From: Paludibacteraceae bacterium
Lineage (GTDB): Bacteria > Bacteroidota > Bacteroidia > Bacteroidales > Paludibacteraceae
Direction: 5' to 3'
Length of the DNA: 64,000 bases
Assembly (NCBI GenBank): GCA_031292565.1
Contig: JARLGW010000001.1
Coordinates: 912,435-976,434, forward strand
The notes under the pieces were generated by a model. It worked only from the letters and a program-made list of their open reading frames with translations, ran no database searches and was not told the origin of the DNA. The position numbers and the translations under genes are program-made. Below, one piece after another: positions 1 to 64,000 of this stretch. Numbering within the stretch: the stretch's first letter is position 1; every line of letters starts with the position of its first letter.

Positions 1-208
1 GTGCACCTGTAGAAGGCACGGAAACCGAACCTCCGGGATCGCTTGCCCCCGCACCACCATCACCATCACCAAAGTTAACTTCCAGCAATTCTTCTTGCGG
101 TTTAATCATTTCTTTGGCACCCGAAAAAGTGATTATCAATAATATCAAAAGAATCAGCCCGTTAATGCAAACGGTACCCACTAAGCCATATAACTGAAAT
201 TTTCTCAT
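1..208 (-). CDS. TonB-like energy transducer, N-terminal part (truncated by window edge)
   Basis: Reverse complement from 208 reads MRKFQLYGLVGTVCINGLILLILLIITFSGAKEMIKPQEELLEVNFGDGDGGAGASDPGGSVSVPSTGA..., a single N-terminal TM helix followed by a Gly/Pro-rich segment; open to the window edge. Confidence 0.6.
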   Translation of the reverse strand, partial: MRKFQLYGLVGTVCINGLILLILLIITFSGAKEMIKPQEELLEVNFGDGDGGAGASDPGGSVSVPSTGA

Positions 209-445
209 ACCAACGTTATATAATATTGTCCGTTAAAGTTTTTAGAACAGACAACCCCACTCCTTACCATTTTCTTAATATCATGCAAAAATAATAGATT
301 TAAGCAAATAACAGCATGATACTGAAAAAGATTTGAAGTGAAATAAATAAAAACCGGCAAACACTATCCTACAAATTACACGGAAATTACTTATTTTTAC
401 AAATTGATATAATACCTTTAGCACCGTAACCAAATTATCAGCAAG

Positions 446-1324
446 ATGAAAGTAGCAATTTTTGGCAATACCTATAAAAAAGAAAACCTTAGTTTGCTCA
501 AAACGCTTTTTGAGGTGTTGGAAAAGAAACAAGCCTCTGTTTGTGTGGAAGAATCTTTTTATAATTTTTTTCTGGAACATATTGATTTTAAACCCAACGT
601 GGATATTCTTGATGCTACCGAAAACTTCTCAGCCAACTTGGCGATAAGCATTGGTGGCGACGGAACGTTTTTAAAAACAGCCGCGCATATAGGGAGTAAA
701 GATATTCCCATTATCGGGATTAACACCGGGCGACTTGGTTTCCTGGCGGATATTGCTTCCTCAAACATTGTGAAACCTCTTGAAAAAATACTGAACGAGG
801 AGTTTATTATTGAAGAGCGATCTATCTTGCAGCTAAACTGCAATCATTGTCCGGGATTTAATTGCCACAATCTGGCTCTAAATGAAGTGGCGGTGATGAA
901 GCAGGACAGCTCTTCCATGATTACCATACACACCTACATTAATGACCAACATCTGATTTCGTATCAAGCCGATGGGCTTATCGTGGCCACGCCCACGGGC
1001 TCCACTGCCTACTCCATGAGCGTGGGTGGTCCGTTAGTGGCTCCACAGGCAAAGAACATCATTCTTACCCCTATTGCATCGCACAGCCTCACGGTAAGGC
1101 CGCTTATTATTACCGACGACTGCGAAATACGCTTACAAGTGGATAGCCGTACCAATTCTTTTCTAGCGGCTGTGGACGGGCGTTCGCAGGTGTTTGAGCA
1201 GAGTGCGGAGCTAATCATCAAAAAAGCTGATTTTTCTATTAAGGTGGTGAAACAAAAAGACCATAATTTTTACAACACGTTGCGCAACAAACTGATGTGG
1301 GGCGTGGATAAACGAGAACAATAA
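446..1324 (+). CDS. nadK: NAD kinase
   Basis: 292 aa with ISIGGDGTFLKTA (GGDGT motif), GINTGRLGFLAD and TPTGSTAYSMSVGGP motifs. Confidence 0.95.
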   Translation: MKVAIFGNTYKKENLSLLKTLFEVLEKKQASVCVEESFYNFFLEHIDFKPNVDILDATENFSANLAISIGGDGTFLKTAAHIGSKDIPIIGINTGRLGFLADIASSNIVKPLEKILNEEFIIEERSILQLNCNHCPGFNCHNLALNEVAVMKQDSSSMITIHTYINDQHLISYQADGLIVATPTGSTAYSMSVGGPLVAPQAKNIILTPIASHSLTVRPLIITDDCEIRLQVDSRTNSFLAAVDGRSQVFEQSAELIIKKADFSIKVVKQKDHNFYNTLRNKLMWGVDKREQ

Positions 1325-1329
1325 CAGAG

Positions 1330-2286
1330 ATGGATAAAAAAGATTTACGTATTATATACATGGGCACACCCGATTTCGCGGTGGAAAGCCTGAAAGCGTT
1401 ACACGAAAACGGCTACAACATAGTGGGTGTAATTACCATGCCGGATAAACCTGCCGGACGCGGACATAAAATACAGTTTTCGCCCGTGAAGCAGTACGCG
1501 TTGGACAACAACCTGCGGTTGCTACAACCAGAGAAGCTAAAGAATGAGGCCTTTTTGGCAGAGCTAAAATCGCTACAAGCCGATTTGCAAATAGTAGTGG
1601 CCTTTCGCATGCTGCCCGAAGTGGTATGGGATATGCCCCGGCTGGGTACCTTCAACCTACATGCCTCGCTCCTACCCCAATACCGTGGAGCGGCACCTAT
1701 TAACTGGGCGGTAATTAACGGGGACACGGAAACGGGTGCTACCACGTTTTTCCTCACGCATGAAATAGATACGGGAAATATTATTTTACAAGAAAAATTG
1801 CCTATTGCAAAAACGGATACGGCAGGAGATGTGCACGACCGATTGATGCTACTAGGCAGTGGACTGGTACTTAAAACCGTTGACCAGATTTTGAGTGGTA
1901 ACGTACAAGTGAAACCGCAATCTCAGAATGACACGCTGAAAACAGCGCCGAAAATATTCAAGGAAACCTGCCGCATGGACTGGACGAAAACAGCCACGGA
2001 GCTTTATAATTTTGTACGTGGCCTGTCGCCATCCCCTACGGCATGGACGGAAATCACCTTGCCAAGCGGCGAAACCTTGGGGTTGAAAATTTATGAGACG
2101 GAAAAGGCTTTCGGGCAACACAACCTCTCTGCCGGAACGTTACTTACGGACAACAAGACTTTTATTAAGATAGCTACTTCGGATGGATACTTGCATCTAC
2201 TATCGGTACAACTGGCGGGAAAGAAACAAATGAAGGTGGACGAACTGCTAAGAGGGTATAAAGTAGATGGAAGTCATTTATTGTAA
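1330..2286 (+). CDS. fmt: Methionyl-tRNA formyltransferase
   Basis: 318 aa; IIYMGTPDFAVESL, HASLLPQYRGAAPINWAVINGDTETGATTF motif. Confidence 0.95.
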   Translation: MDKKDLRIIYMGTPDFAVESLKALHENGYNIVGVITMPDKPAGRGHKIQFSPVKQYALDNNLRLLQPEKLKNEAFLAELKSLQADLQIVVAFRMLPEVVWDMPRLGTFNLHASLLPQYRGAAPINWAVINGDTETGATTFFLTHEIDTGNIILQEKLPIAKTDTAGDVHDRLMLLGSGLVLKTVDQILSGNVQVKPQSQNDTLKTAPKIFKETCRMDWTKTATELYNFVRGLSPSPTAWTEITLPSGETLGLKIYETEKAFGQHNLSAGTLLTDNKTFIKIATSDGYLHLLSVQLAGKKQMKVDELLRGYKVDGSHLL

Positions 2287-2305
2287 AAAGAACAACTTAC
2301 ATAAA

Positions 2306-2349
2306 AAATGCACCCCAAAAGTTTTATGCCTAACTTTTGGGGTGCATTT
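2306..2349. terminator. Bidirectional intrinsic terminator between convergent fmt and amt
   Basis: Perfect 18-bp inverted repeat AAATGCACCCCAAAAGTT-ttatgcct-AACTTTTGGGGTGCATTT. Confidence 0.9.
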
Positions 2350-2391
2350 CAAAAACGGATATTCTCCTTTTTTGTGTTCTATATATAAGAT

Positions 2392-3624
2392 TTAGACTTG
2401 TCGGGCAACCTCTCCATGCAACGCCATATCCACCCCTACCTCCTGAGCTTTTTCGGATATTCTTACCGGAATAAATTTATTGATAACTTTAAATAAGCCT
2501 AAGGTGAATAAAAAAGCATAGGTAATGGCTATCAATATGGCAACCAGTTCTTTTAAAAGTAAATCGAACCCGCCGCCGTAAAACAATCCATTGGGAACGC
2601 CAGGGTTAATACTTTTTGTAGCAAAAAGCCCCAGACAAATGGTGCCAATTACACCACCCATGCCATGCACACCCCACACATCAAGAGCGTCGTCCCACCC
2701 ACGGCTTTCTTTAAACCGAACGGCGAGGAAACAACCCAACGAAGCGATAACCCCAATGCCAGCGGCAGCATAAATATTCACAAACCCGGCGGCTGGCGTA
2801 ATGGTAGCTAGCCCAGCCACCGCCCCGGTCATCAAACCGATAAATGAAGGCTTCTTATTCCCCGTGTTCCACTCCAAAATGAGCCACACGATGGCAGCAA
2901 AGGAAGCTGCCGTATCGGTATTCACAAATGCAGCTATGGTGACCGAATTTACGGCCAGTTCACTTCCTGCATTAAATCCGTACCATCCAAACCAAAGCAA
3001 TGCCGTACCAATGGCCACCAACGGAATGTTGTTCGGATCATTTTTTGTAGCCCTGCGACCTACGAAAAACACGGAGGCCAACGCCGCAAACCCGGCAGTG
3101 GCGTGTACCGTAATACCTCCTGCAAAATCGAACACACCCCAATGAGCCAGCAAACCACCACCCCATACCATGTGCACAAATGGATAGTACACGAAAATTT
3201 GCCACAAAATAAGGAAGAATATGTATGATTTGAATGTAACACGATTGATAAACGCCCCGGTAATAAGAGCCGGGGTAATGATGGCAAACATCATTTGATA
3301 AGCAATAAAAATATATTCGGGGAAACGTTTATCCGGTGAGTAAAGCGTGGAAGGTGTTATACCTTGAAAAAATGCCTTATGAAGGTTTCCGTAAATTCCA
3401 AAAAAGTCGTTACCATGAGCCATATCGCCGCTAAAACAAACAGAATATCCGAATGCAAACCAAATGATGGAGCTAATACCCATCGACACGAAACTTTGCA
3501 TCATGATATTCAGGATGTTTTTCTTGCACCCCAATCCTCCATAAAAAAAAGCCAGTCCGGGAGTCATAAGCATAACCAAACTGGTAGCCAAAATCATAAA
3601 CGTAGTAAGTCCTGTATCAAACAT
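2392..3624 (-). CDS. amt: Ammonium transporter (Amt family)
   Basis: 410 aa polytopic; MLMTPGLAFFYGGL, VHATAGFAALA, WFGWYGFNAGSEL, GWDDALDVWGVHGMGG signatures. Confidence 0.95.
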   Translation of the reverse strand: MFDTGLTTFMILATSLVMLMTPGLAFFYGGLGCKKNILNIMMQSFVSMGISSIIWFAFGYSVCFSGDMAHGNDFFGIYGNLHKAFFQGITPSTLYSPDKRFPEYIFIAYQMMFAIITPALITGAFINRVTFKSYIFFLILWQIFVYYPFVHMVWGGGLLAHWGVFDFAGGITVHATAGFAALASVFFVGRRATKNDPNNIPLVAIGTALLWFGWYGFNAGSELAVNSVTIAAFVNTDTAASFAAIVWLILEWNTGNKKPSFIGLMTGAVAGLATITPAAGFVNIYAAAGIGVIASLGCFLAVRFKESRGWDDALDVWGVHGMGGVIGTICLGLFATKSINPGVPNGLFYGGGFDLLLKELVAILIAITYAFLFTLGLFKVINKFIPVRISEKAQEVGVDMALHGEVARQV

Positions 3625-3672
3625 AATGTCAGATTTAAAGTTTGGATCAAAAATACTACATTTTAGTAAAGT

Positions 3673-3688
3673 GTTACATAAATGTAAC
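3673..3688. promoter_or_regulatory. Palindromic candidate operator upstream of amt
   Basis: GTTACAT-AA-ATGTAAC (7-bp arms, 2-nt spacer) about 50 bp upstream of the amt start codon. Confidence 0.4.
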
Positions 3689-3945
3689 GTTTTTAATATA
3701 AATATGACAAAATGAAATTAAAATTATCTTTTTTAACCTATTTGATAGCAGGCACACGCACAAATAAACTGTTAAATACTGTGTTAATCTATCAAATTTA
3801 TTTCTATTTGAATGAAAAAACAATGATTTAAAGAACAAAACACATTATTCCAACATAATTAATAGAGAATATTCATCTATTTGGGGAGTAAGAAAGTAAA
3901 AAACGGAAAGTGAACAACTAATTTTGAAAAGAACAAAGGATGAGA

Positions 3946-4515
3946 TTAGAATTTATAATTCATGCCTGCCAAAACAGCAAAGGAATTCATCCGGGCATCA
4001 ATGTTTCTATCGAAGTCGCTCAACGCGTAATTGTACCAGCCGGAAATATCGAAGGAGAATCGACGGGAAATGTTGTAACCCGCTTTTACCCCGGTTAAAA
4101 GAGAGGGAACCACGGAATAGGCATCGTCAATACGCTGCCTATTGGCATCTCTCGCCTTGAGCAAGGTGGAAAGGTTGGCTCCGGCATTGGCACCAATATA
4201 AAATCTGCCCACGGGTATGGCATACGAACCATACACTGGTACAACTAGATATTTATAATAACAATTGGACAAAGAGGCTACCGTGGCACTATTGTAACCT
4301 ACGTTGATATATGCAATGCCTGTATTTAAAGAAACCCGATTCCAAGAATATTTGATACCGATAGCAGGAAGAAAAGATTTTTTATTGGCTACGCCTGCTG
4401 ACTTTGAACTGATGTCGGAAAACAAAACGCCACTTCCCACTGACAGGCTGAACTGTGCCTGTAAGGCTATGGAGTAAAGCAATAGAGTTATCAATGCTAT
4501 TTTCTTCATAATCAA
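3946..4515 (-). CDS. Outer-membrane beta-barrel (porin-like) protein, secreted
   Basis: 189 aa, signal peptide MKKIALITLLLYSIALQAQ, alternating hydrophobic pattern, C-terminal ...AGMNYKF aromatic end. Confidence 0.7.
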   Translation of the reverse strand: MIMKKIALITLLLYSIALQAQFSLSVGSGVLFSDISSKSAGVANKKSFLPAIGIKYSWNRVSLNTGIAYINVGYNSATVASLSNCYYKYLVVPVYGSYAIPVGRFYIGANAGANLSTLLKARDANRQRIDDAYSVVPSLLTGVKAGYNISRRFSFDISGWYNYALSDFDRNIDARMNSFAVLAGMNYKF

Positions 4516-4827
4516 AAGGAAGGTATTACACAGAGGAACAAAAAATAGCTGTAATGTCCAAAAAAAGGAACCTCTTGCTATATTGCCTAAATATATGAAA
4601 TTACTTTGGAAAAATATGTTTCTTTAGGAATAAACTTATTTTAAAATTTTAAGCGTTTGTAATCCGTTACACCACCTATTTTCTTCAAAAGAATTAATCG
4701 GATTTAGTTGATTGGTTCTTTGGTTACCCTCTAAAATTTCATCTTGCGATAAACAATTAACCCTTATACAGTATTTTATATATAGAAACTGTCTTAACTG
4801 AGGTTTTTAATTGTGGTAACGAACTGT

Positions 4828-4835
4828 TATCTTTG
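4828..4835 (+). promoter_or_regulatory. Bacteroidetes-type -7 element upstream of the 4862 ORF
   Basis: TATCTTTG matches the TAnnTTTG consensus, with TTG about 17 bp upstream. Confidence 0.4.
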
Positions 4836-4861
4836 TATATAAAGTATGGTATAAAGGTGGT

Positions 4862-7363
4862 ATGATAAAAAGAATCTTATTTATATCTATTCTGTTTGTT
4901 TGTGGCATTGTAAGCAACGTACAAGCAGCAAGTACCAGTTCCAACCGGGAATTTTGGGTAAGCTACTTTGGCGTAAACCCTGATGATTCTATTAAAGCCG
5001 ATCCTACCCTACAACAATTTTTCATACTCGTTTCCTCAAAAAAAGGATGCACCGGAACCGTAACCAACCCTAACACAGGCTATAGCCAATCGTTTACCGT
5101 TGCGGCAGGCAACATACAAAGAATTTATATACCATACAAGCAATGCTATAACCATAGCGATTCCGATTCCATATTTGTTACTAACAGAGGTATAATTGTT
5201 TCTACCAGCGATTCCGCTTCAGTATATCTAGGAAATTATCAATCAGGATCATACGACGCATGTGCCGTTTTCCCTACACAATCATTAGGAACTCACTATA
5301 GAGTAGCGTGTACAAACAACATCTATAACACGTATGCCGGAGTAACCGATTATAATTACGCCTCCATTTTAGCCGTTGCAACCGAAGACAACACAAAAAT
5401 ACGGTTTAACCTGGCTAACAAAGTCTCTTATAAAAATAACACGTACAATGCCCATACGGATTATGACACCACGCTGAACAAAGGACAGACATTGGCCATA
5501 ACAGGAGTAGAATTGCTAGGATCGACATTAGAAAGCACCAATTGTAAAAAATTTGCTGTTTTTTCAGGCAACTATATTTCTTACGTACCTTATAACTATT
5601 GCTGTGGCGATGTGCTGGTGGAACAAATGGAACCGGTAAATAGCTGGGGTGAAAAATTCATGGTAGAAAGTACCTTGAACAGACCTAATGACAGTAGAAT
5701 TTATATCATGGCAAACAAAGATGCCACCACTGTTACCATCAAAAACAACGGAACATCTTACAACACCCTGATGAATGCCGGCGATTATTTAAACATTAAT
5801 TCCGTTCAAACCGGCACCCTAATTACATCAGACAAGCCGATTTCGGTTACTCAATATGCTATCAGTGCAGGTCTTGCCGGATTAGGAGACCCTATGATGA
5901 TGAATATCAACTCAGAAGAGCAAATGGTAAAAGAGTCCATTTTCACAGCACCATCAAGCCCCTTTGTATCAAACCATTATCTGGAAATATTTACAAAAAC
6001 AAAGGATGTAAATAAAACCATACTGGATAGCACCAACATCGGAAGCAGTTTTAGCCCCTTCATTCCCGATGCCTCTTATTCTTACGCGAGAATTAAGATT
6101 ACCGCCGACATAACACATTACATGAAAAACGAGGGTGGATTTTTAGCCTATGTTTATGGCTACAACAATGGTGTGATAGGTACTGAAGAATCATACGGCT
6201 ACTCCTTGAACTGGAGCTTTTATAATCTTGAAGATTATTTCAACGTGAGCAATAACGATAAATCCACGGTGAACATATACTACCAAACCACCGATACTAC
6301 AAACGCGTATAAAGTAACCGATACCATTACCGTGAGCAGAAATATTCAATCGGATTTTGTATCCGTATCCTGGTTGTTGAATGGAAACCCATATACCGTG
6401 GCAACAGAAAGTACGCAGGCTGAACTCACATGGAAACTCCCGGCATCCGATTTACATAAAGGAGAAAATACCCTCTCCATGCTTATTAAAAGAGCGTGCA
6501 TGACCGACACCATCAACTCCACCTTATGGCTGGCCAATTTCAGCTTATCAAGCAAAGACACTACCATTTGTAAAGGAGATACGGCCGTGCTAAAGGCATC
6601 GATGAACATTCAGGGGCAATACCATTGGACAACGCCTACCGGTACTGTTACTGAAAGTACAGACCGACTATCAGTGAACCCAACCACTACCACCACCTAT
6701 TACGTTTATGGTACGTACAACGCTATAAAAACTGATACTGATACCATTACCGTACGGGTAAAACTACCATCGGAAAAAATTATTTACGATACCATTTGTT
6801 CCGGTAAAACGTATTCATTCGCTGGAAGCGAGCTTTCGCAAACAGGGAAATACCTAAATAGACTGACAGCTGCCAATGGATGCGACAGTATCATAACGCT
6901 GTATCTCTACGTGATACCTACCGTAACAAATTACATTTCGGCAACTATTAACAACGGCGAAAGCTATCCTTTTAATGGCACAAACCTTTATACTCCGGGT
7001 ACTTATACCGAAACCACACCGGATGCCATCGGGTGCGACAGTATCATTACCATATTAACGCTCAAGGTTAAAGAAGATACTACCGCCTCTATACCTCAAG
7101 GCTTTTCACCAAACGGAGATGGAATAAATGATTATTTCCTCATCAAAAACATTGAGTATTACCCGCACAATCATATTCTTATTTTCAACCGCTGGGGCGA
7201 CAAGGTGTATGAAGCCTCGCCGTATGAAAACAAATGGGATGGGAAGAATTATTTCGGGCTAAAGGTGGGCGGGAATATCCTTCCCGAAGGCACTTATTTC
7301 TATATTCTCGACCTAGGCGATGGAAGTGCTAAGAAGAAAGGATATATTTTTCTTGGAAGATAA
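4862..7363 (+). CDS. Large secreted protein: N-terminal IgGFc-binding-like region and C-terminal gliding-motility (CHU_C) / T9SS type B sorting domain
   Basis: Signal peptide MIKRILFISILFVCGIVSNVQA; C-terminus IPQGFSPNGDGINDYFLIKNIEYYPHNHILIFNRWGDKVYEASPYENKWDG...LPEGTYFYILDLGDGSAKKKGYIFLGR is a classic CHU_C domain. Confidence 0.85.
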   Translation: MIKRILFISILFVCGIVSNVQAASTSSNREFWVSYFGVNPDDSIKADPTLQQFFILVSSKKGCTGTVTNPNTGYSQSFTVAAGNIQRIYIPYKQCYNHSDSDSIFVTNRGIIVSTSDSASVYLGNYQSGSYDACAVFPTQSLGTHYRVACTNNIYNTYAGVTDYNYASILAVATEDNTKIRFNLANKVSYKNNTYNAHTDYDTTLNKGQTLAITGVELLGSTLESTNCKKFAVFSGNYISYVPYNYCCGDVLVEQMEPVNSWGEKFMVESTLNRPNDSRIYIMANKDATTVTIKNNGTSYNTLMNAGDYLNINSVQTGTLITSDKPISVTQYAISAGLAGLGDPMMMNINSEEQMVKESIFTAPSSPFVSNHYLEIFTKTKDVNKTILDSTNIGSSFSPFIPDASYSYARIKITADITHYMKNEGGFLAYVYGYNNGVIGTEESYGYSLNWSFYNLEDYFNVSNNDKSTVNIYYQTTDTTNAYKVTDTITVSRNIQSDFVSVSWLLNGNPYTVATESTQAELTWKLPASDLHKGENTLSMLIKRACMTDTINSTLWLANFSLSSKDTTICKGDTAVLKASMNIQGQYHWTTPTGTVTESTDRLSVNPTTTTTYYVYGTYNAIKTDTDTITVRVKLPSEKIIYDTICSGKTYSFAGSELSQTGKYLNRLTAANGCDSIITLYLYVIPTVTNYISATINNGESYPFNGTNLYTPGTYTETTPDAIGCDSIITILTLKVKEDTTASIPQGFSPNGDGINDYFLIKNIEYYPHNHILIFNRWGDKVYEASPYENKWDGKNYFGLKVGGNILPEGTYFYILDLGDGSAKKKGYIFLGR

Positions 7364-7414
7364 CGAAGAACAAAGATTATAAGAACAAAGACGATAGATG
7401 TATTTGTATAAAAC

Positions 7415-7453
7415 AATAAAGAGCAAAGATTGCCGATGTCTTTGCTCTTTATT
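7415..7453. terminator. Bidirectional intrinsic terminator
   Basis: AATAAAGAGCAAAGA-ttgccgatg-TCTTTGCTCTTTATT between convergent genes. Confidence 0.8.
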
Positions 7454-7478
7454 CTGTGCTCTTATATTCTGTATTCTT

Positions 7479-7766
7479 TCAATACATTAAATGCTTTTTT
7501 GAATTAGTATTCCATCCTGCTTGACTATCATATTTCACGAAATAGATCTTCAAATCAGCTTGACTTTCATAGTTGGCAAAGTAGATTTTCTTGTCCGCTT
7601 GGCTCTCAAACTGAACTTTGAAGACCTTTAAATCAGCCTGACTTTCGTATTTTACAACAAAAACCTTTACATCGGCATGACTTTCATAATCAACTGAATA
7701 AACCTTTTGTGCTTTTATTCCGATAAAGGTTAGCAATACGGTTGCAATTAAAAGTACTCTTTTCAT
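7479..7766 (-). CDS. Small secreted repeat protein, DUF6150-like
   Basis: Signal peptide MKRVLLIATVLLTFIGIKAQ, then five tandem copies of a ~13-aa unit (VDYESHADVKVFV / VKYESQADLKVFK / VQFESQADKKIYF / ANYESQADLKIYF / VKYDSQAGW). Confidence 0.7.
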   Translation of the reverse strand: MKRVLLIATVLLTFIGIKAQKVYSVDYESHADVKVFVVKYESQADLKVFKVQFESQADKKIYFANYESQADLKIYFVKYDSQAGWNTNSKKHLMY

Positions 7767-7848
7767 TAATACAAAATTTAAAATGAATAAAATAGATTAT
7801 TTGCTTCTGTTAAACTCACGTTAATATGTCGTAAAGAAGAAGATTTTT

Positions 7849-8775
7849 TTACTCCTTTTTCGCCACAAACAAGGCATTAAATTTTCGAGGAATGGGTGTT
7901 TCAAAACGCATCACTTCGTGTGTAACCGGATGCTTGAAGGCCAGCACACGGGCATGAAGGCCGATGCGACCAATAGGAGAAATTCCTGCTCCATATTTTT
8001 TGTCGCCAATAATAGGATGGCCTATTTCCTGCATGTGTACCCTGATTTGATTTTTACGCCCGGTTTCCAGCTCCACCTTTAGCATGGCGTAGTTTTCGTT
8101 TTTACGCACCACACGGTAATGGGTAATAGCTTCCTTACCATCTTCATTGGAATAGCTGGAATGTATTTTAAAAGCCTTGCTTTCGTGTAAATAGGATACG
8201 ATAGTGTCATCCTCTTTTTCAGGCACGCCTTCCACCACGGCAAGGTAAACACGTTCGGTTACGTTTTCGTGCCAATTGTCCTGCAAGGCAAGTTGTACAT
8301 CCTTACTCTTGGCATACATAATAAGTCCCGATGTTTCACGGTCGATACGATGCACTACAAACAGGCGGTTACGAGGATCTTTCTTTTTCAAGTAGTTTTG
8401 CAGGATGCTAAAGGCCGTAGTTTCTTCCTTTCGCTCATCGGTAGCCACGGCTAAAAGCCCTTCCGATTTTTCTATCACCACCAGATAATCATCCTCAAAC
8501 ACTATTTTCACTCTGGAACTTTTAAGCTCATAAGCCACTTTACCTGTATTCAGGGTAACACTATCGCCCACCTGCAAGAGGTAATTGAATTTTGTTTCGG
8601 GTTTTCCGTTTACACATACCTGCTTATGTGACAACAGCGACTTAAGCGCACTGCGGCTCTTGCCGTTAAAATGGATGCCGAGAAACGACATTAGTTCAAT
8701 GGGCTCTTTTACCGCCAGAGAGGTTTGTTTGAGTCTTTCGCCTTTAAATTTCTTTTGGCCTGAATTATCTTTCAT
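7849..8775 (-). CDS. RluA-family pseudouridine synthase with S4 domain
   Basis: 308 aa; LFVVHRIDRETSGLIMYAKS catalytic HRIDRETSG motif, GRKNQIRVHMQEIGHPIIGDKKYG. Confidence 0.9.
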   Translation of the reverse strand: MKDNSGQKKFKGERLKQTSLAVKEPIELMSFLGIHFNGKSRSALKSLLSHKQVCVNGKPETKFNYLLQVGDSVTLNTGKVAYELKSSRVKIVFEDDYLVVIEKSEGLLAVATDERKEETTAFSILQNYLKKKDPRNRLFVVHRIDRETSGLIMYAKSKDVQLALQDNWHENVTERVYLAVVEGVPEKEDDTIVSYLHESKAFKIHSSYSNEDGKEAITHYRVVRKNENYAMLKVELETGRKNQIRVHMQEIGHPIIGDKKYGAGISPIGRIGLHARVLAFKHPVTHEVMRFETPIPRKFNALFVAKKE

Positions 8776-8806
8776 CTTTATAATTAGAGGTGTTTTCCTT
8801 GCGAGA

Positions 8807-8834
8807 AAACAAATCCCCTCACGGGGATCTGTTT
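8807..8834 (-). terminator. Hairpin between ftsZ and the RluA gene, possible ftsZ terminator
   Basis: AAACAAATCCCC-tcac-GGGGATCTGTTT inverted repeat with one mismatch, just 3' of ftsZ. Confidence 0.55.
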
Positions 8835-8849
8835 AACTAGGAATATGTT

Positions 8850-10178
8850 TTATTTACTTAAATCGCGAGGCTTATAGGGTTGAGGCCCCGAACCGGATGC
8901 ACGACGCTTGTAGGCGGGCGTTTTTTCCAATTCGTCCACCACCTTCTCGTCGTCAATATGTTGAATCATGTTGGCAAAGGTGTCCGCTTTTTTCTTCTGC
9001 TCCACCTTCGTATCGCCATAGTATTCGTTGAACATCACTTTATCTACAACCGGGGATTCTTGTACAGGGATCACTTCGGGTTCTTTTTCCTGACTGTTAT
9101 TGTCCGAGAAAATATCCTGTTGCGGTTCTTCTTTCTTGGCTGTTTCGGATTGGGTATATACAACCTTTTCCTTTTGAGCTGCGGGAGCCGCTATATCGTT
9201 CACCCCAAAGCCCGTGGCAATGAGCGTAATTTTAACTTCTTCGTCCAACTCCTCGTCAAAGCATACACCCCAAATTACTTCGGCATCCTGACCGATGGTT
9301 TCCATAAACTCATTTACCTGTGTTATTTCGTCCATCTTAATAGCCGTTTCATCTTGTCGGCAATAGAAGTTGAGCAATATCTTTTTAGCTCCACGGATGT
9401 CGTTGTTGCGCAATAATGGAGATGCCAACGCATCGTCGATGGCTTTACGCAAACGGTTTTCACCCGAAGCGTAACCCGTGTTCATTATAGCTACACCACC
9501 ATCACGCATGATGGCATTGACATCGGCAAAATCCACGTTTATATGTCCGTGTATGGTAATAATTTCGGCAATACCCTTGGCGGCATCTTTCAGCACATCA
9601 TCGGCTTTGGCAAAAGCGTTGGATAGGTCGAGTTCCGGGTATATGTCGCGCAGTCGCTCGTTATTAATCACGAGCAACGCGTCCACGTTCTCGCTCATTT
9701 GTCTTACCCCTTCCAAGGCTTGAAGTATCTTTTTATGCCCTTCAAAAGCAAACGGAATGGTAACAATACCCACGGTGAGGATGTCCATATCTTTAGCCAC
9801 CTTGGCAATAACAGGGGCGGCACCGGTTCCGGTTCCACCACCCATCCCGGCGGTGATAAACACCATCTTGGTGTTGTTGGACAACACGGAACGAATTTCC
9901 TCTATTGATTCTTCGGCAGCGGCACGTGCTACCTCAGGGTTATTTCCGGCACCTAAACCCGAAGTAGTTTGAGGCCCTAGTTGGATTTTCTTTTGTATCG
10001 GCGATTTGTTTAATGCCTGATTGTCGGTATTACAAATGACGAATGAAACATCTTTTATACCTTCACGATACATGTGGTTCACGGCATTATTACCACCGCC
10101 TCCCACACCAATCACCTTAATGATGGCTGCTTGCTCTGCAGGCAAATCAAATTCTATTAAATCGATAGCTTCTTCCAT
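8850..10178 (-). CDS. ftsZ: Cell division protein FtsZ
   Basis: 442 aa; IKVIGVGGGGNNAVNHM, GMGGGTGTGAAPVIA tubulin signature; C-terminal TPAYKRR-like conserved tail. Confidence 0.98.
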   Translation of the reverse strand: MEEAIDLIEFDLPAEQAAIIKVIGVGGGGNNAVNHMYREGIKDVSFVICNTDNQALNKSPIQKKIQLGPQTTSGLGAGNNPEVARAAAEESIEEIRSVLSNNTKMVFITAGMGGGTGTGAAPVIAKVAKDMDILTVGIVTIPFAFEGHKKILQALEGVRQMSENVDALLVINNERLRDIYPELDLSNAFAKADDVLKDAAKGIAEIITIHGHINVDFADVNAIMRDGGVAIMNTGYASGENRLRKAIDDALASPLLRNNDIRGAKKILLNFYCRQDETAIKMDEITQVNEFMETIGQDAEVIWGVCFDEELDEEVKITLIATGFGVNDIAAPAAQKEKVVYTQSETAKKEEPQQDIFSDNNSQEKEPEVIPVQESPVVDKVMFNEYYGDTKVEQKKKADTFANMIQHIDDEKVVDELEKTPAYKRRASGSGPQPYKPRDLSK

Positions 10179-10206
10179 AGGAATATCTGCTTAGTTTTTT
10201 ATATAC

Positions 10207-11481
10207 TTATGATTCAAAGTCGCGCTCGTTGAACAGCGTTCCCACTATTTTATCACCAAATACTTTCAAGCGACTTTTCTTTTTTGATTGATCTCTTTGT
10301 GGCATTTCGGGCGATTTCACGGCTTCTATAATTTTCAGTTCTTCCTCCACGCAACAGTTTTCAGAACCAAAGTTAAGCAACCCGACTAACAACGTGTAAG
10401 CAGGGTCAATATATTGGTCATCCGTACCCGGTGCCAGTAAATGGTCATAACTACCTTGACGAACTGGCAAACCTGTTTTTAGTTCCACTAGCTTATCAAT
10501 CCCGGTTAAGCGGGATGCTCCTCCGGTAATGATTACCCCGGCACCTAGTTTATCCTGATAGCCCGATTTGTATATTTCTTCACACACCATGTCCATTATT
10601 TCGTCCATGCGAGCTTCAATAACGCTGTTCAATTCCTTGGTATGCACGATGTGCTCCACGGTGCCTGCTTTAATGGTGATGGCTTTAGGTTCTTCATCCA
10701 ACGACAACATGGCCACGCCAAAATTCTTTTTCAGTTTTTCGGCATCCAACGCTGTTACCTGAAGGTCTCTTATATCCTGTGTTACAGTTTTCCCTCCTAA
10801 CGGAATAACAATCATGTGGCGGATACAGTGGTTGAAATAAACTACCAGCGTGGTTGTTTCGGCACCAAAATCTATCACCGCACACCCTAATTCTTTATCC
10901 TCAGGGCTTACCAGTGCCTCGCTCATGGCAAACGGGGCGGTAAACATACCTGCCAGCCGTTGCGGAATGCGTTCCAAGCAACTGCACAGACGCTCGTTAA
11001 CACCCGGTTTACCTAGCACAAGCAGGTAGCGAGCTTCTACATGCGAGCAGAAACAGCCTTTGGGATTAAACTCCGGTTCGCCGTCAATTAAAAAATCCTG
11101 AGCCAGGATTTCATATATCGAAGCATTGTCGAAAGTCAATGCTAAATTCTGATCGTACAGTTCTTTTATTCTTTCATCCGTAAGCTCCTGCTCCCCATCA
11201 TATACTACCGGCACGTTATTAATTACGGTTTTCAATGTATGTCCACCTAACCCAACATATACCCGTCCTATCTCTATCTTTACCCTGTTTTGCAGTTTTT
11301 TGACAATACGACTTACGCAAATGGCCGCTTCGCTATGGTTGATAATCAATCCTCGACGGATCCCCATAGAAGGTTCGGATTCCAAAGCCAAAATGTCGAG
11401 CAAGCCCTCCTCGTTGCGTTGGGCTACCATTCCGGTTATTTTAGAACTGCCCAAGTCAATGGCTACAATGTAATTTGACAT
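10207..11481 (-). CDS. ftsA: Cell division protein FtsA
   Basis: 424 aa actin-fold; YIVAIDLGSSKITGMVA, VIDFGAETTTLVVY, GVIITGGASRLTGI; next to ftsZ. Confidence 0.95.
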   Translation of the reverse strand: MSNYIVAIDLGSSKITGMVAQRNEEGLLDILALESEPSMGIRRGLIINHSEAAICVSRIVKKLQNRVKIEIGRVYVGLGGHTLKTVINNVPVVYDGEQELTDERIKELYDQNLALTFDNASIYEILAQDFLIDGEPEFNPKGCFCSHVEARYLLVLGKPGVNERLCSCLERIPQRLAGMFTAPFAMSEALVSPEDKELGCAVIDFGAETTTLVVYFNHCIRHMIVIPLGGKTVTQDIRDLQVTALDAEKLKKNFGVAMLSLDEEPKAITIKAGTVEHIVHTKELNSVIEARMDEIMDMVCEEIYKSGYQDKLGAGVIITGGASRLTGIDKLVELKTGLPVRQGSYDHLLAPGTDDQYIDPAYTLLVGLLNFGSENCCVEEELKIIEAVKSPEMPQRDQSKKKSRLKVFGDKIVGTLFNERDFES

Positions 11482-11490
11482 ACTCCTTAC

Positions 11491-12234
11491 TTATTTTTTG
11501 GTACACACGACCTGATTCTTATACTTTAAACTAATACTTTTATAATTGCCCCACCCTATTTTATTCAATCCATTCAAATAAAAAGTTTTCAGCTTATCGA
11601 GCTTCTGTTCGTATCCGTCAATAGTGCCAAGCTCTATTTCATGATCGCCTACCCGTGGGATTAAAACCAGCTCGCTAACCGAATCAACATCTATTTGTTC
11701 TATCTGGGCATTCCAAAATTCATTTTTGCGTAAATATAACACAAAATCTTTCAACTTTGTTGCTGCAAATTGTTTATTTACAGCACCTGTAACTATGGGT
11801 ACATAGGCTACAAACTTAGGCGAAACGGGCAAAAAGCTACCTGTTGCATCCACGTAATAATTGGACGCCCCGTAAACACGGAAAATGGGCTCCCGTTGCC
11901 ACACGTCGATGCTTATATCCGCCGAGGGCGTTTTGTAGCAATCAATTCTTTTGATCACGGGATTTTTTTGGAACAATATCTTCTCTATCTCTTCCGTCTT
12001 AATCCGGCTAATGGTTCTCCCTTTAATTTTTATTTTGCTTTCTACAAGAGTTTGCCTTACATCGGAAGCCGAAATAAATTGAAACTGGTCGCTATCCTTT
12101 ATGGTAATAATTACTTTATTGCAAATTCTATTATCCCGCCCGGTAGAAGAACGAATAATGACAAAGAGAATGTAACCGAGTAAACCCAGTGCTAAAAAAA
12201 TGATCCCTATATTTTTCCATTTAGGTTTCCTCAT
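11491..12234 (-). CDS. ftsQ: FtsQ-like cell division protein
   Basis: 247 aa, single N-terminal TM, position between murC and ftsA; IKRIDCYKTPSADISIDVWQREPIFRVY. Confidence 0.85.
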   Translation of the reverse strand: MRKPKWKNIGIIFLALGLLGYILFVIIRSSTGRDNRICNKVIITIKDSDQFQFISASDVRQTLVESKIKIKGRTISRIKTEEIEKILFQKNPVIKRIDCYKTPSADISIDVWQREPIFRVYGASNYYVDATGSFLPVSPKFVAYVPIVTGAVNKQFAATKLKDFVLYLRKNEFWNAQIEQIDVDSVSELVLIPRVGDHEIELGTIDGYEQKLDKLKTFYLNGLNKIGWGNYKSISLKYKNQVVCTKK

Positions 12235-13601
12235 AGTTTTTCACAATAAGCTGTAATCTCAGGTATTAATTTATCAATATCCCCAGCCCCGATGGTTACA
12301 AGCACATCGAATTGGTGTTTGGGCAATTCGGCCAGTAGCTGCTCCTTGGTGCATAGCGTTTTATTTTTTATCGTTACGTTGTCAAAAATAATTTCCGATG
12401 TCACCCCCGGTATAGGCAACTCACGTGCCGGATAAATATCCAACAAAATCAAATCATCAAGCAAAGATAACGAGCTCGAAAAATCAGATGCAAAATCCCG
12501 TGTACGGCTATACAAATGTGGCTGAAAAACACCGCACACTTTCTTGCCGGGATACAAGCTTTTAATAGAGTTGATACTCGCTTCCAGCTCCGCGGGATGA
12601 TGAGCATAATCGTCCAAATACACTACACGGTCATTCTTTACATGAAAATCGAAACGACGCACGGTGCCTTTAAACGAGGCTATGCCTGCACGCAATTCAT
12701 CGTCGGTAGCATCATTGAGCCACGCCAAGGCTAAGGCGGCCACGGCGTTTTCCACGTTTATCATTACCGGAACACCTAACTGTAAATTGTAAATCACCGC
12801 TGACGGAGCAACAAAATCGAACAGGATTTTCCCGTTTTGCACCCGTATGTTTTCGGCATGAAAATCGCCGCCTTCGGTTGCCGAGTAGGTGAACAGTTTC
12901 ACAGCCTCACGCAAATGGGGCGTTATGTCAATGCCTTTCTTCATAATAAGGCAACCACCTTCACGAATAAGGCTGGTGAAATATTCAAAGCTTTCGCAAA
13001 TATCTTTTTTGGTACCGTAAATATCCAGGTGGTCGGCATCGGCTGCAGTTATTACAGCCATGTAGGGCGACAATTGGTGAAAAGAGCGATCGAACTCGTC
13101 GGCCTCAATGACAACCAGATTGGTTTTGTCGGAAATAACAAGGTTCGTATCAAAGTTTTTAGATATACCACCTAAAAAGGCATTACACCCGATGTGCGAA
13201 TTGTGCAACAGGTGTGCCGTCATGTTCGACGTAGAGGTTTTACCATGTGTGCCTGCAATGCAAAGCCCTCTTTCGCTTTGGGTAATTTGCCCCAGCACCT
13301 GGGCTCGCTTCATAATGGTGAAGCCTTTTTGCTGAAAGTAAAGCCATTCTTTATGCTCGGCCGGAATGGCGGGAGTAAATACCACCAGTGTATTTTCAGA
13401 ATCTTGAAATGGGCTGGCGATAAGTGAAATATCTTCGGTGTAATGAATTTCTATACCTTCTTGTTCCATCTTCTCGGTGAGGGCGGTTTTTGTGCGGTCG
13501 TAACCTGCTACCGGAAAGCCTTTAGCCTTGTAATAACGTGCCAACGCGCTCATCCCAATACCTCCTATTCCAAGAAAATAGTATGCTGAAAATTTCTTCA
13601 T
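12231..13601 (-). CDS. murC: UDP-N-acetylmuramate--L-alanine ligase
   Basis: 456 aa; YFLGIGGIGMSALARYY, CIAGTHGKTSTSNMTAHLL, VYLDDYAHHPAELEASI. Confidence 0.97.
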   Translation of the reverse strand: MKKFSAYYFLGIGGIGMSALARYYKAKGFPVAGYDRTKTALTEKMEQEGIEIHYTEDISLIASPFQDSENTLVVFTPAIPAEHKEWLYFQQKGFTIMKRAQVLGQITQSERGLCIAGTHGKTSTSNMTAHLLHNSHIGCNAFLGGISKNFDTNLVISDKTNLVVIEADEFDRSFHQLSPYMAVITAADADHLDIYGTKKDICESFEYFTSLIREGGCLIMKKGIDITPHLREAVKLFTYSATEGGDFHAENIRVQNGKILFDFVAPSAVIYNLQLGVPVMINVENAVAALALAWLNDATDDELRAGIASFKGTVRRFDFHVKNDRVVYLDDYAHHPAELEASINSIKSLYPGKKVCGVFQPHLYSRTRDFASDFSSSLSLLDDLILLDIYPARELPIPGVTSEIIFDNVTIKNKTLCTKEQLLAELPKHQFDVLVTIGAGDIDKLIPEITAYCEKL

Positions 13602-13698
13602 CTTTGTTTTTTGATTTTATCCGGCAAAGTTATCTCTTTTTGTGCTAAGCGAATAATTATTTTTTTATTAAGATGTGAGTTTAATATTTTTTGTTATT

Positions 13699-13970
13699 GA
13701 ACCCATTCGGGGTTCGGAGTCAGTGGTCGTTCACCTACCCCGCATTGCATACGAGATTAGTAATGTTCAACCACTCCGTGGTTTAATTCATTTCACCATT
13801 ATGAATTATTTGCCGTAGGCAATACATATCAATAGAAAACATAACGAGAGCAAATTGTTCCCCGCTAGGGGATAAATAAATCTATGTATCCCCTAACGGG
13901 GAATCGGTATCAATAGAAACGTTTTTCTATTGATATGTAAGCCCGAACGGGCTATCAATAACATTTACTG
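13699..13970. repeat. Dispersed intergenic multi-hairpin repeat, copy A
   Basis: Series of short palindromes (GAACCC..GGGTTC, CCACTCCGTGG, TTGCCGTAGGCAA, TCCCCGCTAGGGGA, TCCCCTAACGGGGA, GCCCGAACGGGC); aligns by eye with 60531-60724. Confidence 0.75.
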
Positions 13971-13978
13971 TTTCTAAC

Positions 13979-15082
13979 TTACTTTATCAACTTAATTATT
14001 TCGTCGGCAATTCTTTTGGAGGAATCGTATTGAGCCAGCTTTTCTATGTTTATGGCCAACGAGGCTAATTTAGTGTTATCGTTGATTAACGTTAATGCTT
14101 CGGGTACTAGTTTTTGTACCGCCTCGGCATCACGTATCATAATAGCGGCATCTTTCTCGGCCAATGCCAGTGCATTTTTGGTTTGATGATCTTCGGCCAC
14201 GTTGGGTGAAGGAACTAATATCACGGGTTTCTTCAACAAGCACAATTCGGAGATGGAACTTGCACCCGCACGGGATATAACCAAATCGGCAATGGCATAC
14301 GCCAAATCCATGCGCGACACAAAATCGGTTACGATGAATGAGGGGCTTAGGTAAGGTTGTGCCGTTTCTCTAGCCTTATCAATATATATTTTTCCGGCCT
14401 GCCAAATTATTTGTATGCCCGATTCTGATAGTTCTTTCAGTTTAGCCAGCACGCTTTGGTTGATGGTGCGTGCCCCAAGGCTTCCACCTACAATAAGCAA
14501 TGTTTTTCTATCAGGCGAAAAGCCGAAAAACTTATAGGCTTCATCTTTTTTGTCCAAGCCTTCGGTAAGGTTTTGGCGCACAGGGTTTCCGGTAAGTATA
14601 ATGCGGTCTTTTGGAAAGAATCGTTCCATGTTTTCATACGCCACACAAATGCGGGATGCTTTTTTAGCCAACAGCTTGTTGGTTACCCCGGCATAAGAGT
14701 TTTGTTCTTGCAACACGGTGGGTACACCCGCCCAGTTGGCAGCCCGCAGCGTGGGGCCACTGGCATAACCGCCTACACCTACCACCACATCAGGATTAAA
14801 GTCTTTTACCACCTTGCGGGCTTTGAGCATGCTTTTTGCTAGATGCAGAAGCACCTTCACGTTTCGCACCATGTTTTTACGGTCGAAGCCCATGATGGGT
14901 AGCCCTACAATTTTATATCCGGCAGCAGGCACGCGCTCCATTTCCATACGACCTTCGGCTCCGACAAAAAGAATTTCGGCTTCGGGTAGTTTGATTTTCA
15001 ATTCGTTGGCAATGGCTACCGCGGGAAAGATATGGCCTCCTGTGCCACCCCCGCTAACTATTATTTTGGGATTCGTTTTCAT
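13979..15082 (-). CDS. murG: UDP-N-acetylglucosamine--N-acetylmuramyl-(pentapeptide) pyrophosphoryl-undecaprenol N-acetylglucosamine transferase
   Basis: 367 aa; ISGGGTGGHIFPAVAIA, VVGVGGYASGPTL, SRAGASSISELCLLKKPVILVPSPNVAEDHQTKNA. Confidence 0.97.
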   Translation of the reverse strand: MKTNPKIIVSGGGTGGHIFPAVAIANELKIKLPEAEILFVGAEGRMEMERVPAAGYKIVGLPIMGFDRKNMVRNVKVLLHLAKSMLKARKVVKDFNPDVVVGVGGYASGPTLRAANWAGVPTVLQEQNSYAGVTNKLLAKKASRICVAYENMERFFPKDRIILTGNPVRQNLTEGLDKKDEAYKFFGFSPDRKTLLIVGGSLGARTINQSVLAKLKELSESGIQIIWQAGKIYIDKARETAQPYLSPSFIVTDFVSRMDLAYAIADLVISRAGASSISELCLLKKPVILVPSPNVAEDHQTKNALALAEKDAAIMIRDAEAVQKLVPEALTLINDNTKLASLAINIEKLAQYDSSKRIADEIIKLIK

Positions 15083-16514
15083 CGTTTCTGTTTGTTTCTG
15101 GTATATTATTCGTTTCCGGCGTTACTTCTGCCGTAGGTTCTTTTTCTTCCGTATTTCCTTCGGGTAAATCGTAAGGTGTTTCGTAATTTTCGGCAACCGG
15201 CAGTGTTTTATCTTTTGCATTCGCGTCGTTGATAGACCGTGCCACGCATTGGATAATACCGATATAAAGCCAAGTGATAATAATAGCGGTACCACCCCTA
15301 CTAAGCAGTGGCAACGGCTGACCTGTAACCGGCCCCAGATGAACCGCCACCGCCATACTGACAAAGGCTTGCGAAACCAACATCAAGGCCAACCCCATAA
15401 CTAGCAAGGATGGAAATTCGTATTGGCTTTTCTTGGCTAAAATACCTGCCCGATACAAGAACATCATGTACAAAGCCATCACCACAACACCCCCTATGAG
15501 CCCCATTTCCTCCACGATAATGGAAAAAATAAAATCGGCAAATGCCTGTGGCAGGTAATCACGTTGCACACTGTTGCCAGGCATCACGCCAAACGTACCT
15601 CCGCGTGCAATAGCTATTTGGGAGTGTATTATTTGCGCCGTGGTATCGTTGAATGTATATTTTGAATTTTTATCTTCGCCGGTAAAATTTTCGATACGGT
15701 GTTCCCAGGTTTTGAATCGTTTCAGTACCCCACCATTCTTTTTTTTGTCATGCAAAGCGTTTACCGTTTTTAGTTCGTCCTTGCTCAACGGGATATATTT
15801 TACCACCACAAAAAACAGGAATGCCGCCAAGATAACACTGGACAGGAATATAACCAAACGCACGAAGGATACATTGGCTATAAAGAGCAATAGAATGCCT
15901 ACGCCAAAAAGCATAACCGCGGTAGAAAGGTTTTCGGGCAGGATTAAAGCACAATAGAAACATAGCACCAAAATGCCAATCCAAAATTTAAGACTCTTGG
16001 CGTATGCTTCCGTCAATTCTTTACGTCGGAACTTGGCTATGGTTGTAAGCACCAACGATTTTTCGGGATCGACGGTAAATAAATCGGCCAAGTAAATGAT
16101 AACGGATATTTTGGCAAACTCGGAGGGCTGAAACTTCAAGCCCATGATGGACATCCAACGGGCGGCATCGTTTTCGACCGACACACCAAAAACAGAAAAT
16201 CCGGCGATAGAGATATGGGGGATTAACGAGCCCGGAAGCAACAACAACATTAAAAGAATAGCTGACAACGGCAACATGAAATAGGCACTTATACGCACCC
16301 ATTTAAACGGCATTTTATGCACAGCCCATGCTAGCACGGCTCCTATTAAAAGGAAGGAGCTATGGCGCAACAGTTCGGAGGTGTGGTTGTCTTTGTTGTT
16401 TACAAAGAAACTTCCGGCACTGTAGATTTCTATCACAGAGATAATGCAGAGGAACAAAAATATGCTCCAAATAGGCAAATCTCCCTTGATGTATCTTTTG
16501 ATAAAGTTCTGCAT
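15054..16514 (-). CDS. ftsW: FtsW/RodA/SpoVE family lipid II polymerase/flippase-like protein
   Basis: 486 aa polytopic SEDS protein in the dcw cluster; MGLKFQPSEFAKI, GPVTGQPLPLLSRGGTAII. Confidence 0.93.
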   Translation of the reverse strand: MQNFIKRYIKGDLPIWSIFLFLCIISVIEIYSAGSFFVNNKDNHTSELLRHSSFLLIGAVLAWAVHKMPFKWVRISAYFMLPLSAILLMLLLLPGSLIPHISIAGFSVFGVSVENDAARWMSIMGLKFQPSEFAKISVIIYLADLFTVDPEKSLVLTTIAKFRRKELTEAYAKSLKFWIGILVLCFYCALILPENLSTAVMLFGVGILLLFIANVSFVRLVIFLSSVILAAFLFFVVVKYIPLSKDELKTVNALHDKKKNGGVLKRFKTWEHRIENFTGEDKNSKYTFNDTTAQIIHSQIAIARGGTFGVMPGNSVQRDYLPQAFADFIFSIIVEEMGLIGGVVVMALYMMFLYRAGILAKKSQYEFPSLLVMGLALMLVSQAFVSMAVAVHLGPVTGQPLPLLSRGGTAIIITWLYIGIIQCVARSINDANAKDKTLPVAENYETPYDLPEGNTEEKEPTAEVTPETNNIPETNRNDENESQNNS

Positions 16515-16545
16515 AAATTTTCAGCTACAAGTTTTACATGTATGT

Positions 16546-17883
16546 TTATAGGTTCTTTACACAAGTTTTAAATTGATCGCCACGGTCTTCATAGCTTTGA
16601 AATAAATCAAAGCTGGCACAGCAGGGCGAAAGCAACACAGTGTCTCCTTTTTTGGCTAAATTGAGGCCTTGTTCCACTGCCTCTTTCATGGAAAGCACAT
16701 CCACTATTTTATCTACCTTGCCATCAAAAAAGGCATGCAGCTTTTTATTATCCACGCCTAAAAAAACCAAGGATGTTACTTTATCCTTTACCAAAGCTTC
16801 TATCTCGGTGTAATCATTTCCCTTATCGGTACCCCCTAAAATAAGCACCGTGGGGGTTTTCATACTTTGCAGGGCATACCAGCAGGAGTTTACATTGGTT
16901 GCCTTGGAGTCGTTGATAAAACGAACGCCACGTACACTGGCCACGTATTCCAAGCGATGTTCCACACCCTCGAAATCGGACAAAGCTTCACGAATTTTAT
17001 CTTTACGTAAATGCATAATGTTGGCTGACAGACCTGCTGCCATCGAATTGTATGTATTATGAGTACCATCAAGCGAGAGTTCTTCTACCGGCATCCTGAA
17101 TTCATCTTTTAACGACAGGATTACCAATTCAAGATTTTCGATAAAAGCCCTCACGCCTGGTTTCTTCTCCAACGAGAATGGGAACGGCATGGCCTTTAAA
17201 TCGCGTTTAGCGAGTTCGGCCTGGATAATAGGGTCGTCGTTCCAATAAACGAAGGCATCACTTTCTGTTTGATTTTGGGTGACGCGGAATTTCGCATCAA
17301 TATAATTTTGAAATTCGTAATTGTATCTGTCCAAATGATCGGGCGTGATGTTGAGCAGTATAGCAATATCAGCCTTAAAGTCGTACATGCTATCTAGCTG
17401 AAAGCTGCTTAATTCTATCACGTAATAATCAAAGTTCTTTTCAGCCACCTGATAGGCCAGGCTGTGTCCTACATTTCCGGCAAGCCCTACATTCAGACCT
17501 GCACTTTTTAATATATGGTAGGTAAGCATGGTGGTAGTGGTTTTACCATTACTACCGGTTATGCAAATCATTTTGGCCGTGGTATAACGTCCGGCAAATT
17601 CTATTTCGGAAATAATATGAATGCTTTTCTCCTTTATCTTTTTAATAATGGGAGCTTTATCCGGGATACCGGGGCTTTTTATTATTTCGTTTGCTGATAG
17701 AATTATATCTTCGGTATGTTGTTTTTCCTCCCAGCGAATACCATATTTAGTAAGTGTTTCCTGATATTTAGGTTTTATAGCCGACAAATCGGATAAAAAC
17801 ACATCAAAGCCTTTCTTTTGAGCTAGAATAGCAGCTCCTACTCCGCTTTCGCCTCCCCCCAGTATTACAATTTTCTCACTCAT
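16546..17883 (-). CDS. murD: UDP-N-acetylmuramoyl-L-alanine--D-glutamate ligase
   Basis: 445 aa; MICITGSNGKTTTTMLTYHIL, NITPDHLDRY, FINDSKATNVNSCWYAL. Confidence 0.96.
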   Translation of the reverse strand: MSEKIVILGGGESGVGAAILAQKKGFDVFLSDLSAIKPKYQETLTKYGIRWEEKQHTEDIILSANEIIKSPGIPDKAPIIKKIKEKSIHIISEIEFAGRYTTAKMICITGSNGKTTTTMLTYHILKSAGLNVGLAGNVGHSLAYQVAEKNFDYYVIELSSFQLDSMYDFKADIAILLNITPDHLDRYNYEFQNYIDAKFRVTQNQTESDAFVYWNDDPIIQAELAKRDLKAMPFPFSLEKKPGVRAFIENLELVILSLKDEFRMPVEELSLDGTHNTYNSMAAGLSANIMHLRKDKIREALSDFEGVEHRLEYVASVRGVRFINDSKATNVNSCWYALQSMKTPTVLILGGTDKGNDYTEIEALVKDKVTSLVFLGVDNKKLHAFFDGKVDKIVDVLSMKEAVEQGLNLAKKGDTVLLSPCCASFDLFQSYEDRGDQFKTCVKNL

Positions 17884-17885
17884 GA

Positions 17886-19151
17886 TTATCGCATTTTTAA
17901 AGTAATGATTGTTAACGTAGCCAGTATCATGCCTATTATCCAGAAACGAATTACAATCTTAGACTCCGGCATCGGGATAAGAGGCTTTTGGAATAATGCC
18001 TGAATACCACTATTACCTGGTTTTTGGAAATGATGATGTAGCGGTGCCATCTTAAACAGGCGCCTTCCTTCGCCAAATTTTTTCTTGGTTATTTTGAAAT
18101 AAGATACTTGCAACATGACGGATAGATTTTCCACCAGGAACACGCCACATAGAATGGGTATTAAAAATTCCTTGTGAATAGCAATGGCAAACACGGCAAT
18201 GATACCCCCGATGGTTAAACTACCCGTATCGCCCATAAACACCTGGGCAGGGAACGAATTGTACCACAAGAACCCGATGGTGGCTCCGATAAACGCGGCG
18301 GCAAACACCACCAACTCTCCCGAACCAGGTATATACATAATATTAAGATAGCCTGCATAATTGATGTTACCCGACACGTAGGCCAGAATACCCAACGTGA
18401 CTCCCTGTATGGCGGAGGAACCCGTGGCCAGCCCATCCAGCCCATCGGTCAGATTGGCTCCGTTGGACACGGCGGTTACAATAAAAATGGTAACCAACAC
18501 AAACAATATCCAGCCTCCGGCTTGTTTATGCTCACCCATCCAATTGAATACATCGGCATAATTAAAGTTATTGTTTTTGAAAAACGGAATGGTAGTGGTG
18601 GTGGATTTTATGTTATCGCCTTTATACTGAACCACTACACTAGTGGTTTCCTGACACTTCATTACCTTCACGTTTTCCCTGATTAGGGCTTGAGGGCTTA
18701 AATACAGCGTGAGCCCCACGATAATACCTAACCCTATTTGTCCTACAATTTTAAATTTACCTTGTAAGCCTTCTTTATTCTTGCGGAATACTTTTATATA
18801 ATCGTCCAAAAAACCGATTCCACCCAGCCAAGCGGTAGTGATGAGCATCAGCAGGATGTAAACGTTATTCAACCGGGCTAATAATAGTACCGGAATTAGG
18901 ATAGCCAAAATGATAATAACACCACCCATAGTGGGTGTGCCTTTTTTACTCATTTGACCTTCTAGACCAAGATTTCGGATGGTTTCGCCTATTTGCTTTT
19001 GTTGCAAATAGTTGATAATTCGCTTCCCATACACGGTAGCAATTATCATGGACAAAATAAAGGCTAAACCAGCCCTAAAGGATATGTATTGAAACATACC
19101 TGCACCCGGCAGACCGATTTTTCCTAAATAATTGAATAAATAATAGAACAT
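17886..19151 (-). CDS. mraY: Phospho-N-acetylmuramoyl-pentapeptide-transferase
   Basis: 421 aa; [51 protein letters not shown]. Confidence 0.97.
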
Positions 19152-19206
19152 ATTTTTAAAATTAAGTTGGTTGGTTTCGTACTCTTTTAATTGGACTTCA
19201 TGAATT

Positions 19207-20646
19207 TCAGAAACAAGCTTTTACTTCTTCCCTATCGTCGAAATGATGTTTCACATCTCCAATAATTTGATAATCCTCATGGCCTTTGCCTGCCACCAGT
19301 ATTACATCGCCCGGCTGCGCCAAAGCACAAGCTGTTTTTATAGCCTGCCTGCGATCTACAATGGTAATCACCTTTTTCATATCGGTGGTATCCAGCCCGG
19401 CTAGCATATCGTTGATAATATCCTGAGGGTCTTCCTTGCGTGGGTTATCCGACGTGATAATTACTTGTTCGCTGCCGTTAGCAGCTTCTTTAGCCATCAT
19501 GGGGCGTTTGCCCTTGTCGCGGTTACCGCCGCAGCCGGCCACGGTAATCAATCGGCCTGCACCATCACGAATGTCGTTTATGGTATTTATCACGTTGGTT
19601 AGCGCATCCGGGGTATGGGCATAATCCACAATAACGGTGTATCCTTTCGGAGCCCGCAAGGTTTCAAAACGACCGGACACGGAGTGCAACGTGCTTATCA
19701 CACGCAGCACCTCCAATTCGTCCTTACCCAGCAACACGGCTGTACCAAAAACAGCCAATAAATTATATACATTGAATTTCCCGATAAAAGGAACTGCAAT
19801 TTCTTTCCCGTTCATTTCAAGCAACATGCCTTCAAAGGATTCTTCCAAGATTTTGCCTTTAAAATCGGCAATCGTGCGGGTTGAATAGGTTTTCTTCGTT
19901 GCCTTGGTATTTTGCAACATCACCAAGCCGTTTTTGTCGTCGATGTTTGTCAAGGCGAAAGCATCTGCCGAAAGTTCGTCGAAAAAAGCTTTCTTGGCAG
20001 CTATGTAGTTTTCAAACGTTTTATGATAATCAATATGATCGCGGGTGATGTTGGAAAAAATACCTCCATCAAAATCCAATCCCGCTATTCGTTTCTGAAC
20101 AATGGCATGCGAACTTACTTCCATGAAAGCGTATTCGCACCCGGCATCCACCATACGAGCCAAGAGTTGATTTAACTCCAGGGGGTCGGGTGTGGTATGA
20201 GTAGCCTCAACAGCTTCGCCATCCACGTAGTTGCACACGGTGGAAAGCAAACCTGCTTTATGCCCGAACTTGCGGAACATCTCGTATAATAAGGTAGCGG
20301 TGGTTGTTTTTCCGTTTGTACCAGTTACGCCCACCAGTGTCACTTTAGTTGAAGGGAAGCCAAACCAGGCGGAGGCCAACAGAGCCAATGCTTCGGCACT
20401 ATCTTTTACCTGAATAAAAGTTGCCTTTACATCTTTCGGAATTTCTTCACAAACAATAGCCACGGCTCCTTTTTCCACTGCCATAGATATATAATCGTGT
20501 CCGTCGGAACTAGTACCCCTAACGGCTATAAATAAATCGCCGGCAGCAACAGCACGGGAATCAAATTGAATGGATGCTATGTCCAAATCGGTTGCACCCA
20601 CTTGGTTTAGCACCTTTATAGTTTCTAATAATTCATTTAGTTTCAT
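19207..20646 (-). CDS. murE: UDP-N-acetylmuramoyl-L-alanyl-D-glutamate--2,6-diaminopimelate ligase
   Basis: 479 aa; [34 protein letters not shown] (DNPR motif), [10 protein letters not shown]. Confidence 0.95.
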
Positions 20647-20655
20647 AGCTATATA

Positions 20656-22794
20656 TTATTTTAAGGTTAAATTAATAGCCTGTCCTTTTTTTAATGGTAA
20701 CCCTGCTTGTATGGATTGTGCACACACCCGGCCTCTACCTGTTATTGTGGCTTTCAATCCCATCTTTTCCACTAGGAAGAGGGCATCTTTCAATCCCATA
20801 CCTATTACGGAAGGTACTGTTTTGGCTTGATACCGATAGGGCTGAAAACGTACTGTATTGGTAGTATCGGCTTGGGCTGAAACCCAATTAGGAAATTTCG
20901 CGTCGTCAAAGTGAAATTTTAATCCTTTAAGCACAACGGATAAGGCGTTGATATTTCCCGTTGCAATGGCCGGTTGGCGTGTACGCAACGAATCGAATTG
21001 AAATTTATCTATGGTTACAAACGATCTCTTTGCCATGATACGTTCGGCAATTTCTCTAAACACAGGGCCGGCCATGTTTCCTCCCGAAGGAACACCCACC
21101 GGGTTACGGATGAAAACGATGCACGTGTATTGCGGATTTTCATACGGGTAAAATCCACAAAAGGACACTTGATACTTGTATTGGCTGTCGTCCGATTCTT
21201 TTCCGTTATAATCATAACGAGCCGTTCCCGTTTTACCCGCAATGCGCACGTAAGCGGATTTAACTGCCTTTCCGGTTGAATGTTCGGGAGCTTCCACCAC
21301 CTGAAGCATCATATCTTTGATGGTAGCAAGTGTTCGTGGCGAACAAATGGATTTCTTCAATACCTTGGGCTCAAACTCTTTGACTACCTGTCCGTTTCTA
21401 ACTATTTTTTTGATAAAACTAGGTGCTATCATTTCCCCGTTGTTGGCAATGGCGTTGTAAAATGCCAACGTGTAGAGCAACGGCATATTAACGGAATAAC
21501 CAAACGCCATAGATGCCAAATCGGAAGGAGCCCATAACGGATTTTCATGAGGGCCGCGAATAGATGCTTTTACAGCTCCGGGAAAGCCTACATCCATAGG
21601 CATACCTACACCCATTCTACGCAAAGTATTGACATACCGTTGAGGATCATTTTTATAGGCACGGTATATCAGTTTGGACATTCCCACGTTGGACGAACGG
21701 ATTATGGCATCAGCAGCGGTTATTTTTCCATTAGACATTTCGCCCGTGTTATGGTCGGAAATCAACACCTTCTCGTTAAACTGCCATTTACCTTTTCCAC
21801 AATCCACAGTATCAGTTGGTTTCACCAACCCGTCCTCCAGTGCGGCCATCATAGCCGGTATTTTAAATGTGGAACCGGGTTCGAGCCTATAACGAAGCAC
21901 GATACTTTCCGACTCCCGGTAAACGCCCTGATCCTCACGTTTTAAATTCACGCAAGCCTTTACCTGTCCTGTTTTTGTTTCCATCAGCACCACGCAACCC
22001 AAGTCGGCATTCAAAGCCGAGAGCCTTTCGCGCAAAGCTTTCTCGGCAATGTCCTGCATTTCCACGTTAATGGTGCTCATAATGTCGGCTCCATTTTCAG
22101 GCTCCTGATTTGGAACCAAAATATTAGCTCCGGCTTTACGCTCAAAATGAGCTTTGCCCGGCTTACCTCTCAGATATTGATCGTAAGCAGCCTCAATTCC
22201 ATATTTAGCCCCTTTGTTTTTTTCGCCAAACAAATCGCCAATGGTAATGGCTGCTAACGAACCGTATGGCTTGATACGTTTTACTCTTTTTTGAGCAATC
22301 AGCCCGCTACGGATACCCAAGCGAAATAAGGGGAATTCTTTTATCGCCTTATAATCTACATGCGAGATTTTAATTTTATTTATCGGGAAGTTTCTTTGTT
22401 TGGAAATATATCCCTGCATCAAGTAATTGCGATATTCGGTGGGTGTTTTATCCTTGAACTTGGCGGATAAACATAACGCCAACGAATCCAAATTATCCTT
22501 AAAAAGCTTTCCACCTTTGTCTCTCAACGCGGGAGTTTGGAAGTCGATAGATAAAAAATAATCGGGGACGGTGGATGCCATTAGCAAGCCTTCGTCCGAA
22601 TAAATGTTTCCACGGGTAGGCTCTATTTCCAGTTCTCGGTTCACTCTTCGCAAGCTGTCGCTCAAAGCTAGCCAACGTTGCTTTTCGGGATGTTGTATTT
22701 GAATAATCTTGCGTACCACCAAACCAAACCCAATCGCGATAAGAAAATAGATAATCGCGAAACGAATAATATAGGTATTTTTTGATGATGCCAT
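20656..22794 (-). CDS. ftsI: FtsI-like penicillin-binding protein with C-terminal PASTA domain
   Basis: 712 aa; transpeptidase motifs LEPGSTFKIPAMMAAL (SxxK), SSN, AGKTGTAR (KTG); C-terminal TVPSVIGMGLKDALFLVEKMGLKATITGRGRVCAQSIQAGLPLKKGQAINLTLK. Confidence 0.93.
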   Translation of the reverse strand: MASSKNTYIIRFAIIYFLIAIGFGLVVRKIIQIQHPEKQRWLALSDSLRRVNRELEIEPTRGNIYSDEGLLMASTVPDYFLSIDFQTPALRDKGGKLFKDNLDSLALCLSAKFKDKTPTEYRNYLMQGYISKQRNFPINKIKISHVDYKAIKEFPLFRLGIRSGLIAQKRVKRIKPYGSLAAITIGDLFGEKNKGAKYGIEAAYDQYLRGKPGKAHFERKAGANILVPNQEPENGADIMSTINVEMQDIAEKALRERLSALNADLGCVVLMETKTGQVKACVNLKREDQGVYRESESIVLRYRLEPGSTFKIPAMMAALEDGLVKPTDTVDCGKGKWQFNEKVLISDHNTGEMSNGKITAADAIIRSSNVGMSKLIYRAYKNDPQRYVNTLRRMGVGMPMDVGFPGAVKASIRGPHENPLWAPSDLASMAFGYSVNMPLLYTLAFYNAIANNGEMIAPSFIKKIVRNGQVVKEFEPKVLKKSICSPRTLATIKDMMLQVVEAPEHSTGKAVKSAYVRIAGKTGTARYDYNGKESDDSQYKYQVSFCGFYPYENPQYTCIVFIRNPVGVPSGGNMAGPVFREIAERIMAKRSFVTIDKFQFDSLRTRQPAIATGNINALSVVLKGLKFHFDDAKFPNWVSAQADTTNTVRFQPYRYQAKTVPSVIGMGLKDALFLVEKMGLKATITGRGRVCAQSIQAGLPLKKGQAINLTLK

Positions 22795-23171
22795 TATTTT
22801 TCGGGTTTTATAACGATTGAGGGTACGCGCGAAACTTGCAAATCGGGTATGACCGCACTAACAGAATCTTCAATAACCGAACCCCGGCTTTCTTCGGTTA
22901 GTTCGGCGGAAATGCCGAGGAACTCAAATCTTCGGTTTTCAATTTCTTTTACCAGCTCCCGCTGACGGCGCATAGCCGTGTCGCAAGTATATCTGTTTCC
23001 AATATAAATAATACAAAAGGATGCTACCAGAAAGACCAAAATATACTGACGGCGGATGGATTTCCGAACAAGAATATTCCCATCTATCAAATCTTGAAAA
23101 ACGCTTCCTATTTTTGATAAATTCGGATTCGTTTTAATATCATTAATTAATGTAGAAAACTTACCTGCCAT
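22794..23171 (-). CDS. ftsL: FtsL-like cell division protein
   Basis: 125 aa, single TM, position between rsmH and ftsI. Confidence 0.75.
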   Translation of the reverse strand: MAGKFSTLINDIKTNPNLSKIGSVFQDLIDGNILVRKSIRRQYILVFLVASFCIIYIGNRYTCDTAMRRQRELVKEIENRRFEFLGISAELTEESRGSVIEDSVSAVIPDLQVSRVPSIVIKPEK

Positions 23172-23175
23172 CTTT

Positions 23176-24081
23176 TTATTTCTTTTCTGCTATTCTAAGT
23201 TTTGCACTTCGAGAGCGTGGATTTCTAATTACTTCTTCCTCCCCGGCAATCATTGCTTTATTGTTTATCACCCGCAAATCGGTAAGCGGATTGCCATAAA
23301 AATCTTTTTCCAGATTCCCTTCAAAATTGCCGGTCTTCATAAAATTCTTCACCAAGCGGTCTTCCAACGAATGATATGTAAGAACGACCAACCTACCTTG
23401 CGGGTTGAGCACTTCCAACGATTGCTTGAGCAACAAACGCAGGGTTTCCATCTCATTGTTTACTTCTATACGCAAGGCCTGAAAAACACGAGCTATATCT
23501 TTTTTTTCTTTTTCCCTAAAGAAGAAGGGTTGTAGTATTTCCAAAAACTGATTTACCTTAACAATAGGAGTCTCGCTTCGCACGGCACACACGCGGCTGG
23601 CTATTTTCCGTGAGTTTCTGAGCTCACCATATAAATAGAAGACATCCGCTAAACGGCTTTCTTCGTACGTGTTCAATATGGTGGCGGCTGTAAAGGCCGA
23701 TTGCTTATTCATGCGCATATCCAGCTCGCCATCGAACCGGAAGGAAAATCCCCGATCGGCCTGATCGAAATGATGAAAGGAAACACCTAAATCACCCAAT
23801 ATGCCATCCACCTTTTCTATGCCGTGATACTTCAAAAAGTTTTTCAAATACTTGAAATTACTTTTCACAAAGATAAAACGACTGTCGTTCAATCTGTTGA
23901 CATAAGCATCTTCATCTTGATCGAAAGCGATAAGTTTCCCTTTTTCATTTAGTTTGGACAAAATCTCACGCGAATGCCCCCCCCCGCCGAAAGTTACATC
24001 CACATAGATGCCGTCGGGTTTTATATTAAGTCCGTTAATCGTTTCATCCAATAGAGCCGGTATGTGATATACCTCATTCAT
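23176..24081 (-). CDS. rsmH: 16S rRNA (cytosine1402-N4)-methyltransferase
   Basis: 301 aa; YHIPALLDETINGL, DVTFGGGGHSREIL, DLGVSFHHFDQADRGFSFRFDGELDMRM. Confidence 0.96.
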   Translation of the reverse strand: MNEVYHIPALLDETINGLNIKPDGIYVDVTFGGGGHSREILSKLNEKGKLIAFDQDEDAYVNRLNDSRFIFVKSNFKYLKNFLKYHGIEKVDGILGDLGVSFHHFDQADRGFSFRFDGELDMRMNKQSAFTAATILNTYEESRLADVFYLYGELRNSRKIASRVCAVRSETPIVKVNQFLEILQPFFFREKEKKDIARVFQALRIEVNNEMETLRLLLKQSLEVLNPQGRLVVLTYHSLEDRLVKNFMKTGNFEGNLEKDFYGNPLTDLRVINNKAMIAGEEEVIRNPRSRSAKLRIAEKK

Positions 24082-24541
24082 TGCCGGTATCCTTTCTTTT
24101 AGTCATCTTTTCACGTAATAATTTTGCAAAATCGGCAGAAGAGAATTTAGCCGCTTCGTAAGCACCTTTTGCCCATAAGGCAAACCTGTCAACCCCACCT
24201 ACAAATAGCATATCCGATTCGGCACCAATTTGTTGTAAATATTTTTTCTGTATCAACACCCTGCCTTGAGCATCTACCTCCAGCCACTCGGCATCGGAAA
24301 CGAACTGCATCAACAGCATCTGATCCTGCGCGTCCCACTCGTCGAGTTTAGATTTAAAGTCATCAAGTTTAGCATTCCAAACAGCTTCAGGATAAATTAC
24401 CAAACAATTATTATCGGGGTCTTTACGCATTACCACAACATTCCGTTCGGTCAAAGCAAGAAGCTTCCTGTAAGACGCGGGAATAAACACCCGCCCCTTA
24501 ACATCTGCCTTCGCTTCAATATTGCCTATAAATGTTGACAT
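24074..24541 (-). CDS. mraZ: Division/cell wall cluster transcriptional repressor MraZ
   Basis: 155 aa; two SpoVT/AbrB-like halves (DVKGRVFIPASYRKLL, DAQGRVLIQKKYLQQI), first gene of dcw cluster. Confidence 0.93.
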   Translation of the reverse strand: MSTFIGNIEAKADVKGRVFIPASYRKLLALTERNVVVMRKDPDNNCLVIYPEAVWNAKLDDFKSKLDEWDAQDQMLLMQFVSDAEWLEVDAQGRVLIQKKYLQQIGAESDMLFVGGVDRFALWAKGAYEAAKFSSADFAKLLREKMTKRKDTGNE

Positions 24542-24575
24542 ACACTAACTTATTAATTTAGAATAGGTAAAGATA

Positions 24576-24607
24576 CAAAAATAAAATATCCCCCACTTTT
24601 CACCACT
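24576..24607 (-). promoter_or_regulatory. Candidate mraZ promoter with MraZ-box-like direct repeats
   Basis: Minus strand AGTGGTGAAAAGTGGGGGATATTTTATTTTTG: AGTGG repeated with 10-bp period, followed by TATTTTTG (TAnnTTTG). Confidence 0.55.
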
Positions 24608-24886
24608 GAAAATAATTTATCAACAAAAATAAGACATATATTGACATATAATAAACATTTTAACAACAAGTTATCAACATTTAAACAGTTTTTATATCTT
24701 TCTAAATCAATTGTTTAAATAAAATAATTAAAAAGTGGTTAAAAATGGGGATACAAATTGTTTTTGTTAATTTTTTGATTTTAAAAACATCAAAAACAAT
24801 CACTGAAATTTACACTAAAATTTATGGCTCTGTAACCTATAGTTAGATAATTAATTTGTAATTTTGACACATAAAGTTACATATTG

Positions 24887-25696
24887 ATGGCAGAATTAGT
24901 AGATATAGAAAAAGTTATCATGTCAAAAAACGGGGGAAAGCAACCATCTTCCCTTCTAGTTAGGATCCTTAAAAAGATTATACACGAAAAAGAAATAAAT
25001 CAGATATTAACCAATAGCAAGGCTGACAACGGTGTTGACTTCGTAGATGATGTATTAAACGCCTTGGATGTAAAGATAGAAGTAACGGGGTTTGAAAATA
25101 TTGACCCCAACAAAAAATACATTTTTGCTTCGAACCACCCACTTGGAGGGCTCGACGGGATGAGCCTTATAAAAGTGATAGGACGACAATATGACGGGCA
25201 AATTAAATTTATGGCCAACGACTTGCTAATGAATTTAAAACCGCTGCGCAATACCTTTGTACCGATCAACAAGCATGGGGCTCAAGGCCGCACCTTTGCA
25301 GCTGCCGTTACCGAAGCTTTCGACTCTGACAATCAAATACTCATATTTCCAGCCGGAGCCTGTTCGCGTTTTCGGGTTTCTAAAGGTATTTACGACTTGG
25401 AATGGAGCAAAACGTTCGTTAATAAAGCCGTTCAACACCAACGAGACGTTGTTCCCATCCGCTTCAAAGGCCGCAATTCCATCTTTTTTTATGCTTTAGC
25501 CTTTTTTCGGAAGTCAATAGGCATTAAAGTGAATATAGAAATGTTATTTTTGCCGCACGAAATGTTCGGCAACAAACATAAAACCTTTAAAGCTTACATT
25601 GGCAAGCCAATTCCGTGGGAAACCTTTGACAAATCAAAATCCCCTCAAAAATGGGCACAAAAGGTTAAAGAGACTGTTTACAAACTCAGCAAATAG
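24887..25696 (+). CDS. PlsC-like acyltransferase, possible glycine-lipid O-acyltransferase GlsA-like
   Basis: KKYIFASNHPLGGLDGMSLI (HPxxxxD-type acyltransferase motif), ILIFPAGACSRFRVSKGIYDLEWSKTFV; paired with OlsB-like ORF downstream. The ORF track starts at a TTG; ATG at 24887 is preferred. Confidence 0.8.
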   Translation: MAELVDIEKVIMSKNGGKQPSSLLVRILKKIIHEKEINQILTNSKADNGVDFVDDVLNALDVKIEVTGFENIDPNKKYIFASNHPLGGLDGMSLIKVIGRQYDGQIKFMANDLLMNLKPLRNTFVPINKHGAQGRTFAAAVTEAFDSDNQILIFPAGACSRFRVSKGIYDLEWSKTFVNKAVQHQRDVVPIRFKGRNSIFFYALAFFRKSIGIKVNIEMLFLPHEMFGNKHKTFKAYIGKPIPWETFDKSKSPQKWAQKVKETVYKLSK

Positions 25697-25707
25697 AAAA
25701 ACTATAT

Positions 25708-26685
25708 ATGGAAAAGATCATTGATCCGATAGATGTTTCCCTAATAAAACAGGAACTTACACCGGACAAGTTGCTTCGAAAAACTAACAAAGCCAATAAT
25801 GAAATTTATGTTTTCACGGCTCAAGAAGCACCAAACACCATGCAGGAATTAGGCCGTTTGCGCGAAATAGCTTTCAGGGCTGGAGGAGGTGGAACCGGCT
25901 TGACCTGCGACATTGATGAATGCGATGAGATGGAAAATCCTTACAAACAACTTATTGTATGGAACGCTGAAGCAGAAGAAATTATAGGCGGATACCGGTT
26001 TTTTCATGGCAGCGAATTGAAATTCGATTCAAACGGACAACCCATACTATCCACCGCCCACATGTTTAATTTTTCCGATAAATTTATCAAAGAATATCTC
26101 CCTTACACCATAGAATTAGGTCGTTCATTTGTCCGCATCGAATATCAATCAACCAGAGCCGGAGCCAAAGGACTGTTTGCTTTGGATAATCTTTGGGACG
26201 GGCTGGGTGCTATAACCGTAACCTACCCCAACACGAAACATTTCTTCGGTAAAGTTACCATGTATCCAAACTTCGACCCTAGAGGACGCGATTTAATTCT
26301 GGCTTTTTTAAATAAATATTTTCAAGACAAAGAAAATCTGGTAACTCCTTTCCAACCGTTAAAAACAAGTATCTGTAACGAAGAAGCCGGAAAGTTATTT
26401 AATACAGGAGAGTTCAAAGAGGACTACAAAATACTGAATACCGCCGTGCGTGAGTTGGGGTTCAATATACCGCCACTGGTAAATGCCTACATGAGCCTTT
26501 CGTCGTCGATGAAAGTATTTGGAACCGCTATTAACGATGAGTTTGGCGACGTGGAGGAAACGGGCATCCTAATCTCGGTAAATGAAATCGAAAAGGAAAA
26601 ACAAATCCGCTACATCGAAAGCTTTATAAAAGAAGATTCCGGTTTGTTTCAAAAGCTCATCCAAAAGCTGATTAAAAAAGAATAG
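25708..26685 (+). CDS. OlsB-family / hemolysin-like N-acyltransferase (GlsB-like)
   Basis: 325 aa; LGRLREIAFRAGGGGTGLTCDIDECDE, IIGGYRFFHG, TIELGRSFVRIEYQ, typical of the ornithine/glycine-lipid N-acyltransferase-like family. Confidence 0.8.
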   Translation: MEKIIDPIDVSLIKQELTPDKLLRKTNKANNEIYVFTAQEAPNTMQELGRLREIAFRAGGGGTGLTCDIDECDEMENPYKQLIVWNAEAEEIIGGYRFFHGSELKFDSNGQPILSTAHMFNFSDKFIKEYLPYTIELGRSFVRIEYQSTRAGAKGLFALDNLWDGLGAITVTYPNTKHFFGKVTMYPNFDPRGRDLILAFLNKYFQDKENLVTPFQPLKTSICNEEAGKLFNTGEFKEDYKILNTAVRELGFNIPPLVNAYMSLSSSMKVFGTAINDEFGDVEETGILISVNEIEKEKQIRYIESFIKEDSGLFQKLIQKLIKKE

Positions 26686-26693
26686 AACAAAAA

Positions 26694-26764
26694 GATATAG
26701 AACAAGAAAAGCGAAACTATGGATTTACATACGTTTCGCCTTTTTTGTTCGTTCTTGTTCTATC
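26694..26764. terminator. Imperfect bidirectional terminator hairpin
   Basis: ATAGAACAAGAAAAGCGAAAC ... GTTTCGCCTTTTTTGTTCGTTCTTGTTCTAT between convergent genes. Confidence 0.7.
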
Positions 26765-26768
26765 AGGA

Positions 26769-28064
26769 TTAAATACTCATCAAGTAAGTTTTAAACCCGT
26801 TAAAGTCCTTTGTTAACTCTATACTTTGTTTTTTACCTTTCATAAAGGTTTGCAACTTTTCGGGGATAATTACTTTTTCACCGATAATAGTTTCAACAGT
26901 TGCCAGAAATTTGGCCGGATGGGCGGTTTCCAAGAAAACGCCCACCTCGCTGGGTTGAAGGCTTTCTTTCAATGCCTGATAGCCACAAGCTCCATGAGGA
27001 TCGAGCAAATAGCCTGTTTCCTTGTAGCACTGTTCCACCGTATTAGCAATTTCCTCATCCGAGTAGCGGGCTCCGCTAACGTCAGCCCGAAGAGCATCCA
27101 AATCGTTGTTGTACAAATCCAGTACACGAACAAAGTTACTAGGGTCGCCCACGTCCATCGCGTTGGCCAAAGTAGCTACGGATGGTTTTGGATTGTATTC
27201 GCCCGTTTGTAGGTATTTAAAGAATATATCGTTGCTGTTGTTGGACGCGATAAAGCGTTTGATAGGAAGCCCCATGTACTTGCCAAACAGTCCGGCGGTA
27301 ATGTTACCAAAGTTACCACTAGGCACACACATCACCACTTCCCTACCCGGTTCCATGCGTTTCATTTGAGCGTAAGCATAGAAGTAGTAGAATGCTTGTG
27401 GCAAGAAACGAGCCACGTTGATAGAATTTGCCGAAGTCAATTTATGTTTGGCATTCAGTTCTGGATCCATAAAGGCCGATTTCACTAAAGCCTGACAGTC
27501 GTCAAAAGTTCCGTCCACTTCCAAGGCGGTAATATTTTGTCCCAGTGTGGTAAACTGGCATTCCTGTATCGGACTTACTTTACCTTTAGGATAAAGTACA
27601 AATACACGAATTCCTTTCACACCAAGGAAACCGTTGGCCACGGCACTTCCGGTATCACCAGAAGTGGCCACCAACACATTTATTTCCTCCCCTTCTTTGA
27701 GAAAGTAACCTAACAGACGTGCCATGAACCGGGCTCCAACATCTTTAAAAGCCAACGTTGGCCCGTGGAAAAGCTCCAGACTGTATATATTATCTTTTAC
27801 CTTAACGGCGGGGGTATCAAAACTTAATGTTTCGTACACGATATGTTTCAAGGTAGCAGCCTCCACGTCTTCACCAAAAAAGGCATCGGCCACGGTGTAG
27901 GCTATTTCTTGAAACGATAAATTTTCGATAGTGTCAAAAAATGACTGTGGAAGTTTTTTAATCTTCTCCGGCATGAAAAGTCCTTTATCAGAAGCAAGTC
28001 CTTTCACCACTGCCTCTTGAAGATTGGCAATGGGGGCTTTTTTATTCGTGCTGTAATATTTCAT
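26769..28064 (-). CDS. thrC: Threonine synthase
   Basis: MKYYSTNKKAP..., FHGPTLAFKDVGARFMARLL (PLP lysine), ATSGDTGSAVANGFLG. ATG at 28064 preferred over TTG at 28070. Confidence 0.95.
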   Translation of the reverse strand: MKYYSTNKKAPIANLQEAVVKGLASDKGLFMPEKIKKLPQSFFDTIENLSFQEIAYTVADAFFGEDVEAATLKHIVYETLSFDTPAVKVKDNIYSLELFHGPTLAFKDVGARFMARLLGYFLKEGEEINVLVATSGDTGSAVANGFLGVKGIRVFVLYPKGKVSPIQECQFTTLGQNITALEVDGTFDDCQALVKSAFMDPELNAKHKLTSANSINVARFLPQAFYYFYAYAQMKRMEPGREVVMCVPSGNFGNITAGLFGKYMGLPIKRFIASNNSNDIFFKYLQTGEYNPKPSVATLANAMDVGDPSNFVRVLDLYNNDLDALRADVSGARYSDEEIANTVEQCYKETGYLLDPHGACGYQALKESLQPSEVGVFLETAHPAKFLATVETIIGEKVIIPEKLQTFMKGKKQSIELTKDFNGFKTYLMSI

Positions 28065-28095
28065 CTTCAATAATAACTAGAATTAGGGCTATTAA

Positions 28096-29361
28096 TTATT
28101 TATTCCAACCTTTGAATTTTTGTTTCATCTTGCGGTAAGAGGCTTTGAAGAAACCTGTTTCGGTAAGCGTATTCATAAATTCCTCTTCGTATAGTTCGCC
28201 ATATCCACCTTCTTTTACCGTAAATTCGTCAAAGGACATAACCTTATCGGCTTCTTTACCGGGACGGTAAATTAAAAACGGGACAGGATCGGAAGTATGG
28301 GTTTTTGTACGGCAAAGGGTAGGATGATCGGGCAAAATGGCTATTGTAACCGGTTCCTGCCACATGGATACCTCGTCGAAAATAGGCTTCACTATCCTGT
28401 TTTCAAGATATTCTATGGTTTTCACTTTCAAGTTGGCATCTCCTTCGTGTCCAGCCTCATCGCTAGCTTCAATGTGCAGAAACACAAAGTCGTTTTCTTT
28501 CAACGCCTGAATGGCTGCTTGCGCCTTTCCCTCATAATTTGTATTGTAAAGACCCGTTGCACCTTCCACGTCGATAGATTGCAATCCGGCATAAATACCA
28601 ATGCCTTTAATTAAATCGACCGCGGAAATTACAGCTCCATTGCGGAAGCCATAGGTATCAAGCAGGGTTTCCATGCGTGGACGATAGCCGGGCGACCAAG
28701 GCCAAATGCTATTGGCAGGGTCTTTCCCCTCGGCAACACGCTTAATATTTATAGGGTGATTTTTAAGTAATTCTTGCGAACGAATAATTAAATCGTTGAT
28801 TAAGTCGGCTGTTTCTTTAGCCTCTTCGGTTTGTGAAGTAACAAGTACGTCACGGAATGGGGTTCCGGGTACATCGTGAGGCGGAGTGCACTCAATTGAT
28901 TTGTTGCCATCCTTGATAACCAGTAAATGACGATATGAAACACCTGGATAGAATTTCACCTTATCGGTGCCAAGTTCTTTATTCAAAAACTGGATTAATT
29001 CATTGGCCTCTTCATTAGAAATATGTCCGGCAGAGTGATTTTTTATATTATCACCTTCAATGCAAATCAAGTTGCATCGCATGGCCATTTCTTTTTCTTT
29101 GATAGAAACACCCATACTGGCGGCTTCCAACGAACCTCGACCTTCAAAAACCTTCGGCACATCATAGCCCAATACGGATAGGTTGGCTATTTCACTCCCG
29201 GGTTGAAACCCTTCAGGAATAGTGTGAAGAATTCCACTTTTACCTAACGCGGCTAATTTATCAATCGTAGGTGTATTAGCAGCCTGCAAGGGAGTTTTAT
29301 TTCCTAATGAAGGAATGGGCTCGTCCGCCATTCCATCGCCTAATATTATTATGTATTTCAT
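28096..29361 (-). CDS. Cofactor-independent phosphoglycerate mutase family (apgM-like), probable non-canonical homoserine kinase
   Basis: 421 aa; YIIILGDGMADEPIPSLGNKTPLQAANTPTIDKLA, IEASDEAGHEGD, ILPDHPTLCRTKTHTSDPVPFLIY; immediately upstream of thrC. Confidence 0.85.
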   Translation of the reverse strand: MKYIIILGDGMADEPIPSLGNKTPLQAANTPTIDKLAALGKSGILHTIPEGFQPGSEIANLSVLGYDVPKVFEGRGSLEAASMGVSIKEKEMAMRCNLICIEGDNIKNHSAGHISNEEANELIQFLNKELGTDKVKFYPGVSYRHLLVIKDGNKSIECTPPHDVPGTPFRDVLVTSQTEEAKETADLINDLIIRSQELLKNHPINIKRVAEGKDPANSIWPWSPGYRPRMETLLDTYGFRNGAVISAVDLIKGIGIYAGLQSIDVEGATGLYNTNYEGKAQAAIQALKENDFVFLHIEASDEAGHEGDANLKVKTIEYLENRIVKPIFDEVSMWQEPVTIAILPDHPTLCRTKTHTSDPVPFLIYRPGKEADKVMSFDEFTVKEGGYGELYEEEFMNTLTETGFFKASYRKMKQKFKGWNK

Positions 29362-30398
29362 TACGCTTGAATCAATAATTCTTTATAGGTTGGTAATATA
29401 TCTTCAAATATTTTGATTGTTTCTTCCAATGAATGATAGCTTTCGCCACCTGACGCGTTCAAATGTCCACCCCCGTTGAAGTAACCTGATGCCACCTGGT
29501 TTACAGGAAAAGTACCTTGCGAACGTAACGATATTTTTATCTTATCCGTATCTTCTTTCATAAACACGGAAAAAATAACCCCCTCGATAGACAACGGCAG
29601 GTTTACAAGCCCTTCCGAATCGCCTTTCTGGAAATTAAACTGCTTTTGTTCTTCTATCGAAAGCACCATCAACGCGGCGTTATACTCAGGGTAAACGCGC
29701 ATTTTGTTGGCTAGCAAATAGCCCATTAGGCGCATCCTGTCGGCAGTATATGTATTATATACCCTGTGGTATATCTCGTCTTTGTTTATTCCTTTTCGTA
29801 TCAGTTCGCCTATTATATAGTAAACCTCCGTGTTGTTAGAATTAAACGTAAACCCACCCGTATCAGTCATCATGCCGGTATAAATACATTCGGCACAAAA
29901 TTTATTAATTTCGGCGGCATGCCCCATGCGGCAAATAAGGCGAAACACCAATTCGCTACTTGATGAAATTTGAGGATACGAAATAGCTACCTTCCAAGTA
30001 TCCGTGCTGGGATTCAAATGGTGGTCAATCAATATTTTATCCTGTTTGCTATTATTTATCAGTTCAGCCAAACCACTACCGGCTCGCTTGGGTTCGTTGA
30101 AATCAACACAGATAATTAAATCAACCTCGTTGAAAACAGCTTCCACCGCTGCCTGATTTTCATCATAAACCAACGATTTATTTATACCTTGCATCCAACT
30201 TAAAAAAACCGGATAACTATCCGGGTATATTACAGTTGCCTCCTTATCTATGGTGTACAAAAAATGATATAACGCCATAGATGCACCAATGGCATCGCCA
30301 TCAGGCGAAAGATGCGCCACAATGGCTACCTTCTCGGCATCATAAATCAGATTTTTCGCTTTTACAATCTTATCTTCGGCAATTATTTTTGAAATCAT
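29361..30398 (-). CDS. DHH/DHHA1 phosphoesterase (NrnA-like)
   Basis: 345 aa; AHLSPDGDAIGASMALYHFL, VDFNEPKR, ILIDHHLNPS (DHH), GGGHLNASGG (GGGH). Confidence 0.9.
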   Translation of the reverse strand: MISKIIAEDKIVKAKNLIYDAEKVAIVAHLSPDGDAIGASMALYHFLYTIDKEATVIYPDSYPVFLSWMQGINKSLVYDENQAAVEAVFNEVDLIICVDFNEPKRAGSGLAELINNSKQDKILIDHHLNPSTDTWKVAISYPQISSSSELVFRLICRMGHAAEINKFCAECIYTGMMTDTGGFTFNSNNTEVYYIIGELIRKGINKDEIYHRVYNTYTADRMRLMGYLLANKMRVYPEYNAALMVLSIEEQKQFNFQKGDSEGLVNLPLSIEGVIFSVFMKEDTDKIKISLRSQGTFPVNQVASGYFNGGGHLNASGGESYHSLEETIKIFEDILPTYKELLIQA

Positions 30399-30472
30399 AT
30401 TTACTCCTTATGAATACCCTTTTCAGAACTTGCAAAAGTACAAAAAAAACTTAAATAGAAAGGGCTTTTTTT

Positions 30473-32551
30473 CTAAAGTTGATGAATATATGCTCCACCT
30501 TCGGAGGTGGCATAACATGCAATACCTCTGGTTCGGCACTCTTGCTGTATTTTTCTCACTTTAAATTTTGAAAAAGTATTATTAACAATAATATTCTTCA
30601 CCTCAAAAACATTTTCAATGTCTGGGATCGACACCGCGGCTTTGTTTCCCAAAATGAGGTAATCCAGCTTTATTTTCCGTTCCGTTTTTTTATATCGGTA
30701 CGTGGAATCGGTAAGAATATAAATATGCTTTCCGGCAAAGGATATAAACCCGTCACGATAATTGGGAGCCTGCTGCACACACTCGGGATCAGCCAAATTT
30801 TCTTTCAGCCAAAAAGCCTCTGCCATTCGCTTCGTTTTGATGCTATCCGTGGTAAATAGCTGATGCCGGCCTTGGGCTATAAAATCCACCGCCGTGCACT
30901 GCTTGTTATTGTACACCACCAGTTGGGTAACGCCCAATGAGGTTGAATGTCGATAAAAATGTAAGCCTTGAATCAACAACAAACAGCCGAGCACCGCGAA
31001 TAAAAACACGGGGCGTTTTTTCACCGCGAACAGCCAAAAGCCCACTATCACACAATAAAACAGCAACACTTCCCATTGATTTATCCACGTATGAAAGGTG
31101 GAATAGGGCAAGTGGTCGATAAACACAATGCTTCGGTTTTGAGCAATAAGCAGCCATTTGAGTGCGATACCCACCCACGAACCAATAACAGGAATGGAAA
31201 AAACAACAAATAGCAAAACCGCCAGATAAATAATACCCGTGGAAATAGGGATAGCTATAAAATTGGTCAACAAAAAATGATTGGGAAACTTATGGAAATA
31301 ATAGATGCACAGGGGAAACGTACCTACCTGCGCGGCAACCGAAACACAAAAAAGCTCCCAACACCAACGAAACACTTTGTTTTTGAACCACAATAACCCT
31401 TTCAGCAAAGGGGTAAACCACACGATACTTATCACTGCCACATAGCTCAACAAAAAACTCACGTCAAACAGATAGTTGGGGTTAATGAGCAACAACACAA
31501 AGGCTGAAAAGAATATGGTATTGTAGAGCTGCGATTTATACCGAAACACGCTACCAAAAGCTACTAACGAAAACATCAATGCCGACCGCATAACGCAAGG
31601 CGAAAGCCCCGTGATAAAAGCATAAGCCCAAAGCAAGAGGATAATGAGAGCGGACTTGACAAACCTTGTTTTGTCCGACTTATCCAAAAAAGAAAGCAGA
31701 AAGGCAAAGATTACATACACGATGCCCACATGCAACCCGCTCACTGAAAGGATATGTATAGCCCCTGAGTTACTGTAACTGGTGTACAAATCGTCACTTA
31801 TTTCATCCTGATAGCCAAGGGTTAATGCAGCAAGCACGGCAAACTCGTCTCCCTGTATGTGGCAGGCTTTGTATATGTTAAGCAAGCGGTTCCGGCAATC
31901 GGAAGCCATCCGCGTGATGGAAAAGCCTTTATTCCGCTCAAGCAACACCCAGTGGGTGGAATCGACAAAACAACTCGCACCAAAACCCTTGCGATGCAAA
32001 TACTCGGCATAATTAAATTCCTCCGGGTTGCCATTGGGCTTGAGTGGCTCAAAAGTGGCCGAAACAAGCAGCTTGTCGCCAATATTCAGCAAGTTGGCTT
32101 CTGTTGATTTGCTCAAATACAGCATAGCGTTGCCATGAGTAGGTATAAACCGTACACTATCTTTAGCGAAAGCTATGGTACGGACTTTCACCAAGTATGA
32201 TTTGGGCTTCTCTACAGGAACGGAGTTTATTTCCACCTGAAAAACACCTGCCTGGTTGAGGTTTTTAAATTGAATCTGGTTCTCATTCCGTTGTGAAGCA
32301 TACATGCCCAGGGCAATAAAAAGAAAAAAAACTCCGCAGCCAAACAGCCAACGGAGTTCAAAATGTATATCGTTTATCTTGTAGTAATGAAATAGAAGGA
32401 AAAGACAGGCAAAACAAAAAAGGAAAATAGATAAGCCTGAAAAAGGACAAAAAGTAAACAATAAAATTCCGGCGGCATACGCTAAAAACAATCTGAAAAA
32501 GGGAGTACGCAGCGCAAAGTCTTTCACCTTACAATGCCTTGAATTGTGCAA
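30473..32551 (-). CDS. comEC: ComEC/Rec2 family competence protein
   Basis: 692 aa polytopic; LLVSATFEPLKPNGNPEEFNYAEYLHRKGFGA, HILSVSGLHVGIVYVIF, SPCVMRSALMFSLVAF. Confidence 0.88.
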   Translation of the reverse strand: MHNSRHCKVKDFALRTPFFRLFLAYAAGILLFTFCPFSGLSIFLFCFACLFLLFHYYKINDIHFELRWLFGCGVFFLFIALGMYASQRNENQIQFKNLNQAGVFQVEINSVPVEKPKSYLVKVRTIAFAKDSVRFIPTHGNAMLYLSKSTEANLLNIGDKLLVSATFEPLKPNGNPEEFNYAEYLHRKGFGASCFVDSTHWVLLERNKGFSITRMASDCRNRLLNIYKACHIQGDEFAVLAALTLGYQDEISDDLYTSYSNSGAIHILSVSGLHVGIVYVIFAFLLSFLDKSDKTRFVKSALIILLLWAYAFITGLSPCVMRSALMFSLVAFGSVFRYKSQLYNTIFFSAFVLLLINPNYLFDVSFLLSYVAVISIVWFTPLLKGLLWFKNKVFRWCWELFCVSVAAQVGTFPLCIYYFHKFPNHFLLTNFIAIPISTGIIYLAVLLFVVFSIPVIGSWVGIALKWLLIAQNRSIVFIDHLPYSTFHTWINQWEVLLFYCVIVGFWLFAVKKRPVFLFAVLGCLLLIQGLHFYRHSTSLGVTQLVVYNNKQCTAVDFIAQGRHQLFTTDSIKTKRMAEAFWLKENLADPECVQQAPNYRDGFISFAGKHIYILTDSTYRYKKTERKIKLDYLILGNKAAVSIPDIENVFEVKNIIVNNTFSKFKVRKIQQECRTRGIACYATSEGGAYIHQL

Positions 32552-33179
32552 TTGTATCCTTTGGATCGTCAGTAGCGAAAATAGAATTTCCGGCTACCAA
32601 GGCATCAGCTCCCAGTTCTTTCAACTTCTTACCGTTTTGCAAGTTCACGCCACCGTCCACTTCTATCAGGCAGGCGGCATTTTTACGCAAAATAAGTTCT
32701 TTCAACTGCGACACCTTATTGTAGGTGTTCTCAATATATTTTTGAGCGGCAAAACCGGGGTTTACCGACATGAGCAGCACCATATCCACATCGCCGATAA
32801 TGTCTTCCAACAAACTTATCGGTGTGTGCGGATTCAAGGTAACAGCAGCTTTCATGCCCTCCTTCTTTATTTGCTGTACGGTGCGATGCAAATGGGTGCA
32901 AGCCTCGTAATGCACATTTAATATATTAGCTCCCGCTTCTTTAAACCGGGAAATGTATCGATCGGGGTCAACAATCATCAAGTGCACATCCAACGGTTTG
33001 TAACTAATCTTTTTCAAAGTTTCCATGATAGGAAACCCGAACGAAATATTTGGCACAAACACGCCATCCATCACATCCACATGCAACCAATCGGCCTCAC
33101 TGTCGTTAAGCATTTCAATATCGCCACGTAAATCTGCAAAATTTGCCGAAAGAAGAGAAGGTGCTATTATTACACTCAT
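32529..33179 (-). CDS. rpe: Ribulose-phosphate 3-epimerase
   Basis: 216 aa; IIAPSLLSANFADL, WLHVDVMDGVFVPNISFGFPI, VLLMSVNPGFAAQKYIE, VDGGVN. Confidence 0.96.
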   Translation of the reverse strand: MSVIIAPSLLSANFADLRGDIEMLNDSEADWLHVDVMDGVFVPNISFGFPIMETLKKISYKPLDVHLMIVDPDRYISRFKEAGANILNVHYEACTHLHRTVQQIKKEGMKAAVTLNPHTPISLLEDIIGDVDMVLLMSVNPGFAAQKYIENTYNKVSQLKELILRKNAACLIEVDGGVNLQNGKKLKELGADALVAGNSIFATDDPKDTIAQFKAL

Positions 33180-33224
33180 AAGATCGAAAATATATTAATT
33201 TTTACCGAGACAAAATTAATAAAA

Positions 33225-33253
33225 AAAGGATTCCCAATACATAGGAATCCTTT
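33225..33253 (-). terminator. Intrinsic terminator for the small ORF at 33258-33422
   Basis: Minus strand AAAGGATTCC-tatgtattg-GGAATCCTTT followed by a further TTTT run. Confidence 0.8.
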
Positions 33254-33257
33254 CAAA

Positions 33258-33422
33258 CTAATTTAAAACTAGTCCGCTGAGGGGAATCTCTCGTTTTTTG
33301 TTTTTAGGACATTCATAAGCAGCAGCAAATCCTAGAATGAGTTCAAGAGTCGATTGGCGGGGTTCTAAATCGCACTTAGATTTTAGAATCTTATTATATT
33401 TTGGTAAATAATGTCTTTTCAT
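33258..33422 (-). CDS. Unannotated 54-aa small protein
   Basis: Reads MKRHYLPKYNKILKSKCDLEPRQSTLELILGFAAAYECPKNKKREIPLSGLVLN*, ATG to TAG, with an intrinsic terminator 5 bp past the stop codon; below the apparent length cutoff of the supplied ORF track. Confidence 0.6.
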   Translation of the reverse strand: MKRHYLPKYNKILKSKCDLEPRQSTLELILGFAAAYECPKNKKREIPLSGLVLN

Positions 33423-33740
33423 TCACGATGAATTTTTAATTAGTACATTATATTAACGCCAGCATTATTTATTTAGTATATATAACGGTAAAAAAATATG
33501 CTTTATAACATATTTTTAATTTTTAAACAGTTCTAAACCATTAAAATTATTTTCAAAAACCATACAAACGCGGCAACAATGCAATACTACAAGAGGTATA
33601 ATTATAGATTTTTAAAGAAAATATTGAACATTTTAAAGTATTTATCCGCTCTACCACTCATTAAGATGCACATAAATGACTAAATATTAAAATATTAAAT
33701 CAGAAATAAAAAACCATTTTCAAGTTTTAAAAGAAAAAAC

Positions 33741-33770
33741 TTGCGCATGAATTTGCTTTTCATAAATTTG
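33741..33770 (+). promoter_or_regulatory. Candidate Bacteroidetes promoter for the etfBA genes
   Basis: TTG at 33741 and TAAATTTG at 33763 fit the -33 / -7 (TAnnTTTG) arrangement. Confidence 0.55.
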
Positions 33771-33820
33771 TAACCCTGAAATTTTATTTAACACTATTAT
33801 AAATCAAACTTAGAACACAA

Positions 33821-34693
33821 ATGGGTTTACAAATTGTAGTTTTAGCCAAACAAGTGCCCGATACCCGCAATGTAGGGAAAGACGCTATGAAGGCTGATGG
33901 AACGGTGAACAGAGCGGCTCTGCCGGCTATCTTCAATCCTGAGGATTTGAATGCACTGGAACAAGCTCTTCGCCTTAAAGACAAACACGAAGGAAGCACA
34001 GTAACTATCTTGACAATGGGTCCCGGACGCGCCGCCGAAATTATTCGCGAAAGTTTATATAGAGGTGCTGACAATGGGTTTTTGCTGACCGATCGAGCCT
34101 TTGCCGGATCGGATACATTGGCTACATCCTACGCCATTTCATGTGCTATCAAAAATTTTCCGAAAGTCGATTTAATTATATGTGGTCGTCAGGCCATTGA
34201 TGGCGATACCGCACAAGTAGGCCCACAGGTAGCTCAAAAACTAGGTCTTCCGCAAATTACCTACGCCGAAGAAATATTGGATCTAAAGAAAGATGTTATC
34301 ACTGTGAAACGCCGCCTGGAAAAAGGTGTGGAAGTAGTGGAAGGTAAATTGCCGATGGTAGTTACCGTGAACGGTTCTGCCCCCGACTGCCGCCCCCGCA
34401 ATGCCAAAATGGTAATGAAATTCAAACATGCCAAAACGGTAAGCGAAAAGCAAGAAGGCAATCAGGATTACACCGAACTATTCGACACACACCCCTACCT
34501 CAACATCACCGAATGGAGCGTAAACGATATTAAATCGGATGCCGACTGGTTAGGACTGAAAGGCTCACCTACCAAGGTGAAAACAATTGAAAGCGTTGTG
34601 TTCCAAACCAAGGAAAGTAAAAAACTTACAGCCGACGATTTCGACATCGAAAGTTTGATGAGAGAACTTATTGCCAATCACACCATCGGATAG
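33821..34693 (+). CDS. etfB: Electron transfer flavoprotein subunit beta
   Basis: 290 aa; IVVLAKQVPDTRN, DLIICGRQAIDGDTAQVGPQVAQKLGLPQITYAEEI. Confidence 0.95.
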   Translation: MGLQIVVLAKQVPDTRNVGKDAMKADGTVNRAALPAIFNPEDLNALEQALRLKDKHEGSTVTILTMGPGRAAEIIRESLYRGADNGFLLTDRAFAGSDTLATSYAISCAIKNFPKVDLIICGRQAIDGDTAQVGPQVAQKLGLPQITYAEEILDLKKDVITVKRRLEKGVEVVEGKLPMVVTVNGSAPDCRPRNAKMVMKFKHAKTVSEKQEGNQDYTELFDTHPYLNITEWSVNDIKSDADWLGLKGSPTKVKTIESVVFQTKESKKLTADDFDIESLMRELIANHTIG

Positions 34694-34722
34694 TTTACAC
34701 CTAAAAATTATAAAAAAGAATC

Positions 34723-35742
34723 ATGAATAATATAGCCGTATATCTTGAAATAGAAGAAGGCATTGTAGCTGACGTGAGCCTGGAATTATTAACTAAAGGC
34801 CGCTCACTTGCCCATCAATTAAAATGCAAACTCGAAGCCATAGCCATCGGTTCGGGACTGAATAACATCGCCCCTCAGGTATTCCCTTACGGGGTGGATA
34901 TTCTATTCCTTGTGGACGACAAACGCTTGTATCCATACACCTCCATGCCACACACATCCGTGTTGGTAAAACTATTCTCGGAAGAAAAACCTCAAATTGC
35001 CCTTATGGGAGCCACTTCCATCGGTAGGGATTTAGGCCCACGCGTTTCGTCAGCCCTGTTCAGCGGATTAACAGCCGACTGTACCAGCCTTGAAATTGGC
35101 GACTACGAGGAAAAGAAAGAAGGTAAAGTATTCAAAAACCTGTTGTATCAAATCCGTCCCGCTTTTGGAGGTAACATAGTGGCCACCATCGTGAACCCCG
35201 AACACCGCCCACAAATGGCAACGGTACGCGAGGGCGTGATGAAAAAAGAAGTTTTTGATAAAAACCACAAAGGCGAAATCAAAAAACTAGACGTTAAAAA
35301 CTATGTGCCCGATACTGACTTTGTAGTAAAAGTAATAGAACGCCACATGGAAAAATCAAAAGTAAACATCAAAGGTTCACCCATCGTTATCTCAGGTGGA
35401 TACGGTATGGGCTCTAGAGAAAATTTTGATTTGCTGTTCAACTTTGCCTCTGTAATCGGAGCCGAAGTAGGAGCCTCGCGTGCCGCCGTGGATGCCGGTT
35501 TTGCCGACCATGAACGCCAAATTGGTCAAACAGGCGTTACCGTACGTCCCAAGCTATACATTGCCTGTGGCATTTCCGGTCAGATTCAACACATTGCCGG
35601 TATGCAGGAATCGTCCATGATAATTGCCATCAACAACGACCCCCTCGCTCCTATCAATGCCATTGCCGACTATGTAATTACCGGCAACGTGGAAGAAGTG
35701 ATTCCTAAAATGATTAAGTATTATAAGAAGAATAGTAAATAA
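34723..35742 (+). CDS. etfA: Electron transfer flavoprotein subunit alpha
   Basis: 339 aa; C-terminal FAD domain GAEVGASRAAVDAGFADHERQIGQTGVTVRPKLYIACGISGQIQHIAGMQESSMIIAINNDPLAPINAIADY. Confidence 0.95.
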   Translation: MNNIAVYLEIEEGIVADVSLELLTKGRSLAHQLKCKLEAIAIGSGLNNIAPQVFPYGVDILFLVDDKRLYPYTSMPHTSVLVKLFSEEKPQIALMGATSIGRDLGPRVSSALFSGLTADCTSLEIGDYEEKKEGKVFKNLLYQIRPAFGGNIVATIVNPEHRPQMATVREGVMKKEVFDKNHKGEIKKLDVKNYVPDTDFVVKVIERHMEKSKVNIKGSPIVISGGYGMGSRENFDLLFNFASVIGAEVGASRAAVDAGFADHERQIGQTGVTVRPKLYIACGISGQIQHIAGMQESSMIIAINNDPLAPINAIADYVITGNVEEVIPKMIKYYKKNSK

Positions 35743-35755
35743 AGAACTTCTAAAA

Positions 35756-36236
35756 GAAGTTAAGAATTAAGAAGTTAAGAAGACAGAATAATACACATGG
35801 AAATCTCTTGTAAATTTACGGATTTAATAGCTTGGCAAAAAGCCCATGTGTTTGTATTGGAGGTATATAAAGTCACTGAAAAATTTCCAAAACACGAATT
35901 ATTCGGATTGGTGTCTCAATTTAGAAGAGCAGCTGTTTCCATTCCTGCCAACATAGCAGAAGGCTATAAACGAAAAGGAAAAGCAGAAAAATTGAGATTC
36001 TTTAATATATCACAAGGCAGTTTAGAAGAATGTCGCTACTTTATTATTCTTTCAAAAGATTTATCCTACATTGATGAAATGGAATATAACCTTTTGACTC
36101 ATGAAATAGAAGAATCTAGTAGAATATTAAATTCCTATTGTTTAAAAATAAGTAAAGACATTCAAGCAAACTAAATTATCATGAAGAAAATTCTTAATTC
36201 GTTTAACTTCATAACTTCTTCTAACTTCTTAACTTC
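35756..36236 (+). repeat. Nested inverted repeats enclosing the four-helix-bundle gene
   Basis: GAAGTTAAGAA (35756-35766; again 35771-35781) is the reverse complement of TTCTTAACTTC (36226-36236); GAATTAAGAA (35764-35773) is the reverse complement of TTCTTAATTC (36191-36200). Confidence 0.75.
35797..36174 (+). CDS. Four-helix bundle protein, 23S rRNA-intervening-sequence (S23/IVP) family
   Basis: 125 aa; FTDLIAWQKAHVFVLEVYKVTEKFPKHELFGLVSQFRRAAVSIPANIAEGYKRKGKAEKLRFFNISQGSLEECRYFI is the family signature. Confidence 0.95.
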   Translation: MEISCKFTDLIAWQKAHVFVLEVYKVTEKFPKHELFGLVSQFRRAAVSIPANIAEGYKRKGKAEKLRFFNISQGSLEECRYFIILSKDLSYIDEMEYNLLTHEIEESSRILNSYCLKISKDIQAN

Positions 36237-36268
36237 AAACTAAACTTCAAACATAAAAATAAAAAATT

Positions 36269-37978
36269 ATGGCTAACTTTTATACAGACAATGCAGGATT
36301 GAAATTTCAGCTTTCGCATCCTTTAATGAAAAAGATTGTCACCCTCAAAGAAAATAATTTCGCTGATAAAGATAAATACGATTATGCTCCGCATGATTTT
36401 GAAGACACCGTGGATAGTTATGACAAGGTGTTGGAAATCATTGGCGAAATTTGTGGCGACGTGCTGGCTCCCAATGCCGAAGGCGTTGACCATGATGGAC
36501 CTCAAGTGGAAAACAACCGGGTTATTTACGCCCCCGGCACACAAAGAAACCTCGATGCCATAACGCAAGCAGGCGTGTATGGATTGTCCTTACCTCGCGA
36601 ATACGGCGGACTAAACTTCTCCATGATTCCCTACGTGATGGCTGCCGAAGTAGTAAGCCGTGCCGATACCGGGTTTGCTAACATTTGGGGGTTGCAGGAT
36701 TGTGCCGAAACCATCCACGAATTTGCTTCCAAAGAACTAAAAGAAGAATTTCTTCCCCGCATCAATAAAGGAGCAACTTGCTCTATGGACTTGACCGAAC
36801 CTGACGCGGGATCCGACCTACAAGCCGTGATGCTAAAAGCTACCTACAACGAAAAAGACGGATGGTGGTACCTCAACGGCGTGAAACGCTTTATTACTAA
36901 TGGCGATGCCGAAATTAAACTCGTGCTTGCCCGTTCGGAAGAAGGCACTTCCGATGGCCGTGGGCTTTCCTACTTCGTATGCGAAAACCCAAAAGACGCC
37001 TCAATGAAGGTACGCCGTATCGAGGATAAACTGGGTATTAAAGGCTCTCCTACCTGCGAACTGGTGTTTACCAACGTGAAAGCAAAACTCGTGGGCGACC
37101 GCAAACTGGGCTTGATTAAATACGTGATGTCGCTAATGAATGGTGCCCGCTTAGGTGTGGGAGCACAATCTGTTGGCGTATCAGAAGCAGCCTATCGCGA
37201 AGCATTAGCCTATGCCAAAGACCGTCGGCAGTTTGGCAAAGCCATTATCGAATTTCCTGCCGTGTACGAATTGATTTCGGTAATAAAAGCAAAATTGGAT
37301 GCATCACGTGCCTTGCTATACGAAACAACACGTTTTGTAGATGTATATAAAGCGTATGCCATCGTGGCCGAAGAACGAGCATTGGACAAAGAAGAAAAAG
37401 AAGACGCTAAAAAATATCAACGTCTGGCCGATGGCTTCACCCCACTCACCAAGTTGTTTGGCAGCGAATACGCCAACCAAAATGCTTACGACTGTATTCA
37501 AGTACATGGAGGTTCGGGCTTTATGAAAGATTATACCTGCGAACGCCTGTTCCGCGATGCCCGCATCCTAACCATTTATGAAGGGACATCGCAATTGCAA
37601 ACCGTGGCAGCCATCCGCCACGTAACCACGGGTACCTATCTAGCTCAAATACGCCACTATCAAGATGAAAAAATATTGCCCGAATTAGCCGGATTGCGTA
37701 CCAACCTTATTGCATTGACCGATTTGTATGAAAAAACGGTGAATAAAGTGGTTGAAACAAAAAACAACGAATATATAGACTTCCAGGCACGACGTATGGT
37801 GGAAATGGCAGGACACATTATTATGTGCTACCTTTTGTTAATGGATAGCACACGCGACAGTCAGTTTACAAAATCAGCCGAGGTTTATTTGAACTACGCG
37901 AAAGCCGAAATTATAAGGCATAGCAGTTTCATAGAAAGTTTTGACATAGAAAGTATCGGTGTTTATAAACAAGTTTAA
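36269..37978 (+). CDS. Acyl-CoA dehydrogenase family protein
   Basis: 569 aa; CSMDLTEPDAGSDLQAV, GVKRFITNGDAE, YAKDRRQFGKAI, VHGGSGFMKDYTCERLFRDARILTIYEGTSQLQ. Confidence 0.95.
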   Translation: MANFYTDNAGLKFQLSHPLMKKIVTLKENNFADKDKYDYAPHDFEDTVDSYDKVLEIIGEICGDVLAPNAEGVDHDGPQVENNRVIYAPGTQRNLDAITQAGVYGLSLPREYGGLNFSMIPYVMAAEVVSRADTGFANIWGLQDCAETIHEFASKELKEEFLPRINKGATCSMDLTEPDAGSDLQAVMLKATYNEKDGWWYLNGVKRFITNGDAEIKLVLARSEEGTSDGRGLSYFVCENPKDASMKVRRIEDKLGIKGSPTCELVFTNVKAKLVGDRKLGLIKYVMSLMNGARLGVGAQSVGVSEAAYREALAYAKDRRQFGKAIIEFPAVYELISVIKAKLDASRALLYETTRFVDVYKAYAIVAEERALDKEEKEDAKKYQRLADGFTPLTKLFGSEYANQNAYDCIQVHGGSGFMKDYTCERLFRDARILTIYEGTSQLQTVAAIRHVTTGTYLAQIRHYQDEKILPELAGLRTNLIALTDLYEKTVNKVVETKNNEYIDFQARRMVEMAGHIIMCYLLLMDSTRDSQFTKSAEVYLNYAKAEIIRHSSFIESFDIESIGVYKQV

Positions 37979-37991
37979 AAATAGAATACTG

Positions 37992-38024
37992 AAACGGCTT
38001 ACATAGGTTTATGTAAGCCGTTTT
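37992..38024 (+). terminator. Intrinsic terminator after acyl-CoA dehydrogenase
   Basis: AAACGGCTTACATA-ggtt-TATGTAAGCCGTTT followed by T. Confidence 0.85.
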
Positions 38025-38207
38025 CACTTCTTAAATGTAGTTTTTTTTGAGAGCATCTTGTTTCACAATCTGAAAAATTATTGTCTTGCTCATTTTTTTA
38101 AACTTTATACTTCAAACTTATCTTTAATAAACACTTTTTTTGTAAAAAAATGCTATTTTTGCAATTCATCGTTTTACCTGAAAAATAAATTATTTCAAAC
38201 ATTGTAT

Positions 38208-40013
38208 ATGGACTCACTTGAACAAGACAAGTACTCTACAAACGAGCAACAAACAGCCTCTACGGAAATTATCACCGAATTTATAGTATCCGAACCTACA
38301 GTTACCGAAACGGAAGAAAACGAACAAACTTCGTGGAATACCCTTTCAAAAGCCGAATTAATAGAAAAATTGCGCGAAGTAGTTCAACGAAACGATGATG
38401 GAAATCAAAAAGCGGAAGTAGATTTAATCAAGCAACTTTTCTACAAAAAACAAAAATTTGAGAAAGATGCACAGGAAGGTGAAGAAAACAACACCGAAGA
38501 TGCTGAGGAAACAACATTAAAAACGTTGTTGAACGATTTCAAAGAAAAGCGTGCCAAAATAGTAGCTCAAACCGAAGCTCTGAAAGAAAAAAACTTAGGT
38601 CAACGACAAGTTATTGTGGATAAAATCAAGCTACTTTTGGACAGCCCGGAAACAATTCACGAGCATGTAACCGAATTCAAACAACTGCAACAGGAGTGGA
38701 AAGAAATCGGACATATTCCAATGGCTAATGCAAACCACTTGTTCAAGTCATACAACTTATACGTAGAGAATTTCTACGACCTGTTAAAAATAAACAACGA
38801 ACTGCGCGATTACGATTTCAAAAAGAATCTTGAACTAAAAACCGTTCTTTGCGTTGCAGCCGAAAAACTGGACGAAGAAACCGACGTAATCAGTGCATTC
38901 CACTCATTGCAAAAGCTGCACGAAGACTGGGCACAAACAGGCCCCGTGGCCAAAGATCTACGCGAACCTATTTGGCAACGTTTCAAAGCCGCTTCAACGC
39001 TAATAAACAAAAAACATCAGGGATATTTTGAAAGCTTGAAACAACAGGAAGAAGAAAACCTGAATCACAAAACACAAATTTGTGATACCATCGAAAAAAT
39101 TGATTACGAAAGCTTAAAAACATTCAAGGAATGGGACAGTAAAACCGAAGAAGTAATTAAACTTCAACAGGAATGGAAAACCATCGGCTTCACTTCCCGC
39201 AAAATGAATGTGCCTATATACGAACGTTACCGCACGGCTTGCGACACTTTTTTCACCAGAAAAAGCGAATTCTTCAAAGAAATAAAAGAAGAGTTGACCG
39301 TGAACCTCGAAAAGAAAAAAGGATTAATAGCCAAAGCCGAAAGCTTGAAAGACAGCACCGACTGGAAAGAAACCACGCAGAAACTGATAGACCTGCAAAA
39401 AGAATGGAAAACTATAGGATCCATCCCCCGCAAGCAATCGGATGCCATTTGGAGCCAATTTATCGCCGCATGCGATTGTTTCTTTGAACAAAAAGAAAAA
39501 GCTTTCTCTTCGTTAAAATCCGAAGAAAAAGAAAATTTGGATAAGAAAATCGCCATCATCGAAAAAATTGAAACTTTCCAACGGGTGGAGGATTTGTCCG
39601 ACAGCGTGGCAAACCTAAAAGAAATAATCTCCGAGTTCAATGCCGTGGGTCATGTGCCGTTCAAGGACAAAGACAAAATATACAAACGCTTCCGATCCGC
39701 TTGCGACACGCAGTTTGACGCATTGAACGTAGATGCAGCCAACCGCCACATCGATGCTTTCGCCGTAAGCTTGGAAAGCATGGCAGGAAAGGATAAAAAC
39801 AAACTGTTCCGCGAACGCGAAAAATTGCTCAAGCAATTTGACCGCCTTAAAAGCGAAATAAACACTTGCGAAAACAACATCGGGTTCTTCTCTTCCAACT
39901 CAAAGAAACCGAACCCTATGATTGTGGAAATGCAACGCAACATTGAAAAACTGAAAGGCGAAAAAGATTTGTTGTTAAAGAAAATTCAACTCATTGAAGC
40001 CCAACTGGCATAA
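38208..40013 (+). CDS. DUF349 domain-containing protein (multiple repeats)
   Basis: Repeated LQQEWKxIGxxPxxxxxxxWxxFxxACDxFFxxK units; likely start MDSLEQDK at 38208, preceded by TATTTTTG. Confidence 0.85.
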   Translation: MDSLEQDKYSTNEQQTASTEIITEFIVSEPTVTETEENEQTSWNTLSKAELIEKLREVVQRNDDGNQKAEVDLIKQLFYKKQKFEKDAQEGEENNTEDAEETTLKTLLNDFKEKRAKIVAQTEALKEKNLGQRQVIVDKIKLLLDSPETIHEHVTEFKQLQQEWKEIGHIPMANANHLFKSYNLYVENFYDLLKINNELRDYDFKKNLELKTVLCVAAEKLDEETDVISAFHSLQKLHEDWAQTGPVAKDLREPIWQRFKAASTLINKKHQGYFESLKQQEEENLNHKTQICDTIEKIDYESLKTFKEWDSKTEEVIKLQQEWKTIGFTSRKMNVPIYERYRTACDTFFTRKSEFFKEIKEELTVNLEKKKGLIAKAESLKDSTDWKETTQKLIDLQKEWKTIGSIPRKQSDAIWSQFIAACDCFFEQKEKAFSSLKSEEKENLDKKIAIIEKIETFQRVEDLSDSVANLKEIISEFNAVGHVPFKDKDKIYKRFRSACDTQFDALNVDAANRHIDAFAVSLESMAGKDKNKLFREREKLLKQFDRLKSEINTCENNIGFFSSNSKKPNPMIVEMQRNIEKLKGEKDLLLKKIQLIEAQLA

Positions 40014-40102
40014 GCACTCAAAATAAAAATACTACCATTCAATAGTAATAACCCCAACAGCCCTCCTCGCGAGGGTTGTTCCATTTTATACAAACCAAAC
40101 AC

Positions 40103-41668
40103 ATGCAACAAACGCTACAACTGACTCTTACTCCCGAACAAGCAGCCAGCCACGACAAAATTAAAATAGTAGCGGCCGGTAAGCTCAACATTCCGCCCCG
40201 GCAGATTACCGGCATACGCGTTACCCGCAAAAACATTGATGCCCGTAGCTTCCTGCCCAAGGTAAACATGGACGTACTTGTGTTTGTAGATGAAAAGCCC
40301 ACGCTCAATAAACCCGATTATTTCCAATATCAGGATGTATCGGGCAAAGATCCTGTAATCGTAATTGGAGCAGGCCCTGCCGGTTTGTTTGCCGCCTTGC
40401 GGTTAATTGAACTCGGCCTTCGCCCCATCGTGCTGGAACGAGGCAAGGACATTAGCGAACGAAAAAAAGACATTGCCTCGCTGTGTAAAAACGAGAGCCT
40501 CGACCCCGAAAGCAATTACTGCTTTGGCGAAGGTGGGGCAGGCACTTTTTCCGACGGCAAGCTTTATACCCGCTCCAAAAAGAAAGGCAACATACAACGC
40601 GTACTCGATATTTTCCATTTTCATGGAGCACAGGATGCAGTGCTATACGAAGCACATCCGCACATTGGCACCGACAAACTGCCAGAAGTAATTAAAAATA
40701 TACGCGAAACCATTGTCAAACATGGCGGTGAAGTTCACTTTAACAGTAAAGTAACCGATTTCTTGTTGGAAAACGATACCGTTCAAGGCGTGGTAACGGC
40801 TGACGGCACCACGTGGAAAAGCCTGGCTGTAGTTCTAGCCACGGGACATTCCGCCCGCGATATGTACGAACTGCTAAACCAAAAAGGCATTGCACTGGAA
40901 GTAAAAGGATTTGCCATGGGCGTGCGGGTAGAACATCCGCAAGCCTTGATAGACAGCATACAATACCACTGCGAAGAGCGTGGCGAATACCTGCCTGCCG
41001 CTGCTTATAACCTGGTGGCGCAAGTGGACGGGCGGGGTGTGTACTCCTTCTGCATGTGCCCCGGTGGAAACATCGTACCGGCCTCAACAGGAGATAAAGA
41101 GCTGGTAGTAAACGGCATGTCCAACTCCAAACGAAATTCGCCCTACGCCAATTCTGGTATCGTGGTGGAAATACGCCCGGAGGATTTAACCGAATGGCAA
41201 CAATACGGACAGCTTGCCGGACTTCGATTCCAACAGCACGTGGAGGAAATGGCCTTCAATAATAACGGCGGACAAGGTGGGCAACAGGCTCCGGCACAAC
41301 GGTTGGCCGATTTCGTAAAAGGAAAGTTATCCGATTCACTACCCGAATGCTCCTACCTACCCGGCATTATCTCCTCCCCGCTTCACTTTTGGCTGCCCGA
41401 CATAATAGGCAAACGCCTACGGGAAGGATTCAAGCAGTTCGACCGTAAGATGAAAGGATTTGTAACGAACGAAGCCGTGGTAGTAGGCGTGGAAAGTCGT
41501 TCCTCCTCACCCGTGCGTGTTCCACGCGACCCGGAAACATTGCAACACATCCAAATAAAAGGGCTCTACCCTTGTGGCGAAGGAGCCGGTTATGCAGGTG
41601 GCATCACCTCCTCGGCAATGGATGGTGAAATTTGTGCCGAAAAGATAGCAAATCAATTGGGCAATTAA
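40103..41668 (+). CDS. NAD(P)/FAD-dependent oxidoreductase (FAD-dependent dehydrogenase family)
   Basis: PVIVIGAGPAGLFAALRLIELGLRPIVLERG, GEGGAGTFSDGKLYTR, GLYPCGEGAGYAGGITSSAMDG. Confidence 0.88.
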   Translation: MQQTLQLTLTPEQAASHDKIKIVAAGKLNIPPRQITGIRVTRKNIDARSFLPKVNMDVLVFVDEKPTLNKPDYFQYQDVSGKDPVIVIGAGPAGLFAALRLIELGLRPIVLERGKDISERKKDIASLCKNESLDPESNYCFGEGGAGTFSDGKLYTRSKKKGNIQRVLDIFHFHGAQDAVLYEAHPHIGTDKLPEVIKNIRETIVKHGGEVHFNSKVTDFLLENDTVQGVVTADGTTWKSLAVVLATGHSARDMYELLNQKGIALEVKGFAMGVRVEHPQALIDSIQYHCEERGEYLPAAAYNLVAQVDGRGVYSFCMCPGGNIVPASTGDKELVVNGMSNSKRNSPYANSGIVVEIRPEDLTEWQQYGQLAGLRFQQHVEEMAFNNNGGQGGQQAPAQRLADFVKGKLSDSLPECSYLPGIISSPLHFWLPDIIGKRLREGFKQFDRKMKGFVTNEAVVVGVESRSSSPVRVPRDPETLQHIQIKGLYPCGEGAGYAGGITSSAMDGEICAEKIANQLGN

Positions 41669-41780
41669 TCAATTTGCTAATTTGCTAGTATCTTTGCCAA
41701 AAATATTCACAGCGGTACATTTATGAATTGCACATTGTGAATTACGAATTATAAATTGTGAATTATAAATTATAAAAGTT

Positions 41781-42230
41781 ATGGATTTATTCGATCAAAT
41801 TAGCGAGGACATCAAAAAAGCGATGCTCGCCAAAGACAAAGTAGCATTAGGAGCCCTACGTGGTATTAAAAAAGAATTTCTAGAAGCAAAAACAGCCAAA
41901 GATGGCGAAAATTTTAATGACGAAGCCGGCATTAAAATACTTCAAAAAATGGTAAAGCAACGCAAGGATTCCGCTCAAATATACAAAGAACAAAACCGCC
42001 CCGAATTAGCAGAAACCGAAATAGGAGAAGTTGCCGTAATAGAAAAATACCTGCCTGCTCAAATGAGTGATGCCGAACTGGAAGCCGCCGTAAGTGCCAT
42101 TATAGCACAAGTAGGTGCCGCCGGTCCTCAAGACATGGGCAAAGTAATGGGTGTAGCCTCCAAGCAACTGGCAGGCAAAGCCGAAGGCCGTGCTATCTCC
42201 GAAAAAGTAAAAGCCTTATTGAATAAATAA
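41781..42230 (+). CDS. GatB/YqeY domain-containing protein
   Basis: 149 aa; KAMLAKDKVALGALRGIKKEF, YLPAQMSDAELEAAV, QDMGKVMGVASKQLAGKAEGRAISEKVKALL. Confidence 0.92.
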   Translation: MDLFDQISEDIKKAMLAKDKVALGALRGIKKEFLEAKTAKDGENFNDEAGIKILQKMVKQRKDSAQIYKEQNRPELAETEIGEVAVIEKYLPAQMSDAELEAAVSAIIAQVGAAGPQDMGKVMGVASKQLAGKAEGRAISEKVKALLNK

Positions 42231-42250
42231 ACCGACAGCTCAATAAACAC

Positions 42251-42280
42251 AAACGCATCTAATTTTTGTTAGATGCGTTT
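42251..42280 (+). terminator. Intrinsic terminator after the YqeY gene
   Basis: AAACGCATCTAA-tttttg-TTAGATGCGTTT followed by TTTT. Confidence 0.85.
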
Positions 42281-42692
42281 TTTTGTATCCTTATATTTGG
42301 CTGCAAAAAAAATTAAATGATTATGTTTGAAGTATCTTACTTCACAAATTTTTCGGATTGCAAATCCTGTTGAATATTTTGAAGGGGACGGATTGCGATG
42401 TTGGATATTTTTGTAGTTAACATAGAGGCACAGGTCGAGAAACCTCCGCCAGCGGGGGATATTCATCACTATAAATATAACAATTATATCGGAATTATGC
42501 TAACCTTTTCTTGTTTTTCTTATATCGAACTCACGTTAACTTACACATTTTCTGGGATAGTGTCAATTTAGAAAATGAGGACAATAAAATTGGTTCTTTC
42601 TTGTTTGAAAATTCACCTAATTAGGTGGGTAAAGGTTATATTTTAAATAATTATTTTTGTATTTCATATTTACCAATCTAAAAAATAAATTT

Positions 42693-44267
42693 ATGAAAAA
42701 AACAATTCTATTCCTAATTGCTTTTTGTCTAATGATAAGTGTTTCAGCTACAACTTTTCAAGTAGGTGGATTTACTTATTATGTGCCTAATTCTGCAAAA
42801 CCATACGAGGTTGCTCTTACCTCTGGGACTGTTTCATATACGGGAGATATTACTATTCCGTCTACGGTGGTGTATAGTGGAATTACTTATACTGTGGTAA
42901 TGATTAGTGGTGCTTTTACTTATAGTACTGGGCTTACTTCTGTTTCTATACCAACTACTGTAACTTCTATAGAAGGAGGTTCTTTCTCCTATTGTTCGGG
43001 TTTAAAATCTATAACTCTTCCATCTAAAATTTCTTTTTTAGGGTCAGAGGCCTTTAAGGGTTGTACTGGTTTAACATCGCTCACCATTCCAGAAGGTGTT
43101 TCTTCTATCGAGTCTTCTGCTTTTTATGGATGCACGGCATTGACCACCGTTACTATTCCCTCTACGGTATCTTCGCTTGGTGCTTCTGCCTTTTATGGTT
43201 GTACTGGGTTAACATCTGTAACCCTAACTAATGGTGTTGCCTCAATTAATAGCTCAGCTTTTTCAAATTGCACAAACTTAAGCTCTATAAGTATTCCAAG
43301 TTCTGTTACTACAATCGGTTCTGATGCCTTTTCTAGTTCTGGGTTGAGTTCTATAACCATACCTACTTCTGTAACTTCAATTGGGGCAAGTGCTTTTTCT
43401 AATTGTAGAAGTTTAGCTTCTGTGGTTATCCCAAGCTCAGTCACTGTAATAAATTCTAGCCTTTTTAATGGATGTACGGGTTTGAGTTCTGTTACTATTC
43501 CAAGTACTGTTACAACTATTGCCGATAATGCATTTTACTATTGTACCAATCTTACTTCAATTGATATTCCTGCTTCTGTAACTTCCATTGCACAATATGG
43601 TGCTTTTGTTAATTATGGTAAGTTAACAAGTATTTCGGTAGATGCCTCGAATCCCAATTATTGTAGCGTAGATGGCGTATTGTTTAATAAGGATAAAACA
43701 ACTCTTCTTTATTTTCCTTCTGGTAAAACGGGAACATACACAATTCCGTCTACCGTAACTACTATTGCTAACAATGCTTTTACTGGAAATAGTAATTTAA
43801 CTTCGGTAATTATTCCTACATCGGTTAAGAGTATAGAGCAATATGCTTTCTATTCTTGTACTGCTTTGAGTTCGATATATGCTAATGCTACTACTCCTGT
43901 AGATTTGAGTTCATCCTCTGGTGTTTTCTCCAGTGTAAAAACAGCAACTTGTGTTTTACATGTAACAACCAATAATGCCAAAGTATTATATGCCACAGCT
44001 ACTCAGTGGAAAGATTTTACCTCTATAGTGGTTGATGGAACCGCAGCTTTGGATGAGGCTTGTACAAAAGCATTTAAATTTACTGCTTCAAATGGCAAGG
44101 CTATTATATCTAGTTTACCTCAAGGACAAACTTTAGCAGTGTATAACCTACAAGGGGCTACTATCTATAACAAAAAAGCAACAACAGAAACAGTAAGTGT
44201 AGCTCTACCTGCACATGGAGTATATATTGTAAAAGTAGGAACAGAGAGTATGAAGGTGGTGTATTGA
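42693..44267 (+). CDS. BspA-like leucine-rich-repeat (LRR_5) surface protein with T9SS type A-like C-terminal domain
   Basis: Signal peptide MKKTILFLIAFCLMISVSA; ~23-aa repeats LTSVTIPSTVTSIGxxAFxxCTG; C-term GQTLAVYNLQGATIYNKKATTETVSVALPAHGVYIVKVGTESMKVVY. Confidence 0.9.
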   Translation: MKKTILFLIAFCLMISVSATTFQVGGFTYYVPNSAKPYEVALTSGTVSYTGDITIPSTVVYSGITYTVVMISGAFTYSTGLTSVSIPTTVTSIEGGSFSYCSGLKSITLPSKISFLGSEAFKGCTGLTSLTIPEGVSSIESSAFYGCTALTTVTIPSTVSSLGASAFYGCTGLTSVTLTNGVASINSSAFSNCTNLSSISIPSSVTTIGSDAFSSSGLSSITIPTSVTSIGASAFSNCRSLASVVIPSSVTVINSSLFNGCTGLSSVTIPSTVTTIADNAFYYCTNLTSIDIPASVTSIAQYGAFVNYGKLTSISVDASNPNYCSVDGVLFNKDKTTLLYFPSGKTGTYTIPSTVTTIANNAFTGNSNLTSVIIPTSVKSIEQYAFYSCTALSSIYANATTPVDLSSSSGVFSSVKTATCVLHVTTNNAKVLYATATQWKDFTSIVVDGTAALDEACTKAFKFTASNGKAIISSLPQGQTLAVYNLQGATIYNKKATTETVSVALPAHGVYIVKVGTESMKVVY

Positions 44268-44286
44268 TAAGTACCCCCAAACCCCG

Positions 44287-44392
44287 TACGGCGTAGGCTC
44301 TGCCTACGCCGTAGCTAAAAAGAAGTCTCCAGACTTCATCAGTATAAATCAGATTTCATTCCGACAGGCTAAAAGCAAGTTTCCAAACTTGC
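44287..44392. repeat. Cluster of three short perfect hairpins (dispersed-repeat-like)
   Basis: TACGGCGTAGGC-tct-GCCTACGCCGTA (44287-44313), GAAGTCT-cc-AGACTTC (44322-44337), GCAAGTTT-cc-AAACTTGC (44375-44392). Confidence 0.75.
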
Positions 44393-44464
44393 AAAAAAAT
44401 TTCCGACCCATAGCCCCACCCACACACTTTAGCATCAAATTTTATTTTTCTTCAAAAAAGTTTT

Positions 44465-44472
44465 TAACTTTG
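44465..44472 (+). promoter_or_regulatory. Bacteroidetes -7 element upstream of nnr
   Basis: TAACTTTG matches TAnnTTTG about 27 bp before the ATG. Confidence 0.45.
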
Positions 44473-44498
44473 TGTAAACCAAAACCAAGGATACGCGA

Positions 44499-45998
44499 AT
44501 GAAACTTTTCACTACCAAGCAAATAAAGGAGCTGGATGCCTACACCATAGCGTACGAGCCTATCTCGTCAGTCGATTTGATGGAGCGGGCTGCCGGGTGC
44601 ATTACCGATTGGCTATTAAAGACTTTCGATGCACACGTTCATTTCAAAATATTTGCCGGAAGTGGTAATAATGGTGGCGACGCGTTGGCCGTGGCACGCC
44701 TGCTGGGCATTTGCGGTTTTGAGCCGGAAGTGTTCTTGGTAAACCCCAACGGTAAGCTGTCCGCCGACTGCGAAGCCAATAAGCAACGCTTACTAAAACA
44801 AGGAACAGCTCGATTTACCGAACTAAATACACCGGAGCAATTCCCCGTGCTGGATGACGACGATTGGGTGCTTGACGGCATTTTCGGCTCCGGCCTCAAC
44901 CGCCCGCTGGAAGGCATCTTTGCCAAGCTTGTGGCACACATCAACCACTCCGGGGCAAAAGTTATTGCCATAGATATTCCGTCCGGCCTTTTTGGCGAAG
45001 ACAACACCGCCAACAACCGGGAAGCTATTATTCAAGCTCGCTACACCCTGTCGCTACAATTCCCAAAACTAGCTTACCTCCTACCCGAAAACGAAGAACA
45101 AGTGGGTGAATGGATAGTGGTTGATATTAAGCTTCACCCGGAAGCGTTGCAAAATACACCATCGCCTTATTTTTTTACTGAAAAAGAAAACGTTCAAGCC
45201 CTATTAAAACCCCGTGGTCGCTTTTCGCACAAAGGTACTTACGGCCACGCGCTGTTTATGGGCGGTAGCTATGGCAAAATGGGTGCCGTGGTATTGGCCT
45301 CCAGGGCATGCTTGCACACAGGCGTGGGATTGCTCACGGTACATGTGCCGGAATGCGGAGTAAACGTCCTCCAAACAGCCGTGCCCGAAGCCATGTGCAT
45401 ACCCGATAAAGAATTTTCATACCTCAGCCTACTTACCGAGAACTTGAAACCGTATTCCGCTATTGGCTGTGGTTGCGGCATGGGTGTGGAACCGGAAACG
45501 GCCAAGATGCTTAAACACCTGCTTGAAAATGCCACACAACCCTTGGTACTGGATGCCGACGCGTTGAATATACTGTCCAAAAATCCTTCTTATTTGGATT
45601 TATTGCCCGAAAATACAATCATCACCCCGCACCCTAAAGAATTTGAACGGCTCACGGGTTCTTATTCCGGCAGATGGAATCAAATGCAAAAAGCAAAAGA
45701 GTTTAGCGAAAAACATCGTATTTTTGTAGTGCTAAAAGGAGCCTATACCGCCATCGTTTGTCCTGATGGTGAAGTTCATTTCAACTCCACGGGCAATCCC
45801 GGTATGGCTACCGGGGGAAGTGGCGACGTGCTTTGCGGCATGATTCTGTCGCTACGGGCACAAGGTTATACCGCCAAAGAGAGTGCGCTGTTGGGCGTGT
45901 ACCTGCATGGCGAAGCGGGCGACAAGGCTGCCTTGAAAATGGGGCAAGCGGCCATGATAGCAAGTAACATTATAGACGAAATAAAAATAGAATATTAA
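44499..45998 (+). CDS. nnr: Bifunctional NAD(P)H-hydrate epimerase / ADP-dependent NAD(P)H-hydrate dehydratase
   Basis: 499 aa; FAGSGNNGGDALAVARLL (YjeF_N), GRFSHKGTYGHALFMGGSYGKMGAVVLA and GNPGMATGGSGDVLCGMI (YjeF C-terminal/carbohydrate kinase). Confidence 0.95.
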   Translation: MKLFTTKQIKELDAYTIAYEPISSVDLMERAAGCITDWLLKTFDAHVHFKIFAGSGNNGGDALAVARLLGICGFEPEVFLVNPNGKLSADCEANKQRLLKQGTARFTELNTPEQFPVLDDDDWVLDGIFGSGLNRPLEGIFAKLVAHINHSGAKVIAIDIPSGLFGEDNTANNREAIIQARYTLSLQFPKLAYLLPENEEQVGEWIVVDIKLHPEALQNTPSPYFFTEKENVQALLKPRGRFSHKGTYGHALFMGGSYGKMGAVVLASRACLHTGVGLLTVHVPECGVNVLQTAVPEAMCIPDKEFSYLSLLTENLKPYSAIGCGCGMGVEPETAKMLKHLLENATQPLVLDADALNILSKNPSYLDLLPENTIITPHPKEFERLTGSYSGRWNQMQKAKEFSEKHRIFVVLKGAYTAIVCPDGEVHFNSTGNPGMATGGSGDVLCGMILSLRAQGYTAKESALLGVYLHGEAGDKAALKMGQAAMIASNIIDEIKIEY

Positions 45999-46018
45999 TT
46001 TTGAAAGACATAACCATA

Positions 46019-47065
46019 ATGAAAAAGACCTTATCCTTCTGTCTATTAGGCCTCATTGCCATAGGAGCATTCGCGGCCAATCCGAAAGAAAAGAAAAACA
46101 CCAAGCCGAATGATCCGGCCATTATCTATTCGCTGCCCAAAACCGTATTGGTGGTAGAAGTAGAAGCCACCAAGACCGTGCAAAAAATGGGTCCGTACTA
46201 TAACTACAGCGAACGCTATTTGGCATTGAAAGACGTGGTGACGGAAAACAAAACAACGTGGGAGATAAATAAAATCAGCATTCGCAAAAAAACCATTGCG
46301 GATAAAAACAAAACGTTTAGCCTCAATTCCGACCCTAACCTTTATGTAAGCCTAACCAAAGAAGGCGTAATATGTGGAATCAATACCACTGCCCCATGCT
46401 GCATGAAACCTGCTGAGAAGAATAGCTACGTGGTAAAAGGAGCTACCAATGACGACGACTTTTTCAACAACGGGGTACTTACCGAAGATCAATTAACAGC
46501 AAACTCAACGGCAAAAATGGCCGAAACGGCAGCAAAACAAATATACCGTATCCGCGACAGCCGCCTAAACCTCATCACGGGTGACAATGATAAAATTCCG
46601 TCGGATGGAGAATCGTTGAAGCTTATGTTGAAAAAACTAGATCAATCGGAAAAATCGTTGGTAGAAATGTTTGCCGGAAAAAAGATTAAAACAATCGTCA
46701 CCAAGGAAATTGAAATAACACCCGACAAAGCCATGAAGAATGAACTGATTTTCAGACTATCGGGCTTGAACGGTATTGTTGATAAGGACGATTTGAGCGG
46801 AACGCCTGTGTATATGACCCTAACCCCATCCATAAACGACACACCACAGGCTGTAACAGAGAAGAAAGAAAATAAATTCTATTACATGCTACCGGGAACG
46901 GCACACGTAACAATTTCCAACAGTGAAAATAAATTTTTGGAGGATGATTTCTCCATCGCCCAATTTGGAAGCATACAGGCTTTACCGGCCAAAGTGCTTA
47001 AAAATAAATGTGTAAAAGTAAAATACGACCCTCAAACGGGATCTCTGATTAGTATTGAAAAATAA
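46019..47065 (+). CDS. DUF4831 family secreted protein
   Basis: Signal peptide MKKTLSFCLLGLIAIGAFA; IIYSLPKTVLVVEVEATKTVQKMGPYYNYSERYL...; in-frame ATG at 46019. Confidence 0.7.
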   Translation: MKKTLSFCLLGLIAIGAFAANPKEKKNTKPNDPAIIYSLPKTVLVVEVEATKTVQKMGPYYNYSERYLALKDVVTENKTTWEINKISIRKKTIADKNKTFSLNSDPNLYVSLTKEGVICGINTTAPCCMKPAEKNSYVVKGATNDDDFFNNGVLTEDQLTANSTAKMAETAAKQIYRIRDSRLNLITGDNDKIPSDGESLKLMLKKLDQSEKSLVEMFAGKKIKTIVTKEIEITPDKAMKNELIFRLSGLNGIVDKDDLSGTPVYMTLTPSINDTPQAVTEKKENKFYYMLPGTAHVTISNSENKFLEDDFSIAQFGSIQALPAKVLKNKCVKVKYDPQTGSLISIEK

Positions 47066-47074
47066 AGAAACGAA

Positions 47075-47100
47075 GAGCCTCTTAAAATTTTAAGAGGCTC
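47075..47100. terminator. Bidirectional intrinsic terminator
   Basis: Perfect palindrome GAGCCTCTTAAAATTTTAAGAGGCTC then TTTT, between convergent genes. Confidence 0.85.
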
Positions 47101-47105
47101 TTTTG

Positions 47106-48251
47106 CTATTTATTCGTATCGTTTTCTTCTTCGTCGAGCTTCTTTTCCAATGGCGTAATATCGGTAATGGAATCATTGCCAATTATAAACCGTTTATAAT
47201 ATGAAAAAAGAATAGTAGTGGCAGGCAAGGCTATAATCATACCCGCAATTCCAAGTAAGGAGCCCCAGATGGACAAGGAAAGTAATATCACGGCAGGTTT
47301 CATCCCCGTAACTTTACCCATTATTTTCGGAGTAAGAAAAAGATCTTGAGTGGCTTGAACAACTACAATCACGGCAACAACCGATGCCGCCACCACCCAA
47401 AACGGCTGGTGCGTTTCCACCGATTTTAGAAAAGCAAAAAATCCCAATACGGGAAACATAACTACATTAAGATAAGGCACCATGGCAAAAACGCCCATTA
47501 TCAACCCCAACACCAGTCCTAAAGGCAAATCAATAATGGTAAAACCGGTGGCTAGCAATACGCCCACGATACTGGCTATTAATGCCTGACCACGAAAATA
47601 TCGGTTCATCCCCTTCTCAAGATCGTCTAATATGTAGGTGATAACCGTACGATATTTTTCAGGCACAAGTTGTATCCAACCGTTGTTAATACGTTCGTAG
47701 TCGGTAAGGATAAAAACGGTATATAAAAACACGATAAACAGGACAAATAAACTAATAATAAAGCTAATAGAACCTGATAATAAATTCCAAAACTGAGGAA
47801 TAATAAATTCTACTCCTTGAGCAAAATAATCTTTACTAAGCAGTTTTTCCAAATCAATCTTATTTATCCAATTTAATATGGACACTTTAATCTCCTGTGG
47901 AATAAAATTTACCTGCTGTACATGTTGCACGTAAACGGACAAAAGATCGCCAGTTCTAGTTATTTCGGAAATTATGGGAGGGATTACCAAGCATAGAATC
48001 AACCCCAATAGAAGACCAACACTTAAAAAAACCAGCAAAATAGATAATATCCTACTCCTTATTTTGAGCTTGAACTGGAATATCTTAACAATAGGATATA
48101 GCATATAAGCAATAAGCCATGCCACCAAAAAAGGCAACAACACACTACTCAATTTTTTAAGCAACAGAAAAAGTGCAATGGCAACAGCAACCCCGATTAT
48201 GATTCGTACCACCCGGTCGAAGGTAAAAGGCCGTTTAAAAGAGTCATTCAT
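47106..48251 (-). CDS. AI-2E family transporter (YdiK/PerM-like)
   Basis: 381 aa polytopic; LLPFLVAWLIAYMLYPIV, GQALIASIVGVLLATGFTIIDLPLGLVLGLIMGVFAMVPYLNVV. Confidence 0.9.
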   Translation of the reverse strand: MNDSFKRPFTFDRVVRIIIGVAVAIALFLLLKKLSSVLLPFLVAWLIAYMLYPIVKIFQFKLKIRSRILSILLVFLSVGLLLGLILCLVIPPIISEITRTGDLLSVYVQHVQQVNFIPQEIKVSILNWINKIDLEKLLSKDYFAQGVEFIIPQFWNLLSGSISFIISLFVLFIVFLYTVFILTDYERINNGWIQLVPEKYRTVITYILDDLEKGMNRYFRGQALIASIVGVLLATGFTIIDLPLGLVLGLIMGVFAMVPYLNVVMFPVLGFFAFLKSVETHQPFWVVAASVVAVIVVVQATQDLFLTPKIMGKVTGMKPAVILLSLSIWGSLLGIAGMIIALPATTILFSYYKRFIIGNDSITDITPLEKKLDEEENDTNK

Positions 48252-48269
48252 TTTGATGCGTATTTAATA

Positions 48270-48854
48270 TCATTTTTCATTCGTTTCTGCCTGATAACAA
48301 TTGCGGCAAACAGGTTCGTATTCATCCTTTTCGCCGAGAAATATTCGTTTATTATTGTCCACCAATCGATGGGAGATATAGGCCGGAGCACCACAGCGCA
48401 CGCAGATGGCATGCACCTTGGTTACCTCATCGGCAACAGCACACAAGCCGGGAACAGGCCCGAAAGGCTTTCCACTGAAATCCATATCCAACCCGGCCAC
48501 GATAACCCGCAACCCCTGGTTGGCAAGCTGGCTGCAAACCGAAACCAATCCGTCGTCAAAAAACTGTGCTTCGTCAATGCCTATCACATCCACCCCTTCG
48601 GCATACAACAGAATATTGCCCGAGGAATCTACTGGCGTACTCAAAATGGAATTATTGTCATGCGAAACCACATCCGTTTCGGAGTAACGAGTATCCACCG
48701 AGGGTTTGAATATTTCCACCTGCTGCCTGGCAAACTTTGCACGCTTCAGGCGGCGTAGCAATTCCTCCGTTTTACCGGAAAACATCGACCCGCAAATTAC
48801 CTCAATGCTGCCCCTTTTTTCCTTTAAATGAATATTCGTTTCAAAAAATATCAT
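48270..48854 (-). CDS. tdk: Thymidine kinase
   Basis: 194 aa; [46 protein letters not shown], zinc cysteines CVRCGAP...CRNC. Confidence 0.96.
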
Positions 48855-48938
48855 AATGGATTAATTTTCTTATTTTTACACAGCCTTTTTGCAAAGGTAA
48901 TAAATTACACATTTCAAAAAAGGAATATAAGAAAAGAT

Positions 48939-49784
48939 ATGACAAAAGAAGTTTTTATCGCGCTTATACAGAAAGATATACGCGAATTAGACATGATTGC
49001 CCAAGGTTTGTACGAAACAGAATCGCCCTCGCCTAGCATTATCAAACTGGCGAGCTTGAAAGCACATGATGTGATAAGCAACTTGCAAATGCTTGCCGAA
49101 GTAAACGGCATTTCCAAAGAAGTGCAACAAATAGAGATTGACGCACACCACACACCTGCAAAAAAGCCTACAAAAAAAGCCAAGCCTACAAAAGAAATAA
49201 CGGACGAAAAGAAACCGGAACCTATCGTAGATGAAAAACCGATAGTAAAAGAAATCAACATTGAAACGAAACACGAAATAGAATCCCAACCTGCACCCAT
49301 ACAAGAACCAATTCTGCCTAAAGAACCGGAAGTAGTAGTCGTAGCCAAGGAAGAAATTGCACCACCAACCATAGTACCAGAACCACAGGTTGCTCCCGTT
49401 GAAGCACCCAAAGTAGAAGAAAAGAGCCCGGTGGTGGAAGAACAAAAAAAAGAACCTGAAATCAATATAAAGAAAGAGGAACCAATTCTGCACGAACAAC
49501 AAATAGAACCGGCACCAAAGAAAGAAGGTAATTTATTCAATGCCCTATCAAACAAGCAGGTAACAAGCTTGAGAAAAAGCATTAGCATTGGTAACCGATT
49601 TATGTTTCAACGCGAACTGTTTGGCAATGATGCAGATAAAATGAATCAAGCCATTGACTTTATCGACACTTGCACGAACTTGCACGAGACCGAAAAATAT
49701 ATATCAGAAAATTTCCATTGGGATAGCGAAAAAGAAAGTGTGATAGAATTTATGAACCTTGTGAACCGAAAATTTGTTGGATGA
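48939..49784 (+). CDS. Hypothetical protein with long Pro/Glu/Lys-rich linker
   Basis: MTKEVFIALIQKDIRELDMIAQGLYE..., low-complexity PEP/KKEP linker, conserved-looking helical C-terminus SLRKSISIGNRFMFQRELFGNDADKMNQAIDFIDTCTNLHETEKYISENFHWD. Confidence 0.75.
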   Translation: MTKEVFIALIQKDIRELDMIAQGLYETESPSPSIIKLASLKAHDVISNLQMLAEVNGISKEVQQIEIDAHHTPAKKPTKKAKPTKEITDEKKPEPIVDEKPIVKEINIETKHEIESQPAPIQEPILPKEPEVVVVAKEEIAPPTIVPEPQVAPVEAPKVEEKSPVVEEQKKEPEINIKKEEPILHEQQIEPAPKKEGNLFNALSNKQVTSLRKSISIGNRFMFQRELFGNDADKMNQAIDFIDTCTNLHETEKYISENFHWDSEKESVIEFMNLVNRKFVG

Positions 49785-50455
49785 GTAAACTGTTTGTAGT
49801 ACCAACACCGGTTGGTAATTTGGAAGATATGACTTTTAGAGCCATCAAGGTGCTAAAGGAAGCCGACTTGATTTTAGCAGAAGATACCCGCACAACGGCT
49901 TTCCTGTTAAAGCATTTTGAAATACAAACCCCCATGACGTCTCATCACAAATTCAATGAGCATCAAACGGTTGACGGCATCGTTAAGCGCATACAGGGCG
50001 GGCAAACCATAGCTTTAGTTTCGGATGCTGGCACCCCGGCCATTTCCGACCCCGGTTTTTTATTAGTACGAGCTTGTAGCGAACAAGATATTGAAATACA
50101 ATGCTTACCCGGAGCCACGGCGTTTGTACCCGCGCTGGTAAATTCAGGTTTGCCCAACGACCGTTTCTGCTTTGAAGGCTTTTTGCCTGTAAAAAAAGGA
50201 CGGCAAACCAGGCTTACCCTGTTGGCTCAGGAACAGCGAACCATGATTTTTTACGAGTCACCCTATCGTTTAGTTAAAACGTTAACACAATTTGCCGAGT
50301 TTTTTGGCTCCGAGAGGAAGGCATCCGTATCTCGTGAAATATCAAAAATGTTTGAAGAAACCCAGCGTGGAACGCTACAAGAATTAATTTCTCACTACAC
50401 GACTAAACAACCCAAGGGTGAAATTGTTATAATTGTTGCAGGTTTACCAAATTAA
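49781..50455 (+). CDS. rsmI: 16S rRNA (cytidine1402-2'-O)-methyltransferase
   Basis: 224 aa; LFVVPTPVGNLEDMTFRAIKVLKEADLILAEDTRTTAFLL, ALVSDAGTPAISDPG. Confidence 0.96.
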   Translation: MSKLFVVPTPVGNLEDMTFRAIKVLKEADLILAEDTRTTAFLLKHFEIQTPMTSHHKFNEHQTVDGIVKRIQGGQTIALVSDAGTPAISDPGFLLVRACSEQDIEIQCLPGATAFVPALVNSGLPNDRFCFEGFLPVKKGRQTRLTLLAQEQRTMIFYESPYRLVKTLTQFAEFFGSERKASVSREISKMFEETQRGTLQELISHYTTKQPKGEIVIIVAGLPN

Positions 50456-50466
50456 CTTTATTTTTG
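50436..50466 (+). promoter_or_regulatory. Candidate Bacteroidetes promoter for the 50509 ORF
   Basis: TTG at 50436 and TATTTTTG at 50459 (TAnnTTTG). Confidence 0.45.
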
Positions 50467-50508
50467 TATCAATGTCACTCACATTAACACCCCAATCTTA
50501 AAAATAAT

Positions 50509-51357
50509 ATGAAAAAACTAATCCTTTTTATCGCCCCATTATTCCTGTTTGCCTCTTGTGTAAAAGAGTCAACCGAATACAAGAAGCTTAAAGCTCAGAA
50601 CGATTCGTTAGTAGTTCAGAAAAAAGCAAAAGACGCGGAAATTAATACCTATTTTAAAACAATTAATGACATATCGGAAAACTTTGACAAAGTAACCGCG
50701 TCGGAACAATTGATTTCAGCCACGACACACAAACCTGAAAGACTTTCATCGCAAGCTGCCCAATCAATTAAAGACAACATTGTGATAATGACCAATGCCT
50801 TGCAAAAAAACAAGGAGCAAATAGCATTACTTCAGCAGAAGATAAAGAAAAGCGGAGCACATTATGCCGAATTACAAAAAACAATAGACCGCCTGACAGC
50901 CGATTTGCAAGAAAAAGCACAGGCTATGGATTCGTTAAAAGCAGAACTGAGTGTTAAAGATAAACGAATTTTTGAACTTGGCCAGCAAGTGGGAGACTTG
51001 GATAAAGACAATAAACAAAAAGCCGAGCTGATAAAACAACAGGCCGATGAACTAAACGCCGCGTTCTATGTGTTTGGTACAACTAAGGAATTAAAAAATC
51101 AGAAAATACTTACTAAAAATGGCATTTTCAGCCAAACAAAAGTGTTACAAGCCGATTTTAACAAAGATTACTTTGTAAAAATAGATATTCGTACCACAAC
51201 AACCATTCCGGTGTACAGTAAGAAGGCGAAGATAAAAACGAGTCATCCATTGACATCCTACACCATAGCTACCGAAAACGGAAACAAAGTGATACAAATT
51301 AAAGATCCTGTACAATTTTGGAGCGTATCCAAATATTTAGTAATACAAACCAATTAA
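50509..51357 (+). CDS. Putative lipoprotein with coiled-coil region
   Basis: MKKLILFIAPLFLFASCVKES lipobox-like (FASC), extended heptad-type region, C-terminal beta-rich portion. Confidence 0.75.
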   Translation: MKKLILFIAPLFLFASCVKESTEYKKLKAQNDSLVVQKKAKDAEINTYFKTINDISENFDKVTASEQLISATTHKPERLSSQAAQSIKDNIVIMTNALQKNKEQIALLQQKIKKSGAHYAELQKTIDRLTADLQEKAQAMDSLKAELSVKDKRIFELGQQVGDLDKDNKQKAELIKQQADELNAAFYVFGTTKELKNQKILTKNGIFSQTKVLQADFNKDYFVKIDIRTTTTIPVYSKKAKIKTSHPLTSYTIATENGNKVIQIKDPVQFWSVSKYLVIQTN

Positions 51358-51365
51358 AAATACAG

Positions 51366-51392
51366 AAAGCCGAATGTAACAGTTCGGCTTTT
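51366..51392 (+). terminator. Intrinsic terminator
   Basis: AAAGCCGAA-tgtaacag-TTCGGCTTT followed by T-run. Confidence 0.8.
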
Positions 51393-51400
51393 TTTTCGCT

Positions 51401-52102
51401 ATGGCAGCCAAATACAAGCATATTCTTTTCGACCTTGATAACACGTTGTGGGACTTTGAAACAAACTCCGAAAAAACATTACGGGAAATGTTTGTCAAAT
51501 ACGAGTTGGACAAGGCCTTCGATAGCTTTGTACATTTTCATAACCTATACGTGTTCCGCAACACCCAGCTTTGGTATAGCTACCACAACAAGCAAATCAA
51601 TAAAAAGTTTCTCAACTTCGAACGATTCAACTACCCGCTACAACAAGTGGGCATAGATAATCCTGAATTGGTTAAAACCCTGAGTTTTGATTACCTGCAA
51701 GTATGCGCCATGCAAAAGGCTCTTATGCCTCATGCCAATGAGATACTCGAATATTTAAAGGAAAACAGGTACCACATGCACATCCTGTCAAACGGATTTG
51801 AAGAGGTGCAATATTTAAAACTAAAAAACTCAGGGCTGGACAAATACTTTGAGCATATTATTTTATCAGAAAAAGTAGGTGCTTTAAAACCTGACAGGCG
51901 TATTTTTGATTATGCCATAACCTCGCTAAACGCACGCAAAAAAGAAGTGATTATGATTGGTGACAACTTTGAAGCCGACATAGAGGGTGCTAAAAATGCC
52001 GGGATAGACCAACTCTATTACAACCCCAAAGAGCAACCCGCTATTTCATTCAACCCCACCCACATGGTTAGCTCTTTGTCCGAAATAAAGTCAATTCTCT
52101 AA
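51401..52102 (+). CDS. YjjG-family HAD hydrolase / noncanonical pyrimidine nucleotidase
   Basis: 233 aa; HILFDLDNTLWDFETNSEKTL, HILSNGFEEVQYLKLKNSGLDKYFEHIILSEKVGALKPDRRIFDYA, VIMIGDNFEADIEGAKNAGID. Confidence 0.9.
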   Translation: MAAKYKHILFDLDNTLWDFETNSEKTLREMFVKYELDKAFDSFVHFHNLYVFRNTQLWYSYHNKQINKKFLNFERFNYPLQQVGIDNPELVKTLSFDYLQVCAMQKALMPHANEILEYLKENRYHMHILSNGFEEVQYLKLKNSGLDKYFEHIILSEKVGALKPDRRIFDYAITSLNARKKEVIMIGDNFEADIEGAKNAGIDQLYYNPKEQPAISFNPTHMVSSLSEIKSIL

Positions 52103-52233
52103 ATTTTAAATAATTTTTAGGTGAAAAAAATATGATTTATTCATTTTATATTTACATTTGAAAGATACTAGAACAGGCTATTCTTTTTTATTTTTTTTGA
52201 GCAAAAACAATAACAATTTTAAATATTAGGATT

Positions 52234-53562
52234 ATGAAGAAAAAGGTCTCCTTATGTTTATGTCTAAGCTTTGTAGGGCTAAGTTTATTTAGCCAGACAG
52301 AGATTCCCGATAGCTTAAAAGCTCCAAAATCCGACGAGGTAGATTACGCTCAGGAAGTCGTTTCAAAACTATGCGACCCTTCCATGAAAGGCCGTGGATA
52401 CGCGAAAAATGGAGATAAACTGGCAGCTGATTATATCGCGAATGAATTTAAAGCATTGGGATTACAGCCTTTTGGCACCACCTACATGCAAAAATTTAAT
52501 GTAGCTGCGAATACATTCCCCGAAAGAATGGATTTGCAACTGAACAACGACATTTTAATGGCCGGTACGGATTACATAGTTGACCCAAGTTGCCCATCAA
52601 TTGCAGGTACATTCAAACCTGTTTTTGTTACTCGAAAAGACATAAGCAACCGCATGGTGCTGATAGACAAGCTTCGGGATTCAAAAGAAACGTTGATGTT
52701 AGTTGATAATTCAAACCGTGAAGGCGAAACACCGGAACAATCAAAAAGAATTGACAAACTGATTGAATCCATGAAAACCGACAACAAAGTGCAGCTAAAA
52801 GGTGTAATTATATACAACAACAAAAGCAAACCAACCTGGGGAACGTCGAGCACCCTGGGTATACGCCCCGTAATATACATTACAAGGGAAACTGACATCG
52901 CCAGCGTAAAGGAAATAAAAGTTGCCGTGGATGCAGAATTTAAACCCGCTTACGAAACTCAAAATGTGGTAGGGATGATAAAAGGAGCTATTAAACCCGA
53001 TTCGTTTATCGTGGTAACTGCTCATTATGACAACCTGGGAATGATAGGTAAAGATGTAAACTACTTTGGAGCGAACAACAGTGCAAGTGGCGTGGCCATG
53101 CTACTAACATTGGCAAAACATTTCAAAGTGATTTCTCCTTATTATAGTGTAATATTTATTGCTTTTGGGGGCAACGAACTTGCCTACGCGGGTGCTCAAG
53201 CCTATGTAGCGTCGCCACCTGTACCTCTTACCAAAATCAAATTCCTAGTTAGCTTTGATTTAGCCGGAAACGGTAGTGAAGGAATAAAAGTAGTGAATGG
53301 CCCTAAATATCCAGCATTGCTTACCCAACTTACCAAAATCAACGCGTACTATAAGCTATTGCCTAAAATAGACAGCAGGGCTACCGCACCAATTAGCGAA
53401 CACTCTGTTTTCGACGAAAAAGGTGTACCTTGCTTCTTTATCTACTCGCTAGGTGGCAGCATGGCTTATCATAACCTGAACGACAAACCGGAACTGGTTC
53501 CTTTCACCAAGTTTGCCAATTACCAAAATTTAATGATCCGTTTCTTGGAAACATTCAAATAA
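52234..53562 (+). CDS. M28 family secreted metallopeptidase
   Basis: Signal peptide; PDSFIVVTAHYDNLGMIGKDVNYFGANNSASGVAMLLTLAKHF, VIFIAFGGNELAYAGAQAYV. Confidence 0.85.
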   Translation: MKKKVSLCLCLSFVGLSLFSQTEIPDSLKAPKSDEVDYAQEVVSKLCDPSMKGRGYAKNGDKLAADYIANEFKALGLQPFGTTYMQKFNVAANTFPERMDLQLNNDILMAGTDYIVDPSCPSIAGTFKPVFVTRKDISNRMVLIDKLRDSKETLMLVDNSNREGETPEQSKRIDKLIESMKTDNKVQLKGVIIYNNKSKPTWGTSSTLGIRPVIYITRETDIASVKEIKVAVDAEFKPAYETQNVVGMIKGAIKPDSFIVVTAHYDNLGMIGKDVNYFGANNSASGVAMLLTLAKHFKVISPYYSVIFIAFGGNELAYAGAQAYVASPPVPLTKIKFLVSFDLAGNGSEGIKVVNGPKYPALLTQLTKINAYYKLLPKIDSRATAPISEHSVFDEKGVPCFFIYSLGGSMAYHNLNDKPELVPFTKFANYQNLMIRFLETFK

Positions 53563-53583
53563 AAAGTTCATTCTTAACGTTAT

Positions 53584-53619
53584 AAAATGTTGTTCCATGT
53601 AAAAGTGGAACAACATTTT
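53584..53619 (+). terminator. Intrinsic terminator after M28 peptidase
   Basis: AAAATGTTGTTCCA-tgtaaaag-TGGAACAACATTTT followed by T. Confidence 0.85.
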
Positions 53620-53637
53620 TTATTATCCCCGATCATT

Positions 53638-54066
53638 ATGAAAAAGCTTTTAGTCATTGCCTTTTTAGCTCTACTGCTGCAACCCGCTTATGCTGAACAA
53701 CCTTTGGGCTGCGAAAAGTATAGCGTGTTCAATAAAAAATCAACACCCGATTTGGGTATCGTGCTTTACACCAATGATGCCGAAACCGTATGGAATGCAC
53801 TACGACTAGCCACTTACGCACAAGGCAAAGGCGACACGGTAGTAATATTTCTGTTGGGAAAAGGATTAGATGGCTTCCAAACAAAAGATACAAATTTCGA
53901 TTTGGAATCTTTGAAAGATAAGTTCGTGGGTAATGGAGGACAAATTATTGCCTGTGCCACTTGTGCTCAACAACGCAAAACCGATGAGATAGGCATGTGT
54001 ACCATAGCCTCACTAGCCGATCTGTATCAAATAGTAAAACGAAGTAAAAAGGTATTGACCTTTTAG
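53638..54066 (+). CDS. Exported DsrE-family protein
   Basis: MKKLLVIAFLALLLQPAYAEQ signal; LGIVLYTNDAETVWNALRLATYAQGKGDTVVIFLLGKGLDG; CATC motif. In-frame ATG at 53638. Confidence 0.8.
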   Translation: MKKLLVIAFLALLLQPAYAEQPLGCEKYSVFNKKSTPDLGIVLYTNDAETVWNALRLATYAQGKGDTVVIFLLGKGLDGFQTKDTNFDLESLKDKFVGNGGQIIACATCAQQRKTDEIGMCTIASLADLYQIVKRSKKVLTF

Positions 54067-54077
54067 TTATTTATTAG

Positions 54078-54542
54078 CTACAATTCACAGAGTGACCCAC
54101 ATGTAGTTAAAGGATAGAATGTAAGATGAATTCCTAATATAGATTCACTGAAAACACCTTGCAACGGATGTGAGTATTGAAGTGCTATATCAAAATTACG
54201 GGACGCTTTCCGTCCAAGGATGATGTCGTACATAGATTTTCCCTTATTGGTAGCCAAAGAAACACCACCACCCAAAAATCCACCGGCAGGAGTAGTTCTT
54301 ACAAACAGATGTAAAGGCACAAAAGTGCGGTTGTCATTCTGAAAAACCACCCCAGTTCTGAAAAACACCAAAGCATACCTAACTTCAGCCGAAAAGCCTA
54401 ACGAGCCTACAAACTTGAAAGAATCCAAGGGGGTTACAGTGCTTTTACTGCCCAATCCACCGGCAGCAGTTACCCCCAGTTTGAATTGAGCACTCAGCGT
54501 TACCGACACGAATAAAAGGCATAAAACTAATATCTTTTTCAT
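54078..54542 (-). CDS. Hypothetical outer-membrane beta-barrel-like protein
   Basis: MKKILVLCLLFVSVTLSAQFKLGVTAAGGLG...; start reassigned to 54542 because this Met begins a signal peptide. Confidence 0.6.
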   Translation of the reverse strand: MKKILVLCLLFVSVTLSAQFKLGVTAAGGLGSKSTVTPLDSFKFVGSLGFSAEVRYALVFFRTGVVFQNDNRTFVPLHLFVRTTPAGGFLGGGVSLATNKGKSMYDIILGRKASRNFDIALQYSHPLQGVFSESILGIHLTFYPLTTCGSLCEL

Positions 54543-54640
54543 AAATCCAAGTTCTGATTTTGAGACGCCAATTAATAAAAAGGCTGACAAAAGTAATAAA
54601 TCTTCAACACTTATGCTACCTTCTCGCCAAAAAGCATTTT

Positions 54641-56542
54641 TCACCCCACCCAAACGAGGATGTTGTCTTGTTGCTTTATTAATCCATTGTCGAATAGGAA
54701 CCTAATTACCAATAGCACTTGATCCTCTTTGTGGGGCATTACCTGCAATAGTTCCGAAATATTACGCGGTTGCTCTTTCAGCAAATCTTCTATGCATACT
54801 TTTATTTCATTAAAATCCTTGTTTTGTATCTGCCCCTTTTTCTTTTCCAGGCACACGTCGCAATGACCACAAGGCTTAGAATCTTTTTGCCCAAAATACT
54901 GTAATAAGATCTGACTACGACACACGTTTTCATCCGTGGCATATCTCAACATTTCCGTTATTTTTTTTTCATAACGGCCTTTTCGGTCGTCGTAAGCCTC
55001 CTTGCTCAGCTTCACCCGGTCGGCCTCCACCCTGTTGCAAGTATAAATAATAAAAGGCGTTTTCTTGGCCGGGATATAATGTATAAAGCCCTGCTTGCTG
55101 AGCAGAACAAGCTGGTCATACACCTTTTGCCGGGTGGAGTTCAGCCTGCCAGCAAGTACCTCTTCGTTAATATGTGCGTAATCAGTAAACAACCCGGTAT
55201 AAGATCGGAGCAGTAGTTGCATCAACTTATCCAACTCCGGGTTTTTAAGCTGAAAGGAATACAGCTCGTCTCTTTTTATGGTAAATAACACGCGGGAAGC
55301 ATTATCCAATTCATCCGTGAGTTCAAGATACCCTGCATGTTCAAGGTTTTTCAGGCTATGGTAAGTAGGCAATATCGGCAATTTGAATTTGTGACAAAAG
55401 TCCTGCAAGTTAAATGCAAAAACGGCACCTTCGCCACTCCCCACACCCAGTTCAAAGTAATTACCCAGTTTATCATAAGTCAACGTGATTCTGTCTTTCG
55501 CGGGGAAAGTATCCGACAAACGTTTCTTTAGCTTCGTAGAATCGCTTTTATTGTAGAGCAACACGGCATACGCTTTTTTTCCGTCGCGCCCCGCTCTTCC
55601 CGCCTCTTGAAAATAGGCCTCGAGCGAATCGGGCAAATCCAAATGGATAACCAAGCGCACATCAGGCTTATCAATACCCATTCCAAAAGCATTGGTAGAT
55701 ACTATAACCCGAGTTTGATTCGTTTTCCATCGGGTTTGTTTTGCATCCTTGCTATCATTGGAAATTCCGGCATGAAAATGTTCCGCCGAAAAACCTTTTT
55801 CATTTAAGAAATCGGCAATTTCCTTCGTCTTTTTCCGGTCACGCACATACACGATGGCCGAACCCTGCACGTTGGTCAATATTTTCAGCAAGTTATAAAA
55901 TTTGTCTTCCGCGTTTCGTACCACGTAAGCCAAATTTTTCCGTTCAAAGCTTTTTTGAAAAACATTTTCCCGTGGAAACTTTAATCGTTGCTGAATATCT
56001 TTTACCACTTCTGGAGTAGCCGTTGCCGTTAATGCCAGAATAGGCACATCCGGCAAATGATCCCTTATTTCCGAAATTCGTAAATACGACGGACGAAAGT
56101 CATACCCCCACTGCGATATGCAATGCGATTCATCCACCGCGACTAAACAAACATTAAGATGCTGAAGTTGCGAGATAAACAGTTCGGTGGACAACCGTTC
56201 AGGCGAGATATACAGAAATTTATATTTTCCGTAAATGCAGTTTTCCAAGGTTCGAATAATTTCTTCCCTTGTCATGCCCGAATAGATAGCCGCCGCTTTT
56301 ATTTTCCGCTTCTTCAAGCCATCCACCTGATCCTTCATCAATGCGATAAGGGGCGTTATCACCAGGCAAATACCATCCATACACATGGTTGGCACCTGAA
56401 AAGTGATGGACTTACCACCACCGGTAGGCATCAAACCAAGCGTGTCTTTTCGTTCGCTGACTGATTTAATAATGTCACCTTGCAGCTCACGAAAACAATC
56501 GTAACCCCAGTACTGTTTTAATATTTTAAGATACTTGTCCAT
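54641..56542 (-). CDS. recQ: RecQ-family ATP-dependent DNA helicase
   Basis: 633 aa; LMPTGGGKSITFQVP, VDESHCISQWGYDFRPSYLRI, IVSTNAFGMGIDKPDVRLVIH, QEAGRAGRDGK, zinc cysteines. Confidence 0.95.
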   Translation of the reverse strand: MDKYLKILKQYWGYDCFRELQGDIIKSVSERKDTLGLMPTGGGKSITFQVPTMCMDGICLVITPLIALMKDQVDGLKKRKIKAAAIYSGMTREEIIRTLENCIYGKYKFLYISPERLSTELFISQLQHLNVCLVAVDESHCISQWGYDFRPSYLRISEIRDHLPDVPILALTATATPEVVKDIQQRLKFPRENVFQKSFERKNLAYVVRNAEDKFYNLLKILTNVQGSAIVYVRDRKKTKEIADFLNEKGFSAEHFHAGISNDSKDAKQTRWKTNQTRVIVSTNAFGMGIDKPDVRLVIHLDLPDSLEAYFQEAGRAGRDGKKAYAVLLYNKSDSTKLKKRLSDTFPAKDRITLTYDKLGNYFELGVGSGEGAVFAFNLQDFCHKFKLPILPTYHSLKNLEHAGYLELTDELDNASRVLFTIKRDELYSFQLKNPELDKLMQLLLRSYTGLFTDYAHINEEVLAGRLNSTRQKVYDQLVLLSKQGFIHYIPAKKTPFIIYTCNRVEADRVKLSKEAYDDRKGRYEKKITEMLRYATDENVCRSQILLQYFGQKDSKPCGHCDVCLEKKKGQIQNKDFNEIKVCIEDLLKEQPRNISELLQVMPHKEDQVLLVIRFLFDNGLIKQQDNILVWVG

Positions 56543-56674
56543 TTTTATAAAAACTGTTCCAAAAATACATATATAATCCTTACTTTTGAAAGAAATCTAT
56601 GAATTGACAGTTTAGCTGTTTTCTATTTAAGAACAAGCAGCATTGAGAAAATGCTCTTGAACAACGTTATTTGA

Positions 56675-58315
56675 ATGAAGAAACTATTCCTCTTTATATT
56701 CCTCTTTATAACCATTCTTTGTTGTGAATCGCAGCAAAGTGCCTATTATCGGTATTGGATTCAGTTTACTTATAAAAGAGGTTCTGAGTACACGCTCGAC
56801 AATCCAAGTAACTATCTATCTCTTAAAGCCATTTTACGCAGACAAAAACAAAATATAAAAATTGATTCCACCGATTTTCCTGTAAAGCAGGAATACATTG
56901 ATTCAGTATTGTCAAAAGGCTTTGCAATTGTTTGCAGCAAGAGTAAATGGCTGAATGGCATTACCATTGCCATATCAGACACCTCCATCATAAAAAAAAT
57001 TGCAGCACTCTCCTTTGTAAAAAGAACAGAAAAGACTTTCAACCCCAACATAAGTAAAGGCAACAAGCTAGAGGCGAAAATATTTCAAAAGAAAAAAATA
57101 CTCAATACCAACAACGGCTATGGCAATGCTTTTACCCAAATTAACATGCTTAATGGCATTTGGTTGCACAAAGCCGGCTATAAAGGCGAAGGAATGGTTA
57201 TTGCCGTGCTCGACGGTGGATTTCAAAACGTAAACACCATTCCGGCTTTTTCCCAAGCATGGAACAACGGACAAATACTGGGTGCGAAGGATTTTGTAAA
57301 CCCTCAATCAGATGTTTTTTCGGAAAATTATCATGGAGAACATGTTCTATCAGTGATGGCGGCGTATGACTACGACAAATTTATAGGCACCGCACCCGAA
57401 GCTTCCTATTGGCTCATCCGTACCGAAAATACCGTTTCAGAATCGCCTGCCGAGGTGGATAACCTGGTGGCAGGATTAGAATTTGCCGATAGCGTGGGTA
57501 CCGATATTATTACTACTTCCGTGGGATATTATAAGTTCGACAATAAACAGCGAAACTATAAGTACCACGACATGAACGGCAAAACGTGTAGAGCTTCCAT
57601 TGCCGAAACTATGGCCAGCCGGAAAGGAATGATTGTGGTAAATAGTGCCGGAAACGAAGGCGACAGCCCTTGGCACTACATTGTAGCTCCCGGCGATGCC
57701 GATAGTATTATTACAGTAGGTTCCGTGCGCACTTCACTGGAACGAAGTTCGTTTAGCAGCTTCGGTCCCACGGCGGATAAACGAATAAAACCCACGGTTT
57801 GTGCCTTGGGATCGAACACGGCAGTGATAAACGAAAACGGTGAGGTATCGAGCAACAACGGAACCTCTCTTGCAGCCCCTGTTATTGCAGGGCTAACGGC
57901 CTGCCTGTGGCAAGCTTTTCCGAACATTTCATGCAACGGGATAATAGAACTAATAAAGAAACATGCGTCGAAATACGACAGTCCGAATAATGAAATAGGA
58001 TACGGGATTCCCGATTTTTATGCCTCTTACATGGATGCCATCGAATCAAGCAAAGGCTTACTTACCAATGGTGATTTAGTACAAGTGCAAGCAAGTCCCG
58101 CACAAGACACGCTTAATGTAGAAATAGATCGTGGCATTTTAGGCCGAGACCCAGAACTAACATTATTAGCCTCGAATGGAAAAAAGATATTGACACAAAA
58201 AATATCAGAAGTTCACACGCGGCTTTTATTAACGGATATAAAGGCTGGAGAATATACGTTGGAAGTAATGCTAGGCGATATTACACTTTACAAGCAAAAA
58301 TTTACAAAACAATAG
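56675..58315 (+). CDS. S8 family serine peptidase (subtilase), secreted, with T9SS-like C-terminal domain
   Basis: VIAVLDGGFQNV, HGEHVLSVMAAY, NNGTSLAAPVIAGLTACLWQAFP (catalytic Asp/His/Ser); C-term LTLLASNGKKILTQKIS...IKAGEYTLEVMLGDITLYKQKFTKQ. Confidence 0.9.
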   Translation: MKKLFLFIFLFITILCCESQQSAYYRYWIQFTYKRGSEYTLDNPSNYLSLKAILRRQKQNIKIDSTDFPVKQEYIDSVLSKGFAIVCSKSKWLNGITIAISDTSIIKKIAALSFVKRTEKTFNPNISKGNKLEAKIFQKKKILNTNNGYGNAFTQINMLNGIWLHKAGYKGEGMVIAVLDGGFQNVNTIPAFSQAWNNGQILGAKDFVNPQSDVFSENYHGEHVLSVMAAYDYDKFIGTAPEASYWLIRTENTVSESPAEVDNLVAGLEFADSVGTDIITTSVGYYKFDNKQRNYKYHDMNGKTCRASIAETMASRKGMIVVNSAGNEGDSPWHYIVAPGDADSIITVGSVRTSLERSSFSSFGPTADKRIKPTVCALGSNTAVINENGEVSSNNGTSLAAPVIAGLTACLWQAFPNISCNGIIELIKKHASKYDSPNNEIGYGIPDFYASYMDAIESSKGLLTNGDLVQVQASPAQDTLNVEIDRGILGRDPELTLLASNGKKILTQKISEVHTRLLLTDIKAGEYTLEVMLGDITLYKQKFTKQ

Positions 58316-58318
58316 CAC

Positions 58319-59623
58319 ATGAAATCCACCGATTCATTTTCATTGTTAGAGCTTAACCTGCAAATCAAAGAACAGATTCAACTGGCCTTTGACCGACCTT
58401 TATGGGTTCGGGCGGAGATTAGCGAACTGCACGAAAATGCTTCGGGGCATGCTTATTTTGAATTGGTGGAAAAAGATGCTACCTCAAATACCTTGCTAGC
58501 CAAAAACAAAGCAACCTGCTGGGCAAACACTTACCGAATGCTTAAGCCCTACTTTGAAAGTAGCACGGGCGAACACCTGCGCCAGGGCATAAAAGTGCTG
58601 CTAGCCTGTTCGGTAGAATACCATGAGCTATACGGGTTTAGCCTAAATATAAAGGATATTGACCCTACATTTACACTGGGCGACATGGCTAGGCAACGCA
58701 TGGAAATTATCAACCGGCTGAAAGACGACGGGGTAATGGACATGAACAAAGAACTAACACTTAGCCCGACACCTCAACGAATTGCCATTCTCTCATCACC
58801 AACAGCGGCGGGTTACGGTGACTTTATGGATCAATTGAAAAAAAACACAGGCAGTTTCGCGTTCTATACCAAACTTTTTCCCGTGGTAATGCAAGGAGAA
58901 CAAGCCGCCAATTCCATCGTTCATGGGTTAGATCTTATCTTTGAGCATCAGGAGAAATTCGACGTGGTGGTTATTATCCGTGGTGGTGGTGCCACGGCTG
59001 AATTGAGCTGCTTTGATAATTATGAATTGGCTTTTAATTGCACTCAATTTCCGTTACCAATCATCACCGGAATTGGCCACGAGCGGGATGAATCTATCGT
59101 GGATATGGTGGCTCACACCCGATGTAAAACGCCTACTGCCGTGGCTGAATTTTTAATTTCACGCGTGAGCGAAGCTATGGATGGCGTGCTGGAAATACAG
59201 CAGGGAATTGTTTTTCTTAGTGAAAAGATTCTACAAAAAAAGATAAACAGCTTGCAAAAAATATCCATGCAGTTTCCTCAATTGGTAAACGAGTTATTGT
59301 TCGACAAAAAGAGTCGATTGTCGCTCCTCTCCCATCAATTGAAAAAAGACTCGGAACAACAAACGAGAAAGAAATTGGTAACGCTGGAAAAATACAAACT
59401 ACAATTACACACCGGAACGCGTTTCTATTCCACCTGCAAATTTCACGAAGTGGAGATGATGGAGCAAAAAGTAAATCTATCGTCACCCGAAACGTTATTG
59501 AAAAAAGGGTATTCGCTCACGCTTAAAAACGGCAAAATAATTAGGAGCAAAACACGGGTAAAAGCAGGGGACAGAATAACAACGCGGCTTCAGGATGGCG
59601 AAATAGAAAGCATCGTTTCATAA
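58319..59623 (+). CDS. xseA: Exodeoxyribonuclease VII large subunit
   Basis: 434 aa; LWVRAEISELHENASGHAYFELVEKD, VVIIRGGGATAELSCFDNYELA, GIGHERDESIVDMVAHTRCKTPTAVAEFL. Confidence 0.96.
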   Translation: MKSTDSFSLLELNLQIKEQIQLAFDRPLWVRAEISELHENASGHAYFELVEKDATSNTLLAKNKATCWANTYRMLKPYFESSTGEHLRQGIKVLLACSVEYHELYGFSLNIKDIDPTFTLGDMARQRMEIINRLKDDGVMDMNKELTLSPTPQRIAILSSPTAAGYGDFMDQLKKNTGSFAFYTKLFPVVMQGEQAANSIVHGLDLIFEHQEKFDVVVIIRGGGATAELSCFDNYELAFNCTQFPLPIITGIGHERDESIVDMVAHTRCKTPTAVAEFLISRVSEAMDGVLEIQQGIVFLSEKILQKKINSLQKISMQFPQLVNELLFDKKSRLSLLSHQLKKDSEQQTRKKLVTLEKYKLQLHTGTRFYSTCKFHEVEMMEQKVNLSSPETLLKKGYSLTLKNGKIIRSKTRVKAGDRITTRLQDGEIESIVS

Positions 59624-59645
59624 AAAAATAAAACAGATTAACCGT

Positions 59646-59849
59646 ATGGCAAAACAAACCAAAACTTACACAGAATCCATGTCGGAACTGGAAGAAATTC
59701 TAGCTCAAATTGAAAACGAAGAATTGGATGTAGATACCCTTACCGAAAAGGTTCAACGGGCTGCCGAGTTAATTAAAACCTGCAAAACCAAGCTGCAAAA
59801 AACGGATGCCGAAGTGCAAAAGATTTTGGATGAAATAGATGCCGATTAA
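59646..59849 (+). CDS. xseB: Exodeoxyribonuclease VII small subunit
   Basis: 67 aa; TYTESMSELEEILAQIENEELDVDTLTEKVQRAAELIKTCKTKL; directly follows xseA. Confidence 0.93.
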   Translation: MAKQTKTYTESMSELEEILAQIENEELDVDTLTEKVQRAAELIKTCKTKLQKTDAEVQKILDEIDAD

Positions 59850-60505
59850 AGCGTGAGTACCTCTACTCCTGTTGCATTTGCGTATTTATCCAGTAGCCCA
59901 ATAGAATAGTCGATAGCCTCCTGCAAACCGGCCTTGCCCGAATAGCCATTGATAATCATAAACAAGCGCGTAGTTTCCATCGAAAGCTTGGTGCGCTCGT
60001 TATCGCTGGTAGGCGTGCCAATACCGCCCACACTGTCTTTATACACGGGCAAACCCTCGATATTAAGCAAGCCCCGACCTATACCTTCAAACACATCATC
60101 CGCCGTGCCCACGGTAAGAGTGATATCGCCCACAATTTTATCCTCATCAAATCCGCCAATGGAATACCCCGTACGGATGGATACCAAATTAATCAAATCC
60201 ACCAAAGTATTAATCCGATACAACTCCATGCCTTTCAAGATGCGACGGCACAATGCTTCCGCCGAGGGTCTGTATCTGTTAGAATCTTTACCAAAAGCTT
60301 TATATGCCTGCCGGGTAGCTTGTATAGTTGGAATTTTATTAATTTGTTCAATACTGTAAGTAGCTTTGAACTCTGCTTCAACGGTAGCTATTTCCTGCCA
60401 CAAACCGGAATGAGAAGCGGAATTTGTTACGCTACAACTTATCAGCCCGAATGCCAATTGAGGACAGGTTTGCTTAAACTGATCTGAAATTACAACGTGT
60501 TGCAT
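59846..60505 (-). CDS. B3/B4 tRNA-binding domain protein (PheRS beta-like editing domain)
   Basis: 219 aa; IQATRQAYKAFGKDSNRYRPSAEALCRRILKGMELYRINTLVDLINLVSIRTGYSIGGFDEDKI. Confidence 0.85.
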   Translation of the reverse strand: MQHVVISDQFKQTCPQLAFGLISCSVTNSASHSGLWQEIATVEAEFKATYSIEQINKIPTIQATRQAYKAFGKDSNRYRPSAEALCRRILKGMELYRINTLVDLINLVSIRTGYSIGGFDEDKIVGDITLTVGTADDVFEGIGRGLLNIEGLPVYKDSVGGIGTPTSDNERTKLSMETTRLFMIINGYSGKAGLQEAIDYSIGLLDKYANATGVEVLTL

Positions 60506-60530
60506 AATCTAAATACATAATAACTTTGTT

Positions 60531-60724
60531 GAACCCCGTGAGGGTTCGAGTTCTATTGCTTGGTTCCTTACCCCGCATTTCATAAGAGGTTACTAATGTT
60601 TAACCACGTTGTGGTTATGAAAAATAGTTTTCCTCTAGGAAATAAATATATCTATCCCCTCACGGGGAATCGGGTCTAAGATGCGCATTTATTCTATTGA
60701 TATTAATTCCCTACGGGAAATTTT
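60531..60724. repeat. Dispersed intergenic multi-hairpin repeat, copy B
   Basis: Same order of modules as 13699-13970: GAACCC..GGGTTC, ACCCCGCATT, TAATGTTyAACCAC..GTGGTT, AAATAAATmTATsTATCCCCTmACGGGGAATCGG, CTATTGATAT. Confidence 0.75.
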
Positions 60725-60800
60725 ATCCTTTATTTTCTGCCCATTTCAAGCACACTTATACCACTCCCATAATTGCGAATTATGAATTATAAATTGTGAA

Positions 60801-63692
60801 TTACCGTCCGCACATTCCTTTAAAGTCGCACCACTCGCAAGCCTTTTCGTTGGTGGTTTGCTCAAAAGGGATAGAAGGGTCAAACAGTTCACCTAATTTT
60901 TGAAGCAAGGCGGTTTCAAACTCCTCCGCCAGATCCCGAAAATCATTTATCGGCTGCTTATCCCAATTAATAATGGGGGAATAATCATCATCCATCGCTT
61001 TTTGTATATACACCAAGGCCGGTTGCACGGCATCCGGTTGCTCCTGCACCAGGATGGATGCGTACAGAAAAGCTTGAAAAATATAGTTCGCTCTTTCTTT
61101 ATTTGAGTCGAAAAGTTTCCCCATCTCGTTTGCCTCTTTGGGGTTACCTCCCGTTTTATAATCCACCACCCGCAAGTGTCCGTCCTTATAATCCATACGA
61201 TCCACAATTCCACCCAATTGCAACTGCACCCCATCGGGCATTGTTACCGTGCGATATTTCCGTTGCTCCAAGCCCAACATGGTGAATGGAGCTTCCGCCT
61301 TATCCATGCGCAACAGGCGTTTGATAAATTGCTTTACAATACGAAAATAAATAAGTTGCTCCCCGTTGTATCTCTCACGTGGCATCTCACGGTTGAAAAA
61401 TTCTTCATTGAATGCTTTTTCAATGGCTTTTTCAATGCGAGCATCGGCCTTTAAGAATCCTTCTATCTGCTCTTGGGTAACGACAAAGGCGGGGAATGGT
61501 TCGCCCTCACTTTGCTGCACATGCCCTATTTCACGGTAAATTAATTCTGCCGTTTTATGAAAAACACTTCCTAGCACGGAATTGTCCAACTCGTCGGACA
61601 GCTCTTGTGGCGGACGGATATCCTCCACGTAATGCAAATAGAAACGAAGGCTGCAATCGAAAAAATTGTTTATTGCGGATGCTGATAATCGTTGTGCCTC
61701 GTCATTCAAACGTATATCAAACTGATGCTTTATTTTTTCCAACAGGGCTTCCGATTTTTCCACCCGCAAAGGCATCGGGTTGTGCGGTTGTATTTCCGAT
61801 TGCAGACTGATACGTTCAATCGGGTACGGGTACTCGGTGAGCAACTGCAACAGGAAGCGGCTCATCTCCGATTTTCCCGTTTGCTGGTTGGCCGTGTTGT
61901 ACATCAACACGATGTTTTCCGCCCGTTGCAACAAGCGGTAGAAATAATAGGCATACAGGGAATCCTGATGCTCAATGGTAGTCATCCCGAAAAACTTACG
62001 AATAAAATGCGGGATGAATGACGAATCGTTGTCCGACTTCGGCATCATGCCTTCGTTTGTGCTCATCATTAGCACATTACGGAAATCCATGTTACGGGTT
62101 TCGAGCACACCCATTACTTGCAGCCCCCGTGCCGGTTCGCCATGAAAAGGGATGGAGGTACCGGACAATAGTTGCTTGAGCAAACTCACAAAGGTAGGCT
62201 TCTGCACCTGAAGTTGCTTGGTGGTAATCAAATCGTGCAAACGGTTCAATGCCTGAAAAGCACGAAATAAAGCTTCGCTATACAAGTCGTTGAACGAATT
62301 ATTTTCATCGCCCTCGGTTTCCGATTGCTTGCCATACACCACGGCAACGGCTTTCAAGGTTTCCAGCAGATATTCCGAAAGCTCCACGGCATCCTTGGTT
62401 GCCCTGAATAGTTGGGGGTTCTGTAAATCCTCCGCCGTGGGGAAAAAGTTATTTTCCCGTATCATGGTTTGCTGCACCGCCCCGGCTTCGGGGAATAGCA
62501 AGCGAATATAGGGATGCCTTAGCACGGGTAACACGTAATTGTAGCGGAAGCGGCCTTGCGCCTCATCCACACCCTTGAGTTGCAATTCGGCCAACACGGT
62601 AAGCAGGCTAAAAACAGGCGTTTGCGAAAGCGGGAAACCCATCGTGATATTCACGTTGCCCACTTCGGAGGGGATGGCGTGCATCACCGATTGCAGGTTT
62701 TGCTCGTTGCAAAGCACGATAGCCGAATCCGGCTGCTCAAATCCTTGAGGGTAATTGAGTTCCCCTATCCATTTAGGTATGTAACCCGCCTGCGCACTTT
62801 CGGAAGGCGAGGCTACCAAACATATCTTTTTCGGCTTTGCCGTGAACAGGTCGGTCTGCATGCCTTTCAGTTCATTCCCGAAGCGGTGGATATTGTCGCG
62901 CATAAAGCGTCCGGCCTCTTGCGTGTCCGCCATGTAATAGTCGTCGTAGTCCCAATAAAACAGAGCCTTATCGTTTTGCTTTAATATCTTGAAAAGCAGT
63001 TTCTCGCACTCGGTAAGCACGTTGAAGCCCACGAAGATGTATTTCTCCTGCGTGAAACATTCCACGCCGTTGGCTTGCATGTTTTCTATCGCAGCACGAA
63101 ACGCCATGCCGTCATACGCGATGCCTTCGCCCCGAAGCTTTTCTTTAAAGTTGCGGTACACCGTGCCTAAAATGCTCCAGATGGAAAAGAAGGCTTCCTT
63201 TAGTTGGGTGCGGTTGGTGGAAATATCTTTGAAGAAGCGTTCTATCACACCCCATTGCTCTTCATCCAGGTGCTCAAAATTATCTTTCAGGTTGTCCAGC
63301 TCCAACAGGTTGCTAAACAAAGCCAACTCGTTCACCATATTTTTGTCCACATCGTTGAAGTCGCCCAACAATATTTCGCCAAAGAAATAGAACTCGTCAA
63401 AGCTCTCCACAGCAGCTTTTTCCTTGTTGGCATAATACACGTCGGTGTAGGTGTAATATAGCTCGGTAAGCAGTTTCAGGCTGTCGGCAATTTGCAAGTC
63501 GGATGTCTGCTGAAACAATTCGTCCAAACTGGCATAAGCAGGTGCCCACACGGGTTTGTCGGAACTGGCACACAGGTATTCGTTAAAAAACAAACGAGCT
63601 CTACGATTGGGAAATACGATGGTGATTTGTGACAAATCGTTGCCATATTGTTGGAGCAAATCGCGGGTTACTTGCTGGAGGAATGGAGTCAT
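60801..63692 (-). CDS. AddB-like PD-(D/E)XK nuclease family protein
   Basis: Start MTPFLQQVTRDLLQQYG at 63692; ITIVFPNRRARLFFNEYL, ASAINNFFDCSLRFYLHYVE, GIVDRMDYKDGHLRVVDYKTG nuclease motif, C-terminal KACEWCDFKGMCGR Fe-S type cysteines. Confidence 0.85.
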   Translation of the reverse strand: MTPFLQQVTRDLLQQYGNDLSQITIVFPNRRARLFFNEYLCASSDKPVWAPAYASLDELFQQTSDLQIADSLKLLTELYYTYTDVYYANKEKAAVESFDEFYFFGEILLGDFNDVDKNMVNELALFSNLLELDNLKDNFEHLDEEQWGVIERFFKDISTNRTQLKEAFFSIWSILGTVYRNFKEKLRGEGIAYDGMAFRAAIENMQANGVECFTQEKYIFVGFNVLTECEKLLFKILKQNDKALFYWDYDDYYMADTQEAGRFMRDNIHRFGNELKGMQTDLFTAKPKKICLVASPSESAQAGYIPKWIGELNYPQGFEQPDSAIVLCNEQNLQSVMHAIPSEVGNVNITMGFPLSQTPVFSLLTVLAELQLKGVDEAQGRFRYNYVLPVLRHPYIRLLFPEAGAVQQTMIRENNFFPTAEDLQNPQLFRATKDAVELSEYLLETLKAVAVVYGKQSETEGDENNSFNDLYSEALFRAFQALNRLHDLITTKQLQVQKPTFVSLLKQLLSGTSIPFHGEPARGLQVMGVLETRNMDFRNVLMMSTNEGMMPKSDNDSSFIPHFIRKFFGMTTIEHQDSLYAYYFYRLLQRAENIVLMYNTANQQTGKSEMSRFLLQLLTEYPYPIERISLQSEIQPHNPMPLRVEKSEALLEKIKHQFDIRLNDEAQRLSASAINNFFDCSLRFYLHYVEDIRPPQELSDELDNSVLGSVFHKTAELIYREIGHVQQSEGEPFPAFVVTQEQIEGFLKADARIEKAIEKAFNEEFFNREMPRERYNGEQLIYFRIVKQFIKRLLRMDKAEAPFTMLGLEQRKYRTVTMPDGVQLQLGGIVDRMDYKDGHLRVVDYKTGGNPKEANEMGKLFDSNKERANYIFQAFLYASILVQEQPDAVQPALVYIQKAMDDDYSPIINWDKQPINDFRDLAEEFETALLQKLGELFDPSIPFEQTTNEKACEWCDFKGMCGR

Positions 63693-63881
63693 GTAGGTTA
63701 TTCTATTTTGTAAAAAATCTTCTTTACAAATATAGTGAGAATTTGCTAAAAATAGGAAAGACGGTGCGTGCACCCCCTGATAGTATCGATTTTGAATTCA
63801 GAAAACAAAAGATAAAAGAGCAAAAAACAAACGCAAAGACGCTAGGACGCAAAGAATAAAAGGCAGAAGTCCAAAATGCAA

Positions 63882-63913
63882 AAGACCCTCACAAATTGCT
63901 TTGCAAGGGTCTT
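63882..63913 (-). terminator. Intrinsic terminator downstream of 5S rRNA
   Basis: AAGACCCT ... AGGGTCTT inverted repeat immediately 3' of the 5S gene on the minus strand. Confidence 0.75.
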
Positions 63914-63921
63914 GTAAAAAA

Positions 63922-64000
63922 CGGCGGCGACCTACTCTCCCACATAATTGCAGTACCATCGGCGTGATTAGGCTTAACTTCTCTGTTCGGAATGGGAAGA
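63922..64000 (-). rRNA. rrf: 5S ribosomal RNA, 3' part (continues beyond window)
   Basis: Reverse complement reads TCTTCCCATTCCGAACAGAGAAGTTAAGCCTAATCACGCCGATGGTACTGCAATTATGTGGGAGAGTAGGTCGCCGCCGT, typical bacterial 5S. Confidence 0.93.

Follow-up and report, generated by a model that had tools for sequence, protein, structure and literature searches.

The junction between etfA and the acyl-CoA dehydrogenase gene (acd) of a Paludibacteraceae genome was found to hold a cassette in which the gene for a four-helix-bundle protein, of the type known from 23S rRNA intervening sequences (IVS) and here termed IVP, stands between inverted arrays of short words. This paired-arm IVP cassette is a general architecture with a well supported anatomy. 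We consider it probable that it represents an IVS-like, promoterless cassette of ~480 bp that rides on host operon transcripts, is long resident, and is able to relocate. A large family that occurs in many copies, and whose annotation goes no further than "four helix bundle protein", gains a common anatomy, that of a paired-arm cassette in operon junctions.

Anatomy of the etfA-acd cassette

The window, i.e. the whole stretch of 64,000 nucleotides that was analyzed, carries etfB, etfA, and acd collinear on the + strand with a 125-aa ORF between etfA and acd, as described in the initial annotation (Table 1). A Bacteroidetes-type −7 box, TAAATTTG, lies ~58 nt upstream of etfB, and none was found upstream of the window IVP or of acd.

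Table 1. Features in and around the cassette, with positions in the window
Feature	Position	Strand	Basis
etfB, host operon gene	33821..34693	+	PF01012
etfA, host operon gene immediately 5' of cassette	34723..35742	+	PF01012 + PF00766
5' arm: word array GAAGTTAAGAATTAAGAAGTTAAGAAG	35756..35782	+	Local alignment vs reverse complement of 3' arm, score 35, 0/200 shuffles
IVP gene, 125-aa four-helix-bundle protein (23S_rRNA_IVP)	35797..36174	+	PF05635, TIGR02436, AlphaFold2, Foldseek
Additional inner 3' word AAATTCTTAATTC, alternative partner of 35764-35776	36188..36200	+	Inverted-repeat pair
3' arm: inverted word array CTTCATAACTTCTTCTAACTTCTTAACTTC	36207..36236	+	Local alignment, shuffles
acd, acyl-CoA dehydrogenase, host operon gene immediately 3' of cassette	36269..37978	+	PF12186, PF00441, PF02770, PF02771
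Terminator-like hairpin AACGGCTTACATA/TATGTAAGCCGTT, candidate end of etfB-etfA-IVP-acd unit	37992..38023	+	Read from sequence; putative function

The arms consist of words of ~7–9 nt in inverted orientation (GAAGTTA.../...TAACTTC). The score of the best gapped arm pair was matched by none of the dinucleotide shuffles and by 0 cross-locus pairings. Both repeat pairs quoted initially are present where they had been placed, but they do not nest cleanly. Because positions 35764–35766 belong to both, the two pairs are alternatives within one array. RNA folding of 35743–36268, proposed earlier as a check, gave −102.8 kcal/mol (z = −2.95), and 0 of 100 shuffles were equally stable. No Rfam family was matched over the cassette. 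The sole Rfam match in the window is a 5S rRNA at 63919–64000 (− strand), clipped by the window end.

The proposed S23/IVP identity of the ORF was borne out by matches above the curated cut-offs to PF05635 (E = 1.7e-40, 138 bits against 33.8) and TIGR02436 (E = 4e-38, 130 bits against 24). The AlphaFold2 model has four helices (pLDDT 95.9), and a Foldseek search with it gave 2GSC as the nearest solved fold (TM 0.88/0.94), followed by 2RLD and by Avd of diversity-generating retroelements (DGR), 4DWL (TM 0.78/0.90). Solved relatives are pentamers. The Avd models scored below their cut-offs on the window IVP (NF033474, 42.8 vs 80 bits; PF22296, 30.5 vs 40 bits). No reverse transcriptase match (PF00078) was found in the own genome, which is 97.7% complete, and reverse transcriptase-driven (DGR) mobility was therefore rejected. 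As to carriage by phages, the only matches were three Pseudoalteromonas phage Avd proteins.

Inverted word arrays around IVP genes

PF05635-type genes were present in 57 of 81 family genomes and 75 of 99 phylum genomes, with at most 16 copies per genome. A search of the own genome for further arm-flanked four-helix-bundle genes, as the initial annotation had advised, returned five PF05635 genes. All five lie between cistrons (etfA/acd, mutA/mutB, ilvB/ilvN, kdgK-like/eda, and a fifth junction), and their flanks are word-like, every copy having its own word. In the flank shuffle test, loci L001–L003 gave p ≤ 0.005, L004 p = 0.025, and L005 p = 0.159, i.e. four of five were below 0.05. The own genome also contains composite arrays that lack an IVP gene (L007, L009, L010, and L011; AACTTC... 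then TATTCT... then GAATTATGAATT), some of them immediately upstream of genes.

The survey comprised 176 IVP loci from Paludibacteraceae family, phylum, and public genomes. RNAduplex energies of 140-nt flanks separated poorly, and local alignment was used instead. Against dinucleotide shuffles, relative to which tandem words inflate the scores, flank pairing was significant in 106 loci at p ≤ 0.005 and in 134 at p ≤ 0.05, counts that are not independent since the loci share ancestry. The stricter threshold was missed by 70 of the 176 loci and even the threshold of 0.05 by 42, including L005; some Flavobacteriia copies have no visible arms. Cross-locus pairing alone is an overly conservative control because homologous loci share words; dinucleotide shuffles, direct-orientation, and neighbor-gene controls took its place. 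The direct-orientation and cross-pair controls limit the inflation by tandem words. With the same flanks in direct orientation, p ≤ 0.01 was reached in 24 of 176 loci, and other genes in the same loci showed flank pairing at p ≤ 0.005 in 3 of 156 cases. An identical repeated 6-mer was found inverted in both flanks of 145 of 209 loci, compared with 23 in direct orientation; random flank pairing yielded a mean of 24.8 and a maximum of 35 (200 trials).

The cassettes have a median length of 482 nt, and the spacing of words within the arrays is mostly 7–10 nt. In the significant loci, the 5' arm stops a median of 22 nt before the start codon and the 3' arm starts 13 nt past the stop. G exceeds C in the 5' arm of 95 loci and falls short of it in 7. 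Gaps from the IVP gene to its neighbors have a median of 65 nt on each side. Where the neighbors are codirectional, the IVP gene is in sense in 146 loci and antisense in 3, a bias that partly reflects operon context, as codirectional neighbors on both sides were likewise found for 70 of 105 control genes. A Bacteroidetes-type promoter (−33 and −7 boxes) was detected upstream of the IVP gene in 1 of 219 loci. Because the cassette sits in sense between host cistrons, the host operon can transcribe the IVP gene, and IVP expression would depend on the host operon transcript.

IVPs are also carried by cyanobacterial plasmids, in some cases within cas operons (cas10/cmr3 and cas6/cas4). The twelve plasmid loci comprise ten from cyanobacteria and two from Bacteroidota; six were significant at p ≤ 0.005, four of these cyanobacterial. 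The others have word arrays lacking significant pairing, except for L297, which has none. The cyanobacterial cas6-IVP-cas4 locus L298 departs from the inverted rule: its long heptamer arrays, AAAGCTA upstream and AAAGCCA downstream, share one orientation.

Residence at the etf site and evolution of the arms

The etfA-acd junction is precisely where the IVP gene lies in 40 loci, which range from Paludibacter and Bacteroides to Prevotella; in 4 it lies between etfB and etfA. In genome G033 (locus L034), both junctions are occupied by cassettes whose words differ. IVP distances track those of etfA, with a Mantel r of 0.66 at a permutation p of 0.001 (0.91 for etfA against acd), and IVP descent is therefore taken to be largely vertical, with some discordance. 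The etf-site lineage is bound to a single junction throughout an order and is not a recent escapee. The comparison of related genomes that had been suggested for finding empty sites showed that the etfA-acd junction lacks an IVP in most relatives, including a 1-nt gap in the congener G003. A word stem without ORF occupies the junction at L042, in another family. In G035 (L037), the etfA-acd gap is 90 nt long and holds a small word-like inverted repeat without ORF, and the cassette is present in G085 and G102, which belong to the same genus; the G035 junction is possibly a cassette relic. In the same-genus genome G001 (L030, 364–1500), etfA and acd lie ~1.1 kb apart, and in place of the cassette the interval contains two different ORFs of 139 and 182 aa.

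IVPs at the same junction are nearly always close relatives. Other recurrent junctions include those that we take to be sufB/sufC and mutA/mutB, names assigned from neighbor sequences. Different junctions can also hold IVPs that are >75% identical, although part of the apparent differences in site within this list reflects no more than contigs ending within the etf operon. These occurrences argue for relocation of the cassette. A fixed site for each IVP lineage was rejected as a general rule, because the ilvB/ilvN copy has its nearest relatives at other sites. Neither a target-site duplication nor a mobilization gene was found, and filled and empty etfA-acd junctions show no clear duplication; relocation is therefore deduced from distribution.

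At the etf junction, the IVP gene has a median dN/dS of 0.06 (26 pairs), and the 50 nt adjoining the ORF are 82–100% identical at dS 0.45–0.93 (gapped random baseline 0.62). By these comparisons, purifying selection evidently acts on the IVP protein and on the arms. Between orthologous etf sites, own arms paired better than with the arm of the homologue in 173 of 182, 413 of 430, and 35 of 35 comparisons (IVP distance bins 0.2–0.35, 0.35–0.5, and 0.5–0.8; pairs not independent). Words shift together across the two arms and throughout their repeats (GAAGTTA, GTAGTTA, GGAGTGA, GGAGATA). Because own arms keep fitting each other best, pairing or word identity is maintained during sequence turnover. 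The arms are conserved in the short term and turn over together in the long term. What keeps the arms matched can be tested directly on the series of orthologous etf sites.

Competing readings and known systems

The initial annotation had proposed an IVS-like element in mRNA. The IVS-type protein, the co-changing inverted flanks, the sense position between cistrons, and the empty sites all agree with this proposal; the lack of a G·U excess speaks against a purely RNA stem. In its strict form, a true IVS in mRNA, RNase III would cut the arm helix and remove or cleave the IVP segment, thereby uncoupling etfBA from acd. This is possible, if on the improbable side. The Coxiella IVS has a length of 428–444 nt, a stem of 28 bp containing a single mismatch and one bulge, an S23p ORF, and an RNase III cut in mid-stem (PMC4990558), and the cassette matches it in size and layout. 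The stability of the fold, the presence of an RNase III gene, and the sense orientation are likewise in favor. A sense RNA helix should tolerate G·U pairs. However, the arm mismatches in 106 loci comprised 114 A·C and 76 G·U; the etf junction accounted for 43 A·C and 17 G·U in its own comparison. By comparison, tRNA acceptor stems in the same sequences gave 8 G·U and 0 A·C, a small sample in which ARAGORN itself may favor G·U. The lack of a G·U excess in the arms does not fit selection acting solely on a sense RNA helix. In addition, the two arms often differ in word spacing and are out of exact register (e.g. L168 and L190), and for both reasons the mRNA stem is not taken as the proven selected object. 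Duplex word recognition or DNA-level copying from arm to arm accounts for the arms at least as well.

Alternatively, and equally tentatively, the cassette would be mobile at the DNA level. The arms would then be terminal inverted repeats built of tandem protein-binding words and corrected arm to arm by foldback template switching or conversion, and transcription would serve only IVP expression. The missing wobble preference, the joint shift of words in both arms and all repeats, and the highly similar IVPs at differing junctions are consistent with such an element. Against it, no transposase or recombinase is encoded within the cassette, no target duplication was seen, and the own genome has no reverse transcriptase match; the strong sense bias is unexpected for a plain DNA element, and the etf lineage keeps one junction across an order.

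It seems unlikely that the IVP gene is an ordinary resident of the operon that serves the host, for instance as a regulator specific to that operon with the arms as its binding sites. The low dN/dS, the conserved arms, and the correlation with etfA would suit this reading, but the gene is missing from most same-family relatives and from congeners, and the same family and arm design recur in unrelated operons and in cyanobacterial plasmids. The initial annotation had reserved this reading for an ORF present everywhere with flanks that do not pair; what was found are empty sites and inverted flanks that change together. Chance pairing of AT-rich, low-complexity flanks is extremely improbable: the flanks are AT-rich and orphan word arrays occur in some genomes, but the control genes paired far less often than the IVP loci, and arms at orthologous sites prefer their own partners.

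In the IVS-like, transcript-borne cassette that we favor, a single cistron without a promoter encodes the Avd-like four-helix-bundle protein and is bounded, shortly outside its start and stop, by inverted arrays of 7–9-nt words; the whole is placed in sense between a host stop codon and the start of the next cistron. In RNA, the arms can close a stem over the IVP cistron. The words would be recognized as a duplex, either the mRNA stem or the two DNA ends, with the encoded protein or an RNP containing it as the likeliest recognizer, and this recognition may maintain or mobilize the cassette. Processing of the stem could split the upstream from the downstream message. The cassette is mostly inherited in place and often lost, and it would occasionally relocate to a different operon junction, where its arms follow the same design.

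A more speculative extension, which we hold with considerable doubt, is that IVP proteins are the cognate recognizers of heptamer-like arrays in Bacteroidota and Cyanobacteria. Each cassette would have its specific word, protein and word would co-diverge, and the arms would be homogenized in concert; the cassettes would be widespread, sequence-matched selfish cistrons in operon junctions that leave orphan arrays after loss. The counts bearing on the idea that orphan arrays occur solely in IVP-rich genomes were mixed: per 100 kb of non-coding DNA, orphan arrays numbered 118 in G026 and 24 in G169 (11 IVPs each), compared with 0–17 in three IVP-free genomes, two of which are GC-rich with little DNA classed as non-coding. 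The IVP offers a candidate partner for intergenic heptamer arrays without evident mechanism. Such arrays, direct repeats of the heptamer TAACTGA, have been described in Beggiatoaceae, Cyanobacteria, and five Bacteroidetes (PMC4679880); "S23" and "intervening" are absent from that text. They resemble the cassette arms as intergenic tandem heptamers, often close 5' of a start codon, in overlapping phyla. They differ in being one heptamer in direct orientation without a partner gene, whereas the cassettes have many words in inverted pairs around an IVP gene.

In our searches of open-access literature (preprints and most subscription papers lay outside them), no account joining cas-locus IVPs, tandem heptamers, and rRNA IVS was found. 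IVPs in cas loci were noted earlier (PMC3936711) and share with the cassettes the position between operon cistrons, here cas10/cmr3 and cas6/cas4. The passage on them in that paper assigns a Cas-associated function and makes no mention of flanking arms. Our results suggest a common reading for IVP genes in cas operons and extend the rRNA IVS idea to mRNA.

With DGR Avd the window IVP shares the fold, but it is set apart by its scores below the Avd cut-offs and by an own genome without a reverse transcriptase match. Miniature inverted-repeat elements (MITEs) and insertion sequences have in common with the cassette a short unit, terminal inverted repeats, empty sites, and an ORF-less relic; the cassette differs in having no transposase, no target duplication seen, a near-strict sense orientation, and locus-specific arms. 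A close parallel is the 23S rRNA IVS of Coxiella and Leptospira, which likewise encodes a PF05635 protein in a unit of ~430–480 nt, with the ORF within inverted repeats and a sporadic presence at a fixed site inside a transcribed region. In contrast to it, the window cassette lies between the protein-coding cistrons etfA and acd and not in an rRNA gene, and the cassette arms are arrays of 7–9-nt words that differ between loci. Moreover, the Coxiella ORF is reported to be decaying and apparently not expressed (PMC4990558), whereas the cassette ORF is under strong purifying selection. The cassette is an IVS-kind element placed in mRNA junctions, a variant new to the IVS kind.
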